From assembly GCF_016862515.1 (NCBI RefSeq), contig NZ_BONC01000012.1, positions 1 through 64,000 of the forward strand: a stretch of 64,000 nucleotides of DNA, written 5' to 3'. Positions within the stretch are counted from its first letter, which is position 1; every line of letters begins with the position of its first letter. A program made the position numbers and the translations under genes. The notes under the pieces were generated by a model that made no database searches, was not told the DNA's origin, and saw only the letters and a list, made by a program, of their open reading frames with translations. The stretch is from Asanoa iriomotensis (GTDB lineage: Bacteria; Actinomycetota; Actinomycetes; Mycobacteriales; Micromonosporaceae). Of the stretch, positions 1-64,000 are shown piece by piece.

Positions 1-2
1 GC

Positions 3-677
3 GAGCGGCTCGAACCGCTGCTGCCCCGCGTCGACGACCCCTACCTGCACGCCGCGACCCAGCTCGCGATGGCCTGGACGTCCACGATGGTCGCCGACGT
101 GGAGGGTGCGCTGCGGGAGGCGCTGGCGGCACTGGCCGAGTTCACGAGCCAGGACGAGCCATTGGGTACGGCGTCCGCCGCGCTCACCGTCGGCTCGCTG
201 GAGACGACCACGGGCCGGTACGACGAGGCGACGCACCACCTGCACGACGCGCGCGACCTGGGCATGCACCTCGACAACGCCTGGCTGGCCGCCACCTCTC
301 AGGTGCTGCTGGGCACCCTGGCCCTGGTCCGCGGCCGCCCCGCGGACGCCCGGGCGCTGCTCGACGAGGGGCTCGACCTGAGCCTCGCGGCCTACAGCAC
401 CCAGCTCGTCACGCTGTGCCTCGGCGTCTTCGCCCAGCTCACGTTCGTCGAGGGCAACCAGGAACGGTCGGCACTGCTGGCCGGCGCCGCCGACGGCATG
501 CGCAAGCGGGCGGGCCTGCGGGTCTGGCCGTCGCTGCGGCGGCCCGAGGCCGAGCTGACCAACCGGCTCCGCACGTCGCTCGGCGAGACCGACTTCGACC
601 GCGCGTTCAGCACCGGCGGCAAGCTCACCCGCCGCGAAGCCGTCGCCGCCGCGCACGACCCGGACTCCCGCCGCTAG
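3..677 (+). CDS. C-terminal part of a TPR-containing transcriptional regulator/ATPase (partial)
   Basis: The reading frame is open from base 3 to the TAG at 675-677, so the gene begins upstream of the window. The visible 224 residues are alanine- and leucine-rich paired helices of TPR type (LGTLALVRGRPADARALLDEG is typical of a repeat pair). The end, around FDRAFSTGGKLTRREAVA, resembles the terminal segment of large actinobacterial AfsR/SARP-like or LuxR-like ATPase regulators. There is no C-terminal LuxR helix-turn-helix, so a DNA-binding domain, if present, must be at the missing N-terminus. The stop overlaps the stop of the convergent downstream gene by 4 bp. The family is inferred from the tail only. 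Confidence 0.6.
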   Translation, partial: ERLEPLLPRVDDPYLHAATQLAMAWTSTMVADVEGALREALAALAEFTSQDEPLGTASAALTVGSLETTTGRYDEATHHLHDARDLGMHLDNAWLAATSQVLLGTLALVRGRPADARALLDEGLDLSLAAYSTQLVTLCLGVFAQLTFVEGNQERSALLAGAADGMRKRAGLRVWPSLRRPEAELTNRLRTSLGETDFDRAFSTGGKLTRREAVAAAHDPDSRR

Positions 678-2449
678 CGGCCGACCGCGTAGCCCTGCAT
701 CTCGCGCGGGTTGGCCGCGGCCTTGAGCATGCCGTCGGCCGCGCGGCCGGCGGCGCTCACCCGGCCGAGCGACCACGGGTCGGTGACGACCACGTCGTGC
801 CCGCGGGCGCGCAGGCCGGCGATCGTGGCCGGGTCGGCCCGCGCCTCGATGTGCACCTCGGCCGGGCGGGAGTCGCGCGGCCAGAACGACGACGGGAAGT
901 GCGTGGTGTGCCAGGCCGGCGCGTCGATCGCGGCCTGGATGCCGAGTCCATGGTGGACATGGCGGAGGAAGAACAGCAGCGACCACTGGTCCTGCTGGTC
1001 GCCGCCCGGCGTGCCGAAGGCCAGGTAGGGCGCGCCGTCGCGGAGCGCGAACGACGGGGTGAGCGTGGTCCGGGGCCGCTTGCCGGGTGCCAGCGAGTTG
1101 GGCAGGCCGGGCGTGAGCCAGAACATCTGCCCGCGGGTGCCCAGGCACACGCCGAGGTCGGGGATGACCGGCGAGCTCTGCAGCCAGGCGCCGCTCGGTG
1201 TCGCGGAGACCATGTTGCCCCAGCGGTCGACCACGTCGAGGTGGCAGGTGTCCCCCCGGGTGCGCCCGTCCCGGGCGACCGTCGGCTCGCCGATGCCCAC
1301 CGCCGCCCCGCCGCGCCATTCCGGCAGCGCCGGGAGCCGGGGCGGCACCCCGTCGGGCGAGCCGGGGCGCAGTTCCGCCGAGGCCCGCTCGCCGACCAGC
1401 GCCCGCCGGTCGGCGTTGTAGTCGGCGCCCAGCAGGGTGTCCAGCGGCACGTCCACCCAGCGCGGGTCGCCGTAGAACGCCTCGCGGTCGGCGAAGGCCA
1501 GCTTCGCGCACTCGATGACCAGGTGGGCGAACTCCGCGCTGTCGGTCGGCAGGCCGGCCAGGTCGAAGCCGGCGAGCAGGGCCAACTGCTGCAGGAACAC
1601 CGGGCCCTGGCTCCACGGGCCGGGCTTGCACACCGTGTAGCCGTGGTAGTCGTAGGTCAGCGGTGCCTCGAACCGCGTGCGGTGGCCGGCCAGGTCGGCG
1701 TGGGCGAGCACGCCCTTGTGCCGCCGCCCGGACGAGTCCAGCGCCTCGTTCTTGTCCACATAGGAGGCGATGGTCTCGGCGACGAAGCCGTCGTAGAACG
1801 CCGCGCGTGCCGCGTCGAGCTGGGCGTCCCGGTCGCGGCCGGCCGCCTGTGCCGCGTCGGCGAGGCGGCGGAACATCGCCGCGAGCGCGGGGTTGCGGAA
1901 GCGGCTGCCGGCCGCTGGAACGCCGCCGCCGGGCAGGTAGACCTTGGCCGAGTCGGTCCACTCGGTGCGGAACAGGTCGGCCACCGCGGCGATCGTGTCG
2001 CGGGCGCCGACCGGCAGCGGATAGCCCCCGTCGGCATAACCGATCGCGTACGAGACGACGTCGCCGAACCGCATCGTGCCGTGCGCCTGCAGCAGGGCCA
2101 GCCAGGCCCCGAACGCACCGGGCACGCACGCCGGCAGCAGCCCGGTGCCGGGCACCAGGTCGAGCCCGAGGTCGGCGAAGTGTGCGACGGTCGCACCCGC
2201 CGGCGCCGGGCCCTGGCCGTCGACCACGAACGTCTCGCCCGTGGCCGCCGCGTGCCCGATGATCGGCACCTCGCCGAGCGGGCCGTTCATGTGCGGCTCG
2301 ACGACCTGGAGCACGAAGCCCGCGGCCACCGCCGCGTCGAACGCGTTGCCACCCGCCTCCAGCACGGCCATCCCGGACTGGCTGGCGAGCCAGTGCGTGC
2401 TCGCGACCATGCCGAACGTGCCGGTCAGCTCCGGTCTGGTGGTGAACAC
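674..2449 (-). CDS. Gamma-glutamyltranspeptidase family protein
   Basis: 591 residues, the usual size for an unprocessed gamma-glutamyltransferase (Ntn hydrolase). These enzymes self-cleave before a threonine that becomes the N-terminal nucleophile and then hydrolyse or transfer gamma-glutamyl groups. The N-terminal signature MVASTHWLASQSGMAVLEAGGNAFDAAVA is visible in pieces, and the cleavage site fits GDTCHLDVVDRWGNMVSAT, making Thr401 the likely nucleophile. A late FGTPGGDQQ segment matches the conserved GSPGG loop. No signal peptide is visible, so it is probably cytoplasmic, unlike classical periplasmic Ggt. Such cytoplasmic paralogues are often acylases or of unknown substrate, so gamma-glutamyl specificity is not assured. 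It lies 19 bp downstream of the anti-sigma gene and may share its transcript. Confidence 0.85.
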   Translation of the reverse strand: MFTTRPELTGTFGMVASTHWLASQSGMAVLEAGGNAFDAAVAAGFVLQVVEPHMNGPLGEVPIIGHAAATGETFVVDGQGPAPAGATVAHFADLGLDLVPGTGLLPACVPGAFGAWLALLQAHGTMRFGDVVSYAIGYADGGYPLPVGARDTIAAVADLFRTEWTDSAKVYLPGGGVPAAGSRFRNPALAAMFRRLADAAQAAGRDRDAQLDAARAAFYDGFVAETIASYVDKNEALDSSGRRHKGVLAHADLAGHRTRFEAPLTYDYHGYTVCKPGPWSQGPVFLQQLALLAGFDLAGLPTDSAEFAHLVIECAKLAFADREAFYGDPRWVDVPLDTLLGADYNADRRALVGERASAELRPGSPDGVPPRLPALPEWRGGAAVGIGEPTVARDGRTRGDTCHLDVVDRWGNMVSATPSGAWLQSSPVIPDLGVCLGTRGQMFWLTPGLPNSLAPGKRPRTTLTPSFALRDGAPYLAFGTPGGDQQDQWSLLFFLRHVHHGLGIQAAIDAPAWHTTHFPSSFWPRDSRPAEVHIEARADPATIAGLRARGHDVVVTDPWSLGRVSAAGRAADGMLKAAANPREMQGYAVGR

Positions 2450-2468
2450 CAGGTCTCCTCCGTGGATC

Positions 2469-3170
2469 TCAGACCGGGACCGTGACCAGCGGGCTGTTGG
2501 TCCCGTCCGGCTCGCGCACCTGCACCTGCACCGCCTCGATGTCGGTGAGCGGGGCGGCGGTGGCGGACTGCAGCCGGAGCGGGTCGGGTCGCTCCGGGGT
2601 GCCGTAGCCGCCCTCCGGCACCCGCCAGCTCGAGACCACCTCGGCGGTGCCGTCCTTGGTCAGGACCACCAGGCGACAGGTCGCGGGCCCTTGCAGCTTG
2701 CTCAGCTCGAACGAGATGCGGGTGCCGAACGGCCGTGACTCGACGGCGAGCGCGGCGTGCACGCCGGTGGTCGGGTCGGTGGCGCTGCGTGACTCGCCCG
2801 GTGCGGCCGCGACCATGTCCGGCTGGCCCACCCAACGCGCTCCGGCGAAGACGGCGAACCCGCTCAACAGGGCGATCAGCACCACGCCGGCCGCGATGCT
2901 GAGCACGCGGCGGTGCCGGGCGCGGCGCCGGTCGTCACCGACCGCGGTCATCACCCGACCCAGCAGCACGCCCTGCTTCTCGACCTGTTCGGTCACCGCG
3001 AGGTCGTCGCCGTCGACCAGCGCGAGCTCGTCGACCACCGGCAGGAACGACTCCAGCTCGCCGGCACAGACCCAGCAGGTGGCCAGGTGCTGCTCGAACC
3101 GATCGCTGTCGGCCGGGTCGAGGATGCCCAGCGCGTACGACGCGACGTCCCAATGCTCCTCGCGCGTCAT
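2469..3170 (-). CDS. Zinc-containing anti-sigma factor (membrane)
   Basis: 233 residues. The start at 3170 is set by an ATGA overlap with the stop of the upstream sigma factor gene; longer readings in the same frame are shadows of that gene. The N-terminus carries the zinc anti-sigma (ZAS) signature HxxxCxxC as His28, Cys32 and Cys35. A single membrane helix lies at about residues 89-112, and the rest is an extracytoplasmic domain that resembles the C-terminal domain of RskA-type factors. It is expected to hold the adjacent ECF sigma factor at the membrane and release it on a redox or envelope signal. Translational coupling with the sigma gene supports a 1:1 pair. Confidence 0.88.
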   Translation of the reverse strand: MTREEHWDVASYALGILDPADSDRFEQHLATCWVCAGELESFLPVVDELALVDGDDLAVTEQVEKQGVLLGRVMTAVGDDRRRARHRRVLSIAAGVVLIALLSGFAVFAGARWVGQPDMVAAAPGESRSATDPTTGVHAALAVESRPFGTRISFELSKLQGPATCRLVVLTKDGTAEVVSSWRVPEGGYGTPERPDPLRLQSATAAPLTDIEAVQVQVREPDGTNSPLVTVPV

Positions 3171-3832
3171 GATTCGGTCACCTCGCGCGCCTCCAGCGCG
3201 GCGCGCAGCGCGCGCAGCCCGTAGTAGACCCGGGACTTGGCGGTCCCGATCGGCAGCCCCAGCTCCTCCGCCGCCTCCGGGAGGGTGCGGCCCTTGAAGT
3301 AGGTGGCGAGGATGATCTCGCGGTGCGCCGGGCTCAGCGTCTTGAACGCCGCGGTGATCGTCATGCGGCGCAGGACCTGGTCGGTGGCGTCCGCCTCGGC
3401 GAACCGCTCGAGGTCCTCGCCGTAGGCCTCCTGCGGCCGGGCCATCACGCTGCGGTGTTCGTCGATCACGATCCGTCGCGCAACGGTGACGAGCCACGGG
3501 CGCAGCGAGGGCTGTCCCGAGGTGCCGAGCCGGTCCGCGTTGCGCCAGGCCCGCAGCAGCGTCTCCTGCACCACGTCCTCGGCCCGCTGGCGGTCGCCGC
3601 CCGTCAGGCGGAGCACGAACATCAGCAGCGGGCCCGAGTGTTCCTGGTAGAGAAGCCGCATGAGCTGGTCGGAGTTGGTTTCCGCGGCCGGCTCGTCGGG
3701 GACCTGAGGGGAGTCCGAGCGAGGCAGCACCCGGCCATTCTGTCTCGTACCCGGCGAGGCGTCAGTAGCCGCCCCCGAAAACGCGCGCGACGACGACCAC
3801 GTCGGCGGTGGAGCCGCGGCGACCGCGTGCAT
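3167..3832 (-). CDS. ECF-family RNA polymerase sigma factor
   Basis: 221 residues from the ATG at 3832, chosen because GAGGAGG lies 6 nt upstream (3839-3845); a longer in-frame start at 3874 lacks a ribosome binding site. The first 40 residues are unstructured. Region 2 spans roughly residues 45-115 (EDVVQETLLRAWRNADRL) and region 4 about 150-205, with a helix-turn-helix around EAAEELGLPIGTAKSRVYYG. Its stop overlaps the start of the zinc anti-sigma gene (ATGA), so the two form a regulatory pair. The promoter region is shared with the divergent caspase-like gene 138 bp away. The target regulon is not visible, although autoregulation is common in this family. Confidence 0.9.
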   Translation of the reverse strand: MHAVAAAPPPTWSSSRAFSGAATDASPGTRQNGRVLPRSDSPQVPDEPAAETNSDQLMRLLYQEHSGPLLMFVLRLTGGDRQRAEDVVQETLLRAWRNADRLGTSGQPSLRPWLVTVARRIVIDEHRSVMARPQEAYGEDLERFAEADATDQVLRRMTITAAFKTLSPAHREIILATYFKGRTLPEAAEELGLPIGTAKSRVYYGLRALRAALEAREVTES

Positions 3833-3876
3833 GCCAGACCTCCTCACCGGGCCAGCGGCAGCACGCCGCGGCATCA

Positions 3877-3888
3877 GTCCGTACGGAC
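3877..3888. promoter_or_regulatory. 12-bp perfect palindrome in the sigma/caspase intergenic region
   Basis: GTCCGTACGGAC is a perfect palindrome lying about 45 bp upstream of the sigma factor start and 82 bp upstream of the caspase-like start. It could be an operator for either gene. No cognate regulator is evident, and a 12-bp palindrome in DNA this GC-rich may be chance. Confidence 0.3.
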
Positions 3889-3970
3889 GCGGGCGCCCGC
3901 CGGATCAACGAACCATTAGTCACCCTTCGTGCGATTGCCATCAGCTACCGGTCGGGTGCACTGTGCGAGG

Positions 3971-6859
3971 GTGGACGGGCAGCGTAAGGCGCTGATCGTC
4001 GCCGTCGACGAATACGAGCAGGACGGGCTGCGGCGGCTGCTCTCGGCCTCCGCGGACGCCGAGGCGCTCGGTCGTGTGCTCGGCGACCCCGAGGTCGGTG
4101 GCTTCGACGTGCGGGTGATCCGCAACGAGCCGGCGCACGTGATCAGCTCCCACATCGAGGACCTGTTCTCCGACGCGCGGCGCGACGACGTACTCCTGCT
4201 GCATTTCTCCTGTCACGGTCTCAAGAACGAGTCCGGCGAGCTGTTCTTCGCGGCGACCAACACGCGGCCCAACCGGCTGGGCTCCACCGCGGTGCCGGCC
4301 GGTTTCGTGCAGCGCTGCATGCGCGCCAGCCGCTCGCGCAGCGTCGTGCTGCTGCTGGACTGCTGCTACGGCGGCGCGTTCGGGCAGGGCGTGACCGTGC
4401 GCGCGGCGGGCGACGTCAACGTGTTCGACAGCTTTCCCGGCGGGCGGCTCGGCGGCGGTCGCGGGCGGGCGGTGATCACGGCTTCGAGCGCGATGGAGTA
4501 CGCGTTCGAGGGCGACTACCTGGCCGACGAGCGGGAGCGGGCGCCGTCGGTGTTCACCGCCGCGCTCGTGGAAGGGCTGGGCAGCGGCGAGGCCGACCGC
4601 GACGAGGACGGCTGGGTCTCGCTCAACGAGCTCTACGACTACGTCTTCGACAAGGTCCAGGCGCGCAACCCCCACCAGACGCCGAGCCGCGACGTGGAGA
4701 TGCAGGGCGAGCTGTTTCTCGCCCGCAGCCGCCGGCGCCGCGTCGCACCCCGGCCGATTCCGGCGGACCTGCGGGCCGCGGTCGCCGACGCCAACATGTT
4801 CACGCGCCTCGGCGCGGTCACCGAGCTGCGGTCCCGCCTGGTCGGCGACAATGTGCCGGCCGCTACCGGCGCCTTCGAGGCGCTGCGGGAGATCGCGCAG
4901 ACCGACATCCGGTACGTCGCCGAGGCCGCCGCGGACGCCGTGCGTGAGGTCTCGGTCCGGGCCGAGCCGGCGGAGCTGCGGTTCGGTCCGGATGCCGCCG
5001 CCGAGGTGGTGCGGCTGCTCGGGCCGCCGCTGGCGCGGTCGGTGCGCGCCCGGGCGTCGGACGAGTGGATCACGGTCGCGGCGAGGGCCGACGGGTTCGC
5101 GGTGTCCACCGTGGCCGGCGACGACGTCCGGTTCGGCACGGTGACCTTCATCGGGCCGACCGGCGAGGTCGTGGTGCCGGTCCAGGTCGACGCCCTGGTC
5201 CCCGCGCCGACGCCGGCCGCCGCCCCTCCCCCGGCGCCGGTGCGTGTACCCGCCCCACGGACGTCGGCGGCGGCGCCCGCGCGCGAGCGGCTCCCGTGGT
5301 GGCTCGTCGCCGGGCTGATCCTCGCCGCGGCCGGGCTCGTCATCCTGAACTGGCCGGGCACGGATCACACCCGCATCGCGTGGAACGACCCCGACACCTC
5401 CTGGATCGGGTTCCGCCGGCCGTGGGACCCGTTCATCGTCGGCTCGTTCCTGGTCCTGGCCGGCGCACTCGCCGGCGCGCTGGTCGCCGGCCGGCGCGCC
5501 CTCGGCGTGGTCGCCGGCAGCGGGCTGTTCCTCGCCGTCGACGGCGTGGTCATCCTGCTCGGCGGCGTGGCCGACGTGCACTGGCCCACCTGGTCGGCGA
5601 CCGCGGCGGTGGGCGCGGTGGTCGCGGCGGTGACGGCGGTGGTGGCGCGGCCGGTCCGGCAGCGCCCGCACCGGGTGGACCGCCCCGCCGGGACGCTCGT
5701 GCTCGCCGGCGGTGTGCTGGTCGTCGCGCACGTCTCCGTCGACCTCGACGGCATCACGTGGCTGATGGTCAGCAAGGGTCTCGGCATCCTCGCCGCGCTC
5801 GTGGTGGTCACCCTGAGCTGGCTCGTGCTGTCGGCGGGCGACCCGCGGACGCGGACGTTCCTGGCGGGCGCGGCCGGCACCTACGTCGTGCTCGCCGCGC
5901 TCGACAACGGCGAGAGCTGGTCCGGCGGCCTGCCCGCGGCGTTCGTCATCGGCATGATCGGGTACGCGCTGGTGCTCGTGGGTCTCGGCGTCGGCCTGTC
6001 GCGGCCAGTCGTGCCGCTCCTTACCTTTGACGAGCGGCCGCGGTCGCCGGTGTGGATCACCGTGTCGCTGGCCCTCGGCGGGTTCCTGCTGGTCGCGATC
6101 AACGGCGCCGCCCTTCACGACCCGAAGGCGCAGGCATTCTGGATCGACGCCGCACATTCGCTGGCGCTCGACCGGGCGACCACCGACGGGTCGCTGTACG
6201 TGGCGGTCGTGGCGCTCGCCGCCGCGCTGCTCACGCAGGCCCGGTCGACCGCCGCGGCGTACGCCCTCGGGGTCGTGGCCGGGATCGCGACCCTTTTCCT
6301 CACCGTCGGGGTGGTGCTGCTCGTCAGTGGACTGACCTACGGCAGCACCACGAACACCTGGGCGCTCCTGACCGCGGTCGGGGCGGCGATGGTGGCGGTG
6401 ACGGTGTTCGCGGTGGTCCGTGGGGGGCTCCGGCCGCGGTTGGGCCCGGCCGGGCCGGTCGCCGCCGTGCTGGTGGTGATCGGCACGGCGCCGCTGGTGA
6501 TCGCGCAGTTCGTCCCGGCGGCCGGGGAGTCGTCGGCCACCTACTACGGCAGCCCGTTCCTCGTGGTGCTCGCCCTGGTGCCCGCCGCCCTGGCCGCTCT
6601 CGCGATCACGAGCACGGACCGGGAGTTCCGGCGGCTCGCCGTGGGCGCCGCGCTCGCGTACCCCTTGGCGGTCGCGGTCGCCTGTGTCTATCCGATCGTG
6701 GACGAGACGGCCGACGTCTACTACACCGTCCTGCTCGCCGGCCACCTGGTCCTGGCCGCCGTCGTTGGCTTCGACGCGTGGCGGCGCTCAGGCCAGGACC
6801 GCGCCGCCGGCGACGTCGACGATGACGCCGGTGATCCAGCTCGAAGCGTCCGACGCTAG
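3971..6859 (+). CDS. Caspase-like (C14) protease fused to a multi-pass membrane domain
   Basis: 962 residues from GTG 3971 (GTG 3929 is an alternative). The start suits a leaderless mRNA, though the -10 (CACTGT) is weak. The caspase domain fills about residues 1-250: strand RKALIVAVDEYE, catalytic His82 in HFSCHGLK and catalytic Cys132 in LLLDCCYGG. A perfect EF-hand-like loop DxDxDGxVSxxE (Asp209-Glu220) follows, as in many bacterial caspases, and may bind calcium. Next come a helical segment (about 270-350), a beta-rich module (about 360-430), a Pro/Ala linker and a C-terminal half with roughly a dozen hydrophobic helices. The protease would sit on the cytoplasmic side of the membrane. Substrates are unknown. 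Bacterial caspases often act in conflict or regulated-death systems. The 3' end overlaps the convergent SDR gene by 72 bp. Confidence 0.88.
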   Translation: MDGQRKALIVAVDEYEQDGLRRLLSASADAEALGRVLGDPEVGGFDVRVIRNEPAHVISSHIEDLFSDARRDDVLLLHFSCHGLKNESGELFFAATNTRPNRLGSTAVPAGFVQRCMRASRSRSVVLLLDCCYGGAFGQGVTVRAAGDVNVFDSFPGGRLGGGRGRAVITASSAMEYAFEGDYLADERERAPSVFTAALVEGLGSGEADRDEDGWVSLNELYDYVFDKVQARNPHQTPSRDVEMQGELFLARSRRRRVAPRPIPADLRAAVADANMFTRLGAVTELRSRLVGDNVPAATGAFEALREIAQTDIRYVAEAAADAVREVSVRAEPAELRFGPDAAAEVVRLLGPPLARSVRARASDEWITVAARADGFAVSTVAGDDVRFGTVTFIGPTGEVVVPVQVDALVPAPTPAAAPPPAPVRVPAPRTSAAAPARERLPWWLVAGLILAAAGLVILNWPGTDHTRIAWNDPDTSWIGFRRPWDPFIVGSFLVLAGALAGALVAGRRALGVVAGSGLFLAVDGVVILLGGVADVHWPTWSATAAVGAVVAAVTAVVARPVRQRPHRVDRPAGTLVLAGGVLVVAHVSVDLDGITWLMVSKGLGILAALVVVTLSWLVLSAGDPRTRTFLAGAAGTYVVLAALDNGESWSGGLPAAFVIGMIGYALVLVGLGVGLSRPVVPLLTFDERPRSPVWITVSLALGGFLLVAINGAALHDPKAQAFWIDAAHSLALDRATTDGSLYVAVVALAAALLTQARSTAAAYALGVVAGIATLFLTVGVVLLVSGLTYGSTTNTWALLTAVGAAMVAVTVFAVVRGGLRPRLGPAGPVAAVLVVIGTAPLVIAQFVPAAGESSATYYGSPFLVVLALVPAALAALAITSTDREFRRLAVGAALAYPLAVAVACVYPIVDETADVYYTVLLAGHLVLAAVVGFDAWRRSGQDRAAGDVDDDAGDPARSVRR

Positions 6860-7546
6860 GAACAGCGCGGCCGCGGCGACGTCCTCGGGCGTGCCCAGGC
6901 GGCGCAGCGGATGAGCTTCCGCCAGCTTCTGCTGGACGTCCGCGGGGATCCAGCCCTGGTTGGTCTCGGTCATGATCGTCTCGGGTGCGATGCAATTGGC
7001 GCGCACGCCGAACGGCCCGGCCTGCGCGGCGAGGTCCTGGGTGAAGATCTGAAGACCGGCCTTGGCGGCGGCGTACGCGACGATCGTGCGCTCACTCGGC
7101 TTGCGCCCGGCCGCCGACGAGAGCGTGATGATCGTCCCGGTCCGGCGTTCCTTCATGCCGGGCAGGAAGCGCCGCACGGTGAGGAAGGTGCTGGTCAGGT
7201 TCTGCTCGATATCCGCGCGCCAACTCTCGGGCGTGATGTCCTCGATGGGTGCGGGCCGGCTGGTCGTGTTGCCCGCGCTGGCGACCAGGATGTCGACGCG
7301 CCCGTGCCGCGCCATGATCTGGTCGTGCATCCGGTCGAGATCGGCGGTGTCGGTGACGTCGCCGGTCACGACCAGCACGTCGCCGCCGATCCGTGCCCGC
7401 ACGGCGGCCAGCGCGGCCTCGTCGCGGCCGTGCAGCACGACCTGGGCACCGGCGGCGGCGAACGCGGTCGCGATGGCCGCACCGAGCCCCCGCGAGCTGC
7501 CGGTCACGAGCGCCACCCGCCCTTTGAGGTTCGCTGTCTTGTCCAT
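6788..7546 (-). CDS. SDR family NAD(P)-dependent oxidoreductase
   Basis: 252 residues from ATG 7546. This is a classical short-chain dehydrogenase: cofactor loop TGSSRGLG near residue 15, NAG-type motif (here ASAGN), active-site Ser in TLSSAAG and catalytic YAAAK, with the C-terminal DVAGGAVLA common in this group. The in-frame extension upstream to 7792 has no supporting start. The substrate cannot be told from sequence. The gene interrupts the caspase and membrane-protein genes on the opposite strand, and its last 72 bp are also coding for the caspase-like protein, so its relation to that locus is uncertain. Confidence 0.88.
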   Translation of the reverse strand: MDKTANLKGRVALVTGSSRGLGAAIATAFAAAGAQVVLHGRDEAALAAVRARIGGDVLVVTGDVTDTADLDRMHDQIMARHGRVDILVASAGNTTSRPAPIEDITPESWRADIEQNLTSTFLTVRRFLPGMKERRTGTIITLSSAAGRKPSERTIVAYAAAKAGLQIFTQDLAAQAGPFGVRANCIAPETIMTETNQGWIPADVQQKLAEAHPLRRLGTPEDVAAAALFLASDASSWITGVIVDVAGGAVLA

Positions 7547-7604
7547 GCACCTGATGCTGCCCGCTCGCGGCGGGCGACGGCGTCGGCCGTGGAGCGGCAT
7601 CCGG

Positions 7605-7624
7605 CGTACGCACGCCTGCGTACG
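7605..7624. promoter_or_regulatory. 20-bp inverted repeat in a divergent promoter region
   Basis: CGTACGCA and TGCGTACG are perfect 8-bp arms separated by four bases. The site lies between the divergent SDR (start 7546) and zinc-ribbon gene (start 7715), where an operator for a dimeric repressor would be expected. No obvious cognate regulator is adjacent. Confidence 0.45.
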
Positions 7625-7714
7625 GTGTCGCACCCGAACGACGCATTGACGACGTGCGGCGACGAATCCACGCTCATAGGCGAGGTCTGCGCCGAATCGA
7701 CGAGCGGGGACAGG

Positions 7715-7990
7715 ATGACCGCAGGACGCAGGTTGGCCGGTGACCCCGGCAAACCGGTTCCGGCACCGGGCATCCTGATCGCCTGCCCACAATGCGGCTG
7801 GCGGAGACCGTCAGACCGCTTGCCGGACGCGTGCGATGTCGACCCCAACCACCGGGTGCGCGCGCTGGCCGTGTTCGTCGCCTGCGTCGAGTGCGGCTGG
7901 GAGAACTGGTTCGCCAGCATGCCGGGGTGCTCGAAGTCCACTGCGGACAACAAGCACGACGTACGCGTCCTCGAAGTGGCATACCGGTGA
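7715..7990 (+). CDS. Small zinc-ribbon-like protein
   Basis: 91 residues from ATG 7715, preceded by GGGGA at a suitable distance. Two CxxC knuckles, CPQCGW near residue 27 and CVECGW near residue 60, share the pattern C-x-x-C-G-W and probably bind one zinc ion. No other domain is recognisable. The stop overlaps the GTG of the next gene (GTGA at 7987-7990), so it is translated together with the membrane protein that follows, and the two products probably act together. The function is unknown; a metal-stabilised adaptor or nucleic-acid/protein-binding module is possible. Confidence 0.7.
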   Translation: MTAGRRLAGDPGKPVPAPGILIACPQCGWRRPSDRLPDACDVDPNHRVRALAVFVACVECGWENWFASMPGCSKSTADNKHDVRVLEVAYR

Positions 7991-8931
7991 TCGACAGCCT
8001 TCTGGACCGTGCCGCCTCCGTGCTGGAGCGACGGTTCCTGACCAACGCCTTCCTCCCGGTCCTCCTGCTGCCGCCCGCCGTCCTCACCCCCGCGTTCCTC
8101 CAGGTCGAGGTCGCTGGAGCCCTCCTGGACACGTGGAACCGGCTGACGGTCGGGCCCAAGATCCTGTTCACCGTCGGGTACTTCGCCCTCTCGTGGTTCG
8201 GCGCGACGATCGTGGCCAGCCAGTGGCGCAACATCATCAGACTGTTCGAGGGCTACCCCCTCGCCCGGTTCCGGCACGCCTACCAGGCGGCCGCGGGCTG
8301 GCACCGGGATCAGAGCACTGAGCTCAACGCGCCCGCCAACGACCGTTTCTGGTACACGAAGTACTGGGCCTACCCGACACCGAACGCCGCCCTGCCGACC
8401 CGGCTCGGCAACGTGCTCCGCGCCGCGGAGCTCTACCCGCTCGACCGGTACCACGCGGACGTCATCCTCATCTGGCCCCGCCTGCAGCACGTGCTGCCGC
8501 GCGAACGCATCGACGACGTCGAGGAGGCGCGGTCGACGCTCGAGTTCCTGCTCGTGGTCGCGCTGTGGTTCGCGGCGTTCGCGACGCTGGCGCCCGTGGG
8601 CCTCTACGTCACCGACGGCGACGTCGTCGTCGCGGGCCTGTGCTTCGTCCTGGGTCTCGGCGCCTCCTACGCCGCCTATCTGTCGGCGATCTCCGCTGCG
8701 GCCGAGTACGGCGAGCACATCAGAGCCACCTTCGAGATGTACCGCTTCGACCTGCTGCGGCGGCTGCGGGCGTTGCCCGTGCGCACGCCGGACGAAGAGC
8801 GCGACCAATGGCGCGAGCTGGCCGACTTCTTCGGCCGGAACACACCGTTGGCGTGGCGGTACGCCGACGGCGAGTCGGACGACCCACCGGGATCGACACC
8901 GATAAGGTCGGCCGGTGTCGACGAACGCTGA
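7987..8931 (+). CDS. Membrane protein of unknown function
   Basis: 314 residues from a GTG that overlaps the preceding stop. Hydrophobic segments are visible near residues 20-40 (LPVLLLPPAVLTPAFL), 55-75 (ILFTVGYFALSWFGATIVA), and a pair at about 185-240 (LLVVALWFAAFATLAPVGLY and VVVAGLCFVLGLGASYAAYL). Between them lies a soluble stretch rich in Trp and Tyr. A charged C-terminal tail follows. I recognise no catalytic motif and no named family. It is the middle gene of a three-gene unit: zinc ribbon before it by 4-bp overlap, SAF-domain protein after it by 17-bp overlap. This tight linkage argues for one membrane complex. Confidence 0.75.
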   Translation: MIDSLLDRAASVLERRFLTNAFLPVLLLPPAVLTPAFLQVEVAGALLDTWNRLTVGPKILFTVGYFALSWFGATIVASQWRNIIRLFEGYPLARFRHAYQAAAGWHRDQSTELNAPANDRFWYTKYWAYPTPNAALPTRLGNVLRAAELYPLDRYHADVILIWPRLQHVLPRERIDDVEEARSTLEFLLVVALWFAAFATLAPVGLYVTDGDVVVAGLCFVLGLGASYAAYLSAISAAAEYGEHIRATFEMYRFDLLRRLRALPVRTPDEERDQWRELADFFGRNTPLAWRYADGESDDPPGSTPIRSAGVDER

Positions 8932-9661
8932 CCAGTCGGCCCAGCCCGGAGAGCCGGTCGGCGCGGCCACCGTTCCGCGCCCGCGCGGCGCCGGCATCCC
9001 GGTCGAGGAGTTCCTCCGCCAAGCCCCTACGGCGGCCCAGCCGGACAACGTGTCCACGCCGGTTTCGGGTCTGCTGCCAGGCCCGAGGCCCATGCGGGCC
9101 GGGCCACTCTCCCGCTATCTCCTCGTGGTCGTCGTCGTGGGCCTGGCGGCCGCGGTCGTCTGGGCGGTACGCGGAAAGGACGAGGTGGCCGTCCTGGTCC
9201 CCGCGGCCGACCTGCCCGCCTACCACCTGATCCAGGAGTCCGACGTCGCGCTCGACACCGTCGATGCCAAGGAGGCGGACGGGTTCGCCGTGCTGCCGCT
9301 CGCCGGCCGGTTCACGACGAAGCCGCTGAAACGCGGCGCGCCGATCCGCGGCGAGGAGGTGACCACCGACGTGGTCGCCCGGCTCGGTGCGGACGTGGCC
9401 GTCGTCGGCCTGCGGGCCGATCAGGGAGACGTGCTCGGCGGTGCGCTCGCGGCCGACACCTTCATCCATGTCGTGCTCGTCGAGCGCGGCACGAAGACCG
9501 GCGAGTTCGACGCCGTCACCCTGGCGGTCACGCCGGCCAACGCCGACCGGACGTCGTGGTCCCTGGTGGTGGCCATGAAGGCGGCCGACGCGAGCCGACT
9601 GGAGGCGCCGTTGGCCACGTCGGAGCTGTCCGTCATCCACAGCGTCACACCCGGGCCGTAA
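8915..9661 (+). CDS. SAF-domain membrane protein
   Basis: 248 residues from GTG 8915, with AAGG 7 nt upstream, overlapping the preceding gene by 17 bp. A disordered, Pro-rich cytoplasmic N-terminus (about 60 residues) leads into one membrane helix (YLLVVVVVGLAAAVVWAV, about residues 68-86). The outside part begins VLVPAADLPAYHLIQESDV, which resembles the SAF fold found in CpaB/FlgA pilus and flagellar assembly proteins and in sialic-acid synthase antifreeze domains. No pilus genes are nearby, so an assembly role is not supported here. Its stop is 4 bp from the convergent NTPase gene stop. Confidence 0.65.
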   Translation: MSTNADQSAQPGEPVGAATVPRPRGAGIPVEEFLRQAPTAAQPDNVSTPVSGLLPGPRPMRAGPLSRYLLVVVVVGLAAAVVWAVRGKDEVAVLVPAADLPAYHLIQESDVALDTVDAKEADGFAVLPLAGRFTTKPLKRGAPIRGEEVTTDVVARLGADVAVVGLRADQGDVLGGALAADTFIHVVLVERGTKTGEFDAVTLAVTPANADRTSWSLVVAMKAADASRLEAPLATSELSVIHSVTPGP

Positions 9662-9665
9662 CGCG

Positions 9666-12600
9666 CTAATGGCCCGGCGTGTCCCCCGCCGTGCGGACGA
9701 AGGAGAAGCGGGTCACCTCCGGTGCCCACTCGGCGAAGCGGTGAGCGGGAGCGTTGTCGAACCGCGGGTGTTGGGTCAGCCAGCGCCGGACGGCGGGATC
9801 GGGGTCGGCGAGCGCGGATCCGAGGGTGACGTTCTCGGGTGCGGCGGCGAGCGCGTCGATGAGGGCACGGGCGGTGGTCGGCCGGCCCGTGATCACCGCG
9901 AGCAGGAAGGCGACCACCTCGTGGTCGCCGATGCCGCCACGCGGGTGGTCGAACTCGCCGGGGTCTTTCACCCGGGCCTTGAGCAGCCGGTAGGTGTTGA
10001 CGAACCGTTTCACCGTCCGCGGTGTGGTGCCGATCAGCGGCGCGACCGCCGACATGGCCGCGGCCTCGGCCTCCGTGATCTCCAGGACCTTGGCGGGCAG
10101 GCGCCGGCGCGGTGCGCGCGGATACCGTCTCCCCTGCGGCTCGGGTTCCTTCTGCGGCGTGGCCGTCCGCGCCGGTTCCGGGCCGGGCGTCGCCGGTTGG
10201 GACGGTGTCTCCCGTCGCTGGGTCACGGGTCGGCCGGTCAGGCCGGTGATCATCTGGCGGACGAGGCCCTCGTCGAGCGGTACGAGGCGCACCGGAATCT
10301 GGATGATCTTTTCCAGGTAGTCCGACGGCGTCGCACCGCCTGACCCGCCCAGGAGCTGGTGGTAGCGGATCCGCAGGGACTGGTCGAGCCAGCGCGTGTC
10401 GACGGCGAGCAGCACCACGAACATCTCGAAGTTGAAGAGCAGGTGCACGGCCTCGAGGACCTGCACGACCTTCTCGGCCGCGCACCGGTCGAGGTCGTCG
10501 ATCGCGATCACGACCCGGCGCTTGTCCTTCCGAAGCTCCTCGTCGATCTTGCTGAACAGGTCACGGGTGCGGGTCACCAGGCTGAGCTGGTCCCGATACT
10601 CGGTAACCGTGGACAGTTGTCCCAGCACCGCCGCCGTCTGGTCCGCCTCGGCCTGCCGGCGCAGCCGGTCGGCTTCGGCCGCAAGCCGCACCGACTCGCC
10701 CCGCACCGCCCGCTCCTCCTCGGCCACGTCCTGCAGACGCGCGGCGGCCGCACGGGTCGCTTCCGCCGCCGTCAGCCGGGCAAAGGCGGCCATACCGGCC
10801 CGTCCCGCCTCGGCGAACTCGGCAGCCTGGGCCCGGGCATTGCGGAACTGGACGGTCGCGGCGGCGAAGTAGCCGAGCAGCGCGGTCACCGCACTGATCG
10901 TCGCGACCACGCCGGCTGACTGCCCGGCCGACACGGTCGCCACTGCGGCCGCGGCGAGCAGCAACGCCACGCCCCCGGCGGCCCAGGCCACACGGCGGCG
11001 CCGGGCGAGCCGCGCCGTTGCCTTCTCGACGGCGGCCTTCGCTTTGCCAAGCTCCGTTTCGACTCGCTTGACCTCCTGCGCGGCGTCGGCCGCGCGCCGG
11101 TCCGCGTCCTCGATCTCGGGGATCTTCTTAACGTCGGGCGGTGCGATCTTGCGCAGCACTTGGTCGACCAGACTGGCCCACAGGTTGGTCTCGGCGTAAT
11201 GCCACGCGTTGAACGGGACGAACACGATGTCGCCGACGTAGCCCTCGTCCTTGGTGTCCGCGAGTTGTTCGAGCAGCGCGACGATCCGGTCGAGCACGAA
11301 CGTCTTGCCCGATCCCCACTCGCCGAACAGGCCGACCGCCAGTGGCGGGCGCAGCCCGGCCGACGCGATCAGGCTCGCCAGCGCCGACGCGTCGCGGTCG
11401 GCATCGAGCAGGTCGGTGCCGCGCACGCTGTCGGGTTCGTACCCGGCGACGCCACGGGACACCGGCCGCGACCGGCCCACGGGCCAAACGGAGACTAGAT
11501 CTCCGTTCGCGACCGCAAGCGCGGAGCCAGGCCCGTCCGCGGCGAGAGCGTCGATCGCCCCGCCGGTGAGCAGCCGCGCGATCGGCGGTCCACCCGGTTC
11601 GCTGAGGACGATGTGGCCGGCGTCCGTGGCCGCGGCGATCCCGATCCGCTTGTCGACAGAGACTAGGGCGTGGGGCACACGCTGCCACGGGATCCGCGCG
11701 CTCGCCGTCCCGCGCGCGGTGAGCTCCGTCGACGGCTGGTCCTCGGTGAGGGTGCTGACAACGGCGGCCTCCTTGTCGGTTCCGAGTAGGGCGCGCCGCC
11801 CAGAGCCGTCCACTGCGATCAACGCCGCGCTCGTGGGCACCACCTGGTCGTCCAGGGTCCGGTCCGGTCCCCACCAGCGGACGATGTCGTGCGCACGCGC
11901 CAGCCAGGCGGGTGCACCGGCGGCCAACAACCCGTCGGTCACACCGGTGGCCCGGCCGACGACCGTGCCGGTGCCGACGCGGACGATCTCCGCGACGCCG
12001 TCGTCTAGACGCAGGGCCAGGAGGCCCTCGCGGCCCCAGCCGAGCGAGACGACCCGGCCGTCGACCGTGCCGAGCCGCCGCGTCCGGCCGTCGGCGCCGG
12101 TTTCGTGGACCTCGGTACCCGCGAGCGCGGCGACCCGGTCGCCGCTCGGGGAGAACGCCAGCAACGTCGCGGTTGCCGGCAACCGCGCCGACCACTCGGC
12201 GGGCGCGCCGAGCGCCGAGGCCAGCAGCGGTTGGTCCTCGGCGAGCTCACGGCCGGTCGCGCTGAGCAGGTCCCAAGGCAGTCTCTTCATCGCGCCGAGT
12301 CTGTTTATCTCGCCCGCGCGCAGCAGAGGCCAGCCCACACCGTCGTCCATAGCGAGCCCCAGGATCAGATGCTCCGGTCCAGGCACCGGCAAGCGCCGAG
12401 GCGACCAACGCTCGGCGACGGCCGCGAAATGTTCTTCAAGCGTCCTTTCAGGGCCGGCCTCGGCAAGGCCCTCCACGTCCGTAACGATCGCGGCCGCGAC
12501 GGCGCCGGCCCTGACCCGACCTCCGTCGGGAAACCGCCGCGCCAGTTGGTCGAGGAACCCACCGAACGTCGGCACGCTGGTCGTTTTGTCGGGCGTCTCG

Positions 12601-13076
12601 GTCAGCAGCGGACGCAGCAGTTCGACGAGCGCGACCTCCAGCACGTGGATCCGCAGCGTCGCGGTGGGATGCGCGCTCTCGGCGAAGCCGGCCGTCAACG
12701 CCCGCATCGACTGGTCGGGCGGCAATCCGCCGGCACCCACGCCGAGCAGCGGCATGGCGACCGCGGTGTCCGGATCGGACGCGTACCGGCCGATCTCGCC
12801 CGCCATCGCGCGTACGGTCTCGGCGCTGCTCCTGGATGTGTGCCGATCGGCTCGCACCGCCGTGGCGAACAGCACCGTCCGGCCGTCGGCCGGTGCGGCG
12901 AGGATCTGCCCCACCGTGAGCGGCCCGGCCGGCGGTCGCAGGCCAAGTCGCTGGACCCGCTCGACGTTCTCCGCCGACATGCTCCCGTCGGCGCCGCACG
13001 GCGCGACGAGGATCCGCGCATCGCTGTCGAAGAGGTCGCCCAGGACCACCTCGACCCGCCCGGTCGGTTCTGCCAC
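9666..13076 (-). CDS. Macro domain / beta-propeller-like / KAP-family P-loop NTPase
   Basis: 1136 residues. Order of parts: (1) about 1-160, a macro-like domain (GDLFDSDARILVAPCGADG, later PLLGVGAGGLP), a fold that binds ADP-ribose; (2) about 170-300, a helical piece whose PEHLILGLAMDDGVG resembles Clp N-domains; (3) about 310-560, short beta repeats (LLAFSPSGDRVAAL) like WD40/propeller blades; (4) a KAP NTPase with Walker A GEWGSGKT (Lys591) and Walker B VVIAIDDLD (Asp860-Asp863). Two hydrophobic helices (about 700-755) are inserted between the Walker motifs, which is the KAP hallmark and anchors the ATPase to the membrane inner face. A Pro/basic linker and an alpha-helical lid end the protein. 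KAP ATPases are linked to membrane signalling and anti-phage roles; this fusion's role is unknown. Confidence 0.85.
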   Translation of the reverse strand: MAEPTGRVEVVLGDLFDSDARILVAPCGADGSMSAENVERVQRLGLRPPAGPLTVGQILAAPADGRTVLFATAVRADRHTSRSSAETVRAMAGEIGRYASDPDTAVAMPLLGVGAGGLPPDQSMRALTAGFAESAHPTATLRIHVLEVALVELLRPLLTETPDKTTSVPTFGGFLDQLARRFPDGGRVRAGAVAAAIVTDVEGLAEAGPERTLEEHFAAVAERWSPRRLPVPGPEHLILGLAMDDGVGWPLLRAGEINRLGAMKRLPWDLLSATGRELAEDQPLLASALGAPAEWSARLPATATLLAFSPSGDRVAALAGTEVHETGADGRTRRLGTVDGRVVSLGWGREGLLALRLDDGVAEIVRVGTGTVVGRATGVTDGLLAAGAPAWLARAHDIVRWWGPDRTLDDQVVPTSAALIAVDGSGRRALLGTDKEAAVVSTLTEDQPSTELTARGTASARIPWQRVPHALVSVDKRIGIAAATDAGHIVLSEPGGPPIARLLTGGAIDALAADGPGSALAVANGDLVSVWPVGRSRPVSRGVAGYEPDSVRGTDLLDADRDASALASLIASAGLRPPLAVGLFGEWGSGKTFVLDRIVALLEQLADTKDEGYVGDIVFVPFNAWHYAETNLWASLVDQVLRKIAPPDVKKIPEIEDADRRAADAAQEVKRVETELGKAKAAVEKATARLARRRRVAWAAGGVALLLAAAAVATVSAGQSAGVVATISAVTALLGYFAAATVQFRNARAQAAEFAEAGRAGMAAFARLTAAEATRAAAARLQDVAEEERAVRGESVRLAAEADRLRRQAEADQTAAVLGQLSTVTEYRDQLSLVTRTRDLFSKIDEELRKDKRRVVIAIDDLDRCAAEKVVQVLEAVHLLFNFEMFVVLLAVDTRWLDQSLRIRYHQLLGGSGGATPSDYLEKIIQIPVRLVPLDEGLVRQMITGLTGRPVTQRRETPSQPATPGPEPARTATPQKEPEPQGRRYPRAPRRRLPAKVLEITEAEAAAMSAVAPLIGTTPRTVKRFVNTYRLLKARVKDPGEFDHPRGGIGDHEVVAFLLAVITGRPTTARALIDALAAAPENVTLGSALADPDPAVRRWLTQHPRFDNAPAHRFAEWAPEVTRFSFVRTAGDTPGH

Positions 13077-13229
13077 CTGTGCATCCTTGTCCGCTGCGCG
13101 CCGGCGGGCCGTCAGATGGCTGACAGCGAGGTTTACGGGCTATTCGGTCGGCGTTCGCCCGTCGCCGTGATCCATGTTCGCGGGCGGCGCGCCTACTGGG
13201 GCCGGACCAACCGCTAACAAGGAGCGACC
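13077..13229. other. Divergent intergenic region, no gene seen
   Basis: 153 bp between the KAP NTPase (minus) and the metallophosphoesterase (plus). It ends in AAGGAG, the ribosome binding site of the latter. I see no strong hairpin, operator or small ORF with a credible start. Confidence 0.5.
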
Positions 13230-15065
13230 ATGTCTTTGACACCGAGCCGGCGTAGTCTCCTCGCCGGCGCCGGTCTGGTGGGCGCCGGTGCGGCCGTCGC
13301 CGCATTCGTGCCGGGCACCGCGAGCGCCAGCAACGCAGCCGGCGGGCGCCTCGACACCGAGCACCCGCGGTTCACGCTCGCCGTCATCCCGGACACCCAA
13401 TATCTCTTCGACACCGACCGGGGTGACCCGGCGCCGCTGACCGCGACCCTGCGCTGGATCCAGGAGCGGCAGGGCGACGAGAACATCGTCTTCACCGCGC
13501 ACCTCGGCGACGTCGTCGAGAACGCGCTGGCCAGCGAGCTGGCCGCGGCGGGCGAGGTGTTCAAGGTCTTCGACCGGCGGCGTACGCCCTACAGCGTGCT
13601 CGCCGGCAACCACGACATCAACCCGAACACGACCGACCAGCGCGGGCCAAGCCCGTACCTCGACGTCTTCGGACCGGCCCGCTACCGCCCGCTCGCCACC
13701 TACCGGGGTGCCACGCCGGACGGCTACAACACCTACCACGTGTTCCGGGCCGCGGGTCGCGAGTGGCTGGTGTTCGCCCTTGACTGGCGGCCCTCCGACG
13801 CCACGCTGGCGTGGGCCAGGGGCGTGTTGAAGGCGCACCCGCGTACCCCCGTCATCTTGACCACCCACGATCTCGCGTTCGCCGGCGACGACGGTGTCGC
13901 GCAGATGTCCGGCCACGGCCAGCGGCTCTGGGACGGGCTGATCAAGGACAGCGACCAGATCTTCCTGACGCTCAACGGCCACTACTGGCCGCCGGGGCGC
14001 ACCGTCCTGACGAACGCGGCCGGGCGGGACGTGCACGTGCACATCACCAACTACCAGGACCGCTACTACGGCGGCGGCGCGATGCTGCGGCTCTACCACT
14101 TCGACCTGGCCCGCAACACGATCGACGTCGAGACCGTATCGCCGTGGATCCTCGGGCAGGAGCCGGAGAAGCGCAACGAGTTGGAGCAGCGCGAGATCGA
14201 GCTGACCGACCCGACCAACCGGTTCAGCCTCGCGATCGACTTCGAGTCGCGGTTCGCCGGGTTCGCGCCGGTGGCGCCGCGCCCGCCGCGCGGGCCGGCC
14301 GCCGTGCTGACCAAGGGCACGGTGGCGTACTGGCGGTTCGACCAGGGCCGCGCCGACGGGACCGCGGTGCCCGAGGGCTTCCGGATCCAGGACCTGTCCG
14401 GCAAGGGCAACCACCTCGAGCGGGTCACCATCGCCGGCAGCGCGCCGGAGACGCTGCGCTGGTCGGGCGAGCACGACGGCGACCAGCCCGCGCACGCCAG
14501 CCTCTTCTTCGACGGGGGGAAGAAGCCGGCTCGCGGTGCATATCTGCGTACGGTCGCGGGCGCGCCGATCAACGACGCGACGTTCCCGAACGGGTACACG
14601 ATCGAAGCGTTCGTCAAGCTGCCGCAGGACGTGCGGTCCACCAACCACGCGTGGATGAGCATCCTGAGCCGGTTCGGTGCCGGTGCCGACGCGGGCAAGA
14701 CCGGCGGCGACCCGGCCGAGCCGATCGCCACGCTGAGCATGTCGGACGGGATGGCGTTGCAGTGGGCGATGTTCCCGCTCAACCAGGACGGCATCGCGAC
14801 GAACTGGGGCCACGAGATGCGGGCCGGGGAGTGGTTCCACGTGGCCGTCGTCAACGACGGGCGGGTGACCACGCTCTACGTGGACGGGTCGGAGTTGCTG
14901 CGCAACCCGTCGACGCCGGCCAAGGGGGTGGCCACGTCGCACGAGCCGTGGTTCGTCGGCGCCTACCACTACGACCGGATCGTCGAGCAGGCCTTCTACG
15001 GCTGGATCGGCGACCTGCGCATCGTGGACCGGGCGCTGCCGGTCGACAAGTTCCTGCGCGCCTGA
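13230..15065 (+). CDS. Secreted metallophosphoesterase with C-terminal LamG-like domain
   Basis: 611 residues, preceded by AAGGAG. The N-terminus has a Tat-type signal (SRRSLLAGAGLVGAGAAVAAF, then an Ala-x-Ala site near residue 32), so it is exported folded. The calcineurin-like phosphoesterase domain (about 45-310) shows its metal ligands in order: PDTQ, GDVVEN, GNHD, LTTHD and NGHYW. The C-terminal part (about 345-610) has concanavalin/LamG-type strands (GYTIEAFVKLP, WFHVAVVNDGRVTTLYVDG), a likely carbohydrate or ligand-binding module. The substrate is unknown; a secreted phosphodiesterase or phosphatase for phosphorus scavenging is plausible. A perfect 12-bp hairpin lies 12 bp after the stop. 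Confidence 0.88.
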   Translation: MSLTPSRRSLLAGAGLVGAGAAVAAFVPGTASASNAAGGRLDTEHPRFTLAVIPDTQYLFDTDRGDPAPLTATLRWIQERQGDENIVFTAHLGDVVENALASELAAAGEVFKVFDRRRTPYSVLAGNHDINPNTTDQRGPSPYLDVFGPARYRPLATYRGATPDGYNTYHVFRAAGREWLVFALDWRPSDATLAWARGVLKAHPRTPVILTTHDLAFAGDDGVAQMSGHGQRLWDGLIKDSDQIFLTLNGHYWPPGRTVLTNAAGRDVHVHITNYQDRYYGGGAMLRLYHFDLARNTIDVETVSPWILGQEPEKRNELEQREIELTDPTNRFSLAIDFESRFAGFAPVAPRPPRGPAAVLTKGTVAYWRFDQGRADGTAVPEGFRIQDLSGKGNHLERVTIAGSAPETLRWSGEHDGDQPAHASLFFDGGKKPARGAYLRTVAGAPINDATFPNGYTIEAFVKLPQDVRSTNHAWMSILSRFGAGADAGKTGGDPAEPIATLSMSDGMALQWAMFPLNQDGIATNWGHEMRAGEWFHVAVVNDGRVTTLYVDGSELLRNPSTPAKGVATSHEPWFVGAYHYDRIVEQAFYGWIGDLRIVDRALPVDKFLRA

Positions 15066-15077
15066 GCTTCGGGGCTG

Positions 15078-15108
15078 CCGGGTTCGCGGTGCCGAGCCGC
15101 GAACCCGG
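15078..15108 (+). terminator. Hairpin terminator after the metallophosphoesterase
   Basis: Perfect 12-bp inverted repeat (CCGGGTTCGCGG with its complement) around a 7-nt loop, starting 12 bp after the stop codon. There is no U tract, as is common for actinobacterial intrinsic terminators. Confidence 0.75.
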
Positions 15109-15149
15109 TCCGGGTGGCGGGTTCGCCGATCGCCCGCCAAGATCTCTTC

Positions 15150-15944
15150 ATGCGACGGTTCGACGGACGGGTGGCGTTGGTGACCGGGGCGGCGCACGGC
15201 ATCGGCCGGGCGACCGCCGAGCGGCTCGCGTCCGAGGGCGCGGTGGTGGCGCTCGCTGATCGCGACGCGGACGCGGTCGCGGCGGCCGCCGCGGAGCTCG
15301 GCGGCCACGCGCTGCCGCTGGTGTGCGACGTGACCGAACGCGCCACTGTGGACGCCGCCGTGGCGGCGGTGGTCGCCCGCCACGGCCGGTTGGACGTGTT
15401 GGTGAACAACGTGGGCATCTCCCTGGGCACGCCGTTCGAGGAGATCGACGAGGCCGCGTGGCGCGGTGAGGCCGGGCCGACCCTGCTCGGCGCGGTCACC
15501 TGCGTCCAGGCCGCCCTGCCCCACCTCCTGGCGGCACCGGCCGGCGGCAGCGTGGTGTCGATCAGCTCGATCAACGGGCTGGCGGCCTTCGGCGACCTCG
15601 TCTACTCGGCCGCGAAAGCCGGCCTGCAGAGTCTCAACCAGAATCTGGCCGTGCTCTACTCGCTGCGTGAGCTGGCCCGCCAGGGCTCGCCGTCGCTCGG
15701 GATCCGGTTCAACATCGTCGCGCCCGGCACCATCCGCACGCGGGTGTGGACCGAGGAAGGGCCGGAACGCCTGGCCCTGTTGGACAATCTCGCGGGTCGC
15801 TATCCGGCCGGCCGGGTCGGCGAGCCCGCGGACATCGCGGCCGCGGTCGCGTTCCTGGCCTCCGACGACGCGTCCTTCGTCACCGGCGTCGTGCTCCCGG
15901 TCGACGGCGGTGCGATGACCGGACCGTTCGGCCTCGGCTTCTGA
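15150..15944 (+). CDS. SDR family oxidoreductase
   Basis: 264 residues from ATG 15150; an in-frame GTG at 15114 is an alternative, and neither has a strong ribosome binding site. The cofactor motif TGAAHGIG, the aspartate in LADRDAD (favouring NAD+), NNVG, the catalytic Ser in SISSING, YSAAK and the terminal LPVDGGAMTG motif define a classical SDR. The substrate is unknown. It lies behind the terminator of the metallophosphoesterase and converges on a hypothetical gene 13 bp away, so it is probably transcribed alone. Confidence 0.87.
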   Translation: MRRFDGRVALVTGAAHGIGRATAERLASEGAVVALADRDADAVAAAAAELGGHALPLVCDVTERATVDAAVAAVVARHGRLDVLVNNVGISLGTPFEEIDEAAWRGEAGPTLLGAVTCVQAALPHLLAAPAGGSVVSISSINGLAAFGDLVYSAAKAGLQSLNQNLAVLYSLRELARQGSPSLGIRFNIVAPGTIRTRVWTEEGPERLALLDNLAGRYPAGRVGEPADIAAAVAFLASDDASFVTGVVLPVDGGAMTGPFGLGF

Positions 15945-15957
15945 GGCGGGCTGCCGG

Positions 15958-16320
15958 TCAGGGGCGCAGCCAGCGCAGGGCGGCGTCGGCGGTGTCGGCG
16001 GGCGTGCTGTTGAAGGCGATGGCCGCGCCCGGCGCGTGGACGCGGACCAGGTTGACCACCGTCTCGAAGAACTCGAGATAGGGCTCGTGCTTGCGGATGC
16101 CGCCACCGACCACGACGCAGGCGTAGTCCTGGCTGGTCAAAGCGTCGACGACGGCCCGCTGCGCGGCGTCGTCGACCGCCAGCAGGCACATGTCGGCCGT
16201 GATGCCCAGCTCGGCGAACCGGGCCTCGCCGCGCGCGATGGCGGCCTGCACGGGCGCCGGGTCCCAACCCTCGATCTTGGCCGGGTCCAGCCCGATCACC
16301 AGCACGCGCCCCGTTGGCAT
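15958..16320 (-). CDS. Conserved hypothetical protein, Rossmann-like
   Basis: 120 residues. The sequence alternates strands and helices in a small alpha/beta pattern: RVLVIGLDPAKIEGW at the start, CLLAVDD, then VVVGGGIRKHEPYLEFFE and a C-terminal helix. There are no catalytic motifs I can name, and no signal peptide or membrane helix. It follows the alpha-amylase gene on the same strand with a 10-bp gap and may share its mRNA, but a functional link is not evident. The family is not recognised. Confidence 0.65.
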   Translation of the reverse strand: MPTGRVLVIGLDPAKIEGWDPAPVQAAIARGEARFAELGITADMCLLAVDDAAQRAVVDALTSQDYACVVVGGGIRKHEPYLEFFETVVNLVRVHAPGAAIAFNSTPADTADAALRWLRP

Positions 16321-16330
16321 GGGGCCAACC

Positions 16331-17764
16331 TTATGGCAGCTTCGCCCCGATGTGCAGGGCGACCGCGTCGTGTGCGGCGATGTTGGCGGTGAACCAGCCG
16401 CCGCTGTCGACCGTGATCACCGGGCCCGTGCAGGTGGAGCCGGTGCGTTCGCCGTGGATGACGTCGCAGTAGCGGCCGGCGGGCAGGTTCGAGTCGTACC
16501 AGCGGCCGTTGATCGCGCCGTCCTCGTCGTTGATGGTCAGGAAACCGGCGGACCCGCGCCCGAACGCGATGTGGTTGTTGCCGTTGTCGTACCAGTTGAC
16601 GACCGGCGTGCCTTCGACGGCGTTGCGGAACCCGACCATGTTGGCGATCACCTGCCAGCGGTGCTCGCAGCGCCAGCCACCGGTGAAGCAGGTGGCGTTG
16701 TTGGTGCGCCCGGAGGCGTCCGAGGGCGGCCCCTGGTCCCGCGAGCTGAACTCGTAGCTGGACATCACCGTCGGCGACCCGTAGGGCCAGGCGAGCATGA
16801 ACGCGTTGGCCAGCGCGTAGATCCCGTTGTCGCGGTAGGTCAGCACGCCGGCGACATCGCGCTGGGTGTCGTGGTTGTCGACGAACACGGCCGCGGACCC
16901 GGTCGGCAGGTAGCCCCACGCCTCGCCGAAGTCGCGCAGGTAGGCCAGCCGCTCCGACCGGAACATCCGGGCGAGGTCCTTGCCGTACCGGAACTCGTGC
17001 ACGTCGCCGTTGCCCGTGTACTCCCCCGGCGTGATGGGCTCGCCGGCGCCGAAGATGACCTCCTGCACCATGTACGCGGATCGGGACAGCCGCCCCTTGA
17101 TGTTCGCGATGTCGGCGGCCGGCATGTGCTTGCTCGCGTCCATCCGGAACCCGTCGACCCCGAGGCTCAACAGGTCGTTGAGATAGGCGGCCAGCCGCCC
17201 GCGCACGTAGTCGGCACCGGTGTTGAGGTCGGCCAGGTTGACCAACTCGCAGTTCTGCACTTCATATCGGTCGCCGTAGTTGACGATGTCGTCGTTGCCG
17301 TTGCGCCCACAGTGGTGGAAGTCCTGCGTCTGGTAGATGCCCGGGTAGTTGTAGTGGCTCCACGCCGACCCGGCCCACCCGGGCCCGTTCTTGTCCTCGT
17401 TGGCCATGTGGTTGACCACGGCGTCGACGATCACCTTGACCCCGGCGGCATGACAGGCGTTGACCATGGCGGCGAACTGCGCCCGGGTGCCCTTGCGCGA
17501 CTCGATCCGGTAGCTGACGGGCTGGTAGGCGACCCACCACTCCGGCCCGCGCACATGCTCCTGCGGCGGCGAGACCTGCACGTAGCCGTAGCCACGCGGC
17601 CCGAGGAAGCTCGTGCACTCGTTGCCGACGGACACCCAGTTCCACTCGAACAGGTTGGCGATCACCCGCCGCGGCCCGGCCGGCGCGGCCGCCGCCGGGC
17701 TGGTCGGGACAACGAGCAGGGACGCGGCCAACACGAGCACCGCACCAAGAGCCAGACGCCTCAT
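16331..17764 (-). CDS. Secreted alpha-amylase (GH13)
   Basis: 477 residues with a Sec signal peptide (about residues 1-27, MRRLALGAVLVLAASLLVVP then an AAAA cleavage zone). The mature enzyme endo-hydrolyses alpha-1,4 bonds in starch outside the cell. GH13 conserved regions are all present: VDAVVNH, GFRMDASKH with the nucleophile Asp, QEVIFGAGE with the acid/base Glu, and FVDNHD with the transition-state Asp. The opening VIANLFEWNW and the chloride-site pattern place it with the Streptomyces/animal-type amylases. The length fits catalytic domain plus C-terminal beta domain, with no added starch-binding module. It is the third of four same-strand genes. Confidence 0.95.
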   Translation of the reverse strand: MRRLALGAVLVLAASLLVVPTSPAAAAPAGPRRVIANLFEWNWVSVGNECTSFLGPRGYGYVQVSPPQEHVRGPEWWVAYQPVSYRIESRKGTRAQFAAMVNACHAAGVKVIVDAVVNHMANEDKNGPGWAGSAWSHYNYPGIYQTQDFHHCGRNGNDDIVNYGDRYEVQNCELVNLADLNTGADYVRGRLAAYLNDLLSLGVDGFRMDASKHMPAADIANIKGRLSRSAYMVQEVIFGAGEPITPGEYTGNGDVHEFRYGKDLARMFRSERLAYLRDFGEAWGYLPTGSAAVFVDNHDTQRDVAGVLTYRDNGIYALANAFMLAWPYGSPTVMSSYEFSSRDQGPPSDASGRTNNATCFTGGWRCEHRWQVIANMVGFRNAVEGTPVVNWYDNGNNHIAFGRGSAGFLTINDEDGAINGRWYDSNLPAGRYCDVIHGERTGSTCTGPVITVDSGGWFTANIAAHDAVALHIGAKLP

Positions 17765-17804
17765 CGCGCCACCCCCAACACATCGACGAGCGCCAGTGTA
17801 CGCG

Positions 17805-18476
17805 TCAAAGGTGCGGATTCTCGCGCAGCGGGCGAATCGCGGCGGGCACGGGTGACGAGGCGGTGTCGACGTACTGCGCGGTGAAGCTGCCGTGGTAGCC
17901 GAAGATCGGCCCGAACCGCCTGTTGACCACTTGGACGCGGATGCGGAACCGGCCCGCCTCCTCGTCGTACCACTCGTGGAGTTCGGCCGTGCCGCTCATC
18001 GCCGACGGCACCCGGCAGCGCAGCGGCCCCTCGGTGAGCCGCGGGTCACCGCTGCGGATGTGCAGGCCACCCGCGACGTCGACGCGCAGCGTCAAGTCCA
18101 CCGCGAGGTGCTGGTGCGTGCCGAGGAAGTCGACGATCCGGCCGCGTGGCGCGCTGTAGACCATCGTCGCGTCGAACCGGCGGCGACGCCCGGAGCCGAC
18201 CTCGAACGTGCGCACGAAAGTCACGGTCTCGCGCCCGTACCCGTCGAGGTAGGAATAGTTCTCGATCGTGAACGGCACGTCGGTGCCGGTGTCCGGAAAG
18301 AGAATGTGCCGCCCGGCACCCAGCCGCAGGAACGGCAGCACGTGCGGCCCGCCGCGCCAGATGCGGTCCATCACCCCGCGGCCCACGCACGCGGTCGCAC
18401 CGTCGATCCCGAACCGGCGCCGCAGTTGCGGGTGCAGCCGCTCGAAGTCGGCGCCGAGCGCCTGCCGGAAGATCAT
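17805..18476 (-). CDS. DUF4166 domain protein
   Basis: 223 residues from ATG 18476, which overlaps the stop of the preceding gene (ATGA). The segments GRGVMDRIWRGG, HILFPDTGTDVPFTIENYSY and GRIVDFLGTHQHLAVDL are characteristic of DUF4166, a domain of unknown function that also occurs fused to saccharopine-dehydrogenase-like and membrane proteins. The protein appears soluble and beta-rich, without a signal peptide. Translational coupling to the SRPBCC-type protein before it suggests that the two act together, perhaps in lipid or small hydrophobic ligand handling, but that is only inference. Confidence 0.8.
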   Translation of the reverse strand: MIFRQALGADFERLHPQLRRRFGIDGATACVGRGVMDRIWRGGPHVLPFLRLGAGRHILFPDTGTDVPFTIENYSYLDGYGRETVTFVRTFEVGSGRRRRFDATMVYSAPRGRIVDFLGTHQHLAVDLTLRVDVAGGLHIRSGDPRLTEGPLRCRVPSAMSGTAELHEWYDEEAGRFRIRVQVVNRRFGPIFGYHGSFTAQYVDTASSPVPAAIRPLRENPHL

Positions 18477-19114
18477 GCCGTCGTGCCTCTCGTCGGTGGC
18501 CGCCGGCCGCAACGCCGTGCGGCCGGTGTGCGTGGTCCCGGCGGCAGGGCGACCGCCAGCAGCAGGAAAACGGGGCCGAGCCGCCAGGCGGCGACCGCGA
18601 GCCCGACCCGGACGGCAACCTCGAGCAGCCAGCGCCGCCGGCTCGCGGCCGGGCTCACGCCGTGCTCCAGCCAGAGCCGCAGCCGGTCAAACGACCACGC
18701 GGTTGCCCACCCGAACACCGGCCGGAACGCCCGGTCCGCGAGCCGGCCGAACCGCCCCCATCGCGGCGTGTAGTCGAAACCGGTGAGGAACCGGACACCG
18801 CCGGGCACGGGCTCGTAGCGCCAGAAACCGCTGCCGTCCGCGATCAGCGAGCGCCGGTCTGCCGAACCGAACCGCAGCACCGAGACCGCGCTGCCGTCGG
18901 GTCGTGCTCGCTCCCCCGAGGTGAACCCGACGCCGTCGATGTGGACACCGGGCAGGACGGTGGTCCGGTAGCGGAACCGGACGGGTGCGCCCGCCTCGAT
19001 CAAGCCCTCGATGCTCGTGAACCGCAGGTCCCAGCGCGCGTGCAGGGTCGGGTTGCGGGTGTGCCGCCACAGCGTCGCGACGTCGGTGCGGATGCGTGTC
19101 TCCACATAGACCAT
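18473..19114 (-). CDS. SRPBCC/START-like protein with C-terminal hydrophobic segment
   Basis: 213 residues from ATG 19114, chosen over 19162 because GGAGGT lies 5 nt upstream. The first about 150 residues resemble the START/Bet v 1 (SRPBCC) fold: an initial strand VYVETRIRTDVATLWRHT, LHARWDLRFTSIEG, and FLTGFDYTPRWGRFGRLAD, which is typical of polyketide-cyclase-like lipid-binding proteins. A hydrophobic stretch (VGLAVAAWRLGPVFLLLAVALP) near residues 170-195 may anchor it in the membrane. The stop overlaps the DUF4166 start. The ligand is unknown. Confidence 0.72.
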   Translation of the reverse strand: MVYVETRIRTDVATLWRHTRNPTLHARWDLRFTSIEGLIEAGAPVRFRYRTTVLPGVHIDGVGFTSGERARPDGSAVSVLRFGSADRRSLIADGSGFWRYEPVPGGVRFLTGFDYTPRWGRFGRLADRAFRPVFGWATAWSFDRLRLWLEHGVSPAASRRRWLLEVAVRVGLAVAAWRLGPVFLLLAVALPPGPRTPAARRCGRRPPTRGTTA

Positions 19115-19212
19115 CACGACCTCCGGCACGAAGTTGAACGCGTTCAAGTTGAGGATAGGCATGGCGCCGCGGGATGGGCAAGAGGGCGTTGCGTTGGTGA
19201 TCTATCGACGGA

Positions 19213-19218
19213 TAGCGT
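19213..19218 (+). promoter_or_regulatory. Probable -10 box, leaderless GPH transporter mRNA
   Basis: TAGCGT lies 7 nt before the GTG at 19226, the spacing expected if transcription starts at the start codon. No Shine-Dalgarno sequence is present. Confidence 0.4.
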
Positions 19219-19225
19219 TGCGTGT

Positions 19226-20611
19226 GTGACCCGGACCCCCGTCGACCCGGTGGTCGAGAGTGGTGCCGTGCGTCTGCCCCGCGGTGGGTTGCTCGCCTTC
19301 TCCAGCGGGACGCTCGGCATGGGCGTCTGGATCACCGTTCCCGGGCTGCTGCTGCTCTACTTCCTCACCGACGTGCTCGCCGTCGCGCCGCTCGTCGCCG
19401 GTTTCGCCCTGCTGATCCCCAAGGTCGCGGACATCCTGCTGCACCCGTTCGTCGGTCACGTCTCCGACGCGCAGCGCGCCCGGCACGGGCACCGGCTCGC
19501 GCTGATGGTGTTCGCGTGCCTGCTGCCGCTGTCCTTCGCCGCGATGTTCGCCGTGCCCGGCTCGTTGCGGGGCAACGGCGCCGCCATCTGGGTCGCCGTC
19601 TTCTACGCCCTCGGCAACCTGCTCTACGCGGCCTATCAGGTGCCCAACCTCAGCACCCCGGCCGACCTGGCGATCGGCTACCACGAGCGCACCCGGCTCA
19701 TGTCGTTCCGGATGGTCGTCCTCACCGTCGGCATCCTCGCCAGCGGCGTCCTAGCACCGGCGCTGACCGGCGGCGACGACCCGACGCGGCGCGCGTACCT
19801 CGTCATGGGTTGCGCCCTCGCGGTGGGCATGCTGGCCGCGATGCTCGTCGGCATCACCGGCGTCCGCCGGCTCGGCGCGGTCGCCGGCACCCCTGCGAAC
19901 CCGGCGCCGCCGCACCTGCGCGACCTGCGGGTGCTGCTGAACTCCCTGCGCGACCCGCACTTCCGCCCGCTGGTCGGCGCGTTCCTGCTGACCTCCACCG
20001 CAACGCACCTCGTGCTGGCCGCGGTGCCCTACTTCGCGGCGTACGAGTTGGGCCGCTCGGGCCTCACCACGGTGCTGGTCGCCGCCTTCCTCGCACCCGC
20101 ACTGCTCGCGACGCCGGTCTGGCTCGCGGTGGCCCGCCGCATCGGCAAGCAGCGCGGCCTGCTGCTCGCACAGAGCACCTTCGCCGCCGGCTGTCTGGTC
20201 GTCGCGCTCGGCCACCACGCCCCGCTCCCGTTGCTGATCGGCGTGGTGGCCGTGCTCGGCATCGCGTTCGCCGCGCTGCAGTTGCTCGCCTTCTCGATGC
20301 TGCCGGACGTGGTGGCCGCCGGCGCCGGGCGGAAGATCGCCGACGCCGGCAGCTACACCGGTGTCTGGACGGCCGCCGACTCGGCCGGCGGGGCGATCGG
20401 GCCCTACCTCTACGCCGCCTGCCTCGCGATCGGCGGCTTCGTCGGCAGCAGCGGCGACGACGTGCAGCAGTCCGCGGCCGCGCTGGACGCGGTCCGCTAC
20501 GGCTTCGCGCTCGTGCCCGCCGTGCTGTTGGGTGCCGCGGTCATCGTGCAGCGCCGCTACTCGCTGGATCGAGACGCGTCCACTGTGGAACAGGTCGTCC
20601 GTCCCGGATGA
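19226..20611 (+). CDS. MFS transporter, GPH (glycoside-pentoside-hexuronide) type
   Basis: 461 residues with about twelve hydrophobic segments. The loop DILLHPFVGHVSDAQRARHGHR between helices 2 and 3 and YQVPNLSTPADL in the first half match the MFS_2/GPH group (MelB-like), cation-coupled sugar or glycoside symporters. GTG 19226 is preferred because a -10-like hexamer sits 7 nt before it, though GTG 19265 is possible. The substrate cannot be assigned, and no glycosidase is coupled to it. The 3' 71 bp overlap the convergent DUF899 gene. It is divergent from the SRPBCC/DUF4166 pair. Confidence 0.85.
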   Translation: MTRTPVDPVVESGAVRLPRGGLLAFSSGTLGMGVWITVPGLLLLYFLTDVLAVAPLVAGFALLIPKVADILLHPFVGHVSDAQRARHGHRLALMVFACLLPLSFAAMFAVPGSLRGNGAAIWVAVFYALGNLLYAAYQVPNLSTPADLAIGYHERTRLMSFRMVVLTVGILASGVLAPALTGGDDPTRRAYLVMGCALAVGMLAAMLVGITGVRRLGAVAGTPANPAPPHLRDLRVLLNSLRDPHFRPLVGAFLLTSTATHLVLAAVPYFAAYELGRSGLTTVLVAAFLAPALLATPVWLAVARRIGKQRGLLLAQSTFAAGCLVVALGHHAPLPLLIGVVAVLGIAFAALQLLAFSMLPDVVAAGAGRKIADAGSYTGVWTAADSAGGAIGPYLYAACLAIGGFVGSSGDDVQQSAAALDAVRYGFALVPAVLLGAAVIVQRRYSLDRDASTVEQVVRPG

Positions 20612-21230
20612 ACCAGCTCTGCGTCGGGTCCTGCGGCCAGCCCGCCGGGGAGTCCTCCCACTCCTCCTGCCGCCCGTACACGGTCATGTCCAGGAGTTGC
20701 AGCGCCGGCATCATCACCTCGCACCCGCGCCCGTCCGTCTCGTAGGTCTGGAACACCCGGTCCCCGACCCGCAGGTACGTCGTGATCCAGCCGTCGGAGA
20801 TGCCCGGCACGTCGACGCCGTCGACCGAGTACCACGGCGCCTGGTAGCCCATGAACTCCCGGTACGGCGCGAACTCCGCATACGGGCCCTGGCACCAGAC
20901 CGCGAACGTCACGCCGCGGGCCTCCAGGTAGCTGGCGTCCTGGAAGTTCCACACCGTCGCCGTGCAGCCCCGGCACTGGTCCCCGAAACCTTTGCCGCGG
21001 TGCCACATGTGCTTGCAGACCAGCAGTTGGTCGCGGCCCTCGAAGATGTCCAGCAGCCCCGTCGGGCCGGCGGCGCCGACGAGCGAAACGGTCGCGTCCA
21101 CCTCCACCATCGGCAGCCGGCGCCGGGCGGCCGCGATCGCGTCTCCCTCCCGTGTGTGCGCCTTCTCCCTGGTCAGCAGCTCGGCGCGGGCGGCAAGCCA
21201 GGCGGTTCGGTCGACGATCTCTGGTCGCAC
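20541..21230 (-). CDS. DUF899 family (thioredoxin-like) protein
   Basis: 229 residues from GTG 21230 with GAGGAGG 4 nt upstream. The motifs DLLxVCKHMWHRGKG (LLVCKHMWHRGKGFGDQC here) and CRGCTATVWNFQDASYLEARGVTF mark DUF899, a thioredoxin-like-fold family of unknown function. The CxxC-like CRGC could be redox active. It is divergent from an ECF sigma factor 72 bp away. DUF899-like genes next to SnoaL-tailed sigma factors suggest regulation by that sigma factor, which is inference. The last 71 bp overlap the GPH transporter on the other strand. Confidence 0.83.
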   Translation of the reverse strand: MRPEIVDRTAWLAARAELLTREKAHTREGDAIAAARRRLPMVEVDATVSLVGAAGPTGLLDIFEGRDQLLVCKHMWHRGKGFGDQCRGCTATVWNFQDASYLEARGVTFAVWCQGPYAEFAPYREFMGYQAPWYSVDGVDVPGISDGWITTYLRVGDRVFQTYETDGRGCEVMMPALQLLDMTVYGRQEEWEDSPAGWPQDPTQSWFIRDGRPVPQWTRLDPASSGAAR

Positions 21231-21290
21231 AGTTCCTCCTCAAGGACGTTGTCGGAGGTACTGACGAGGCAACCCCCGGATCGTCATCGC

Positions 21291-21296
21291 TACCCT
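21291..21296 (+). promoter_or_regulatory. Probable -10 box, leaderless sigma factor mRNA
   Basis: TACCCT stands 6 nt before GTG 21303 and no Shine-Dalgarno sequence is present, which fits a leaderless transcript. Confidence 0.45.
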
Positions 21297-21302
21297 GTCC
21301 GG

Positions 21303-22190
21303 GTGGACGAGGCCTGGCTCGCTGCGGCGTACGAACAGCACCGGCGGGAGCTGCACGCGCACTGCTACCGGCTCGCCGGCAACGTCGCCGACGCGGACGA
21401 GCTGACGCAGGAGGCGTTCCTGCGCGCCTGGCGGGCCCGGGACGGCTTCGACGGGCGCTCGTCGGCGCGGACCTGGCTCTACCGGATCGCCACCAACCTC
21501 TTCCTGGACAACCGCAAGGCCGCCGAACGCCGCACCGCGCCGGCCGGCGATCCTCTCGAATGGGACACGGCGGTCGGTCCGTACCCGGACGACCCGGCCG
21601 CGGACATCGCGTCCGGCGAGCTGGTGGAGCTCGCGTTGATCGCCGCCCTGCGGTTCCTGCCGCCGCGGCAGCGGGCGGCGTTCGTGCTGCGCGACGTCGA
21701 CGGCTGGACGCCGGCGGAGGTCGCGGACGCCCTCGACATCGCGGTCCCGGCGGCGAACAGCCTCATCCAGCGCGGCCGCCGCACCATCCGCGCGCATGCC
21801 CCGGCCGACCCGAAGGACTGGCGCCGTCCCTCGCTGACGGCGCAGGACGAGGCGATTCTGCGCCGCTACGCGGCGGCGTCCGACGAGGACTCGATCCGGA
21901 TCCTGCTCGCCGACGACGTGCGGCTCACCATGCCGCCCGACCCGCCGGTCGTCGGGATCGACGCGGTCACGGCGTTCCTGGCCCGGCCGCTGGACTGGCG
22001 CACGCTGCCCACCAGCGCCAACGGCCGGCCAGGCCAGGTGAACTACCTGCGCCAGCCGGGCGACACCCGCTACACCGGCATCGTCGTCGACCTGCTGAGA
22101 ATCGAGGACGGGAAGATCGCCGAGATCAACGCGTTCGTCGGGGCGCACCACGTCGCCGCCCTCGGCTTCCCGCCTAGTCAGCCGGCCTGA
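21303..22190 (+). CDS. ECF sigma factor with C-terminal SnoaL-like domain
   Basis: 295 residues. Sigma region 2 (about 5-75; GNVADADELTQEAFLRAWRA) and region 4 (about 110-165; LPPRQRAAFVLRDVDGWTPA) are followed by a roughly 120-residue SnoaL/NTF2-like domain (EAILRRYAAASDEDSIRILL, then IVVDLLRIEDGKIAEINAF). This layout is that of ECF41/SigJ-type factors, in which the fused tail replaces a separate anti-sigma factor and controls activity. No anti-sigma gene is adjacent, consistent with that. The probable target is the divergent DUF899 gene. The stop overlaps the convergent PPOX gene by 17 bp. Confidence 0.9.
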   Translation: MDEAWLAAAYEQHRRELHAHCYRLAGNVADADELTQEAFLRAWRARDGFDGRSSARTWLYRIATNLFLDNRKAAERRTAPAGDPLEWDTAVGPYPDDPAADIASGELVELALIAALRFLPPRQRAAFVLRDVDGWTPAEVADALDIAVPAANSLIQRGRRTIRAHAPADPKDWRRPSLTAQDEAILRRYAAASDEDSIRILLADDVRLTMPPDPPVVGIDAVTAFLARPLDWRTLPTSANGRPGQVNYLRQPGDTRYTGIVVDLLRIEDGKIAEINAFVGAHHVAALGFPPSQPA

Positions 22191-22566
22191 GCGTCACCGC
22201 GATGCCCACCAGCGGCGGGCGCCGCAGGTGCAGCACCCGGGCGAACCAGTTGCCGACCCGCGACGAGATGTACTTGCGGGCGAGCATTTTGCGGGCCGCG
22301 GCCGTGCCGGCCTCGTCCAGCACGCGGGCCGTGCCCGTCGCCGTGGGCGCGCCCGGCTTGATCCGGCCCCGGATATCACAGACGGTAACCTCGGCCCGAG
22401 GGTCGCGGCGGACCCGCTTGACCTTCCACGCCTTGGCCTCGGAGACCACGAACAGCTCGTCGCCCTCCACGACGTGCCACACGGGCGTCGCGACACCGGT
22501 GCCGTCCTTACGGAACGTGACCAGGCTGACGTGCTTGCTGCGGCCGATCTCGTCGATGACGCTCAT
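22174..22566 (-). CDS. PPOX-class F420-dependent oxidoreductase
   Basis: 130 residues, a split-barrel flavin-fold protein. The motif VSLVTFRKDGTGVATPVWHVV, then ELFVVSEAKAWKVKRVRRDPR, is diagnostic of the actinobacterial PPOX/FDOR-B family, which binds F420 (or FMN) and reduces varied substrates. ATG 22566 is preferred over 22617: it lies 6 nt after a TATCCT hexamer, giving a leaderless mRNA, and the family usually starts at this point. The physiological substrate is unknown. Confidence 0.87.
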   Translation of the reverse strand: MSVIDEIGRSKHVSLVTFRKDGTGVATPVWHVVEGDELFVVSEAKAWKVKRVRRDPRAEVTVCDIRGRIKPGAPTATGTARVLDEAGTAAARKMLARKYISSRVGNWFARVLHLRRPPLVGIAVTLRPAD

Positions 22567-22572
22567 CGGCGC

Positions 22573-22578
22573 AGGATA
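22573..22578 (-). promoter_or_regulatory. Probable -10 box, leaderless PPOX mRNA
   Basis: TATCCT on the minus strand ends 6 nt before ATG 22566, which has no Shine-Dalgarno sequence. The region is shared with the divergent esterase gene. Confidence 0.45.
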
Positions 22579-22603
22579 GCGGCGGATGCTAGAAACGGAT
22601 GTC

Positions 22604-23635
22604 ATGAGCCAGCCCATGTTCAGTGATCTCGCCGGGACCCTGCATCAGGAGACGATCGACTCGCGGCAGCTGCGCGGCAACCCGCTCGGTGACCCGCACC
22701 TGCGGCCGTTGTGGGTCTACACGCCGCCCGGGTACGACGAGTCCGCCGACCGCTACCCCAGCATCTACGTGATCCAGGGCTACACCGGCCAGATCGCGAT
22801 GTGGGGCAACCGCCAGCCGTTCCGGCAGCCGTTCGTCGAGACCGCCGACCGGGTCTTCGCCGAGGGGCGGGCACCCGGCTGCGTGCTGGTCTACGTGGAC
22901 GCGTGGACGGCCTACGGCGGCTCCCAGTTCGTCGACTCCGTCGGCACCGGCAACTACCACTCGTACCTCTGTGACGAGGTCGTGCCCTTCGTCGACGCGA
23001 ACTTCCGCACCATCGCGGACCGCGAGTCGCGGGCCATCTCCGGCAAGTCGTCCGGGGGCTTCGGCGCGATGATCACGCCGATGCTGCGCCCCGACCTGTT
23101 CGGCGCCCTGGCCACCCACGCGGGCGACGCCCTCTACGAGTACTGCTACCTCAACGAGTTCGCCAAGTCCGTGCGGGCGCTGCGCGACTACGACGGCGAC
23201 ATCCTGCGGTGGTGGAAGGACTTCCAGCAGCGCGTCTCCTTCACCAAGGAGGAGGACATGCTGCTGGTGCTCGTGCTCGGCTGCGCGGCCGCGTTCTCCC
23301 CCGACCCCGACGGCACGCCGCGGCTGCCGGTCGACCCGCGCACCGGCCAGATCATCCCGGAGGTGTGGGAGCGCTGGCTGGCCTGGGACCCGATCCGCAT
23401 GGTCGACCGGTACGCCGCCGAGTTGCGCTCCCTGCGGGCGGTGTGGATCGACGCCGGCACCCGCGACGAGTGGTTCCTCGACCTCGGCGCGGAGGCGTTC
23501 AAGGCGGGCCTCGACCGCGTCGGCGTGCCGGCCGACCGCATCGCCTTCGAGCTGTTCCCCGCGGCGCACGGCGGCATCGACTACCGCTATCCGCTCGCGG
23601 TGGAGTGGCTCGCGCAGCGCCTGAAGCGCGACTGA
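22604..23635 (+). CDS. Esterase of the EstD/feruloyl-esterase alpha/beta-hydrolase type
   Basis: 343 residues from ATG 22604 (ATG 22586 is an upstream in-frame alternative). The alpha/beta-hydrolase core shows the nucleophile elbow GKSSGGFG, an acid candidate in WIDAGTRDEW and the histidine in FPAAHGGIDYRYP. The N-terminal LWVYTPPGYDESADRYP and YVIQGYTGQ are typical of the putative esterase family (esterase D / Fes / feruloyl esterase). No signal peptide is visible, so it acts in the cytoplasm. The substrate is unknown. It converges on the sugar importer permease gene with a 1-bp gap. Confidence 0.85.
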   Translation: MSQPMFSDLAGTLHQETIDSRQLRGNPLGDPHLRPLWVYTPPGYDESADRYPSIYVIQGYTGQIAMWGNRQPFRQPFVETADRVFAEGRAPGCVLVYVDAWTAYGGSQFVDSVGTGNYHSYLCDEVVPFVDANFRTIADRESRAISGKSSGGFGAMITPMLRPDLFGALATHAGDALYEYCYLNEFAKSVRALRDYDGDILRWWKDFQQRVSFTKEEDMLLVLVLGCAAAFSPDPDGTPRLPVDPRTGQIIPEVWERWLAWDPIRMVDRYAAELRSLRAVWIDAGTRDEWFLDLGAEAFKAGLDRVGVPADRIAFELFPAAHGGIDYRYPLAVEWLAQRLKRD

Positions 23636-23636
23636 G

Positions 23637-24515
23637 TCAGGCCGCCATCCCGGTGTTGGCCATCCCTTCGACGAACCGCCGTTGGAGGACCAGGAAGATG
23701 GCCAGCATCGGGACCAGCATGATCAGGCCGGCCGCCGCGGTGAGCGCGGTGTTCTGCACGTACGACTGCTGGAACGCGAAGAACGACGTCGACACCGGCA
23801 TCTGTTCGTCGGACTCCAGGAACGTGACCGCGAACAGGAACTCGTTGTAGGTCGCGAGCGCCGTGATCAGGGCGACGGTCAGGATGCCGGGCAGGGCGTT
23901 GGGGAGGATCACCCGCGCGGCGATCCGCAGCTCCCCGGCGCCGTCGATGCGCGCGGCCTCCTCCAGCTCGCGGGGCAGCGTCAGCAGGAACGCCCGCAGC
24001 AGCAGCGTGGCGAACGGAGTCAGCGTCGCGCAGTAGATGATGATCAGCCCGAGCTTGGTGTCGTAGAGCCCGGTCCGCGTCCAGATGAAGAACAGCGGCA
24101 CGAGGAACATCTGCATCGGCAGGGCGCTGCTGACCAACAGATAGAGGATCACCGAGCCGCCGCCGGGCAGGTCGAGGCGGGCCATCGCGTACGCGGCGAG
24201 CCCGGCGATGACGAGGGTGCCGGCCACCGCTCCCGCCACCAGGACGAGACTGTTGGTCAGGCCCCGGCCCATGTGCGCCTGCTGCCAGGCCTGCGAGAAG
24301 TTCGACCAGAGCAGGTCGGCCGGCAGGCCGAACGGGTTCTCGACGATCTCGGCCTGCGTCTTGAAGGCCGCGAAGACGAAGATGATCAGCGGGCCGACGG
24401 CGAACAGCGCGAGGATCAGCAGGATCGCCCAGCCGCCGATGCCGGCCGGTCGCTGGCCGGCGACGACCGCCGCGCGGGCCCGGGCGGGTTTGGTCAGGAC
24501 GCTGACGGCACTCAT
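23637..24515 (-). CDS. CUT1 sugar ABC transporter permease (MalG type)
   Basis: 292 residues with six predicted membrane helices and the cytoplasmic EAA loop EEAARIDGAGELRIAARVILPNALPG cut into EEAARIDGAG...LP, the docking site for the ATPase. The start ATG 24515 overlaps the stop of the partner permease (ATGA). With the two genes before it, it forms a carbohydrate importer; no ATPase gene is present, so a shared MsiK-type ATPase encoded elsewhere is likely. Confidence 0.92.
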   Translation of the reverse strand: MSAVSVLTKPARARAAVVAGQRPAGIGGWAILLILALFAVGPLIIFVFAAFKTQAEIVENPFGLPADLLWSNFSQAWQQAHMGRGLTNSLVLVAGAVAGTLVIAGLAAYAMARLDLPGGGSVILYLLVSSALPMQMFLVPLFFIWTRTGLYDTKLGLIIIYCATLTPFATLLLRAFLLTLPRELEEAARIDGAGELRIAARVILPNALPGILTVALITALATYNEFLFAVTFLESDEQMPVSTSFFAFQQSYVQNTALTAAAGLIMLVPMLAIFLVLQRRFVEGMANTGMAA

Positions 24516-25435
24516 GCTTCCCACTTCCTGACCCGGCGCAGCACCTGGTAGGTGATGACGACGATCGCGGTGAACAGGGCCATCACGACGCCGATCGCGG
24601 ACGCGTACCCGGCCTCGAGGTTCGAGAACGCGTTGCGGTAGAGCAGCGTGCTGAGCACGTCGGTCGCCCCGGCGGGCCCGCCCTGCGTGAGGATGAAGAC
24701 GAAGTCGAACGCCAGGAACGACCAGACGATCGTCTGCACGACCAGGAAGACCAGCGTCGGCCGGATGCTCGGCAGGGTGATGGAGACGAACTGCCGGAAC
24801 GGCCCCGCGCCGTCCAGGGCGGCGGCCTCGTAGAGGGCCGGGTTCACCGACTGCATCGAGGCCAGGAAGATCACGACGAGGAAGCCCCAGAAGGCCCAGG
24901 TGTTGACGCCGGCGACCGTCCCGAGCGCCAGGTCCTGGTCGCCGAGGAAGTTCACGCCCAGCAGGTTGCCGAGGCCGCTGTCCGGCGAGAGCAGGTTCTC
25001 CCAGACGGCGGCGCTGACCACGGTCGCGACGGTGTACGGGATGAAGTAGGCGAGCCGGAACAGCACCTGGAACCGGCGGACCCGGGACAGCAGGTAGGCG
25101 CCGAGCAGGGCGAGCAGCATCGGTGCGATCAGGCTGACCACGGTCCACACGAGGTTGTGCTTCAGCGCCGAGATGAACTCCTCGTCGTGCAGCATCCGCG
25201 TGTAGTTGCCGAACCCGATCCAGTTGCCTGTCCCGATGCCCGACCAGTCGGTGAACGAGTAGTAGACCGACTGCGCGCCGGGCCAGAGGATCACCGTGAC
25301 GTTGACGACGATCAGCGGGACCATGAACAGCCACGCGATCAGCCGCGTCCGGCGGCTGACGCTGCGGCGCCGCGGCCGGCCACCCGTGCGGGTGGCCGGC
25401 GCGGTCTCCGGGACGGTGACGGTGGGTGCGGTCAC
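24512..25435 (-). CDS. CUT1 sugar ABC transporter permease (MalF type)
   Basis: 307 residues from GTG 25435, 9 bp after the binding-protein stop. The basic N-terminus RRRSVSRRTRLIAWLFMVP leads into the first of six membrane helices; the EAA loop is visible as YEAAALDGAGPFRQFVSITLP. This is the MalF-like half of the permease dimer in the inner membrane. It is coupled to the MalG-like gene by a 4-bp overlap and lies in the lacI-binding protein-permease-permease operon. Confidence 0.92.
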   Translation of the reverse strand: MTAPTVTVPETAPATRTGGRPRRRSVSRRTRLIAWLFMVPLIVVNVTVILWPGAQSVYYSFTDWSGIGTGNWIGFGNYTRMLHDEEFISALKHNLVWTVVSLIAPMLLALLGAYLLSRVRRFQVLFRLAYFIPYTVATVVSAAVWENLLSPDSGLGNLLGVNFLGDQDLALGTVAGVNTWAFWGFLVVIFLASMQSVNPALYEAAALDGAGPFRQFVSITLPSIRPTLVFLVVQTIVWSFLAFDFVFILTQGGPAGATDVLSTLLYRNAFSNLEAGYASAIGVVMALFTAIVVITYQVLRRVRKWEA

Positions 25436-25444
25436 GGGCCGTCC

Positions 25445-26818
25445 CTACTCCGGGAGCGGCGGCACGACGCCGGCGGCCAGCTCGGGCCCGAACGTGTCCG
25501 CGATCTGCTGGCAGTACTGCTGCGAGGTGAGCTTGCCGGTGATCAGCTTCTCCCAGCCCTCGATGATGAAGGTGTCGGTCTTGGGCGGGAAGAACGTCCA
25601 GGTGGTGTAGCCGACCTGAGCCGCGTCGCCGAACGCGGCGTAGAGGCTGGACACCCGCTCGTCGAGGTCGGCGGGGAAGTCCGACTCGCTCATCGCGATC
25701 GGCGGCGGCGCGAAGTTGGCCTCCGCCAGCGCCCGGCCCTGCAGCTTCGGGTCCTGCAGGTGGAAGTCCATGAAGTCGGCCGCGGCGTCGGGGTTCGCCG
25801 ACTTCGCGTTGATCGAGCGGGTGCCGCCGACGGCGAGCTCCCAGATGTTCTCCGGCACGCCGTCGCGCAGGGACGGGATCGCGCCCCAGGCCCACTCGGC
25901 GTCGTTGCCGCCCTCCTTGCCGAAGAACGGGCCGATCTCGCCCAGCCCCCAGGTGCCGGTGATGTTGAAGACCGCCTCACCCTTGGCGACCTGCTGGTAC
26001 TGCTGCGGGAAGGTGTTGGTGAAGTAGCGGTCGACCGCGCCGCCCCACCAGCCCTGCGTGAAGTAGCCGCGGGCCTGCTCGATCGCGTCGACGAAGACCG
26101 GGTCGCTGAACTTGGCTTCACCCTTGAGCGCCTGGCGCACGGCGTCGGGCCCGGCGATGTGGTTGAGGAACACCGAGACGTGCCACTCGTTGGAGTCCTT
26201 GTAGTCGGCGTTGCCGGCGCTGACGGGGATGATGCCCTTGCCCTTGGCCTCGCGGCAGATCGCCTCGAACTCCGCGCGATTCTTCGGGTACGTCCAGCCG
26301 TGCTTCGCCAACGTGGCCGGGTTGTAGAAGATCTGCATCGACTCGTAGTTGGTCGGCAGCGCGACGAGCTTGCCGTCGACGACGCCGGTCTTCATCGCCC
26401 AACCGAGGACGCGGTCGTTCCAGCCGAGCTTCTTCGCGTAGTCGTCCAGCGGCAGCAGATAGCCGGCGGCGGCGTACTCCCGCAGCGCCGCGGGACCGGA
26501 GCCGCCGACGATGTCGGGGCCGGCGCCGGCGGCCAGCGCGGTCTGCTGCTGCTGCGCCATCGTGTCGAACTGCTTGATGACCAGGTCGGCCGGCACGTTC
26601 GGATACTTCTTGTTGAAGGCCTCGAGGACGTTGGCGCGGTACCAGTCCTCGGCCTCCTTGCTGGCGAAGCCCGCCCAGACGGTGAGCTTGCCGGACTTGC
26701 CCTTGGCGCCGGGTGCTTCGGCGCCGCCGGCGCAGGCACCGAGGAACGTGGCGAGGGCACCGCCCGCACCGAGCTTGAGCAGGTTCCGGCGGGACAGGCC
26801 GGTGGGTGTGCGATTCAT
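25445..26818 (-). CDS. Sugar ABC transporter substrate-binding lipoprotein
   Basis: 457 residues from ATG 26818 with AGGAG 10 nt upstream; an in-frame extension to 26902 overlaps lacI and lacks support. The N-terminus combines a Tat-like SRRNLLKLGAGG with a lipobox LGAC (Cys near residue 26), so the mature protein is anchored outside the membrane. The rest is a cluster B/CUT1 extracellular solute-binding protein (KLTVWAGF, FNITGTWGLGEIG). The ligand is not evident from sequence, but shared control with ADP-ribosylglycohydrolase-family genes points to an N-glycoside or nucleoside-type ligand; this is inference. Confidence 0.92.
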   Translation of the reverse strand: MNRTPTGLSRRNLLKLGAGGALATFLGACAGGAEAPGAKGKSGKLTVWAGFASKEAEDWYRANVLEAFNKKYPNVPADLVIKQFDTMAQQQQTALAAGAGPDIVGGSGPAALREYAAAGYLLPLDDYAKKLGWNDRVLGWAMKTGVVDGKLVALPTNYESMQIFYNPATLAKHGWTYPKNRAEFEAICREAKGKGIIPVSAGNADYKDSNEWHVSVFLNHIAGPDAVRQALKGEAKFSDPVFVDAIEQARGYFTQGWWGGAVDRYFTNTFPQQYQQVAKGEAVFNITGTWGLGEIGPFFGKEGGNDAEWAWGAIPSLRDGVPENIWELAVGGTRSINAKSANPDAAADFMDFHLQDPKLQGRALAEANFAPPPIAMSESDFPADLDERVSSLYAAFGDAAQVGYTTWTFFPPKTDTFIIEGWEKLITGKLTSQQYCQQIADTFGPELAAGVVPPLPE

Positions 26819-26846
26819 GGGGTGGGTTCTCCTGTTGTCAGCGGGA

Positions 26847-26870
26847 GCCGCTGTGGGGGACGGCAGCGGC
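26847..26870 (-). promoter_or_regulatory. Hairpin in the lacI to binding-protein gap
   Basis: GCCGCTG and CAGCGGC form a 7-bp stem with a 10-nt loop in the 80-bp gap between lacI and the binding-protein gene. It may be a weak terminator or a stabilising element that sets different expression levels for regulator and transporter. Confidence 0.35.
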
Positions 26871-26898
26871 CCGGACGGGCAGGCTTCGCTCAGGTCGG

Positions 26899-27900
26899 TC
26901 AAGCCGAGTCGCGGACGACCAGGGACCCGGGCACGATGATGTCCCGGAAGGGGCCGTCCAGCTCCCCGGATATGCGCTGGAGAAGCAGCCGGCCGCAGAC
27001 CGTGCCCTTCTCGTACGCGCGGTTGTCGATGGTTGTCAGTGCGGGGTGGACGAGCGCGGCGGCGTCGATGTCGTCGAAACCGATCACCGCCACGTCATCG
27101 GGTACGGAACGACCGTGCGCGCGCAACGCGTCCAGCGCGCCGATGGCGCCGAGGTCGTTGGCGCAGACGATCCCGTCGACGTCGAGGCCGTCCGCCAAGG
27201 CGGCCTCGACGGCGACGCGGACGCCGTCGCGGGTGTAGTCGGCGGAGATGACGAGCTTGCGATCGACGGCCACCCCGGCGCCGAGGAGTGCGTCCTCGTA
27301 GCCGGACTGGCGGATGCCGCCGGGCCCGATGCCCGGTGGCCCGCCGGCGAACGCGATCCGGGTGCGGCCGCTGCGCAGCAGGTGCCGGGTGGCCTCGGCG
27401 ACGCTGACCCGGTCGTCGCCGTGCACCCGGTCGCCGATGGGCGGCGCCTTCATCGGCCCCAGCATCACCGCGGGGGTGTGTTTGCCGACGAGGGCCTCGA
27501 CGGCGTGGGCCGGTGTGCGGAACAGGTCGATGATCAGGCCGTCGACGGCCCGGCTGACCATGTCGGAGAGGAACGCCGCCTCGCGGACCGGGTCGCCGTC
27601 GGTGCTGCAGACGACCACCTGGTAGCCGGCGTCGCGGATGGTGTCCTGCACCCCGCGGGCGACCATCGGATAGAACGGGTTGGTGATGTCGGGCATCACG
27701 AACGCGATCGTCTGCGTGCGCTGCAGCCGGAGGTTGACCGCGAGCTGGTTCGCCCGGTAGTCGAGCTCCTTGACCGCGGCGATGACCTTCGCCTTCGCCT
27801 CGTCGGAGACCGGCCGCCGGCCACTCAACGCGTGCGACACGGTCGTCCGGCTCACGCCGGCGATGTCCGCGACGTCTGCGATGCGAGGTCGGGGTGGCAT
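26899..27900 (-). CDS. LacI-family transcriptional regulator
   Basis: 333 residues from ATG 27900 with AGGGAGGA upstream. The N-terminal helix-turn-helix IADVADIAGVSRTTVSHALSG and hinge helix (YRANQLAVNLRLQRTQTIAFVMPD) are canonical, followed by a periplasmic-binding-protein-like effector domain (VVCSTDGDP, DGIVCANDLGAIGALDAL, VAVIGFDDIDAAALVHPALTTI). It heads the sugar importer operon. An operator 25 bp upstream of its own start and a second matching one before the divergent ADP-ribosylglycohydrolase operon imply that it represses both until the imported ligand or a product binds. Confidence 0.94.
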   Translation of the reverse strand: MPPRPRIADVADIAGVSRTTVSHALSGRRPVSDEAKAKVIAAVKELDYRANQLAVNLRLQRTQTIAFVMPDITNPFYPMVARGVQDTIRDAGYQVVVCSTDGDPVREAAFLSDMVSRAVDGLIIDLFRTPAHAVEALVGKHTPAVMLGPMKAPPIGDRVHGDDRVSVAEATRHLLRSGRTRIAFAGGPPGIGPGGIRQSGYEDALLGAGVAVDRKLVISADYTRDGVRVAVEAALADGLDVDGIVCANDLGAIGALDALRAHGRSVPDDVAVIGFDDIDAAALVHPALTTIDNRAYEKGTVCGRLLLQRISGELDGPFRDIIVPGSLVVRDSA

Positions 27901-27925
27901 GGACGGTCCTCCCTGGTGGCGTACG

Positions 27926-27937
27926 CAAACCGGTTTG
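27926..27937. promoter_or_regulatory. LacI-type operator O1
   Basis: CAAACCGGTTTG, a perfect 12-bp palindrome with the central CG of LacI-family sites, 25 bp upstream of the lacI start. The same 12 bp recur at 28068-28079. Confidence 0.85.
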
Positions 27938-27993
27938 GGTGAACTGCCCCACAGGCCGTGGGTGTTAGGCAGTTTCGGCCAGGTACCCGGGCT

Positions 27994-27999
27994 TGTCAA
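27994..27999 (-). promoter_or_regulatory. Probable -35 box for the lacI/importer operon
   Basis: Minus-strand TTGACA is a perfect -35 consensus in the lacI upstream region. The best -10 at 17 nt is GAAACT (27971-27976), which is weak. The promoter lies just upstream of operator O1. Confidence 0.4.
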
Positions 28000-28064
28000 C
28001 CGTTGTTTTTCGGGCGTTGGGGGTTTATCGATGTGACGCTCACGTCGTTGTCGAAGACCCACTA

Positions 28065-28082
28065 GCGCAAACCGGTTTGCGC
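28065..28082. promoter_or_regulatory. LacI-type operator O2 (18-bp perfect palindrome)
   Basis: GCGCAAACCGGTTTGCGC is a perfect 18-bp palindrome containing the 12-bp core of O1. It ends 2 bp before a TATCGT hexamer (28085-28090) that could be the -10 box of the ADP-ribosylglycohydrolase operon, so a bound repressor would block RNA polymerase. Confidence 0.9.
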
Positions 28083-28129
28083 GTTATCGTGTCCCGACCA
28101 CCACCTCACCGACATCGGAGTGAAGGCTC

Positions 28130-29140
28130 ATGACCGACCTGCGCGACCGCATCCACGGCGCGGTCCTCGGCCAGGCGATCGGCGACGCCCTGGGCGCGCC
28201 GACCGAGGGGATGACCCGCGCGGCGATCCGTGCCGCGCACGGCCGCGTGACCGGCTTCCTGTCCGACGACCCCGCCGGCACCGACGACACGGAGTACGCG
28301 GCCCTGACGGCGCGCATCCTGCTGACCTACGGCCCGGCGCTGACCATCGACAACGTCTCCGACGAGTGGGACCGCGTGCTCGTCCAGCAGGACGGCGGGT
28401 TCAACCGCGGCGGCTTCTCGGAGATGGAGGCGATCCACAACCTCGCCCGCGGCCTGCGCGCGCCGCACACCGGCTCGGACAACCACGAGATGTGGAGCGA
28501 CGGCTCGGCGATGCGGGTCGCGCCGATCGGCGCGTACTTCGCCGGCGACCCGGGCGAGGCGGCGCGGATCGCGGGCATCGACGCCCAGGTGAGCCACGCC
28601 CGTGACGGGATCTACTGTGGACAGGCCGTGGCCGCCGCGGTCGCCGCCGCCGCGACCACCGACGACTGGCGGGTGGTGGCCGACGCCGGCCTCGCGGCGG
28701 TGCCCGCCGACTCGTGGTCGGCCCGCATGATCGACCGCGCTCTGCTGGTGGCGGCCGAACCCGGCAGCGCCGAGGAGCGCCTCGACGAGCTCGAGCGGCG
28801 GATCTCGATCTTCCACTACCCATGGGCCGACGTGGCGCCGGAGGCGACCGCGCTCGCGTTCGGGGTCTTCGCGATCGCCGAGGGCGACTACGTCGATTCC
28901 GTGCTCGGCGGCGTCAACATCGGCCGCGACGCCGACACCATCGCCGCGATGGCCGGTGCGATGGCCGGCGCGCTACGCGGCGCGACCGCGATTCCGACCG
29001 AGTGGTCGAGCCGGATCGTCGCCCTGCGCGGCAGTTGCATCGCGAGCACGGCGGGCGTACGCCTGTCCGCCCTCGCCGACGAGATCGCCGACGCCGTCGC
29101 GGCGCGCGGCACCGAGACCCCGAACGGAGCCGTCCGATGA
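28130..29140 (+). CDS. ADP-ribosylglycohydrolase (DraG/ARH) family protein 1
   Basis: 336 residues from ATG 28130 with GTGAAGG upstream. The family fold is an all-helical bundle holding two Mg or Mn ions. Ligand motifs are intact: GAVLGQAIGDALGAPTEG at the start, GTDDTEYAAL (the TDDT motif), SDGSAMR in the middle and GRDADTIAAMAGA (DxDT) near residue 265. Family members cleave N- or O-glycosidic bonds of ADP-ribose to proteins or small molecules, and many bacterial paralogues next to sugar importers probably act on free nucleoside-like glycosides. It is divergent from lacI, directly behind operator O2, and coupled by ATGA to a second family member. Confidence 0.9.
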   Translation: MTDLRDRIHGAVLGQAIGDALGAPTEGMTRAAIRAAHGRVTGFLSDDPAGTDDTEYAALTARILLTYGPALTIDNVSDEWDRVLVQQDGGFNRGGFSEMEAIHNLARGLRAPHTGSDNHEMWSDGSAMRVAPIGAYFAGDPGEAARIAGIDAQVSHARDGIYCGQAVAAAVAAAATTDDWRVVADAGLAAVPADSWSARMIDRALLVAAEPGSAEERLDELERRISIFHYPWADVAPEATALAFGVFAIAEGDYVDSVLGGVNIGRDADTIAAMAGAMAGALRGATAIPTEWSSRIVALRGSCIASTAGVRLSALADEIADAVAARGTETPNGAVR

Positions 29141-30186
29141 CCACGACGCTCGACCGCGCCGAAGGCGCCTTCTTCGGCCTGGCCGCGGGTGACGCCGCCA
29201 GCTTCCCGGCGCTCTGGCACCGTCAGCTCCGGCTGCCGCACCGCCGTACGCTGCTGTCCCGCTACATGCTCGAAGGGGACGCGCAGCGGGTCAACAAGGT
29301 CCCGCTGCCGTTCACGCTGAGCGCCGACCCGGCGCTGATGGACTTCGGCGCGACCGACGACACCGAGCAGGCGGCACTCGGCGCGCAGATCGTGCTCGCC
29401 GTGGGCGTTGATCCCAGCGTGGACGAGCTCTTCGACGCGTGGTGGAGCCGGGTCGAGCCGCAGCACGACCGGTTCTGGGGCTCGGTAGCGGACCGCTCTG
29501 CCGTCACGAACGCGCTCCTCGGCCTGCGCGCACCGACGACGGGCAACGACAACCCGCACCACTACGACGACTCGGCGCTGGCGCGCGTGCTGCCGGTCGG
29601 CATCCGGTGGGCGGGTTCGCCCGCGCGGGCCGCCGAGGTGGCCCGCCGGCTGGCATCGATCACCAACGCCGAGGTCGGCATCGACGGCGCGGCGGGATTC
29701 GCGGCGGCCGCAGCGGTCTTGGTGGGCGGCGGCACCCTCGCCGCGGCGGTCGACGCCGCCCGCGCGGAGATCACGGCGGACACCTGGCTGGCACGGAAAC
29801 TCGCGGTCGCGGAGGCGGCCCTCGCCGAGGCTGGTTCGGTATTCGCGGCCATTCCTGTGTGGAGCGACGCAGTCCTCAATGCCGAGTACAACTTCGGCAA
29901 CGTGGTCGCCGAAACACTGCCGCTCGCGCTGCTGATCGCCCGCGACAGCGGGAGCCCGGCGGAGGCGCTCGGCGCCGCCGCACTGCTTCCCAAAGCCGGC
30001 GACACGTTGCCGGCGCTGGTCGGCGCGCTCTCCGGGGCCGCGCACGGCGTAAGCGCGCTGCCCTTGACCTGGATCGCCCCGGTTGAGCGGCTCGCCGGCA
30101 TCTGCGTGCCGTCGACCGAGGGCGTGCGGCTGCACGAGTTGGCGGCTGCACTGACCGCCGTGCCGGCCGAGACCGCAGCCGCCTGA
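29137..30186 (+). CDS. ADP-ribosylglycohydrolase family protein 2 (altered metal site)
   Basis: 349 residues, start overlapping the previous stop (ATGA). It keeps the family opening (GAFFGLAAGDAASFPALW) and the TDDT motif (GATDDTEQAAL), but the C-terminal metal motif reads PKAGDT where its neighbour has GRDADT: the first Asp is Ala and only the second Asp-Thr remains. The usual GDALG has also become GDAAS. It may use one metal, have another substrate, or serve as a non-catalytic partner of protein 1. A 17-bp hairpin terminator follows the stop at once. Coupled translation suggests a heteromer or consecutive steps. Confidence 0.85.
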   Translation: MTTTLDRAEGAFFGLAAGDAASFPALWHRQLRLPHRRTLLSRYMLEGDAQRVNKVPLPFTLSADPALMDFGATDDTEQAALGAQIVLAVGVDPSVDELFDAWWSRVEPQHDRFWGSVADRSAVTNALLGLRAPTTGNDNPHHYDDSALARVLPVGIRWAGSPARAAEVARRLASITNAEVGIDGAAGFAAAAAVLVGGGTLAAAVDAARAEITADTWLARKLAVAEAALAEAGSVFAAIPVWSDAVLNAEYNFGNVVAETLPLALLIARDSGSPAEALGAAALLPKAGDTLPALVGALSGAAHGVSALPLTWIAPVERLAGICVPSTEGVRLHELAAALTAVPAETAAA

Positions 30187-30189
30187 TCT

Positions 30190-30231
30190 GTCCGGTCCGG
30201 TCTGCTACGGGACCAGCAGACCGGACCGGAC
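30190..30231 (+). terminator. Strong hairpin terminator of the ADP-ribosylglycohydrolase operon
   Basis: Perfect 17-bp inverted repeat (GTCCGGTCCGGTCTGCT and its complement) with an 8-nt loop, beginning 4 bp after the stop codon. No U tract follows. Confidence 0.85.
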
Positions 30232-30266
30232 GCGAAACTCGCTACAGCAGGCCCGAATCGGACGCC

Positions 30267-30272
30267 GATAAT
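30267..30272 (+). promoter_or_regulatory. Probable -10 box, leaderless DUF6584 mRNA
   Basis: GATAAT, one base from consensus, ends 7 nt before GTG 30280; no Shine-Dalgarno sequence is visible. Confidence 0.5.
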
Positions 30273-30279
30273 CGGCGGC

Positions 30280-30786
30280 GTGGCGAAGGACGAGGTGCTG
30301 GCCCGGGTGTCGGCCGATCTGCAGCGCGGGCACTACCATCCCGCGCTGCAGCGCCTGGCCAGCCTCACCGCCGCCTTCCCTGCGGACCTGGAGGTGCGAG
30401 CCGCGCGGGCGGCCCTCAACCGTCAGGTGGGCAACGTCGTCGAAGCCGGACGGTGGGGCTTCCTGACGGAGGACGCCACGGAGGCGGAGATCGCCGCGTT
30501 CGAGCGCGCCTTCCCGAGCGTGTGGGCCCGCCTGTACGCCTTGAAGCTGCGCGCGGACCCGACCGACTCGCTCGGCCCGGCCGGGCGGTCCCGGTTGGCG
30601 CGCTTGACCGAGCGGGCCGAGCGGGAGGGCCCGGCCCCGGTGTCGTGGACCGACGCCGGCCCACGACCGGAGGCACCCAGCTCCTGGCGCGACGGCGTTC
30701 CCTGCCTGCTCGCATTCATCGCGGGCGTCATCGCGCTCGGCCTGGCCGGCATCGGCCTGCTCACCGTGATCCGCTGGCTGGTCTGA
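30280..30786 (+). CDS. DUF6584 family protein with C-terminal membrane helix
   Basis: 168 residues from GTG 30280. The opening VAKDEVLARVSADLQRGHYHPALQRLASL and the following helices (FPADLEVRAARAALNRQVGN, AGRWGFLTEDATEAEIAAFERAF) match the actinobacterial DUF6584 family, a short TPR-like helical domain. A single C-terminal membrane helix (LLAFIAGVIALGLAGIGLLTVI) would leave the helical domain in the cytoplasm as a tail-anchored protein. The function is unknown. It has its own promoter-like element and follows the strong terminator, so it is independent of the operon before it. Confidence 0.75.
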   Translation: MAKDEVLARVSADLQRGHYHPALQRLASLTAAFPADLEVRAARAALNRQVGNVVEAGRWGFLTEDATEAEIAAFERAFPSVWARLYALKLRADPTDSLGPAGRSRLARLTERAEREGPAPVSWTDAGPRPEAPSSWRDGVPCLLAFIAGVIALGLAGIGLLTVIRWLV

Positions 30787-30867
30787 AGCCACCGCGCCAA
30801 ACCCGGGGCGGATCACATCTCACCGCCAGGCGATCTGCGCCCATGCGGTTTGATTGAATCCGATCGT

Positions 30868-30873
30868 TATCGT
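30868..30873 (+). promoter_or_regulatory. Probable -10 box, leaderless lipoprotein mRNA
   Basis: TATCGT ends 7 nt before GTG 30881, supporting that start over the GTG/ATG codons further upstream. Confidence 0.45.
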
Positions 30874-30880
30874 GTTCGGC

Positions 30881-32116
30881 GTGGGCATTCGCCGTTGGAT
30901 CGCCGCGTTGACCGCTGTCTTCGTCGTGGGTGGTGGCGCCGCGGGGTGCTCGGCGCGGGACTCGACGGACGCGACGATCGACGTGGATGCCGCCGTCGCG
31001 CTGGCCGATCAGCCCATCCAGCTGCGGGTGTCGGGCCTGCGGGCCCGCGAGACCGTAACGGTCGCATCGCAGGCAGCCGACCTCCGCGGCCAGCGCTGGA
31101 GCGGGGAGGCGACCTTCGAGGCGGACGGCGACGGCGTCGTCGACCTCACTCGTTCCGCGCCTGTGTCGGGGACGTACAGCGGCGCGGACGGCATGGGCCT
31201 GTTCTGGTCGATGTGGCCGGCGACCGGTGACCCGGAGAGGGCCTGGTTCAGCCCCGGCTACCCCGATGCGATGGGAGCGTACGAGGTCCGCCTGACCGTT
31301 ACCGCTGCCGGCCGGGAGATCGCGGCACGCACGGTGACCCGGCAGTGGATCGCGCCCGGCGTGACCCATCGCGCCCTGACGCCCGGCGCCGACGGGGTCG
31401 CCGGAGTCCTGTTCCTGCCGGCCGCAGGTGCCGAGCGTCGCCCTGGGGTGCTGCTTATCGGCGGGTCCGAAGGCGGCATAGGGAGCAGGTACGACGCCGC
31501 CCTGCTCGCCTCGCACGGCCACCCGACGCTGACGTTGGGCTACTTCGGCGCACCCGGTCTACCCGAAACTCTTCGCGACATACCGCTAGAGTACTTCGCG
31601 ACGGCGGCACGGCTCCTGAGCGGGCAGGCCGGTGCCGACCCCGACGGAGTGGTGGTCAACGGCTACTCCCGCGGCACCGAGGCCGCGCTGCTGCTGGCCC
31701 AGTACTACCCCGACCTCGTCCGCAGCACCATCCTGTATGCGCCCAACGACAGGGTTTGGCCAAGCTTCCCCGACCGTGTCGGCAACGCGTGGACCCTCGG
31801 GGGCGCCCCTGTGCCGCAGAGCGCCATCCCTGTCACACACGTGCGCGGGCCGGTCCTCACCATCGCCGGCGGCGACGACAAACTCGGGCCGGCGGCCGAG
31901 CAGGCGCAGCGAATCATGCAACGCCTCGACGACGCCAACGTCACCGCCGCACACCAGACCCTGATCTATCCGGACGCAGGCCACGCCGTCGGCACCTTCC
32001 CGCATCTCGCCCGTGGCACCTTCGCCGGCGCCTTGGCACTGGGCGGCACCCGCCGGGCCGACGCCGCAGCCCGCAGCGACAGCTGGCCGAAAGTTCTCGC
32101 CTTCGTGGCCGCTTAA
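30881..32116 (+). CDS. Lipoprotein of the BAAT / acyl-CoA thioester hydrolase family
   Basis: 411 residues from GTG 30881. A lipoprotein signal (about residues 1-21, ending GGAAGC) places it outside the membrane. An N-terminal immunoglobulin-like thioesterase/amino-acid N-acyltransferase domain (PIQLRVSGLRARETVTV) precedes an alpha/beta hydrolase (VLLIGGSEGGIGSRYDAALLASHG, nucleophile GYSRG, Asp in AGGDDKLGP, His in YPDAGHAVG). This is the BAAT/ACOT layout with Ser rather than Cys as nucleophile, which suggests hydrolysis, not conjugation. An extracytoplasmic location makes acyl-CoA an unlikely substrate. The stop overlaps the convergent kinase-like gene by 4 bp. Confidence 0.85.
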   Translation: MGIRRWIAALTAVFVVGGGAAGCSARDSTDATIDVDAAVALADQPIQLRVSGLRARETVTVASQAADLRGQRWSGEATFEADGDGVVDLTRSAPVSGTYSGADGMGLFWSMWPATGDPERAWFSPGYPDAMGAYEVRLTVTAAGREIAARTVTRQWIAPGVTHRALTPGADGVAGVLFLPAAGAERRPGVLLIGGSEGGIGSRYDAALLASHGHPTLTLGYFGAPGLPETLRDIPLEYFATAARLLSGQAGADPDGVVVNGYSRGTEAALLLAQYYPDLVRSTILYAPNDRVWPSFPDRVGNAWTLGGAPVPQSAIPVTHVRGPVLTIAGGDDKLGPAAEQAQRIMQRLDDANVTAAHQTLIYPDAGHAVGTFPHLARGTFAGALALGGTRRADAAARSDSWPKVLAFVAA

Positions 32117-33120
32117 GGCGCCAGATGGCGCAGGCCCGCCGCGAGGAGTTCCGGAACGGCCTGCTCGGCCCTGACTGACGTGGCGTCGGCGGCGGCGCCT
32201 TGGCGAGCTCGGTAGCTGATGCCCTGGGCGATGACCGCCAGTTTGAAGTTGGCCAGCGCCAGGTAGAACGGCCAGTGGGCCAGGTCGACGCCGCGGCGGC
32301 GGGCGTACGCCTCGGCGATCGCGTCGGCGTCCGGGAGGCGGTCGCTCGCCCACGCCGCGTCCAGGCCGAGGATCGGGTCGAGCTGGGGTTGGCGGTACAC
32401 GCACATGAGCGCGACGTCGGTCTGTACGTCGCCGATCGTGGCCAGTTCCCAGTCGACCACCGCCAGGACCTTGGTGATGTCCGCGCCGTCGAGGAGGGTG
32501 TTGTCGATCCGGTAGTCGCCGTGCACCACGCCGATGTGGGCCGAGCGGGGCGGCAGCGCGGCGCTCAGGTGGGCGTGCAGGCGGGTCGCGTCCGGCAGGT
32601 CCTGGCTCTTCACCTCGTTCCACTGCCGCCACCACAGGCGGACCTGGCGCTCCAGGAAGCCGTCCGGACGGCCCAGGCCGCCCAGGCCGACCTCCTCGAC
32701 GTCCACCGCGTGCAGGTCGGCGAGCACCCGGACCAGCTCCGCGACGCAGGACTCGAGCTCATCCGTCGGGTACGCGTCGAGCTGGGCGCGGGTGCGCACG
32801 ACCTGACCGGTGACGAAGCCGGTCACCGCGAACGGGGCGCCGATGACCGACACGTCCTCGCAGAGTGCTACCGCCGGCGGCACGGGGACCGGGCTGTAGG
32901 CGAGGGCCTGGGTGACCCGCCACTCGCGCGCGACGTCGTGCGCCGACTGGGTGAGGCCCGACAGCGGCGGGCGGCGGACGACCCAGCGGTGGGTGCCGTC
33001 GGTGACGACGTACGTCAGGTTGGACCTGCCCCCGCTGACCAGCTCGGCGGTCAACGGCCCCGCGACCGGCACGCCCTGGCGCCGCAGGAAGTCCCGCACG
33101 CCGGGCAACGAGAGGCTCAT
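32113..33120 (-). CDS. Phosphotransferase (APH/ACAD10-11 N-domain-like) family protein
   Basis: 335 residues. Kinase-fold motifs are GGRSNLTYVV (nucleotide loop), VVRRPP (lysine replaced by Arg at the usual place), VVHGDYRIDNTLLD (catalytic loop) and AVVDWELATIGD (metal Asp). The closest recognisable relatives are the aminoglycoside phosphotransferase-like domains that occur with acyl-CoA dehydrogenases (ACAD10/11), thought to phosphorylate hydroxyacyl-CoA. It is the last gene of the monooxygenase/ABC/ligase operon, joined by ATGA to the SDR before it, which fits 4-hydroxyacyl-CoA breakdown. The role is inferred from context. Confidence 0.87.
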   Translation of the reverse strand: MSLSLPGVRDFLRRQGVPVAGPLTAELVSGGRSNLTYVVTDGTHRWVVRRPPLSGLTQSAHDVAREWRVTQALAYSPVPVPPAVALCEDVSVIGAPFAVTGFVTGQVVRTRAQLDAYPTDELESCVAELVRVLADLHAVDVEEVGLGGLGRPDGFLERQVRLWWRQWNEVKSQDLPDATRLHAHLSAALPPRSAHIGVVHGDYRIDNTLLDGADITKVLAVVDWELATIGDVQTDVALMCVYRQPQLDPILGLDAAWASDRLPDADAIAEAYARRRGVDLAHWPFYLALANFKLAVIAQGISYRARQGAAADATSVRAEQAVPELLAAGLRHLAP

Positions 33121-33857
33121 GCCGCGTATCCCCGCGTGCCCGCCCGGCTGAGCACGAGCTCGTTGACCACGCTGCGCGGCGACAGGTCGAGCAGGGCGTT
33201 GACGGCCGTGACGAGGTCGGCGACCGGGATCATCTCCGCCGGCGGCACCTCGTCGTGGACCCAGGCGCTCATGTCGGTGTCGACGTAGCCGGGCGCCACG
33301 GCCGTCGCGGTGACCCCGTTGCCCGACTCCTCGGCGTTGAGTCCACGGCAGAGCGCCAGGAGCGCCGCCTTCGTGGCGCCGTAGACGGCGAGGGTCGGTT
33401 CGGCGTAGACGCCGCCGATCGACGCCAGCGCGATCACCTTGGCCCCGTGGGTCGGCCGGCGCCGGGCGGCCGTGCGCAGCAGCGGGAGCGAGTCGCGGAT
33501 CAGCATGAACGGGGCCCTGGTGTTGAGCGCGAACTGCTTGTCGTAGCGGTGGATCGGATAGCCGTCCAGCGGCGCGGCGGACCCGACACCCGCCGCGAGG
33601 ACGAGTGCGTCCATCGCATCGTGCGCGTGGGCGGCCACCACCGCGGCCGCCGCGTCCGGTGCGGACAGGTCGACGTCAACGCAGTCCACATGGGACGCGC
33701 CGGCCGCCTGAGCCTCGGCCGCGGCGGTCGCGAGGCGGGCCGGATCGCGGGCCACGAGGGTCAGCGACCAACCCCGGCGGGCCAGGGCGAGCGCGATGCC
33801 GCGGCCGATCCCCCGGGACGCGCCGGTGACGACCGCGGACTTCACCTGAGCCGTCAC
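33117..33857 (-). CDS. SDR family oxidoreductase
   Basis: 246 residues from GTG 33857, which overlaps the TetR stop (GTGA). The cofactor loop TGASRGIGRG, the active Ser in ALASIGG and YGATK identify a classical SDR. The end, NELVLSRAGTRGYAA, lies in a 4-bp overlap with the kinase-like gene. In an operon with an acyl-CoA ligase and an APH-like kinase, a 3-hydroxyacyl-CoA dehydrogenase or ketoreductase activity is plausible, but the substrate is not shown by sequence. Confidence 0.88.
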   Translation of the reverse strand: MTAQVKSAVVTGASRGIGRGIALALARRGWSLTLVARDPARLATAAAEAQAAGASHVDCVDVDLSAPDAAAAVVAAHAHDAMDALVLAAGVGSAAPLDGYPIHRYDKQFALNTRAPFMLIRDSLPLLRTAARRRPTHGAKVIALASIGGVYAEPTLAVYGATKAALLALCRGLNAEESGNGVTATAVAPGYVDTDMSAWVHDEVPPAEMIPVADLVTAVNALLDLSPRSVVNELVLSRAGTRGYAA

Positions 33858-34483
33858 TGTTCGCCGATGCCCACGATCGAGCGCGCGATGGTCAGGTAGC
33901 GCTCCAGGAGGGCCTCGACGGGCAGCGATCCGTCCGGGCGGTACCAGGACGCGACACCCACACACAGCGAGGCGATGGCCCGGCTGGCGTCCTTCGGGTA
34001 GGACGTGGAGAACACGCCGTCCGCGACACCGGCGAGGATCACCTGGTCGAGCATCCGCTGCTGTTCGTCGCGCTTGGCGACGTAGCGCTCCCGGTTGCCG
34101 GCCTCCAGGCTGCGCAGCTCGCCGGTGGAGACCATGGCGCCGGTGCGGCGGTACATGTGGAAGCGCAGCAGCGACTCGACCAGCGCGTCGAACTGCGACC
34201 GGGGGTCGGGCCGGGCGGCCTTCAGCGCCTGGTGGCTGCGGGTCAGCAGCTCGTCGATGATGACCATCATCAGGTCGACGAGGATGTCCTGCTTCGACGG
34301 GTAGTAGTGGTAGACGCCCGGCACCGACAGGCCCGACCGCTTGGCCAGGTCGCGCGTGGTCGTGCCGTGGTAGCCGTGCTCGTAGAAGGCCGCCAGCGCC
34401 GCGTCGAGGATGCGCGGGAACTCGAGGGGCCCGTAGTCCCGCCAGTCGGTCTCGGAGGACATCTCCACCTCGCTCGTCGTCAT
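33854..34483 (-). CDS. TetR family transcriptional regulator
   Basis: 209 residues. The N-terminal domain (RILDAALAAFYEHGYHGTTTRDLAKRSG cut as ILDAALAAFYEHGYHGTTTR) holds the helix-turn-helix RDLAKRSGLSVPGVYHYYPSK. The C-terminal part is a ligand-binding helical bundle. It overlaps its neighbours by 4 bp on both sides and sits inside the operon it probably controls. Inverted repeats in the 41458-41595 divergent region are candidate operators. TetR proteins in such clusters commonly sense acyl-CoA intermediates. Confidence 0.92.
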   Translation of the reverse strand: MTTSEVEMSSETDWRDYGPLEFPRILDAALAAFYEHGYHGTTTRDLAKRSGLSVPGVYHYYPSKQDILVDLMMVIIDELLTRSHQALKAARPDPRSQFDALVESLLRFHMYRRTGAMVSTGELRSLEAGNRERYVAKRDEQQRMLDQVILAGVADGVFSTSYPKDASRAIASLCVGVASWYRPDGSLPVEALLERYLTIARSIVGIGEQ

Positions 34484-36444
34484 CGGCCGGCCCGCCTCTC
34501 GCGTGCCGCCTGGATGAGGCTGTCGAGGGCCGCCGGGTCGTCGACGGCGCCTCGGTTGACCACCCGGTCGGGGTCGGCGCCCTGCAGGATGCGTTTGATC
34601 GGGACCTCGAGCCGCTTGCCGGTCCGGGTGTGCGGCAGCCGCGGGACCACGATCACGTCGTCGGGTGCGTGCCGGGGCGAGGCCCGTTCGACGATCCGCC
34701 GGCGCACCCGGTCGGGCAGGTCGGCCGGCGCACCGTGCGGGACGACGAACAGCGGCAGCCAGTAGCCGCCGTCCGGCTCCTCGACGCCCACGACGAGCGC
34801 GTCCGCCACCTCGGGCAGGTCGCTGATCGCGTCGTAGATCTCCGCCGAGCCCAGCCGCACGCCGTGCCGGTTGATCGTCGCGTCCGAGCGCCCGAAGATG
34901 ACGACCGTGCCCCGTTCGGTGATCGCGGTCAGGTCGCCGTGCCGCCAGACGCCGGGGAACGTGGCGAAGTAGGTGTCCCGCAGCTTGCGGTCGCCGGGGT
35001 CGTCCCAGAACCGCAGCGGCATCGACGGCATGGGTTCGGTGATCACCATCTCCCCCGGTGTGCCAGGCGGGACCCGGACGCCGTCGGGGCTCCAGACCTG
35101 GACTGCGGCGCCGAGCGCGGGTGCGCTGATCTCCCCGTCGTGGACGGGGGTTGTGGGTGCGCTGGCGACGAAGATGCCGACGATGTCCGTGCCTCCGCTC
35201 ATCGATCCTAGTTGGACTCTCGCGCTGACGTGGTCCCGGAACCAGGCGTTGGCGGTGCCGGGCAGCACCGATCCTGTCACCCCGACCAGCCGCAGGGCGG
35301 AGAGGTCCAGGTCACGCCCGGGCTCCAGGCCAGCCCGCTGCGACGCCTCCAGATAGCCGGGGCTCGTGCCGAACACGGTGACGCCGAGGTCGGCCGCGAG
35401 CCGCCACAGCGCGTCCGGGCCCGGCGACGTGGGCCGGCCGTCGTAGAGGACGATCGTCGCACCGTGCAGAAGGCCACAGACCTGGGCGTTCCACATCATC
35501 CAGTTCGGCGTGGTGAACCAGAAGAACGCGTCGTCGCCGCGCAGGTCCATGTGCAGACCGGGCGACACGAGCTGCTCCAGGAGTACGCCGCCGTGGCCGT
35601 GCACGATGCCCTTCGGCTTGCCGGTCGTGCCCGAGGTGAACAGCACCCAGAGCGGGTGGTCGAACGGCACCGGGAGCGCGCCAGCGACGGGTGCGGCGGC
35701 GAGCGCGTCGGCCCAGCTGCTCGCGTCCGGACCGCCGGCGGGGTTGGCGAGCCCGCCCGTCGAGACGGTGATGGTGTGCCGCAGCCCCGGCAGCAGGGAC
35801 CGCAGCTCGCGCGCGTCGCCACGCCGGTCGTGCAGCTTGCCGCCGAACCGGTAGCCGGACCCGGCGATCAGCACGGTCGGTGCGAGCTGGGCCATCCGGT
35901 CGGCGGCCGAGGGCGCCGCGTAGTCGAGCCCGGTCTGCGCCCAGACCGCGCCGACCAATGCGGTCGCCACGAACGCGACGACGCCCTCGACGCAGTTGGG
36001 CAGATAGGAGGCGACGCGGTCGCCCGGCTCGACGCCGAGCGCGCGCAGCCGACCGGCCACAGCGGCAGCCTGCGTACGCAGCTCCGCATAGCTGATCGCG
36101 GACCGCTCGCCGTCCTCACCGATCAGGACGACCGCGTCCTGATCGGCGGCGCCGGCCCGCAGCAGGTGCTCCCCCATGTTGAGGGTGCCGCCGGGGAACC
36201 AGACCGCGCCGGGCATCCGCCGCTCGGCGAGCGCGGCGCGCGGTGGCGTGGACCAGTCGACGGCGAAGAACTCGGCGACCGCCTCCCAGAACGAGCCGGG
36301 GTCGGCGACCGACCACGTCTGGAGGGCGCGGTAGTCGGTCACGTCGGCGAACGACGCGCGCCCGGCGTCGACGAGCCAGGTCGCGAACGCCACGATCCGG
36401 GACTCACGCGCCTGCGCCGGGTCCGGCACCCAGACGGCCGCCAT
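34480..36444 (-). CDS. Acetoacetyl-CoA synthetase-like acyl-CoA ligase
   Basis: 654 residues, the usual length of acetoacetate-CoA ligases (ANL superfamily). The AMP-binding loop FTSGTTGKPKGIVHGHGG, the hinge GRSDATINRHGVRLGSAEIY and the C-terminal catalytic lysine in RTGKRLEVPIKRIL are intact. It activates a short (keto)acid to its CoA thioester using ATP. In this operon it would load the imported or oxidised substrate. It starts 2 bp after the permease stop and overlaps TetR by 4 bp. True acetoacetate specificity is not certain. Confidence 0.9.
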   Translation of the reverse strand: MAAVWVPDPAQARESRIVAFATWLVDAGRASFADVTDYRALQTWSVADPGSFWEAVAEFFAVDWSTPPRAALAERRMPGAVWFPGGTLNMGEHLLRAGAADQDAVVLIGEDGERSAISYAELRTQAAAVAGRLRALGVEPGDRVASYLPNCVEGVVAFVATALVGAVWAQTGLDYAAPSAADRMAQLAPTVLIAGSGYRFGGKLHDRRGDARELRSLLPGLRHTITVSTGGLANPAGGPDASSWADALAAAPVAGALPVPFDHPLWVLFTSGTTGKPKGIVHGHGGVLLEQLVSPGLHMDLRGDDAFFWFTTPNWMMWNAQVCGLLHGATIVLYDGRPTSPGPDALWRLAADLGVTVFGTSPGYLEASQRAGLEPGRDLDLSALRLVGVTGSVLPGTANAWFRDHVSARVQLGSMSGGTDIVGIFVASAPTTPVHDGEISAPALGAAVQVWSPDGVRVPPGTPGEMVITEPMPSMPLRFWDDPGDRKLRDTYFATFPGVWRHGDLTAITERGTVVIFGRSDATINRHGVRLGSAEIYDAISDLPEVADALVVGVEEPDGGYWLPLFVVPHGAPADLPDRVRRRIVERASPRHAPDDVIVVPRLPHTRTGKRLEVPIKRILQGADPDRVVNRGAVDDPAALDSLIQAARERRAGR

Positions 36445-36446
36445 GC

Positions 36447-37646
36447 TCAGCGCCGCCCGGGCAGCAGCGAGCCGCGGGTCAGGACCACGTCGACGGCGAC
36501 GGCGACGATCAGCACGGAGCCGGTCGCGAAGTACTGCACCTCGGTCGAGAGGCCCAGCAGCTGGACGCCGTTGCTGATCGACCCGATGACGAGGGCGCCG
36601 AGGATCGCGGACCAGATCGACCCCCGCCCGCCGAACAGGCTGGTGCCGCCGACGACCGCCGCCGCGATCGCGTTGAGCATCAGCGGGCCGCCGCCGGAGG
36701 TGACGGAGACGCCGAGTTGCCGGGACGCGTCGACCATGCCGGCGACCGCGGCGCAGGCGCCGAGGATCAGGAACGAGTAGAGCACCATCCGGCGGACGGG
36801 GATGCCGGCACGCTGTGCGGCCTCGCGGTCGCCGCCGACCGCGTACAGGTGGATGCCGTATCTGGTCTGTGTGGTGGCGTACCAGGCGACCAGCAGCATG
36901 GCCGCGAGGATCAGCAGGGGCATCGGGAACCCGCGCTGGCGGGTCAGCGTGAACACCCCGCCGAACAGCACGGCCGCGACGATCGCCGACGGCACGACGA
37001 CCGCGGCCAGCGAGGTCAGGGAGCCGGTCGAGACGCGCTCACGGTGTTGGAAGAGCCGATAGGCGGCGTACGCGATGGTGCCCGCGGCGGCCAGCGCGTA
37101 GCTGGTGCCGGCCGGGACCGCCGTGCTCGCGATCTTGGCGAACGAGGTGCCGGCGACGCTGACGGTGAACTCGGGCGGCAGCACGACCAGGATCAGGCCC
37201 TGGAGGATCACCATGCCGCCCAACGTCACGATCAGCGACGGCACGCCGAACATGATGAGCTGTGCCTCGACGAACGTGACGACCATGCCGGTGACCAGCG
37301 CCGCCGCGATGCCGACGGCCAGCGGCAGGCCGCTGTTGACGACCAGGCCGGCGGCGACCGCGGCGCAGACGCCGGAGAGCACCGCCGCCGACAGGTCGAT
37401 CTCGCCGACGAGCAGGACGAACACGACGCCGAGGGCCAGGATCGCGGTCGTCACGATCTGCAGGGTCAGGTTCGTGATGTTCTGGAAGCTGAGGTACGCG
37501 GCGCTCTGGCTGTAGAAGACGGCCCAGATGATCGCCAGCACGACGAGCACCGGGATGCTGCGGTGCCCGCGCGCGGCCGTCTCGAGCGCCCGGCCGACCC
37601 GGTTGCGGGTGGTGGTGACCGCCGGGGCGGCCGTCGTGCTGGTCAC
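36447..37646 (-). CDS. CUT2 sugar ABC transporter permease (XylH/RbsC type)
   Basis: 399 residues with about ten to twelve hydrophobic segments and the conserved GEIDLSAAVLSGVCAAVAA region and AAVVGGTSLFGGRGS loop of CUT2 permeases. The length is nearer XylH (about 390) than RbsC (about 320). The start overlaps the ATPase stop by 4 bp. It forms the channel of an importer with the preceding ATPase and binding protein. Confidence 0.92.
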   Translation of the reverse strand: MTSTTAAPAVTTTRNRVGRALETAARGHRSIPVLVVLAIIWAVFYSQSAAYLSFQNITNLTLQIVTTAILALGVVFVLLVGEIDLSAAVLSGVCAAVAAGLVVNSGLPLAVGIAAALVTGMVVTFVEAQLIMFGVPSLIVTLGGMVILQGLILVVLPPEFTVSVAGTSFAKIASTAVPAGTSYALAAAGTIAYAAYRLFQHRERVSTGSLTSLAAVVVPSAIVAAVLFGGVFTLTRQRGFPMPLLILAAMLLVAWYATTQTRYGIHLYAVGGDREAAQRAGIPVRRMVLYSFLILGACAAVAGMVDASRQLGVSVTSGGGPLMLNAIAAAVVGGTSLFGGRGSIWSAILGALVIGSISNGVQLLGLSTEVQYFATGSVLIVAVAVDVVLTRGSLLPGRR

Positions 37647-38410
37647 AGGTCTCCGCCTTCGCCGTCGGTGGGCTCGTGTGCGCCGGTCATGGCGCTGACC
37701 AGGTCGGCGGGCGTGTACCCACCCCGCCGGAACTCGGCGACCTTCGCGCCCAGCCGCAGCACCACGACCCGGTCGGCTACCTGGCGGACGTCCTTCATGT
37801 CATGGGAGATAACCAGTACACCTCTGCCTTGTTCGCGCAGGCGTTGGATGAGGTCGAGCACCTCGCCGCGCTGCGAGACGCCGAGCGCGGCGGTCGGCTC
37901 GTCGAGGAGCACCACGGCGGGGTCGCTGATCAGCGCGCGGCCGATCGCGATGCCCTGGCGCTGGCCGCCCGACAGCGCGACGACCGGGGTGTTGAGCGCG
38001 CGCAGCTTGACCGACAACGATTCCAGCACCCGCTGGGCCTGCTCCTCCATGACGTGGCGGCGGACGCGCCGACCCGACCAGACCGGGCCGTAGCGTTCCT
38101 GGCCCAGGAACAGGTTCTGCACGGCGTCGAGGTTGTCGCACAGGGAGAGGTCCTGGAAGACCGTGCGGATGCCGGCCTCGGCCGCGGCTCGGGGCGACTC
38201 CAGGCGGGCGGCCTCGCCGCGCACCCGGATCTCGCCGGTGTCCGGCGACTCCACACCGGACACAATTTTGACCAATGTGGACTTGCCCGCGCCGTTGTCG
38301 CCGACGAGCGCCACGACCTCGCCGGCGTCCACCGACAGGTCGACCTCGTGCAGCGCGCGTACGCCGCCGAAGTGCTTCGAGACTTTCGTGAGCTGGAGCA
38401 AGGGAGTCAT
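37643..38410 (-). CDS. CUT2 ABC transporter ATP-binding protein (XylG-like, single domain)
   Basis: 255 residues with one ABC domain: Walker A GDNGAGKST, Q-loop, signature ALSGGQRQG, Walker B VVLLDEPTAALG and switch HD in VISHDMK. Classical XylG/RbsA are about 500 residues with two fused domains, so this is the shorter single-domain form found in many actinobacterial importers (FrcA-like) and works as a homodimer. A 12-bp hairpin separates it from the binding-protein gene. Confidence 0.93.
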   Translation of the reverse strand: MTPLLQLTKVSKHFGGVRALHEVDLSVDAGEVVALVGDNGAGKSTLVKIVSGVESPDTGEIRVRGEAARLESPRAAAEAGIRTVFQDLSLCDNLDAVQNLFLGQERYGPVWSGRRVRRHVMEEQAQRVLESLSVKLRALNTPVVALSGGQRQGIAIGRALISDPAVVLLDEPTAALGVSQRGEVLDLIQRLREQGRGVLVISHDMKDVRQVADRVVVLRLGAKVAEFRRGGYTPADLVSAMTGAHEPTDGEGGDL

Positions 38411-38423
38411 GTGTCCTCCGCAC

Positions 38424-38451
38424 GGGCGGTCGGCGCCGTCGCCGACCGCCC
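38424..38451 (-). terminator. Intra-operon hairpin between binding protein and ATPase genes
   Basis: Perfect 12-bp stem (GGGCGGTCGGCG with its complement) around a CCGT loop, 21 bp after the binding-protein stop and 13 bp before the ATPase start. It probably protects the binding-protein mRNA and partly terminates transcription, raising the ratio of binding protein to ATPase and permease. Confidence 0.7.
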
Positions 38452-38472
38452 GCTGCCGTTGGGTCTACTTGG

Positions 38473-39615
38473 CTACTTGTTCTTTGTTTTGCAGGTTGGC
38501 GTCTCGGCGGCCGGGCCCGCGCAGATCTGCTGCCAGGTGAACATCTCGAGGTTGACGGCCTGCTGCACGGCGTCGCCCGGGTCCTTGCCGTCCTCGAGGT
38601 GGATCAGCGTCGCGTCGAGCTTGGCGGTGGGCACCTGCATCGTGCCGTTGTCGATGGTGTCCTTGACCAGGTCGGCCGGTGGCTGCTGGCCCGCGATCGC
38701 GGCGATCGTGATCTTCGCGGCGGCCTCCGCCTCGACCTTGAACGCCTTGAGGACGTTGTCCTGCTGGTCGCCGGTCAGCATGTACTGCAGGCCGGTCAGC
38801 TCGGGGTTCTGGCCGCCGTACACCGGAATCTTGACGTTCTTGCCCTTGAGCGCGGCGATGATGCCGGCCGTGATGCCGTCGTAGAAGCCGAGGAACGCGC
38901 CGACACCGTTCTGCGTCTTGGTCAGGCACTGCTCGGTGGCTTTGGTGGCGTTGTCCGGCGCCCAGTCCTTGATGTAGTCCTCACAGACCACCTGGATGTC
39001 GCCGCTGCTGATCAGCGGGTCGAGGACCTTGTTCTGCCCGGCCAGCATCTGGGTCGTGTAGACGTCGCCCTTGTTGCCGTACTGCCGCGCGATCTTGACC
39101 GGCTTCGCGCCGAGCTTGCCGCTGGTGACCTGCTCGGCGAAGTAGGTGGCCTGCTGCGCGCCGACCTTCTCCGGGTCGAAGATCACCTGCCCGTAGAGCG
39201 TGCCCTTGACGGGCGGGTTCTCGTACCCGATGACCGGGACCTTGGCCTGTTCCGCCGCCTGCAGGAGGCCCGCGCTGGTGTTCGGGTCGGCGGCGACCAC
39301 GACCAGCGCCTTGGCGCCGGCGGCGATCGCCGCGTTGGCCTGGGCGAGCTGCTGGTTGGAGTCGCCGCCGGCGTTGACGAACTTGACCTCGACGGTCGGG
39401 TCCAGCGCCTTGATCGCCTTCTCGAACGCGGGGCCGTCCTGCTGGATGTAGCGGGTCGGGGTGGTGTTGGGGGCCATGAAGTAGACGAGCTTCGCGCCGT
39501 CGCCGCCACCGGCGGAATCGTTGCCGTTGCCGCCGCACGCGGCGACCAGAAGGATGCTGGCGCTGGCCGCCGCGGCGATGGCCGTGCGGAAGATGGCGCC
39601 ACTGGAACGCTTCAC
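38473..39615 (-). CDS. CUT2 ABC transporter substrate-binding lipoprotein (XylF-like)
   Basis: 380 residues from GTG 39615 with AAAGGAG 8 nt upstream. The signal peptide ends in a lipobox (LLVAAC, Cys near residue 27). The mature protein is a periplasmic-binding-protein type 1 fold: KLVYFMAPNTTPTRYIQQDG, NAAIAAGAKALVVVAADP, GFYDGITAGIIAALKG and PVYGGQNPELTGLQYMLTGD, close in style to xylose or multiple-sugar CUT2 binding proteins. Next to an acyl-CoA ligase and a monooxygenase the ligand may not be a sugar; this is inference. Confidence 0.92.
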   Translation of the reverse strand: MKRSSGAIFRTAIAAAASASILLVAACGGNGNDSAGGGDGAKLVYFMAPNTTPTRYIQQDGPAFEKAIKALDPTVEVKFVNAGGDSNQQLAQANAAIAAGAKALVVVAADPNTSAGLLQAAEQAKVPVIGYENPPVKGTLYGQVIFDPEKVGAQQATYFAEQVTSGKLGAKPVKIARQYGNKGDVYTTQMLAGQNKVLDPLISSGDIQVVCEDYIKDWAPDNATKATEQCLTKTQNGVGAFLGFYDGITAGIIAALKGKNVKIPVYGGQNPELTGLQYMLTGDQQDNVLKAFKVEAEAAAKITIAAIAGQQPPADLVKDTIDNGTMQVPTAKLDATLIHLEDGKDPGDAVQQAVNLEMFTWQQICAGPAAETPTCKTKNK

Positions 39616-39645
39616 TGGGGTTACTCCTTTCGAGGGGATGAGGGC

Positions 39646-39675
39646 GTGCGGCATCGGGGTGGCGCGTTGCCGCAC
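39646..39675 (-). terminator. Hairpin between monooxygenase and binding-protein genes
   Basis: GTGCGGCA and TGCCGCAC form an 8-bp stem with a 14-nt loop, 30 bp after the monooxygenase stop and 30 bp before the binding-protein start. It could reduce readthrough or mark a separate importer promoter. Confidence 0.4.
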
Positions 39676-39705
39676 CACCCGTTGCCTCCGCCGGAGTCGG
39701 GCCCG

Positions 39706-41457
39706 TCAGGGCGTGGGGAGTCCCGCGTGCTTCGCGGTGATCTGCAGGGCCAGGTGCTTGGAGTAGATGCGGACCCAGGCGAGCGGCCCGCCCATGTACC
39801 AGAACGCGGGGTGGCCGGTGCGCCGGTAGAGGCCGCCGATCTCGCCGTCCTCCCCGATGCCGAGGACGAGGGGAAGCCGGTCGGCCACGCCGTCGCCGAA
39901 GAGCCGGCGGGCCGTCTCGCGCATGTTGCGGTAGCCGGTCGCGAGGACGACGAGGTCGGCGTCCAGGGTGCGGCCGTCCTCGAGGCGGATGCCGTCGGGC
40001 GTGAACTCGGCGAGGCCGGAGCCCTGCGCGAGCTTGATCTTCCCGTCGGCGATCAGCCGGGAGGCGCCCACGTCGATGTAGTAGCCGCCGCCGTACGCCA
40101 GCGCGTAGCCCATCAGGCCGGTGCCGTCTGGGCCGTCGTTGCGCTTGAAGCCGGCCGCGTCGAGGGCGGCGAGCAGGTCGGCGTCCTTCTTGGCGGTCTC
40201 GATGACGCCGTCCTTGGCGAACTCGAGGACGAGCGGCCACGGCGTGCCGGCGGCCAGCAGGTCGGCGTACGCGGTCGGCGGGCCGCCCTCGACGAAGTTG
40301 CTGCCGAAGATGGCCGGGATGCCGTGCTCCTGGCTGATGATGTGCGTCGACGAGCGCTGCACGAGCGTGACGTCCGCGCCGGCCTCGTAGAGGTCCTGTG
40401 CGATGTCGTGGCCGCTGTTGCAGGCGCCGACCACGACCGCCCGCTTGCCCGCCCAACTCTGCGCGTCGGCGTGCTTGCTGGAGTGGTAGCTCGTGCCGGC
40501 GAACCGGTCGCGTCCCGGAACGGCGGGCACGTTCGGTTCGCCGGCGGCGCCGGTCGCGAGGATGACGTCGCGCGGGTGGATCTCCCGCTCGCCGTCTTTC
40601 GTCGTCACCCGGAGCGTCCAGCGGCCGGTGGCCTCGTCGTAGTCGCTGGCCGTCAGTTCGGCCGACGTCCAGACGTTGAGCTCCATCGCGGCCGCGTACG
40701 ACTCGAACCAGTCGGCGATCTTGTCCTTCGGGCAGTAGACCGGCCACGAGTCGGGGTACGGCAGGTAGGGCAGGTGGTCGGCCCACACCGGGTCGTGCAG
40801 GACCAGCGAGTGGTAGCGCTTGCGCCAGCCGTCGCCGACCCGTTCGCTCTTCTCCAGCACGAGCGTGTCGACGCCCATCAGCCCGAGGTTCGCGGCGACC
40901 GTGAGGCCGCCCTGTCCGGCGCCGATGACGACGACGTCGGGGTCGTCGTCGAGGTATTTCGCGTGGTCCTGCCGCTGTTGGAGCCAGTTGCGGCCGTCGC
41001 TGGGTTGGTGGCGGGGACCCCGCGAGCGGTGCGGGCCGATCGCCCGCTCGTGCCCGCGCAGGTCGTCGAGCTCGGTGAGCACGGTCCAGGCGACCCAGTC
41101 GCCGTCCTCCTGGACGAGCCGGACGGCGCCGCGGCCGAAGCCGAGCGGGGTCTCGAAGGTGATGAAGCCTTCGACGGTGTCCCCCGCGTGGCGCGGGCCG
41201 AACTCGGTCGTCAGTTTGATGTCGGTTATCGCGCCGGGCGTGAGCCGCTCGCCCAGCATCGTGGTGACCGCGTCGCTGCCGCGGTAGGTGCCCAGGTCCC
41301 AGGTGAGGGCCAGCAGGTCACGCCACCAGCAGTCGCGGGCGAGCAGCGCGGTGGTGCCCGCGGCGTCGGCGTTGTGCAGTGCCGCGGTGAATCGGTCCAG
41401 CCACGCGGCGAACGTGGCCGCTGCTGTGGCGCTGGTCTGGTGTGTCTCCGTCGCCAT
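39706..41457 (-). CDS. Flavin-containing monooxygenase with N-terminal SnoaL-like domain
   Basis: 583 residues from ATG 41457 with GGAAAGG 7 nt upstream. Residues about 10-125 resemble a SnoaL/NTF2 domain (FTAALHNADAAGTTALLARD). The rest is a class B flavoprotein monooxygenase: FAD site VVVIGAGQGGLTVAANLG (about 175), NADPH site AVVVGACNSGHDIAQDLYEAG, and LVVLATGY. The fingerprint between them reads FAGTSYHSSKH, that is FxGxxxHxxxH, closer to YUCCA-type N-hydroxylating/FMO enzymes than to Baeyer-Villiger enzymes, which have Trp at the last place. It would oxygenate the substrate of the operon. Divergent from the acyl-CoA dehydrogenase. Confidence 0.9.
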   Translation of the reverse strand: MATETHQTSATAAATFAAWLDRFTAALHNADAAGTTALLARDCWWRDLLALTWDLGTYRGSDAVTTMLGERLTPGAITDIKLTTEFGPRHAGDTVEGFITFETPLGFGRGAVRLVQEDGDWVAWTVLTELDDLRGHERAIGPHRSRGPRHQPSDGRNWLQQRQDHAKYLDDDPDVVVIGAGQGGLTVAANLGLMGVDTLVLEKSERVGDGWRKRYHSLVLHDPVWADHLPYLPYPDSWPVYCPKDKIADWFESYAAAMELNVWTSAELTASDYDEATGRWTLRVTTKDGEREIHPRDVILATGAAGEPNVPAVPGRDRFAGTSYHSSKHADAQSWAGKRAVVVGACNSGHDIAQDLYEAGADVTLVQRSSTHIISQEHGIPAIFGSNFVEGGPPTAYADLLAAGTPWPLVLEFAKDGVIETAKKDADLLAALDAAGFKRNDGPDGTGLMGYALAYGGGYYIDVGASRLIADGKIKLAQGSGLAEFTPDGIRLEDGRTLDADLVVLATGYRNMRETARRLFGDGVADRLPLVLGIGEDGEIGGLYRRTGHPAFWYMGGPLAWVRIYSKHLALQITAKHAGLPTP

Positions 41458-41475
41458 TGACGCGCCTTTCCATCC

Positions 41476-41491
41476 GTATCAGTCTTGATAC
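41476..41491. promoter_or_regulatory. Inverted repeat GTATCA-N4-TGATAC
   Basis: Perfect 6-bp arms four bases apart, 18 bp upstream of the monooxygenase start in the divergent promoter region. It is a candidate site for the operon TetR regulator or may overlap a promoter. Confidence 0.5.
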
Positions 41492-41494
41492 AGT

Positions 41495-41510
41495 CCGAGC
41501 GCTCGCTCGG
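41495..41510. promoter_or_regulatory. Inverted repeat CCGAGC-N4-GCTCGG
   Basis: Perfect 6-bp arms with the GAGCG/CGCTC flavour common in TetR operators of acyl-CoA metabolism. It lies between the monooxygenase and acyl-CoA dehydrogenase genes, 3 bp from the other repeat. Confidence 0.5.
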
Positions 41511-41595
41511 TAGCGAGAGTCTGGACCTTCGACCGTGTGACGAGCAACACCTGACGCGAGTTTTTTCTTGTTAATTCTCCGGAGAGGCGGTGGCG

Positions 41596-42765
41596 ATGAC
41601 CGACGACCTCGTCGCGCGTACGCGGACGTTCGTGGACGAACAGGTGATCCCGGTCGAGGACGCGTTCGACGGCGACGTGGCCGCCGCGGGCGGTGACCGG
41701 CTGCGGGTCGACCTGCAGAAGCTGGCGCGCGCCGCGGGGGTCTTCGCGCCGCACGCGCCGCGCGAGTTCGGCGGGCTCGGCCTGGGGATGGTCGAACGGG
41801 CGCCGGTGTTCGAGGCCGCCGGCCGGTCGCTGTTCGGGCCGATGGCCGTCGGCATCAACGCGCCCGACGAGGGCAACCTCCACCTGCTGGAGCGGGTCGC
41901 GTCTCCTCCGCAGCGGACGCGCTACCTGGCGCCGCTGGCCCGGGGTGAGCAGCGATCGGCGTTCGCGATGACCGAGCCGCCGCCGGGTGCCGGGTCGGAT
42001 CCGAGCGCGCTGCGGACACTCGCCACGCGGAGCTCCGGCGGGTGGTCGCTGACCGGGCTCAAGAAGTTCATCACGGGCGCGGACGGTGCGGGTTTCTACA
42101 TCGTCATGGCCCGCACGAGCGGCGAACCGGACTCACCCGGCGGCGCGACGATGTTCCTGGTGCCCGCGGACCGGTCCGGCCTGCGCGTCACGCGGCACGT
42201 GGCGACGATGGACCGCTCGATGATCGGCGGGCACTGCGAGCTGTCCCTGACCGACGTGCCGGTCGGGCCCGACGACGTGCTCGGCGCGGTGGACGAGGGG
42301 TTCCACTACGCGCAGGTCCGGTTGGGACCGGCGCGGCTGACGCACGTGATGCGCTGGCTGGGCGCGGCGCAACGGGCCCACGAGGCGGCGGTCGCCTACG
42401 TCAGCTCCCGGTCCCTGTTCGGCGCTCCGCTGGCGCGGCAGGGCATGGTCGAGCTGATGATCGCGGACAACGAGGTGGACCTCGCCGCCGCGCGGGCCCT
42501 GCTGTTGACGGCGTGCCGGGTGCTGGACGCGGGCGGGGCCGGGCGGGAGGAGACGTCGCTGGCCAAGGTGTTCGGTGCCGAGGCGCTGGGCCGGGTCGCG
42601 GACCGCGCCACGCAGATGTGCGGCGGTGCCGGGGTCTCGGCCGACCTGCCGATCGCCCGGATCGCCCGGGAGCTGCGGCCGTTCCGGATCTACGACGGCC
42701 CGTCGGAGGTGCATCGGATGTCGCTGGCCCGGCGAGCGGTCCGGCGCTACGGCGTGTCGCCGTAG
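41596..42765 (+). CDS. Acyl-CoA dehydrogenase
   Basis: 389 residues from ATG 41596 (GTG 41590 is possible; GGAGAGG is upstream). The FAD-contacting segments FAMTEPPPGAGSDPS and LTGLKKFITGADGAGFYIV, the SMIGGHCELSLTDVPV region, and the C-terminal MCGGAGVSADLPIARIARELRPF with YDGPSEVHRMSLARRAV are those of acyl-CoA dehydrogenases. The usual YEGT(S)EI is YDGPSEV here, so the catalytic base position should be checked. It desaturates an acyl-CoA using FAD and is divergent from the operon with the APH-like kinase and acyl-CoA ligase, which probably supply its substrate. Confidence 0.92.
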   Translation: MTDDLVARTRTFVDEQVIPVEDAFDGDVAAAGGDRLRVDLQKLARAAGVFAPHAPREFGGLGLGMVERAPVFEAAGRSLFGPMAVGINAPDEGNLHLLERVASPPQRTRYLAPLARGEQRSAFAMTEPPPGAGSDPSALRTLATRSSGGWSLTGLKKFITGADGAGFYIVMARTSGEPDSPGGATMFLVPADRSGLRVTRHVATMDRSMIGGHCELSLTDVPVGPDDVLGAVDEGFHYAQVRLGPARLTHVMRWLGAAQRAHEAAVAYVSSRSLFGAPLARQGMVELMIADNEVDLAAARALLLTACRVLDAGGAGREETSLAKVFGAEALGRVADRATQMCGGAGVSADLPIARIARELRPFRIYDGPSEVHRMSLARRAVRRYGVSP

Positions 42766-43259
42766 AGCTCGTCCTCGCTGAGCACCGGCGCCTGGTCGTG
42801 CTGGCGGCCGGCCCGCGCGGCGAAACCGAACATCGGCCCGCGCGCCGGCCGCATCGGTGCGAACCCGCCGAAGCCCAACGGTTTGGGGATGTCGTCGTAG
42901 ACGGCTTCCATGCCGCCCTGCATGAGATAGGTCTCGTGCCAGAACCCGGTGCCGCCGCTGTCACGCAGGAAGTCGCGCCACCACTGCTTGTGTGGTTCGG
43001 AGCGGGCCCAGGCCAGCAGGGACGGCATGTCCCGCCAGTACTGCCGCATGCCGACGTTCATCGGGAACAATGAATAGACCAGCTGCTCGTGCAGGAGCAG
43101 CCCGTCGGGCTGGTCGGCCGCCGACTTGGCGATCCGCGGGCCGAATCCCAACAGGGTACGCATGCCGTAGAGCCGGTTGACCCGCATGCCGAGGTAGATC
43201 ACGACCAGCTCTGGATAGCCCGACAGGTCGACGGTCTGCCGGTTGACTCGGGTCGCCAT
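42747..43259 (-). CDS. DUF4188 (monooxygenase af470-like) family protein
   Basis: 170 residues from ATG 43259 with GAGGGGG 7 nt upstream. The segments VVIYLGMRVNRLYGMRTLLGFGP, MRQYWRDMPSLLAWARSEPHKQWWRDF and GFWHETYLMQGGMEAVYDD are typical of DUF4188, a ferredoxin-like dimeric alpha/beta barrel related to small haem or cofactor-free monooxygenases and aldoxime dehydratases. The substrate is unknown. It lies beyond the hairpin that ends the molybdenum hydroxylase operon and overlaps the acyl-CoA dehydrogenase tail by 19 bp. Confidence 0.78.
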   Translation of the reverse strand: MATRVNRQTVDLSGYPELVVIYLGMRVNRLYGMRTLLGFGPRIAKSAADQPDGLLLHEQLVYSLFPMNVGMRQYWRDMPSLLAWARSEPHKQWWRDFLRDSGGTGFWHETYLMQGGMEAVYDDIPKPLGFGGFAPMRPARGPMFGFAARAGRQHDQAPVLSEDELYGDTP

Positions 43260-43312
43260 GGTCACGCCCCCTCACTGCCGCTCTCCCCCGAGCTTAGACA
43301 CCCCGCAGATCG

Positions 43313-43340
43313 CGGCGGCCGGTCCGGGCGCCGGCCGCCG
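43313..43340 (-). terminator. Hairpin terminator of the molybdenum hydroxylase operon
   Basis: Perfect 10-bp stem (CGGCGGCCGG and its complement) with an 8-nt loop, 11 bp downstream of the YciI-like stop codon. It separates the operon from the DUF4188 gene. Confidence 0.75.
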
Positions 43341-43351
43341 TCGATCGTCGG

Positions 43352-43627
43352 TCAGGCCGGGAGCCCGACGGTGATCTTCCACTCGCGCAGGAGGCGGTCC
43401 TTCGTCACGTCGAGCTGGGTGTACGGGTCCTGGTCGACCAGGGCCTGCGCGGCCTCGATGTCGTCGGCGGACAGCACGATGATGCCGCCGCTGAGGTCGG
43501 CCAGCGGGCCCGCGAGCACCAGCGCGCCGTCCGCCTTCAGTTTGTCGAGGTGCGCCAGGTGGTCGGGGCGCCGTTCGGCGCGCAGCGGGGTGTCGTTGTA
43601 GCCGTACGTCAGGATGAAGTGGGCCAT
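43352..43627 (-). CDS. YciI-like protein
   Basis: 91 residues from ATG 43627. MAHFILTYGYNDTP, RRPDHLAHLDKLKADGALVLAGPL and QALVDQDPYTQLDV match the YCII family, a ferredoxin-like fold with a conserved His-Asp pair (here HLAHLD...) proposed to be catalytic. It is the last gene of the operon, 25 bp after the amidohydrolase, and probably helps in the same degradative route, for example as a small hydrolase or dehalogenase-like enzyme. Confidence 0.88.
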   Translation of the reverse strand: MAHFILTYGYNDTPLRAERRPDHLAHLDKLKADGALVLAGPLADLSGGIIVLSADDIEAAQALVDQDPYTQLDVTKDRLLREWKITVGLPA

Positions 43628-43652
43628 GCGGGTTTGCCTTTCGTCGTTGTGG

Positions 43653-44558
43653 TCAGAGGCCGTAGACCCGGCGGGCCGTACGGGAGAAGACATCGGCCCG
43701 TTCGTCGGCGGACCGGTCGCGCAGGGCCTGTTTCCAGGCGCCCGTCAGCGTCGCGGCGTCCGTCCACAGTGTCTCGACCGGGAGGTTCGTGCCGAACATC
43801 GCCCGGGATGAGCCGAACCCGTCCAGCACCTCGTCCGCGACGAAGCGGAGCAGGTCGGTGTCGACGCGGTGGACGAAGGTGCCCTGGCCGGTCAGCTTGA
43901 CGACGATGTTCGGGCAGGCGGCCAGCTCGCGCATGCCGGCCCGCCATGACGCCACCTCGGCCTCGTCGGTGCGGTCCACCAGCATGCCGGCGTGCACCAG
44001 CACGAACTGGACCCCGGGGTGGTCGGCCACGAGGGTGGCGGCGTCGGGCATCTGGTCGGCGAAGACCTGGAGCTCGAACAGCCAGCCCAGGTCGGCCAGC
44101 GCCGCGATGTTGTCGCGGAAGACCGGGTCCTTCATGCGGTCCGGCGCGTCCGCGAAACGAAACTCGGGCCGCTCGTGCCAGTGGAGTTGCAGGCGGGTGC
44201 CCACCACGAGCGGGCTGGCCCGCTGCTGTTCGCGCATCACCTCGACCGCGTCCGGCGAGAACAGGTCCGCGCAGCCGACCATCGCCATCGGCCAGCCCGT
44301 CCGCGCGTGCAGGTCGGCGATCCAGCGCACCTCGTCGACGACCCGGTCCATCGGCCAGTTCGGCTGCACGTACACCGAGGTGCCGATGCCCGCCGACGCC
44401 GCGTCCCGCAGGTATTCCTCGATCAGGTAGTCGCGGCGGATCGGCTCGTACGGGCCGAAGATCCGCGGGACCATCGGGCCTGACAGCCACGGCATGTCCG
44501 CCTGGCGCCACACGTGGTGGTGCGAGTCGACGATGTCGCCCGCGTACACCTCAGACAT
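43653..44558 (-). CDS. Amidohydrolase family protein (TIM-barrel, ACMSD/lactonase-like)
   Basis: 301 residues. The start DSHHHVWRQADMPWLSGP, the middle VGTRLQLH and LVHAGM motifs and the late MFGTNLPVETLW match the amidohydrolase-2 group that includes 2-pyrone-4,6-dicarboxylate lactonase, fuconolactonase and aminocarboxymuconate decarboxylase. It starts 8 bp inside the VWA gene end, so it belongs to the operon. A ring or lactone opening step after Mo-dependent hydroxylation is an attractive guess. Confidence 0.88.
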   Translation of the reverse strand: MSEVYAGDIVDSHHHVWRQADMPWLSGPMVPRIFGPYEPIRRDYLIEEYLRDAASAGIGTSVYVQPNWPMDRVVDEVRWIADLHARTGWPMAMVGCADLFSPDAVEVMREQQRASPLVVGTRLQLHWHERPEFRFADAPDRMKDPVFRDNIAALADLGWLFELQVFADQMPDAATLVADHPGVQFVLVHAGMLVDRTDEAEVASWRAGMRELAACPNIVVKLTGQGTFVHRVDTDLLRFVADEVLDGFGSSRAMFGTNLPVETLWTDAATLTGAWKQALRDRSADERADVFSRTARRVYGL

Positions 44559-45693
44559 GGTCAGTCCTTTCCACGAAATGGCGGCGCACCGCGGTCAGCG
44601 CGGTGTCGAGGTCCCGCACCCCGGTCAGCGCGTCGAGGTGGCCGAGCACGGCCGACATCCCGCGGGTCACGGGCCGGTACTCGGGATCGCAGGCCAGCGG
44701 CGACCACCAGCACAGCCGGTGCGCGAGCAGGGAGAGCCGGCGGGTGGCGTCGACCATCGCCGTGCAGTCGCCGCGCTCCAGGCCGTCGGAGAGGACGAGC
44801 ACGAGGGCGTCGCGGGCGAGCGCCGTGTGGCGGGTGTTCGCGAGGAACGCTCGCAGGCTCGGGCCGATCAGGGTGCCGCCGTCGGCGTCCAGCACGACCC
44901 GGGCCAGCGACGCCAGCGCGGTGTCGACGTCGGGGGCGCGCAGCAGCGGGGTCACCCTCGTCAGTCGCGTGCCGAACGTGAAGACCTCGGCGCGGGCACA
45001 GGTCGCGACGACGGCGTGCGCGAATCGCAGATAGTCCGGGCTGTGCTGCTTCATCGAACCGGACACGTCGACGAGTACGAGGACCCGGCGCTGGCGTGGC
45101 GGCCGGTCCCGCCAGTGCAGCCGGGTGATCTCGCCGTGCGTGCGGCGGGAGTCGAGGTAGACCGCGCGCAGGTCCAGGCTCTGCCAGCGGCGACCACCTG
45201 GCCGGCGCCGGCGGGACCGGGTCGGCGGGACCGCGCCGGGCAGCTCGCGGCAGAGCTGCCGCATGACCTCGTGCGCGGGCGGTGTGGTGGGTGCGAAGCG
45301 CTTCACGCCCTCGGGGGTGACCCCGCCGGCTGCGAGGCCGGCACCGCCGCCGGTCTGGTCGAGCAGGACGTCAGTGTCGCCCTCCCCCGGCCGGCCGGAC
45401 GGCTGCTCCTCGTCTGCTGGGGGCGGTTCGGGGGCCAGCACCGCGGCGTCGAGGCCGGCCGCGCCGAAGAACCGCCGGAACACCTCGTCATACACGAGAA
45501 GCTCGGGTTCCGCCGACACCAAAGTCGCGGCGCCGACCCAGTACAGCTGTCCGACGGTCGCCGGTGCGAGGGCGTCGATGCCGGCGAAGAACCCCATCTG
45601 TTTGTTGGCGGGCACGCGCAGCCCCGCGCCGCGCAGGGCGCCGAGGAAAGCGAAGAGATGGTCCCGGGTACGCGCGACCAGCGCGTCAGTCAT
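44551..45693 (-). CDS. VWA domain-containing CoxE-like protein
   Basis: 380 residues. A C-terminal von Willebrand A domain holds the MIDAS motif DVSGSMK, with later T and D ligands (DADGGTLIGPSL, LVLSDGLERGD). The N-terminal half has an acidic/Gly-rich linker. This layout is that of CoxE, which works with a MoxR ATPase (CoxD) in maturing the active site of molybdenum hydroxylases. It overlaps the MoxR gene by 8 bp and the amidohydrolase by 8 bp. Confidence 0.9.
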   Translation of the reverse strand: MTDALVARTRDHLFAFLGALRGAGLRVPANKQMGFFAGIDALAPATVGQLYWVGAATLVSAEPELLVYDEVFRRFFGAAGLDAAVLAPEPPPADEEQPSGRPGEGDTDVLLDQTGGGAGLAAGGVTPEGVKRFAPTTPPAHEVMRQLCRELPGAVPPTRSRRRRPGGRRWQSLDLRAVYLDSRRTHGEITRLHWRDRPPRQRRVLVLVDVSGSMKQHSPDYLRFAHAVVATCARAEVFTFGTRLTRVTPLLRAPDVDTALASLARVVLDADGGTLIGPSLRAFLANTRHTALARDALVLVLSDGLERGDCTAMVDATRRLSLLAHRLCWWSPLACDPEYRPVTRGMSAVLGHLDALTGVRDLDTALTAVRRHFVERTDHV

Positions 45694-46546
45694 CGGGGAA
45701 CACCTCGCTGGCGTGCGCGGCGACCAGCGCGCCGTCCTCCTCGTTCTTCAGCACGAGTCCCAGCGACGCCCGCAACGCCTCGGACCACTCCACGCCCTCG
45801 GCCGCCAGCGAGAGCGAGCCCTGCGCCCACGCGATCGACTCGGCGATGCCGGGCCGCTTCAACGGCCCCAGCGAACGGATGACGTTGACGGACCGGACGA
45901 GCCGCTCGGCGGCGGCAGTGGTGAGCCCGGGCGCCTGCGCCTCGACGATCGCGCGTTCGCGCTCGGGCTCCGGGAACGGGATCCAGTGGTAGAGGCAGCG
46001 CCGCTTGAGCGCGTCGTGCAGCTCCCTTGTCCGGTTGGAGGTGAGCACGACCAGCGGCGGCACCTTCGCCGTCACCGTGCCGACCTCGGGGATCGTGATC
46101 TGGAAGCCGTCGAGGAACTCCAGCAGGAACGCCTCGAACTCGCTGTCGGCCCGGTCGATCTCATCGATCAGCAGGACGGCGCCGGTCTCGCTTCGCACGG
46201 CCCGCAGCAGCGGGCGTTCCAGCATGAACTCGTCCGCGTAGAGGTTGCCGACGGCGGTGTGCTCGACCTCGGCCGACCGCAGGCGCAGCAACTGCCTGAG
46301 GTAGTCCCACTCGTAGAGGACCTGCGAGACGTCGATGCCCTCGTAGCACTGCACCCGGATCAGCTCGCGCTCCAGCGCGTCGGCCAGCACGTGCGAGACC
46401 TGTGTCTTCCCTACGCCCGGCTCACCCTCGAGCAGCAGCGGCCGGCGCAGGGCGATCGCGAGCCGGATGGCGGTCACCAGTCCTTCGTCGGCGAAGTACC
46501 GCCGCTCCTCCAGCCGCCGCCGGAACGTCTCGTGGTCGAGCGGCAT
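45686..46546 (-). CDS. MoxR-family AAA ATPase (CoxD-like)
   Basis: 286 residues from ATG 46546, which shares one base with the stop of the preceding subunit gene (TGATG). Walker A GEPGVGKT, Walker B VLLIDEIDRAD, sensor VLTSNRTRELHDALKRRC and the arginine finger are intact. MoxR ATPases remodel metalloenzymes during cofactor insertion; in CO dehydrogenase operons CoxD is needed for sulphuration of the Mo centre. Its place right after the molybdopterin subunits supports the same job here. Confidence 0.92.
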   Translation of the reverse strand: MPLDHETFRRRLEERRYFADEGLVTAIRLAIALRRPLLLEGEPGVGKTQVSHVLADALERELIRVQCYEGIDVSQVLYEWDYLRQLLRLRSAEVEHTAVGNLYADEFMLERPLLRAVRSETGAVLLIDEIDRADSEFEAFLLEFLDGFQITIPEVGTVTAKVPPLVVLTSNRTRELHDALKRRCLYHWIPFPEPERERAIVEAQAPGLTTAAAERLVRSVNVIRSLGPLKRPGIAESIAWAQGSLSLAAEGVEWSEALRASLGLVLKNEEDGALVAAHASEVFPDD

Positions 46547-47553
46547 CACGCGGCCCGGAGCGCGTCTAGTCCACGCAGGACGGACTCGGGCGTGAACGGC
46601 ATCGTGGTCAGCCGCACGCCGCAGGCGTCGAAGATGGCGTTCGCGATCGCCGGGATCGGCGCGTTCGCGGTCATCTCGCCGATGCCCTTGGCGCCGAAGG
46701 GGCCGTTGGACGCGGGCCGTTCGAGGATCACGCTGGTCTGGACGGGGATCTCGGCCGGGCCGGGCATCAGGTACTCGCAGAAGTCGATCGGTCCGTGCGC
46801 CCGGGAGGCCGGGTAGTAGGGCTCGGTCGACTCGAAGATGGCGTGGGAGACGCCCATCCACGCGCCGCCCTCGACCTGCTGGGCGACCATCGCGGGGTTG
46901 AGCGCGCGGCCGATCTCGTACGTGTTGTACATGCGCAGCACGGTCACGATGCCGGTCTCGTCGTCCACCTCGACCTCGGCGACGGTGCACGCGTGCGCCT
47001 GGCAGGAGTCCGGGTCCATCTCGCCGGTCTCGGGCACCGGATAGCTGCGCTCCTTGAGGAAGATGCCGCGCCCGGAGATGCTCTTGCCCTGCTTGAAATG
47101 GGCGGCGAGCGCGATGTCCGAGATGTGGATCTTCGTGGCCGGGCTGCCCTTCAGGCGGACGAACCCGGTGCCGTCGGTCTCCAGGTCGCCGGCGTCGACC
47201 TCGAGCTCGTCGGCGGCGACCTGGAGCATGACCTCGCGGGCCTCGCGGGCGGCCATGATGACCGCGTTGCCGACCCGGTGGGTGCCGCGGCTCGCGAACG
47301 TGCCCATGCAGTGCGGCCCGGTGTCGGTGTCCGCGGTGTCGATGATGACGTTCTCCATCGGGATGCCGAGGGTCTCCGCCGCGCACTGTGCGACGACGGT
47401 CTTGAGCCCCTGGCCGAGGTCGACGGACGAGAGGGTGACCACGAAGCCGCCCATCGTGGTCGCGTGGATGATCGCCTGTGACGGGTCGCCGCCGAGGTTC
47501 ATGCCGGTGGGGTAGTTGACGGACGCGTACCCCCGTCCACGCAGGAGGGTCAT
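46546..47553 (-). CDS. Molybdenum hydroxylase, molybdopterin subunit, C-terminal half (NdhM-like)
   Basis: 335 residues matching only the second half of XdhB/CoxL-type large subunits. It carries LSSVDLGQGLKTVVAQ (a Moco-contacting segment) and PFGAKGIGEMT, whose Glu is the catalytic base of this enzyme family. It begins at ATG 47553 with AGAGGAG 7 nt upstream and an ATGA overlap with the N-terminal-half gene, so it is separately translated and is not a frameshift. A two-gene molybdopterin subunit of this kind is known in nicotinate dehydrogenase of Eubacterium barkeri (NdhL + NdhM). Confidence 0.88.
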   Translation of the reverse strand: MTLLRGRGYASVNYPTGMNLGGDPSQAIIHATTMGGFVVTLSSVDLGQGLKTVVAQCAAETLGIPMENVIIDTADTDTGPHCMGTFASRGTHRVGNAVIMAAREAREVMLQVAADELEVDAGDLETDGTGFVRLKGSPATKIHISDIALAAHFKQGKSISGRGIFLKERSYPVPETGEMDPDSCQAHACTVAEVEVDDETGIVTVLRMYNTYEIGRALNPAMVAQQVEGGAWMGVSHAIFESTEPYYPASRAHGPIDFCEYLMPGPAEIPVQTSVILERPASNGPFGAKGIGEMTANAPIPAIANAIFDACGVRLTTMPFTPESVLRGLDALRAA

Positions 47554-48938
47554 GCTTGCGCTCCTCTCGGGGTCGTGGACGACATGGCCCGGTACTCCTC
47601 CGGCAACTCGTGCCCGACCAGCTCGGCCGCCCGTTGGATGACCTCGATCAGCGCGGTGCCGGAGGCGACCTTGCGGTGCGCCTTCAGGTCGCCGTCGCGG
47701 TAGGCGTTGCGGAGCCGGAACTCCAACGGGTCCAGGTCGAGCGCGCGGGCGATCCGGTCCATTTGCGACTCGATGGCGAAGTCGGCGATGGTGACACCGA
47801 AACCGCGCATGGCGCTCGACGGCGTGCGGTTGGTGTAGACGCAGTGGCAGTCGGCGTGGACGTTCGGGATCGTGTACGGGCCGGGCAGGTGCGCGGCCGC
47901 CTTGGTGGCGCCGTAGGGCGAGTGCCGCGCGTAGGCGCCGGCGTCCACATAGAGCATGATCTTGCGCGCGACGATCCGGCCGTCGCTCAGCACGCCGTCC
48001 TTGATGTAGATGCGTTCCGCCGCCCGCGGCGACGAGACCTGCATCTCCTCCTCGCGGGTGTAGACGAACTTCACCGGCCGGTTGGTGAGCGTGGCCGCGA
48101 TGCAGGCGAGGGGCTCGACCATGACGTCGACCTTGCCGCCGAAGCCGCCGCCGACGGTGCCGCCCTTGACCTGGAGGTCGGTGGGCGCCCGGTTGATGAT
48201 CAGCGCGGTGTTGTCGAGGGTGAAGAACGCGGCCTGGGTGTTGCTGTGGATGAGCAGGCGCCCGTTGCTCTGCGGCACGACGATGCAGCCGGTGGTCTCG
48301 GTCGGCGCGTGCTCGATCGGCGCGGAGCTGTAGCGCCAGTCGAAGACGTGGTCCGCCCGGGCGAAGCCGGCCTCCACGTCGCCGAACCGGATCCGGCGGG
48401 AGTGGTGGCCCTCGTACACGAAATAGTTGGTGCCGGCCCGTTTGATGATCGGCGCGTCGGGCGACATCGCCTCCTCGACGTCGAGCACCGCCGGCAGTTC
48501 GGTGTAGCTGACTCGCACCCGGCTGGCGCCCTCGAGCGCGGCGGCCTCCGAGTCGGCCACGACGGCCACGATGGGTTCGCCCTTGTAGATGACCCGGTCC
48601 TCGGCGAGCACCGGCTCGTCGTCGGGGCCGATGCCGATGAGCCGGAGCACGCCGTACCAGTTGGCCGGCACGTCCTTGTAGGTGAGCACGCGCAGGACGC
48701 CCGGCGTCTGTTCCGCGTGGGAGGTGTCGACGCTGTCGATGAGCGCGTGGTGGTGCGGCGAGCGATGGATCTTGAGGTGCGCCAGGTTCGGGAACGTCCG
48801 GTCCTCGAAGAACTCGGTGCGGCCCGTGACGTGGCCGAGGGCGTCGGAGCGCGGGACGGTGGTGCCGATGACCTTGAAGCCCGGGGCCGCGCGCTCGTCC
48901 TTGAAGTAGTCCGGGTCGATCGGGTTGATCTTGGCCAT
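47550..48938 (-). CDS. Molybdenum hydroxylase, molybdopterin subunit, N-terminal half (NdhL-like)
   Basis: 462 residues from ATG 48938 (TGATG with the FeS gene). It covers the ald_Xan_dh domain (ALGHVTGRTEFFEDRTF, LTYKDVPANWYG, EDRVIYKGEPIVAVVADSE) and the first molybdopterin-binding domain with GGTVGGGFGGK and the FVYTREEEM and AMRGFG loops. It stops after the first Moco domain; the partner gene supplies the rest, and together they give 797 residues, the length of a normal large subunit. The loop TPSSAMRGFG lacks the Cys of form I CO dehydrogenase, so CO is not the expected substrate. Hydroxylation of a heteroaromatic or aldehyde is likely. Confidence 0.88.
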   Translation of the reverse strand: MAKINPIDPDYFKDERAAPGFKVIGTTVPRSDALGHVTGRTEFFEDRTFPNLAHLKIHRSPHHHALIDSVDTSHAEQTPGVLRVLTYKDVPANWYGVLRLIGIGPDDEPVLAEDRVIYKGEPIVAVVADSEAAALEGASRVRVSYTELPAVLDVEEAMSPDAPIIKRAGTNYFVYEGHHSRRIRFGDVEAGFARADHVFDWRYSSAPIEHAPTETTGCIVVPQSNGRLLIHSNTQAAFFTLDNTALIINRAPTDLQVKGGTVGGGFGGKVDVMVEPLACIAATLTNRPVKFVYTREEEMQVSSPRAAERIYIKDGVLSDGRIVARKIMLYVDAGAYARHSPYGATKAAAHLPGPYTIPNVHADCHCVYTNRTPSSAMRGFGVTIADFAIESQMDRIARALDLDPLEFRLRNAYRDGDLKAHRKVASGTALIEVIQRAAELVGHELPEEYRAMSSTTPRGAQA

Positions 48939-49429
48939 CAGTGCGTCGCCTCCACCCGGTTCCGCCGCCTCTCCGCGGCGTCGAGGATCGCGCTGACGAT
49001 CGGCGCGTAGCCGGTGCAGCGGCACACGTTGCCGCTGATCGCCTCGTTGACCTCGTCGGCCGTCGGGTCGGGGTTGCGGGCCAGCAGCGCCTCGGCCGAC
49101 ATCAGCATGCCGGGGGTGCAGAACCCGCACTGGGTGGCGAACCCGTCGAGGAACGCCTGTTGGACGTCGCTGAGCTGCTGGCCGTCGGCGAGACCCTCGA
49201 CCGTGGCGATGTCGGCGCCGTCGACGGTGGTGGCGGGCACCAGGCACGAGACGACGGGCGCGCCGTCGAGCAGGACCGTGCACGAGCCGCAGGCGCCCTG
49301 CGCGCATCCGCGCTTGGCACCGGTCAGGCCGAGCTGTTCCCGCAGGGCCAACAGCAGGGTCGTGCCGGGCCTGGCCATGAACGCCTGGTCGACGCCGTTG
49401 ACCTTGAGGTTGACGATGGTGACGGTCAT
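48938..49429 (-). CDS. Molybdenum hydroxylase 2Fe-2S subunit
   Basis: 163 residues with both clusters: the plant-type site CAQGACGSCTVLLDG...C (about residues 42-62) and the four-helix site QCGFCTPG...GNVCRCTGY (about 99-140). It passes electrons from the Mo centre to the FAD subunit. This is the small subunit (CoxS/XdhC/NdhS type) of the enzyme encoded around it. A 15-bp gap separates it from the FAD gene. Confidence 0.95.
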   Translation of the reverse strand: MTVTIVNLKVNGVDQAFMARPGTTLLLALREQLGLTGAKRGCAQGACGSCTVLLDGAPVVSCLVPATTVDGADIATVEGLADGQQLSDVQQAFLDGFATQCGFCTPGMLMSAEALLARNPDPTADEVNEAISGNVCRCTGYAPIVSAILDAAERRRNRVEATH

Positions 49430-49444
49430 AGGGCCGGTCCCCTA

Positions 49445-50221
49445 TCAGTGGCCGAGCAGCGCGCGGCGGAGGTGGACGGGGAAGACGCGCGTGCGGTACC
49501 ACGCGGAGGCGTAGGCGTCGTCGACGGGCGCGAGCTCGCTCAGGCCCGCCTCCGCAGCCGCGGGGACGGTCTCGTCGGTCAGCGGTTGGCCGGCGAGCGC
49601 CGCTTCGACGGCGTGTGCCCGGATGATCTGGTTGCCGACGCCGCCGAGTGCGACGCGAACCGCGGACTCGCCGATCACCGCTGCGACCGTGACGATCGAC
49701 GCCGAGTTGAAGCGGCGGCGCGCCGCCTTGAGGTATTTGAAGCTGCCGTCGGCGGGCTGTGTGAAGGCGACCTCGGTGACGAGGCCGCGCGGGTCGGTGA
49801 CGAACTCCTCGACCGTCAGCTCGTGCGTGCCGCCGTCGACGACCGTGACCCGGGCGGCCAGCGCGACCAGCGCGACCGCGAGGTCGCCGTGCGGCTGGTG
49901 GGCGAACAGGTTGCCGCCGACCGTCGCGAGGTTGCGGACGGGGACCGAGGCGATCGAGCGTACGACCGGATCGAGGATCGCCAACCGCGGGTCGTGCTCC
50001 ACCTGGCCGAGGGTCGTCGCGGCCCCGATCCGCACGGTCGCGCCGTCGAGGTGGATGCCGGCCAGACCCGCGCGGCGCAGGCTGACCAGCTCGGTCGGTG
50101 GCGAGGCGTAGTCGTTGAGCAGCGGCATCAGGCTCGTGCCGCCGCCCAGCGGGGTGGCACCGCTTTCGAGCAGGCGCACCGCCGCGGCGACGTCGTCGGG
50201 GACATGAACCTCGGTCAGCAT
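49445..50221 (-). CDS. Molybdenum hydroxylase FAD-binding subunit
   Basis: 258 residues from ATG 50221 with AAAGGGG upstream. The FAD loops GGGTSLMPLLND and ATVGGNLFAHQPHGDLAVAL define the CoxM/XdhB/NdhF type medium subunit, which hands electrons to NAD+ or another acceptor. It is the first gene of the operon, directly behind the palindrome shared with the divergent GntR regulator. A longer reading frame upstream to 50881 is a shadow of that regulator. Confidence 0.94.
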   Translation of the reverse strand: MLTEVHVPDDVAAAVRLLESGATPLGGGTSLMPLLNDYASPPTELVSLRRAGLAGIHLDGATVRIGAATTLGQVEHDPRLAILDPVVRSIASVPVRNLATVGGNLFAHQPHGDLAVALVALAARVTVVDGGTHELTVEEFVTDPRGLVTEVAFTQPADGSFKYLKAARRRFNSASIVTVAAVIGESAVRVALGGVGNQIIRAHAVEAALAGQPLTDETVPAAAEAGLSELAPVDDAYASAWYRTRVFPVHLRRALLGH

Positions 50222-50234
50222 GCGCGGCCCCTTT

Positions 50235-50250
50235 TTATCGATATCGATAA
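50235..50250. promoter_or_regulatory. 16-bp perfect palindrome, operator candidate for the GntR regulator
   Basis: TTATCGATATCGATAA lies in a short AT-rich island between the FAD-subunit start (50221) and the regulator start (50271). Its position 14 bp before one start and 20 bp before the other, and its symmetry, fit a GntR/FCD operator that represses the hydroxylase operon. Confidence 0.8.
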
Positions 50251-50258
50251 TGAACGTA

Positions 50259-50264
50259 TACGGT
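50259..50264 (+). promoter_or_regulatory. Probable -10 box, leaderless GntR mRNA
   Basis: TACGGT ends 6 nt before ATG 50271; no Shine-Dalgarno sequence is present. Just before it, CGTATACG (50255-50262) is an 8-bp palindrome. Confidence 0.4.
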
Positions 50265-50270
50265 CTACGC

Positions 50271-50960
50271 ATGGTGGTCAACGAGACGACCGAGGCCCGC
50301 CCGCCGAAGCCGACGCTGAGCGAGAGCATCCGCGACGGCCTCGTGGAGCTGATCGTGTCGGGCGAGCTGAAGGCCGGCGAGCGGCTGATCGAGACGAAGA
50401 TCGCGGCGGACTTCGGCACGAGCCAGGCGCCCGTGCGCGAAGCGTTGCGCGAGCTGGAGGGCCTGGGCCTGGTCGAGAGCCGCCCCCGCCGCGGCCGGCA
50501 CGTGCTGCCGTTCGTCGAACAGACCATCCGCGAGGCGTACGTGGTGCGCGCAGCGCTGGAGGAGACCGCGACCAGGTTGGCGATGCTCAACGACCGGCTC
50601 CCCCTCGACGCGATGCGCGCCGACGTCGAGGACATGCACCGCTGCGCGGCCGCCGCGGACCTGCGGGCGATGGGCCTGGCCAGCGCGCGCTTCCACCGCC
50701 GAGTGGTGGTGGCGAGCGACAACTTCCTGCTGCAGCGGGCGTGGGAGGGCCTGCAGATCGAGTCCCGCACGGCCATCACGCTGGTGTTGACGAACCCGGC
50801 GCTGTCGCAAGTGGCTCTTGAGCACGTTTCGCTGCTGGAGGTGCTGGCAGCCGGCGACGTGGAGGCCGCGTGCCTGCACACCCGGGCACACCAGTGGGCC
50901 TACGCGGACCTCCCCCACGACATGCACGGCGCCGCGCGGACGTTGCGCTTCCCGACTTAG
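50271..50960 (+). CDS. GntR family (FCD) transcriptional regulator
   Basis: 229 residues from ATG 50271; earlier in-frame starts (50250, 50220) run through the operator palindrome and are less likely. The winged helix-turn-helix (ESIRDGLVELIVSGELKAGE, IAADFGTSQAPVREALRELE) is followed by an FCD ligand domain with metal-binding residues in SARFHRRVVVASDN and a C-terminal EHVSLLEVLAAGD with H. It is divergent from the molybdenum hydroxylase operon and probably its repressor, responding to a carboxylate substrate or product. Confidence 0.92.
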   Translation: MVVNETTEARPPKPTLSESIRDGLVELIVSGELKAGERLIETKIAADFGTSQAPVREALRELEGLGLVESRPRRGRHVLPFVEQTIREAYVVRAALEETATRLAMLNDRLPLDAMRADVEDMHRCAAAADLRAMGLASARFHRRVVVASDNFLLQRAWEGLQIESRTAITLVLTNPALSQVALEHVSLLEVLAAGDVEAACLHTRAHQWAYADLPHDMHGAARTLRFPT

Positions 50961-50977
50961 CCCCGACGTCGGGCACG

Positions 50978-52570
50978 ATGCTGACCATGGAGGGATTGCT
51001 GCTCGTCGTCGTGCTCGGGGCGACCGTGCTCGTCGGCACCACGATCGGCCGGCGGTACAGCGTCGCGCCGCCGGTCCTGCTCATCACGTTCGGCGGGCTG
51101 TTGGGGCTCATCCCGGCCCTGGGAGACGTACACGTGCCGCCCGACGTGGTGCTTCTGCTCTTCCTCCCCGCGATCCTCTACTGGGAGAGCCTCAACACCA
51201 GCCTGCGCGAGATCCGGTCCAACCTTCGGGTGATCATCCTGTCGGCGGTCGTGCTGGTGATCGTCACGATGGTCGCGGTGTCGTACACCCTGCAGGCCGC
51301 CGGCGTGGTCGCGTCCGCGGCCTGGATCCTCGGCGCGGTGCTGGCCCCGACGGACGCCGCCGCGGTGGCCGGTCTCGCGAAGCGGATGCCGCGCCGCACG
51401 CTCACGACCCTGCGGGCCGAGAGTCTGATCAACGACGGCACGGCACTCGTCCTGTACGCGGTCGCGGTCGGCGCGCTCCTCAGCGGGCACGTGCCGGGCC
51501 CGGCCCTGCTCGTCGGCGAACTGGTCTATTCATCGGCCGCCGCGGTGGTGGTCGGCCTCGTCTGCGGGTACGGCGTGGTGTTCATCCGCCGCTACCTCGA
51601 CAGCCCGCAGATCGAGGGCGGGCTGAGCATCCTCACGCCGTTCATCGCGTTCCTGGTCGCCGAGGTCATCCACACCAGCGGCGTGGTCGCGGTCGTGGTC
51701 TCCGGGCTCGTGCTCTCCTGGGCCGGGCCGCGAGTCATCCGGGCGCGCTCGCGGCTGGAGGCCTACTCGTTCTGGGACCTGGGCACGTTCATGCTCAACG
51801 GCAGCCTGTTCGTGCTGGTCGGCCTGCAGATACCCAACGCGCTGCGCGGCATCTCGAGCGTCACCGTCGGTCACGCGGTCGCGATCGCGTTCCTGACCGC
51901 AGGGGCCGTCATCGTGACCCGGCTCGTCTGGGTGCACGCGGTGGCCTGGCTCATCCGCCTCCTCGACCGCCGCCCGGTGCAGCGCACGCGCCGCGTCAAC
52001 TGGAAGGTCCGCACCGCGGGCGGCTGGGCGGGCTTCCGCGGCGCGGTGTCGCTCGCGGCGGCGCTGGCGGTGCCGGTGACGCTCGACGACGGGAGCACGT
52101 ACACGGAACGCGATCTGATCATCTTCTGCACGACGGTGGTCATCGTCGTCACCGTGCTGCTCCAGGGCACGACGCTGCCGATGGTGGTCCGGTGGGCCGG
52201 GCTGGCCGAGGGCGACCAGGAGCGCGAGGAGGAGACCCGCCAGGCCCGGCTGCGGGCGACGGAGGTGGCCCTCGCGGCGCTGCCGGAGATCGCGGCCCGG
52301 TTCGGGGCGCCGGACGAGGTCGCCGACCGGATCCGCGCCGACTACCAGGGGCACCTGGACACGCTGCGCTCCGAAGGCGCCGAACACGGCGTGCAGGCGT
52401 GGCAGGACCAGGTCGACCGACGCGTACGCCTGGAGGTGCTGGACCGCAAACGCCGCGCCGTCACCCGGATGCGCGACGACCGCGAGATCGACGACATCGT
52501 CCTGCGCGACCTCCAGTCGTCGATGGACATCGAAGAGGTCCGCCTGCTCGGCCCGGCACCGACGGACTAG
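50978..52570 (+). CDS. Na+/H+ antiporter (CPA1, NhaP type)
   Basis: 530 residues with about twelve membrane helices. The segments LLFLPAILYWESLNTSLREIR, GAVLAPTDAAAVAGLAKRM (with the PTD transport Asp) and AESLINDGTALVLY are diagnostic of the CPA1/NhaP exchangers. A roughly 110-residue charged C-terminal domain (EREEETRQARLRATEVALAALP) is typical for regulation from the cytoplasm. The start is ATG 50978 or ATG 50987; neither has a clear ribosome binding site. It lies 17 bp after the GntR gene and may be read from the same promoter, without an obvious functional link. Confidence 0.92.
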   Translation: MLTMEGLLLVVVLGATVLVGTTIGRRYSVAPPVLLITFGGLLGLIPALGDVHVPPDVVLLLFLPAILYWESLNTSLREIRSNLRVIILSAVVLVIVTMVAVSYTLQAAGVVASAAWILGAVLAPTDAAAVAGLAKRMPRRTLTTLRAESLINDGTALVLYAVAVGALLSGHVPGPALLVGELVYSSAAAVVVGLVCGYGVVFIRRYLDSPQIEGGLSILTPFIAFLVAEVIHTSGVVAVVVSGLVLSWAGPRVIRARSRLEAYSFWDLGTFMLNGSLFVLVGLQIPNALRGISSVTVGHAVAIAFLTAGAVIVTRLVWVHAVAWLIRLLDRRPVQRTRRVNWKVRTAGGWAGFRGAVSLAAALAVPVTLDDGSTYTERDLIIFCTTVVIVVTVLLQGTTLPMVVRWAGLAEGDQEREEETRQARLRATEVALAALPEIAARFGAPDEVADRIRADYQGHLDTLRSEGAEHGVQAWQDQVDRRVRLEVLDRKRRAVTRMRDDREIDDIVLRDLQSSMDIEEVRLLGPAPTD

Positions 52571-52583
52571 CCCTCGCGGTCGT

Positions 52584-52589
52584 TACGGT
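52584..52589 (+). promoter_or_regulatory. Probable -10 box, leaderless GNAT mRNA
   Basis: TACGGT ends 6 nt before GTG 52596 and no Shine-Dalgarno sequence is present. The same hexamer and spacing occur at 50259. Confidence 0.4.
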
Positions 52590-52595
52590 CGTTAT

Positions 52596-53213
52596 GTGCG
52601 GGTTCGTGCGGCCGAGAGGTCCGACGTCGAGGTCTTGAGCCGGTTGCTCACGCAGTTGTACGCGTTGGAGTTGCCCGGCCTGCTGCGGGGCACCCCGGAG
52701 GCGCGGGCGGAGTTCGTGCGGCGGCTGGTGCTCGGCGGCCCGCTCGACGGCCGCTTCGTGCTGGTCCGCGATGACGAGGTGGTGGCGACCGGTGGGATCT
52801 CGACCCTGGACTCGGCTCGCTCGACGGCGTCGCTGCGCGCCCTGCTCGCCCTGCCGGCGCTGATGGGTGCCGGCGACGCGGTCAAGAGCCTCGCCGGGGT
52901 GCTGCGCGGGCTGCTGATCGCGCCTGGCCCACCGGGCCGCGACGAGGCGCAGATCCATTCGGTGGTGGTGGACGACCGGATGCGCGGCCACGGCGCCGGC
53001 GCCCAGATCATGAACCACCTCGAACGCACGGCGGCGGCGTCGGGCAAGCGCCGGGTCACCCTGCAGGTGATCGCGTCGAACGCGGGCGCCCGGGCCTTCT
53101 ACCGCAGGCTCGGCTACACCGACGACGGCCCGACCCACGGCCCACTCCGCAGCACGATCGGGTTCCCCTCGGTGCTGATGCACAAGGATCTCGTCACCGG
53201 GTCAGCTCCATGA
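52596..53213 (+). CDS. GNAT family N-acetyltransferase
   Basis: 205 residues from GTG 52596. VRVRAAERSDVEVLSRLLTQLY starts the fold, IHSVVVDDRMRGHGAGAQIM is the acetyl-CoA binding motif A (RxxGxG/A), and VIASNAGARAFYRRLGYTDDG is motif B. An insertion (ALLALPALMGAGDAVKSLAGVLRGLL) is longer than usual. The acceptor is unknown. The stop overlaps the convergent DUF1579-like gene by 20 bp. Confidence 0.88.
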   Translation: MRVRAAERSDVEVLSRLLTQLYALELPGLLRGTPEARAEFVRRLVLGGPLDGRFVLVRDDEVVATGGISTLDSARSTASLRALLALPALMGAGDAVKSLAGVLRGLLIAPGPPGRDEAQIHSVVVDDRMRGHGAGAQIMNHLERTAAASGKRRVTLQVIASNAGARAFYRRLGYTDDGPTHGPLRSTIGFPSVLMHKDLVTGSAP

Positions 53214-53643
53214 TCCAGTTGGTCTCCCACGTGTCACCGCCGTCCGTCGAGAAGGACTGGTCCCACCGCGCGGTCGTGGCCGAGATGCCCGACCACACGA
53301 AGCGGACCCGCACGGGCGTGCCGCCCTCGGTGTCGTCGCCGTAGAAGGTGCCGACCCCGTCACTGAAGGTGCCGCTGATCGGTGGGAACAGTCTGCCCGT
53401 GTCGCTGGTGGTCCAGTGCAGGTGCCAGCGTTTGGCGGCCGGGTCGAAGAGGCGCAGGGTGAGCCCACGGGGTAGGTCGGGACCGAAGTCGATCTCGTCG
53501 ACGTTGGCGGCGCCGCCGAACAACGGCGTGATGGTCGCGGCGGCCGCGAACTCCTCCCAGTCATCGCTGCCGACGAGCCGGTGCCGCAGCCGGCGGTTGC
53601 GGACGTGCCACCGGCCGTGCAGGAAGTCGAAGTCGTTCTTCAT
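53194..53643 (-). CDS. DUF1579-like small protein
   Basis: 149 residues from ATG 53643 with GGGGA upstream. FDFLHGRWHVRNRRL at the start, LTLRLFDPAAKRWHLHW in the middle and RVRFVWSGISATTARWDQSFSTDGG cut into WDQSFSTDGGDTWETNW at the end follow the lipocalin-like DUF1579 pattern (strand-rich, with repeated Trp). No signal peptide. The function is unknown; related proteins are thought to bind small ligands. Confidence 0.75.
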   Translation of the reverse strand: MKNDFDFLHGRWHVRNRRLRHRLVGSDDWEEFAAAATITPLFGGAANVDEIDFGPDLPRGLTLRLFDPAAKRWHLHWTTSDTGRLFPPISGTFSDGVGTFYGDDTEGGTPVRVRFVWSGISATTARWDQSFSTDGGDTWETNWIMELTR

Positions 53644-53779
53644 CAGAATCCCCGTTTCGTTCGGCGATGCAATCTGGGGCGAAGCTATCGCGAGGGTCCG
53701 ACAGTTCTGTGGGATCCGTCCAGGGAACCAAAAGGCAAAGGTCTTGACGTTTGCTGGATCGCGGGCGTCCAATGGGTCG

Positions 53780-54973
53780 ATGAGCGATCTCCTGCCGGTC
53801 GAGTTGCGGTGTGTCGTGTGTGACCAGGCGCATCCGTCCACAGTCGACGCTCATGTCTGCCCGCGGCACGAAGGGCTGGCCGGCATCCTCGACGTCGTCG
53901 TGTCACCTGGCCAGCCGGGTGCGGGCGAAGATCCGCTCGACCGCTATCGGACGCACCTGCCCCTGCCGGCGGCGCCGCGGGTCCTGCCCGCCGGATACCT
54001 TTCGCGAACCCCCTTGCTGCCCGCACCCCGGCTTGCCGCCCTGCTCGGCGTCGGGGAGCTGCTGATCAAGGACGAGAGCCGGCACCCGACCGGGTCGCTC
54101 AAGGATCGGTCGTCGGCGTTGGCCGTCGAGCTCGCCGCTTACGGCGGGTTCGGCGACATCGCGTGCGCGTCCACCGGGAACGCCGCGTCCAGTCTGGCCG
54201 GTGCCTGTGCCGTGGCCGGGCTGACCGCGCGGATCTTCGTGCCGGTCGGGACGCCCGCCGGGAAGCTTGCTCAGCTCGCCGCGTTCGGCGCGCGGGTCGT
54301 GCTCGTGCGCGGCAGCTATGACGACGCCTACTACCTGTGCGAGGACGCCGCCCGGGCGTTCGGGTGGTACGACCGCAACTGCGCCGTCAATCCGTACCTC
54401 ATGGAAGGTAAGAAGACCTGCGGGCTCGAGCTGGCCGAGCAACTCCGTGACGGGCCCGCCGACTGGGTGAGCGTCGCGGTCGGTGACGGGTGCACGGTGG
54501 CCGCCATCGGCAAGGGGCTGGCCGAGGGCGGGCACGGCGCGTCGCGGCTGCTGGCCGTGCAGCCGGCGGGAGCCGCGCCGATCGTCGACGCGTTCGCCGC
54601 CGGGCGCGAGGAGATCGAGCCCGTCCACGCGCGGACCGTCGCCGACTCCGTCTCCGTCGGGCGGCCGCGCAACGCCGTCAAGGCGCTGCGGGCGGTGCGG
54701 GCCAGCGGCGGCGCGTTCTCGGCCGTCGACGACGCCGAGATCCTCGAGGCCATGCGGCTGCTCGGCGAGCACGCCGGTGTCTTCGCGGAACCCGGTGCGG
54801 CCGCCGGAATCGCCGCGATCCGGCAGGCCCGCGCCGACGGGCTGATCGGGCCGCGCGACCGCGTGGTGCACGTCGTCACAGGGAGCGGGCTCAAGACGCC
54901 GGGCGCCGTCACGGCTCCGTTTCCCGAGATCGAGCCGACGCTCGACGCCGTGCGCGCGGTGGTCGCGGCGTGA
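53780..54973 (+). CDS. Threonine synthase-like PLP-dependent enzyme
   Basis: 397 residues. An N-terminal zinc-ribbon-like patch (RCVVCDQAHP, then VCPRHEG) precedes a fold-type II PLP domain with the cofactor lysine in PTGSLKDRSS and the Asn loop STGNAASSLAGACA. Threonine synthases convert phosphohomoserine to threonine, but this gene is next to a GntR regulator and a prolidase-like amidohydrolase, not to hom/thrB, so a catabolic lyase or dehydratase activity on another amino acid is at least as likely. Its stop overlaps the GntR start (GTGA). Confidence 0.85.
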   Translation: MSDLLPVELRCVVCDQAHPSTVDAHVCPRHEGLAGILDVVVSPGQPGAGEDPLDRYRTHLPLPAAPRVLPAGYLSRTPLLPAPRLAALLGVGELLIKDESRHPTGSLKDRSSALAVELAAYGGFGDIACASTGNAASSLAGACAVAGLTARIFVPVGTPAGKLAQLAAFGARVVLVRGSYDDAYYLCEDAARAFGWYDRNCAVNPYLMEGKKTCGLELAEQLRDGPADWVSVAVGDGCTVAAIGKGLAEGGHGASRLLAVQPAGAAPIVDAFAAGREEIEPVHARTVADSVSVGRPRNAVKALRAVRASGGAFSAVDDAEILEAMRLLGEHAGVFAEPGAAAGIAAIRQARADGLIGPRDRVVHVVTGSGLKTPGAVTAPFPEIEPTLDAVRAVVAA

Positions 54974-55656
54974 CCGAACCCCCGTTCGTCCCGGTCCGCG
55001 GCGGGCGGCTCTACGAGGACGTCGTCGACCAGATCACGTACGCGATCCGCAGTGGTCGTTTCGTCGCCGGCGACCGGATCCCGGGCATCGACGACCTGGC
55101 CACGATGCTGGGCACGAGCCGGCCGACCGTACGCGAGGCCGTCGGTCTGCTCGCCGACGCCGGCGTGCTGCGGGTGACCCGCGGCCACACCGGCGGCGTC
55201 GAGGTGGCGACCTCGATCGTGCCGCCCGGTGTGCTGGGCCTCTCCCGGGCCGGGCAGCGCGCCACCCTGGCCGAGCTGACCGAGGCCCGCCGGCCGGTCG
55301 AGCAGGAGCTGGCCCGGCTCGCCGGGCAGCGCGGCACCGAGGAGAACTTCGCGGCGCTGGAGGCGGCGATCGGCATGCTGGCCCCCGCGCGCGGCAGGCC
55401 CGCGGAGTGGGTGCACGCCAACGACCTGTTCCACTACGAGATCGCCCGGGCGGCCCGCAGCCCGCGGCTCGCCCGCTACTCCCACGAGATCATGGAGGAG
55501 CTGGCGATCCTGCTGGACGGCTTCGACGAGAAGTACACCGACTACGCGCACACCGTGCACATCCACCAGGAGACGCTGCGGGCCCTGCGCAGCCGCGACC
55601 CGGGCCGGATCGCGGCGGTGATGGACGACCACCTGGGCGAGCTGGAGGACACATGA
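54970..55656 (+). CDS. GntR family (FCD) transcriptional regulator
   Basis: 228 residues from GTG 54970, overlapping the previous stop by 4 bp. The winged helix (RLYEDVVDQITYAIRSGRFV, DDLATMLGTSRPTVREAVGLL) precedes an FCD-type helical domain with WVHANDLFHYEIARAARSP and a His-rich VHIHQETLRALRSRD, likely metal and ligand contacts. It overlaps the amidohydrolase start by ATGA. Being in the middle of the three-gene operon, it probably controls that operon. Confidence 0.9.
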   Translation: MTEPPFVPVRGGRLYEDVVDQITYAIRSGRFVAGDRIPGIDDLATMLGTSRPTVREAVGLLADAGVLRVTRGHTGGVEVATSIVPPGVLGLSRAGQRATLAELTEARRPVEQELARLAGQRGTEENFAALEAAIGMLAPARGRPAEWVHANDLFHYEIARAARSPRLARYSHEIMEELAILLDGFDEKYTDYAHTVHIHQETLRALRSRDPGRIAAVMDDHLGELEDT

Positions 55657-56888
55657 TCACGATCGTCGGCGCCCGGGTGTTCATCGGCGACCGTCTGGTC
55701 GACACCACCGTGACCATCCACGGTGGACTGATCCACGCGGTGGGCGGCGAGCCCGCCGAGACCGTGATCGACGGTGCCGGCGCGACGCTGCTGCCCGGCC
55801 TGATCGACTGCCACACTCACCTGTGCGCCACGGCGACGCCCGACATCATCGCCCAGATGACCGGCGACAGCCCGACCCGCGCCGCCCTGCACGCGGCCCG
55901 CAACGCGCGCGCCCACCTGGACGCGGGCGTGACGACGGTCCGCGACTGCGGTGCCCTCGGCGGCGTCGCCATCGAGCTGGGGCGGGCGATCGACGACGGC
56001 CTGGTCGAGGGCGCCCGGGTCCAGGCGGCGGGCCTGGTCATCACGATCACCGGCGGCCACGGCCACTTCCTCGGCCGCGAGGCCGACGGCGTCGACGAGG
56101 TGCGCAAGGCCACCCGCCAGGCGGTCAAGGACGGCGCGGGCTTCATCAAGGTGATGTCGACCGGCGGCCTGCTCACACCGGGCGTGACCGCGGGCCGCAC
56201 CGCGTACACACCCGACGAGCTGAAGGTCCTCGTCGACGAGGCACACAACGCCGGCCTGCGGGTGGCGACCCACGCGATCGGCAACGAGGGCATCAAGAAC
56301 GCGCTGCGGGCGGGCGTCGACTCGGTCGAACACGGCTTCTACCTCGACGACGAGGCGATCGAACTGCTCCTCGCCCGCGAGGACGTCTACCTCGTGCCGA
56401 CGCTGGCCGGTGTCGAGTGCGCCCTCGCACACGGCGACGGCCTCGCGCCGTGGCTGCGGGCCAAGTCGCAGGCGGTGGTCGAGGACCGGGCCGCGAGCTT
56501 CCGCCGCGCGCATGCGGCAGGTGTGCGGTTCGCCGCCGGCACCGACGCCGGCACGCCCTTCAACCCACACGGCGGCCTGCCGGAGGAGATCGCCCTGATG
56601 GCGGAGATCGGCCTCTCCCCCACCGAGGCGCTGCTCGCCGCCACCCGGAACGCGGCCGCCAACCTCGGCCTGGCCGACCGCCTCGGCACGATCGAGGTGG
56701 GCAAGACGGCCGACCTCGTCCTCGTCGACGGCGACCCCCTGGCCGACCTGGGCGCACTCCGCAAGGTCCGCCAGGTCATCCAGAACGGCGTCCCGTCACG
56801 CTCTTCCGACCACGCCGGGCAACGCACCCGTGAGTCGGCCGGCCGAGACGACGGCTGTGCCGTTGACCAGGACCTCGTCCATTCCTGA
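55653..56888 (+). CDS. Metal-dependent amidohydrolase (prolidase-like)
   Basis: 411 residues. The TIM-barrel amidohydrolase motifs are in order: PGLIDCHTHLC (HxH), KVMSTGG (Lys, probably carboxylated), THAIGNEG (His), VEHGFYLDDEA (His) and AAGTDAGTPFNPHG (Asp). This pattern is that of the Xaa-Pro dipeptidase/N-acyl-amino-acid carboxypeptidase group (Sgx9260-like). The last about 30 residues lie in a 93-bp overlap with the convergent D-aminoacylase gene and are not family-like, so the stop may have moved downstream. With the threonine synthase-like gene it would free and then use an amino acid. Confidence 0.9.
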   Translation: MITIVGARVFIGDRLVDTTVTIHGGLIHAVGGEPAETVIDGAGATLLPGLIDCHTHLCATATPDIIAQMTGDSPTRAALHAARNARAHLDAGVTTVRDCGALGGVAIELGRAIDDGLVEGARVQAAGLVITITGGHGHFLGREADGVDEVRKATRQAVKDGAGFIKVMSTGGLLTPGVTAGRTAYTPDELKVLVDEAHNAGLRVATHAIGNEGIKNALRAGVDSVEHGFYLDDEAIELLLAREDVYLVPTLAGVECALAHGDGLAPWLRAKSQAVVEDRAASFRRAHAAGVRFAAGTDAGTPFNPHGGLPEEIALMAEIGLSPTEALLAATRNAAANLGLADRLGTIEVGKTADLVLVDGDPLADLGALRKVRQVIQNGVPSRSSDHAGQRTRESAGRDDGCAVDQDLVHS

Positions 56889-58382
56889 CGGGAGCGCCAC
56901 CAGGGCGTCCTCGCGCACCGGCGTGCCGACCCGGGCCGGGTCGAAGACCACGACGTCGGCGCGGTAGCCCGGTGCGATGACGCCGCGGTCCGTGACGCCG
57001 ATCTGGGCCGCCGGCTCCGACGTCATCCGGGCCACCGCCTCGGGCAGCGGCACCAACCCCTCGTCGCGGACGAAGCGGGCGAGCATCTCCGGCACGTACC
57101 CCCAGTCCGACGCGCACATCGCGTGGCCGGCAAGAGGGCCGTCGAGCGCGCCGGTCAGGCCGTCGCCCATGACGAGGAAATCCGGCTGGGCAAGGGCCCA
57201 GCGCAGGTCGGCGTCCGCGAAGACGGGCTCGACCACGACCGCGTCGTAGAAGTCGTCGCCCGCCCGGCGCAGGATCTCCAGGACCACCTCGGGCAGTGCC
57301 AGGTCCCATTCAAGAGCCAGGTCGCCGAGGGTACGCCCGACCAGCGCGCCGTCGCTCCCGTCGGAGGCGACGTGGCAGGCCGCCGCTTCGCCGCCCGCCA
57401 GCGCGTCCACGAATCGCTGGTCCAGCGTCTCCAGCAGGCTGAAGTCCGCGAGCCGGCGCGCCACCTCGCGGCGCGGTGCGTCGCGCAGCGACATCGGGAC
57501 CACGAACGTCGGCAGCGGCGTCGGGCCGTGCGTGAACGGGAAGACGTCCATCCGCGACCGGGTCCGGCACGCGCGCACCACGTCGACCGCCTGATAGAAG
57601 ATCGAACGGTCGCTCGACGTGGGTCGCCGCACGAAATGTGAGAGCTGCAGTCGGCAGCCCGTCCGCTCCGCCACCGCCACCGCTTCCGAGGCCGCCGCCA
57701 CGATCGCGTCCGTCCGATTGCGACAGTGCGAGGCGTAGAGGCCGCCGCGCTCACCGACCGGCCCGGCCACCGCGACCAACTCGGCGGTAGAAGCCGCCAG
57801 CCCTGGCGCGTACTCCAGTCCGGTCGAGAGGCCGACGGCCCCCGCGTCCATCGCCTCGGCCGCCAACCCGCGCAGGCGGGAAAGCTCGCCCGCGGAGAGG
57901 GCACGGGTCTCGAAACCCGCCACCGCCAGCCGCAGTGCACCATGCGCGACGAGCGGGAAGACGTTGACCCCGACACCCCGTGCCCGCAGCGCGTCGAGGT
58001 ACTCGGGGAACGAACGCCAGCTCTGCGCGGAGTCCCAGGCGGCCCGCCAGCCGGGGATGTTCGTCGGCACCAGCGGCGCGGACCGGTCCGTCACCGGCGC
58101 CACGCCGTGCCCGCAGTTGCCCGTCACCACCGTGGTGATGCCCTGTGCCACGCTGCTCTGCGCCCGCCCGTCGACGGCCAGGGTGAAGTCCGCGTGGGAG
58201 TGGATGTCGACGAACCCCGGGCTGACCACCTTGCCCGAGACGTCCACCGTCCGCGACCCGCGCAGCGTCCCGGGCGCGCCCACCGCCGACACCAGGCCGT
58301 CGGCGACCGCGACGTCCGCGACCACCGGCGGCCCGCCGCGCCCGTCGACGACGGTGCCCCCGGTCAGCACCAGGTCAGCCAT
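56796..58382 (-). CDS. D-aminoacylase / N-acyl-D-amino-acid deacylase family protein
   Basis: 528 residues from ATG 58382. Zinc ligands of the family are visible: DIHSHAD (HxH), VTGNCGHGV (bridging Cys), GLYASHCRNR (His), RLQLSHFVRR (His) and MCASDWGYVP (Asp). The C-terminal RADVVVFDPA is a usual end segment. It would remove acyl groups from N-acyl-D-amino acids or cleave related N-carbamoyl compounds. The start overlaps the stop of the AceE-like gene by 8 bp; together with the M20 hydrolase these form a three-gene operon. Confidence 0.92.
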   Translation of the reverse strand: MADLVLTGGTVVDGRGGPPVVADVAVADGLVSAVGAPGTLRGSRTVDVSGKVVSPGFVDIHSHADFTLAVDGRAQSSVAQGITTVVTGNCGHGVAPVTDRSAPLVPTNIPGWRAAWDSAQSWRSFPEYLDALRARGVGVNVFPLVAHGALRLAVAGFETRALSAGELSRLRGLAAEAMDAGAVGLSTGLEYAPGLAASTAELVAVAGPVGERGGLYASHCRNRTDAIVAAASEAVAVAERTGCRLQLSHFVRRPTSSDRSIFYQAVDVVRACRTRSRMDVFPFTHGPTPLPTFVVPMSLRDAPRREVARRLADFSLLETLDQRFVDALAGGEAAACHVASDGSDGALVGRTLGDLALEWDLALPEVVLEILRRAGDDFYDAVVVEPVFADADLRWALAQPDFLVMGDGLTGALDGPLAGHAMCASDWGYVPEMLARFVRDEGLVPLPEAVARMTSEPAAQIGVTDRGVIAPGYRADVVVFDPARVGTPVREDALVALPSGMDEVLVNGTAVVSAGRLTGALPGVVGRA

Positions 58383-60669
58383 GCAGCGCCACCGCCGACA
58401 GCGCGGCGTTGACGATCGCTCCCGGTGCCAGGTCATGCAGCGCGTACAGGTCGGCGACGGTGCCCGACTGCCCGAACCCGTCCACGCCCAGCGGCACGCA
58501 GGCCACGCCGAGGGCGGAGCCCAGCCAGGCCATCGCGTGCGAGGCCGCGTCGTGCACGGTCACCAGCGGGACGCCGGGCGCGAACGCGGTCCGCAGCGCG
58601 CCGGGCAGCGCCGGCACCCGGGCCGACCGGATGCCCGCGCGCACCGCCGCCTGCCAGTCCGCGTACAGCCGGTCCAGCGACGTCACGTCGACCACGTGCG
58701 CGGCCACACCCTCGTCGGCCAGCTCGTCGGCCGCCGCCAGCACCTCGGGCAGCACCGCGCCGCTGCCGACGAGCTGGACCACCGCCTGCGGGCCGGCGTC
58801 GCGCAGCCGGTAGGCGCCGGCCAGCACCTGCCGCCGCAGCACCGCGTCGCCGAGTCGCGCCCGCGCCTCCTCGAACGGCGCCTGGTCGATCGGCCGGGTG
58901 GTGAGCCGGAAGTAGAAGGCACCGCGGCCGGCGGCCACCGCACCCAGGGCGGCGCAGAGCTGCCAGTCGAGGGCGGCGCCGTACGCCGGTTCCGCGAACG
59001 TCACGCCCGGCAGCTCCAACCCGAGCGACGCGGTGAGCGTCGACTGGTGGGCGCCACCCTCCGGTGCCAGCGTCACCCCTGACGGCGTGCCGGCCACGAC
59101 GAAGCTCGCACCGCTGTAGGTCGCGTAGATGAACGCGTCGAGCCCGCGGCACACGAACGGGTCGTAGACCGTGCCCACCGGCAGCAGCGGCTGCCCCGAC
59201 AGCTCCCCGGCCAGGCCGAGCTGGCCGAGCAGCATGAACAGGTTCATCTCGGAGATGCCCAGCTCGATGTGCTGCCCGGACGGCCCTTCGACCCAGCGCA
59301 GCACCGGATCGGTGGACCAGGTCGTCCGCGCGTCCGGTGCGAAGATCCCGGTGCGGTTGATGAAACCGGCGAGGTTCGTCGAGGTCGCCACGTCCGGCGC
59401 CGTCGTCACCAGATAGGGCGCCACGGACGGATCGCGGGCGAGATCGGTCAACACCCGGCCGAACATCTCCTGAGTGGACGCCCGCGCACCCACCCGCACG
59501 CCGGACCGCACGGGCACGATCGGCTGCTGCGGCGCCGGCCCCGACGAGCGGCCCAGCGCGGCCTGCCTGGCGGCGACCAGCTCTCCCGCGGGCGTCGACG
59601 GGTCGAGCCTGTCCCACTCGGTCGCGACCGTCAGCCCCGACGCGGCCCGCAGCGCGTCGACCTGCTCCCCGGTCAGCAACGCCGAGTGGTTGCGCGGGTG
59701 CCCGGCCGCCGGCAGATGCCAACCCTTCACGGTGTACGCGAACACGACGCTCGGCCGGTCGGTCACCCGGTCGCACTCGGCGTAGGCGGCCAGCAGGGCG
59801 GAGACGTCGTGCCCGCCCAGGTCCTGGAGCAGCAGAGCCAGGTCGTCGTCGGGCACGTCCGCGACCGCGGCGACGACCGGCGCCGGGGCACCGTCGAGGA
59901 ACTGCTTGCGCAGCGGCTCCCCGGTCAGCCCGAACAGCGACTGGTAGTGCTCGTTCGGCATCCGGTCGAGCCAGTCCCGCAGCGCGTCGCCGCCGGTGCG
60001 GGCGAACGCCGCCCGCAGCCGCGAGCCGTACTTGACCTCCACCACGTGCCAGCCGGCCGCCGCGAACTGCGCCGACCACTGCGCCACCCGGATGCCCGGG
60101 ACGACCCGGTCGAGCGACTGCCGGTTGAGGTCGACGACCCACATGACGTTGCCGAGCCCGGCGGTCGCGGGGTCGGCGACCGCCTCCCAGACACTGCCCT
60201 CGTCGAGCTCCGCGTCGCCGAGCACGGCGACGAACCGCGCGTGCGGGCGGGGACCGAAGTGGGCGTCCACGTACCGGCGGGTGGCGGCGGCGAACAGCGG
60301 CGCCGCCGCGCCCAGACCGACCGAACCGGTGGAGAAGTCGACGCCGTCGGGATCCTTCGTGCGCGACGGGTACGCCTGCAGCCCGCCCCGGGCGCGCAGC
60401 CGCGTGAGGTAGGCGGGATCCAGGTTGCCGAGCAGGTACTGGATCGCGTGGAACACCGGCGCCGCGTGGGGCTTGACCGAGACCCGGTCGGCGGGCCCCA
60501 GGTGTCCGAAGTAGAGCGCCGTGAGCACCGACACGAGCGACGCCGACGACGCCTGGTGGCCGCCGACCTTGACGCCGTCGCCGGTCTCGCGTTCGCGGTT
60601 GGCGGCGTCCACCATCCGCACGGCGAGCCACAGCACGCGCCGTTCGATCTCCCGCAGCGCCGCGCTCAT
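58375..60669 (-). CDS. AceE/transketolase-like ThDP-dependent enzyme
   Basis: 764 residues from ATG 60669, ATGA-coupled to the M20 gene before it. The ThDP site GDAELDEGSVWEA...VVDLNRQSLD fits the GDGx(25-30)N motif of the homodimeric pyruvate dehydrogenase E1 (AceE) family, with VFAYTVKGWHLP, EGPSGQHIELGISEMNLFML and TYSGASFVVAGTPSG in the Pyr and C-terminal domains. AceE is about 890 residues and acts with E2/E3, which are absent here. A 2-oxo acid made in the pathway is a likely substrate. The second residue of the GDG motif is Ala, which deserves a check. Confidence 0.87.
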   Translation of the reverse strand: MSAALREIERRVLWLAVRMVDAANRERETGDGVKVGGHQASSASLVSVLTALYFGHLGPADRVSVKPHAAPVFHAIQYLLGNLDPAYLTRLRARGGLQAYPSRTKDPDGVDFSTGSVGLGAAAPLFAAATRRYVDAHFGPRPHARFVAVLGDAELDEGSVWEAVADPATAGLGNVMWVVDLNRQSLDRVVPGIRVAQWSAQFAAAGWHVVEVKYGSRLRAAFARTGGDALRDWLDRMPNEHYQSLFGLTGEPLRKQFLDGAPAPVVAAVADVPDDDLALLLQDLGGHDVSALLAAYAECDRVTDRPSVVFAYTVKGWHLPAAGHPRNHSALLTGEQVDALRAASGLTVATEWDRLDPSTPAGELVAARQAALGRSSGPAPQQPIVPVRSGVRVGARASTQEMFGRVLTDLARDPSVAPYLVTTAPDVATSTNLAGFINRTGIFAPDARTTWSTDPVLRWVEGPSGQHIELGISEMNLFMLLGQLGLAGELSGQPLLPVGTVYDPFVCRGLDAFIYATYSGASFVVAGTPSGVTLAPEGGAHQSTLTASLGLELPGVTFAEPAYGAALDWQLCAALGAVAAGRGAFYFRLTTRPIDQAPFEEARARLGDAVLRRQVLAGAYRLRDAGPQAVVQLVGSGAVLPEVLAAADELADEGVAAHVVDVTSLDRLYADWQAAVRAGIRSARVPALPGALRTAFAPGVPLVTVHDAASHAMAWLGSALGVACVPLGVDGFGQSGTVADLYALHDLAPGAIVNAALSAVALHG

Positions 60670-61970
60670 GCCGGCCGCCCCGGCAGGAACGCCAGCGCGC
60701 CCGCGACGAGCGTCTCCACACCGCGGCGCAGCGTGGGCAGCCGGTCCGGCGCGTAGAACGGCGTGTGCTGCCCCGGCATCCGGGCCATCCGCTCGCGCAG
60801 GTCGCCGTCGGCCGCGTCCCACAGCGCGGCGGCGGTGCTGCCGTAGAACCACATCGTGGCCGGTATCCGCCGCACGGCGTGGGAGGCGTAGTAGGCGAAG
60901 TCCTCGCTGCCCTTGTTGGCCTCGGGCAGGTCGATCACGTCGGCGGCGCCGAACAGCTCCGCGTGCACGGCGCGGACCCGGGCCGTCACCGTGTCGTCGT
61001 TGTCCACCGCGATCGTGTGCTCGCACAGCTCGATCTCCGGTGGGCGGGGTGCCCGGCCGGTCACGGCCACGCCGTTCACGATCCGCTCCATGGCGGCCTG
61101 GAGCTGGTCCATCACGGGTTCGCTGGTGGCGCGCAGCGTCACCTCGAGCACCGCCTCGGGCGGGATGATGTTGGGCCGGGTGCCGGCATGCACCGAACCC
61201 ACGGTCAGCACGGTCATCTCGTCAGGATCGACCTCGCGGGCCACGATCCCCTGCAGCAACACGATGGTCTGCGCGGCCAGCAGCACCGGGTCGACCGACC
61301 AGTGCGGCGCGGCACCGTGCGCGCCGCGCCCGTGGATGGTGATCCGGAAGTTCCGGCAGGCCGAGTACGCGATCCCGGCCTTGTGGTGCACCATCCCGGT
61401 GCGGGTGATCGCGCAGTGCTGTGCCAGCACCACGTCGGGCCGGGGGAACCGGTCGAAGAGCCCGTCGCCGAGCATCGCCTTGGCGCCCTGCATGGTCTCC
61501 TCGGCGGGCTGCGCGATCAGCACCAGCGTGCCGCGCCAGCGGTCGCGGTGCGCGGCCAGCAGCTGGGCGGCGCCGATCAGGCTCGCGGTGTGCAGGTCGT
61601 GGCCGCAGGCGTGCATGACGGGCACAGTCGTCCCGTCGGCGCGGGTGCCGACGGCGGTGCTCGCGTACGGCAGGCCAGTGTCCTCGGCGATCGGCAGTGC
61701 GTCGAAGTCGGCGCGGACCCCGACGACCGGCCCGGGGCCGTTGGTCAGCACGCCGACCACCCCGAGGCCGCCGACGCCCGGGGTCACCTCGAGCCCGGCG
61801 TCCTTGTAGCGGGCGCCGATGATGCCGGCGGTGCGGACCTCGGCGCCGGACAGCTCGGGGTTGGTGTGCAGGTCCTGGTAGAGGGTGTCGACCTCGGGCA
61901 GGACACCGTCGAGGTCGGCGAGGACCGCGCGGGCACGACCGGCGGCCTCCTGTGGTGACTCGGTGGCCAT
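60666..61970 (-). CDS. M20 family metallopeptidase / amidohydrolase
   Basis: 434 residues from ATG 61970 with GGGGAGGA upstream. The metal motifs are intact: MHACGHDLHTASL, QPAEETMQGAKAM (bridging Glu pair), HGRGAHGAAPHWSVDP and HAGTRPNIIP, as in HipO/AbgB-type hippurate and N-acyl amino acid amidohydrolases. It probably frees an L-amino acid from an acyl conjugate. It is the first gene of the operon with AceE-like and D-aminoacylase genes, behind a credible -35/-10 promoter. Confidence 0.93.
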   Translation of the reverse strand: MATESPQEAAGRARAVLADLDGVLPEVDTLYQDLHTNPELSGAEVRTAGIIGARYKDAGLEVTPGVGGLGVVGVLTNGPGPVVGVRADFDALPIAEDTGLPYASTAVGTRADGTTVPVMHACGHDLHTASLIGAAQLLAAHRDRWRGTLVLIAQPAEETMQGAKAMLGDGLFDRFPRPDVVLAQHCAITRTGMVHHKAGIAYSACRNFRITIHGRGAHGAAPHWSVDPVLLAAQTIVLLQGIVAREVDPDEMTVLTVGSVHAGTRPNIIPPEAVLEVTLRATSEPVMDQLQAAMERIVNGVAVTGRAPRPPEIELCEHTIAVDNDDTVTARVRAVHAELFGAADVIDLPEANKGSEDFAYYASHAVRRIPATMWFYGSTAAALWDAADGDLRERMARMPGQHTPFYAPDRLPTLRRGVETLVAGALAFLPGRPA

Positions 61971-62004
61971 CGGATTCCTCCCCTGTGGAGCGGGTTCGAG
62001 CGAC

Positions 62005-62034
62005 AGACTAGCTTTCGCTCTCGGGCGTACTCAA
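62005..62034 (-). promoter_or_regulatory. Promoter of the M20/AceE-like/D-aminoacylase operon
   Basis: On the minus strand TTGAGT (62029-62034) and TAGTCT (62005-62010) are 18 bp apart, 34 bp before ATG 61970. The divergent region also holds the palindromes TTTCGAAA (62051-62058) and GACTAGTC (62066-62073), possible operator parts. Confidence 0.55.
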
Positions 62035-62139
62035 GGAAAAGCTCGCTTGTTTTCGAAACTCTATTGACTAGTCGAACACTTGGGCGTGATGCTGAGGCGG
62101 GCCGGGCGGCCGGCCCTTTGGCGCAGCAAGGAGCGGCAC

Positions 62140-62997
62140 ATGCGGATTGCCAACGTCGCCGGCCGGTTGACCGTCGTCACGCCCGCCGGCGGCATCGACG
62201 TCGAGCGCGCGAGCGGTGGCCGCTTCCCGGCGGACCCCGCCGCCGTCTACGACCGCTGGGCCGAGTTCACCGCGTGGGCGGCCGGCCTCGACGGTGCGGC
62301 CGAAGCCACGGCGGTCGACGAGGCCGATCTGGGCGCGCCGTCGCCCCGGCCCGCGCAGGTGTTCGCGATCGGCCTCAACTACGGCGCGCACGCGCTGGAG
62401 GCCGGCTACGACATCCCGGAAGTGCCGATCACGTTCACGAAGTTCCCGACCTGCATCACGGGCCCGCACGGCGAACTGCCGATCGTGGGTGACACCGTCG
62501 ACTGGGAGGTCGAGCTGGTCGCGGTCGTCGGCCGGCGGGCCGACCACGTCACCACGGACGAGGCCTGGTCCTACATCGCGGGCCTCACGGTCGGGCAGGA
62601 CTACTCGGAGCGCCGGGTGCAGACGCTCGGTCAGACGCCGCAGTTCAGCCTCGGCAAGTCGTTCCCCGGCTTCGGACCGACCGGCCCGTGGCTGGTCACC
62701 CTCGACGAGTTCGACGATCTCGACGACCTGCTGCTGGAGTGCACGGTCAACGGCGCGCTGATGCAGTCGGGCCGCACCCGCGACATGATCGTGTCGGTGC
62801 CGGGCCTGATCTCCCGCCTGTCGGCGGTGTGCCCGTTGCTGCCCGGCGACCTCATCTTCACGGGCACGCCCGAGGGCGTCGGCTCCGGCCGCACGCCGCC
62901 GGTCTACCTGCGCCCGGGCGACGAGGTGGTCAGCACCATCGAGCGCATCGGCGCGATCCGCCAGCGGTGCGTGGCCGCGGCTCACGCGTTCGTCTGA
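62140..62997 (+). CDS. Fumarylacetoacetate hydrolase (FAH) family protein
   Basis: 285 residues from ATG 62140 with AAGGAG 6 nt upstream. The FAH-domain motifs are PAQVFAIGLNYGAHALE, TVDWEVELVAVVGRRA (metal Glu residues), AGLTVGQDYSERRVQ, SLGKSFPGFGPTGPWLV and FTGTPEGVGSGR. Family members hydrolyse or decarboxylate 2,4-dioxo acids in aromatic and sugar-acid catabolism. It is divergent from the M20 operon. The stop overlaps the convergent S9 peptidase by 16 bp. Confidence 0.92.
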   Translation: MRIANVAGRLTVVTPAGGIDVERASGGRFPADPAAVYDRWAEFTAWAAGLDGAAEATAVDEADLGAPSPRPAQVFAIGLNYGAHALEAGYDIPEVPITFTKFPTCITGPHGELPIVGDTVDWEVELVAVVGRRADHVTTDEAWSYIAGLTVGQDYSERRVQTLGQTPQFSLGKSFPGFGPTGPWLVTLDEFDDLDDLLLECTVNGALMQSGRTRDMIVSVPGLISRLSAVCPLLPGDLIFTGTPEGVGSGRTPPVYLRPGDEVVSTIERIGAIRQRCVAAAHAFV

Positions 62998-64000
62998 GTC
63001 GACGGGCGCAGGTGGCGGTCGAGGAAATCGTCGATCGCCGCCGCGCGGCGGGCCCGGCTCGACGGGCGGCCATGCAGGTTCATCAGGTGGCCCTCGCCGG
63101 GGATCCGGACCAGTGCGACGTCGCGGCCGAGCAGCCGCAGCGCGGCGTGCATCTGTTCGCTCTGCGCCACCGGGCAGACGTGGTCGTGCTCGGCGTGGAC
63201 GAGCAGCAGGGGTGTGCGGATCCGGTCGGCGTGCACGAGCGGCGACCGGTCCACGAACCGCGGTGAGCTCCACGGCGGGCCGCCCATCGGGAGGTCGCAG
63301 AACGGTGACGCCCACGCGGCCAGGAAGTCGCTGATGCCGTTCTCGCTGACCGCGCAGGCGAACCGGTCCGTGTGGGCGATCGCCCACTGGGTCATGAAAC
63401 CGCCGTAGCTGACGCCCCAGATCGCCATCCGCCGCGGGTCGATGCCGGGCAGCGCGGCCGCGGCGTCGACCGCCGCCGTGACGTCCTGCCAGTCGGCGCC
63501 GCCCCAGTCGCCGCGGATCGCGGTCGCGAACTCCTCGCCGTAGCCCTGGCTGCCGCGCGGGTTGAGGGTCAGCACCGCGTAGCCGCGCGCCGCCAGCCGC
63601 TGCACCTCGGCCGTGTGCCGCCAACCGACCGCGCCGTGGGGGCCGCCGTGCACGTTGACCAACAACGGCTGCCGGCCGCCGCCGTGTGCGGTCAGCCAGG
63701 CGTCGACCCCTTCGACGGGCACCGGTGTCATCGGCGCGGCGTCGCGTACCGCCGACGGATTGGCCTCCGTCACCGCGCGGGAGCGGCCGGTCGGCTCGTC
63801 GGCCACGTGGACGTCGCCGGGGTTGAGGGCGTCGCTGCGGACGAACGCGATCCGGCCGCCGCCGACCGACGGCGACAGGCAGGTGTGCGCGCCGTCGAAG
63901 ACCCGGCCGCTGCGGCCGGACGCGGGTGCGAACCAGGCGAGGGGCCCGCGCCCGCCGACGGCCACCTCGGTGTAGATGCGGTCGCTGGCCGCGGACCAGA
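62982..64000 (-). CDS. S9 family (prolyl oligopeptidase-like) peptidase, C-terminal part (partial)
   Basis: The frame is open to the window edge, so the N-terminal part lies beyond 64000. The visible 339 residues start within the beta-propeller (SAASDRIYTEVAVGG, IAFVRSDALNPGDVHV) and contain the whole alpha/beta-hydrolase domain: VHGGPHGAVGW (oxyanion), nucleophile GVSYGGFMTQ, Asp in HAEHDHVCP and His in PGEGHLMN. It is an acylaminoacyl-peptidase/dipeptidyl-peptidase-type serine peptidase. It may join the neighbouring peptide-breakdown genes. The GTG at 63965 is not the true start. Confidence 0.92.
   Translation of the reverse strand, partial: WSAASDRIYTEVAVGGRGPLAWFAPASGRSGRVFDGAHTCLSPSVGGGRIAFVRSDALNPGDVHVADEPTGRSRAVTEANPSAVRDAAPMTPVPVEGVDAWLTAHGGGRQPLLVNVHGGPHGAVGWRHTAEVQRLAARGYAVLTLNPRGSQGYGEEFATAIRGDWGGADWQDVTAAVDAAAALPGIDPRRMAIWGVSYGGFMTQWAIAHTDRFACAVSENGISDFLAAWASPFCDLPMGGPPWSSPRFVDRSPLVHADRIRTPLLLVHAEHDHVCPVAQSEQMHAALRLLGRDVALVRIPGEGHLMNLHGRPSSRARRAAAIDDFLDRHLRPSTQTNA

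What the first reader, a model, noticed from the sequence alone, without database searches (positions are those of the whole stretch)
3971..13076. Caspase-like protease and macro-KAP NTPase within 9 kb: a possible undescribed conflict or signalling locus
Within 9 kb there are a membrane-tethered caspase-like protease, a zinc-ribbon / membrane / SAF-domain trio, and a KAP NTPase with macro and propeller-like domains. Several products are membrane anchored. Bacterial caspases and KAP or STAND-type NTPases recur in described biological conflict systems (established for the families), but this combination is not one I can name. The SDR inside the locus and the mixed strands argue against one simple operon, so a joint function is inference.
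Basis: partly seen in the sequence, partly recalled or inferred. Interest (0 to 1): 0.65.

Follow-up and report, generated by a model that had tools for sequence, protein, structure and literature searches.

The report
Neighbouring but separate conflict-type protein modules
Three immunity-like protein modules sit side by side in this actinobacterium but were not found together in relatives; one of them, an unnamed set of membrane proteins, is elsewhere tied to caspase-like proteases and may be a new part of bacterial cell-death or defence systems.

Summary
The genes are real: an EACC1-type caspase with about 15 hydrophobic segments (3971-6859 +), an opposing SDR, an overlapping trio (zinc-ribbon-like, membrane and SAF proteins; 7715-9661 +) and a convergent macro-propeller-KAP NTPase (9666-13076 -).

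One joint locus is not supported. The three nearest trios lack caspase and KAP within about 9 kb. Genome G005 (same genus) has the caspase but no match to the membrane protein or the macro-propeller region. The one other full-length macro-propeller-KAP found lacks both neighbours.

The trio is the better lead. Its membrane protein belongs to a family without a convincing Pfam or NCBIfam match, found in 54 of 250 genomes of the bacterial family (window's included). A CHAT (caspase-clan) protease lies within 5 kb of 16 of 47 members (0.4 expected), and in three loci membrane and SAF parts share one open frame just downstream of a CHAT gene. I read the trio as an undescribed membrane unit of CHAT/caspase conflict systems. 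Pairing with the neighbouring caspase, which has no EACC1 gene beside it, is possible but unproven. Caspase and KAP are coupled in two relatives, with another KAP type and another arrangement.

The parts
3971..6859 (+). EACC1-type caspase (motifs HFSCHG and LLDCCYGG) with a linker and 15 hydrophobic segments; open frame from 3929
   Evidence: of the 13 relatives fetched, L175 matches the C-terminal part best (41% over 727 columns) and has an EACC1 gene just 5'
6788..7546 (-). SDR oxidoreductase between caspase and trio on the other strand; an 83% identical SDR stands in different surroundings in G004
7715..7990 (+). small Cys-rich (zinc-ribbon-like) protein; its stop overlaps the start of the membrane protein
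7987..8931 (+). membrane protein of an unnamed family: two hydrophobic segments, a stretch with the family consensus LPTRLGN...YGLD...WPRLY, two more segments, tail; searches used 7963-8931
8915..9661 (+). SAF-domain protein: N-terminal part, one hydrophobic segment, then the SAF domain (outside the membrane by inference)
   Evidence: in one open frame with the membrane part in L098, L099, L100
9666..13076 (-). macro - (Clp_N-like, weak) - propeller-like - KAP P-loop NTPase with hydrophobic segments inside the KAP part
2469..3874 (-). anti-sigma-like protein and ECF sigma factor diverging from the caspase; context only
13230..15065 (+). metallophosphoesterase with a laminin-G-like domain and a TAT-like N-terminus (below cut-off); genus gene at the right edge of the variable stretch

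Best explanation
The 9 kb holds three modules that came together in a variable stretch, not one conserved system. (1) A caspase of the EACC1 (System 4) type on a membrane domain, here without an EACC1 gene beside it. (2) A three-gene unit, zinc-ribbon-like protein / four-segment membrane protein / SAF protein, with overlapping gene ends and therefore probably one transcript. I propose that it is the membrane-sensing unit of caspase-clan protease systems: the SAF domain outside the membrane senses an envelope or invader cue, the membrane protein carries the change across, and the zinc-ribbon-like protein docks or licenses a CHAT or caspase protease, which then cuts targets and stops the infected cell. 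(3) A macro-propeller-KAP NTPase that would act as a separate sensor. Shown: the gene anatomy, the separate occurrence of the modules in the genomes examined, the membrane-SAF open frames, and the statistical link of the membrane family to CHAT genes. Inferred: topology, signalling, proteolysis, and any role in defence.
For: Separate modules: L089-L091 carry membrane and SAF genes side by side (zinc-ribbon gene hit in 2 of 3, in L090 weakly) without caspase or KAP in 20 kb. G005 has the caspase (81.5% identical over the protease domain) and no match to the membrane protein or to the macro-propeller region in its genome. L001, apparently the same record as G145:C13 (equal contig length), has the macro-propeller-KAP protein alone. 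In G001 and G003 the stretches matching window 13.1-15.1 and 16.3-17.8 kb stand side by side, with no other match to the window in the 40 kb compared at the thresholds used. Trio as protease partner: 16 of 47 membrane-family hits in 30 genomes have a PF12770 match within 5 kb, 0.39 expected from 209 CHAT matches, Poisson about 1e-20. My CHAT profile hits 20 of 56 fetched membrane-family loci, in two of them on the opposite strand. Membrane part and SAF lie in one open frame in L098-L100, each just downstream of a CHAT gene, with the zinc-ribbon-like frame between, and followed by a TPR protein; L098 also has a Trypco2 gene and a trypsin-CHAT-AAA-TPR protein. SAF at 8 of 56 loci: 3 as a separate 3' gene, 2 convergent, 3 in the same frame. 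A Cys/His-rich reading frame ends at the membrane gene's start in 36 of 57 loci, against 35 of 631 called proteins of the same loci.
Against: The three closest trios have no CHAT or caspase hit in their 20 kb, so there the protease partner may be absent or encoded elsewhere. 36 of 56 membrane-family loci show no CHAT hit in the stretch fetched. The zinc-ribbon assignment rests on Cys/His spacing and sub-threshold Pfam matches; a first, stricter pattern was met in only 15 of 57 loci, and the rule was chosen after seeing the sequences and takes the best of several frames, whereas its control takes one. Folding of the membrane protein failed (mean pLDDT 42). No functional data exist. The CHAT link is counted on related genomes, so 16 cases are not 16 independent gains. 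Caspase and KAP are coupled in L038 and L181, which would fit some joint role.
Confidence: 0.6

Rival explanations
1. The trio is the working membrane partner of the neighbouring caspase in this species: zinc-ribbon-like, membrane and SAF proteins replace the missing EACC1 protein and activate the caspase. (Odds here are rough and the readings are not fully exclusive.)
For: EACC1 lies just 5' of the caspase at 8 of 13 caspase loci but was not found in the 64 kb window (best window score 8 bits, E 5); trio 0.9 kb from the caspase gene on the same strand; the membrane family is linked to CHAT proteases; L101 of the same genus has CHAT, membrane-family gene and an EACC1-type caspase within 5 kb.
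Against: G005 has the caspase without EACC1 in the 16 kb held and without a match to the membrane protein in its genome, so absence of EACC1 does not go with presence of the trio; an SDR on the opposite strand separates the two genes; a caspase hit at only 1 of 56 other membrane-family loci.
Confidence: 0.2
2. Caspase and KAP NTPase form one conflict system with the trio as bystander; the KAP protein senses and the caspase executes.
For: Caspase and KAP domain in one 996-aa open frame in Micromonospora sp. CP22 (L038); in L181 (G108) the caspase frame ends within a KAP domain that continues in an overlapping frame on the same strand.
Against: Here the two genes are on opposite strands with the trio between them; no macro or propeller hit in L038 or L181; the closest relative of the window's KAP protein stands without a caspase; my caspase profile hits 1 of 53 KAP loci.
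Confidence: 0.08
3. The trio has nothing to do with proteases: it is an envelope assembly or transport unit (the SAF protein resembles CpaB and FlgA proteins weakly) that happens to sit near conflict genes.
For: SAF protein matches CpaB and FlgA models below cut-off; no CHAT or caspase hit at the three closest trios, whose other neighbours were only looked at by eye as unannotated frames.
Against: CHAT within 5 kb of 16 of 47 family members against 0.39 expected; membrane-SAF open frames just downstream of CHAT genes. Pilus or flagellar genes were not searched for.
Confidence: 0.2

Closest known systems
EACC1-caspase two-gene system (System 4 of Kaur et al. 2020, eLife, PMC7159879; section 33 read in full, other passages by word search)
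   Same: Caspase passes the curated EACC1-associated model; caspase domain N-terminal, variable C-terminus, here with many hydrophobic segments
   Different: No EACC1 gene found in the window or in the 16 kb held of G005; a trio stands near instead. The words SAF and CHAT do not occur in that paper's main text
CHAT proteases with TPR partners, including Csx29 of Craspase (PMC9729208: listing and start of abstract seen)
   Same: CHAT genes beside the membrane family; one (L092) matches the Csx29 model below cut-off (63 of 300 bits)
   Different: No CRISPR link was looked for; partners are a zinc-ribbon-like, a membrane and a SAF protein; the window has a caspase instead of CHAT
Qat system ATPase QatA and other KAP defence ATPases (PifA)
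   Same: Same KAP ATPase domain (NCBIfam and PADLOC matches)
   Different: 86.9 of 600 bits for QatA; macro and propeller-like parts in front; Qat partner genes were not searched for
CpaB/FlgA SAF proteins
   Same: SAF domain after one hydrophobic segment
   Different: Scores far below the cut-offs (23.7 of 71; 20.9 of 54.65); stands beside, or in one frame with, a membrane protein of another family

Membership tests
EACC1-caspase two-gene system | caspase domain of the EACC1-associated type at the N-terminus | tested here: met
   NF047832 158.8 bits, cut-off 140
EACC1-caspase two-gene system | EACC1 gene directly 5' of the caspase gene | tested here: not met
   profile built from relatives finds none in six frames of the window; the neighbour 5' is an ECF sigma gene on the other strand
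EACC1-caspase two-gene system | autoproteolysis releasing the effector part | not testable with these tools
   a proposal in PMC7159879 section 33; no experiment here
CHAT protease conflict system | CHAT domain protease at the locus | tested here: not met
   no CHAT profile hit in the window; the genome's three PF12770 matches are on other contigs
Qat anti-phage system | QatA over the curated cut-off | tested here: not met
   86.9 bits against 600
CpaB pilus assembly protein | TIGR03177 over cut-off | tested here: not met
   23.7 bits against 71
zinc-ribbon / membrane / SAF unit (described here) | zinc-ribbon-like, membrane and SAF genes contiguous on one strand | tested here: met
   window, L089, L090 (its zinc-ribbon hit is weak, E 3e-4); in L091 membrane and SAF are hit and a Cys-rich frame is seen by eye

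The most novel reading that the evidence does not exclude
The zinc-ribbon / membrane / SAF unit is the constant membrane receptor of a so far unnamed class of actinobacterial protease-driven cell-death systems. It works with CHAT proteases in many loci, with MoxR-vWA modules in some, and with an EACC1-less caspase in this genome, so that proteases of two caspase-clan branches are interchangeable outputs of one receptor.
Probability: 0.2. Interest if true: 0.65.

Novelty: new variant of a known kind. Interest (0 to 1): 0.42.

Why it matters
Bacterial caspase and CHAT systems are numerous, but what switches them on is mostly unknown (recalled). A membrane protein and a probably extracytoplasmic SAF domain, encoded beside such proteases and sometimes in one open frame, give a concrete candidate for the sensing step and a family that could be tested. 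The locus itself, as a joint system, is not supported and should not be filed as one.

Tried and rejected
One joint locus: rejected because the modules occur apart in what was examined. Plasmid origin of the KAP protein: 32 plasmid records match, none over 80% of the query; the 15 listed match only the KAP part. EACC1 hidden near the caspase: none found. Folding the membrane protein from one sequence: mean pLDDT 42, not used. Macro-propeller folding with two sequences: only the macro part and some strands usable. Solved-structure search with the membrane family profile: one chance-level hit. Naming the membrane family: of 46 members, two single weak Pfam matches (E 0.003 and 0.01) and one weak NCBIfam match (E 0.009), each in one member only. 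Phylum-wide search with the membrane profile: 6 of 296 genomes including the window's. Class-wide search with the macro-propeller profile: 3 of 296 including the window's, the other two weak and partial. These whole-genome searches score few candidates per genome (7, 4 and), so distant members can be missed.

Literature: (EACC1, caspase, effector-associated) gave two papers, PMC7159879 and PMC8195603, both opened. Searches (CHAT domain with SAF domain; caspase, CHAT, antiphage, actinobacteria, transmembrane; KAP NTPase with macro domain) gave no paper. One search gave 7 and one search gave 9, seen as listings with abstract starts; of the latter three were opened for sections or word passages: PMC7159879, PMC8195603 and PMC11237479. 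I recognised none as describing the trio. Subscription papers are mostly not in that library, so this is no proof that it is undescribed.

Limits of the counts: of 75 membrane-family rows (one is the window), 55 were fetched and the 19 weakest or later rows were left out; G028 came; together 56 loci of 7-20 kb. Alignment A1 holds 46 of 57 sequences. The 30 genomes are 30 of the 54 with a membrane-family match, chosen from the top of the list after I had seen CHAT-like neighbours. The 53 KAP loci come from pattern scans and differ in length. Gene calls in relatives are my own by codon composition.

Full report
What is there. Six genes lie between 3971 and 13076: an EACC1-type caspase with 15 hydrophobic segments (+), an SDR (-) whose end overlaps the caspase end, three overlapping genes for a zinc-ribbon-like protein, a four-segment membrane protein and a SAF protein (+), and a convergent macro-propeller-KAP NTPase (-). 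The caspase keeps HFSCHG and LLDCCYGG. The macro fold is backed by structure comparison of a model of moderate local confidence; the propeller only by weak matches. An ECF sigma / anti-sigma pair diverges from the caspase.

Do the pieces travel together? Not in what I examined. The window's membrane protein has three close relatives (54-57% identity) among 250 genomes of the bacterial family. In those three, membrane and SAF genes are neighbours, the zinc-ribbon gene is hit in two (once weakly) and a Cys-rich frame is visible in the third, and neither caspase nor KAP is hit in the 20 kb. Thirteen caspase loci, one of them a paralogue of the window's own genome and several on short contigs, show no hit of the trio, macro or propeller queries. 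One of them, in genome G005 of the same genus, is 81.5% identical over the protease domain, and that genome has no match to the membrane protein or the macro-propeller region. A full-length match to the macro-propeller region was found in one other genome of 250, eight further genomes giving partial matches. It seems to be Actinoplanes sp. NBRC 103695 (equal contig length), and has no caspase or trio hit within about 10 kb. Gene order within the genus agrees: in G001 and G003 the stretches matching 13.1-15.1 and 16.3-17.8 kb of the window stand directly side by side with no other match to the window in 40 kb; in G005 a caspase lies between them; in G004 the first of them is in pieces and the SDR of 6788-7546 is found in other surroundings. 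The block is a variable stretch next to conserved genes.

What is the caspase? Of the 13 relatives fetched, the one in G095 matches the C-terminal part best and is preceded by an EACC1 gene; EACC1 lies just 5' at 8 of 13 loci. Kaur et al. describe this as a two-gene membrane-associated conflict system in which EACC1 may sense and the caspase act by autoproteolysis (PMC7159879, section 33). No EACC1 was found in the window or in the 16 kb held of G005. The window's genome has a standard EACC1-caspase pair elsewhere (L189).

What is the trio? The membrane family has no convincing Pfam or NCBIfam match in 46 members. Its consensus holds RYP, LPTRLGN.LRA.E, YGLD and WPRLY. It was found in 54 of 250 genomes of the family but 6 of 296 across the phylum, the window's genome included in both. 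A Cys/His-rich frame ends at its start in 36 of 57 loci, against 35 of 631 control proteins; a stricter first pattern was met in 15 of 57. CHAT protease genes lie within 5 kb of 16 of 47 members, 0.39 expected. In L098, L099 and L100 one open frame carries both membrane and SAF parts, downstream of a CHAT gene and upstream of a TPR protein; L098 also has a Trypco2 gene and a trypsin-CHAT-AAA-TPR protein. Six of 56 loci share a vWA/chelatase-like gene 3', five of them also a MoxR-type ATPase, by clustering; of these only L106 was scanned, and there the row continues with a CHAT match below cut-off and a TIR-like FxsC match below cut-off. Such neighbours are the usual company of conflict systems (PMC7159879 for MoxR-vWA, Trypco and caspase parts, passages). 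The most economical reading is that the trio is the membrane and envelope-facing part of such systems.

Is the trio the partner of this caspase? It may be: no EACC1 is beside the caspase, and in L101, from the same genus, CHAT, the membrane gene and an EACC1-type caspase are neighbours. But G005 lacks EACC1 beside its caspase and has no trio membrane protein, an SDR lies between, and only 1 of 56 other membrane-family loci has a caspase hit. I give this 0.2.

Caspase and KAP. In L038 (Micromonospora sp. CP22) one 996-aa open frame holds a caspase and a KAP domain. In L181 the caspase frame also holds the first part of a KAP domain, whose remainder lies in an overlapping frame on the same strand; whether this is a broken gene, a programmed shift or a sequence error I cannot tell.

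Verdict. Observation confirmed; joint locus not supported; a new family-level lead (zinc-ribbon / membrane / SAF unit with CHAT proteases) came out of the check.

Noticed in passing
L038:9083-12073: One 996-aa open frame with an N-terminal caspase and a C-terminal KAP NTPase (Micromonospora sp. CP22).
   Followed up: partly
L181:7281-10339: Caspase frame that also holds the start of a KAP domain, the rest of which lies in an overlapping frame on the same strand.
   Followed up: partly
L106, L112, L114, L118, L129, L131: Membrane-family gene with a vWA/chelatase-like gene 3' (in all but L131 also a clustered MoxR-type ATPase); in L106 followed by weak CHAT and FxsC TIR-like matches.
   Followed up: partly
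L098:2255-15047: Trypco2, trypsin-CHAT-AAA-TPR protein, CHAT, membrane-SAF in one frame and a TPR protein in a row.
   Followed up: partly
window 2469-3874: ECF sigma and anti-sigma genes diverge from the caspase; ECF sigma genes are reported in EACC2-caspase neighbourhoods (PMC8195603, passage).
   Followed up: no
L189:9037-10663: A standard EACC1-caspase pair elsewhere in the window's own genome, which has six caspase matches in all.
   Followed up: no
window 13115-17799: In G001 and G003 the stretches at 13.1-15.1 and 16.3-17.8 kb are adjacent; what lies between and beside them differs among species of the genus, so this is an insertion-prone place.
   Followed up: partly
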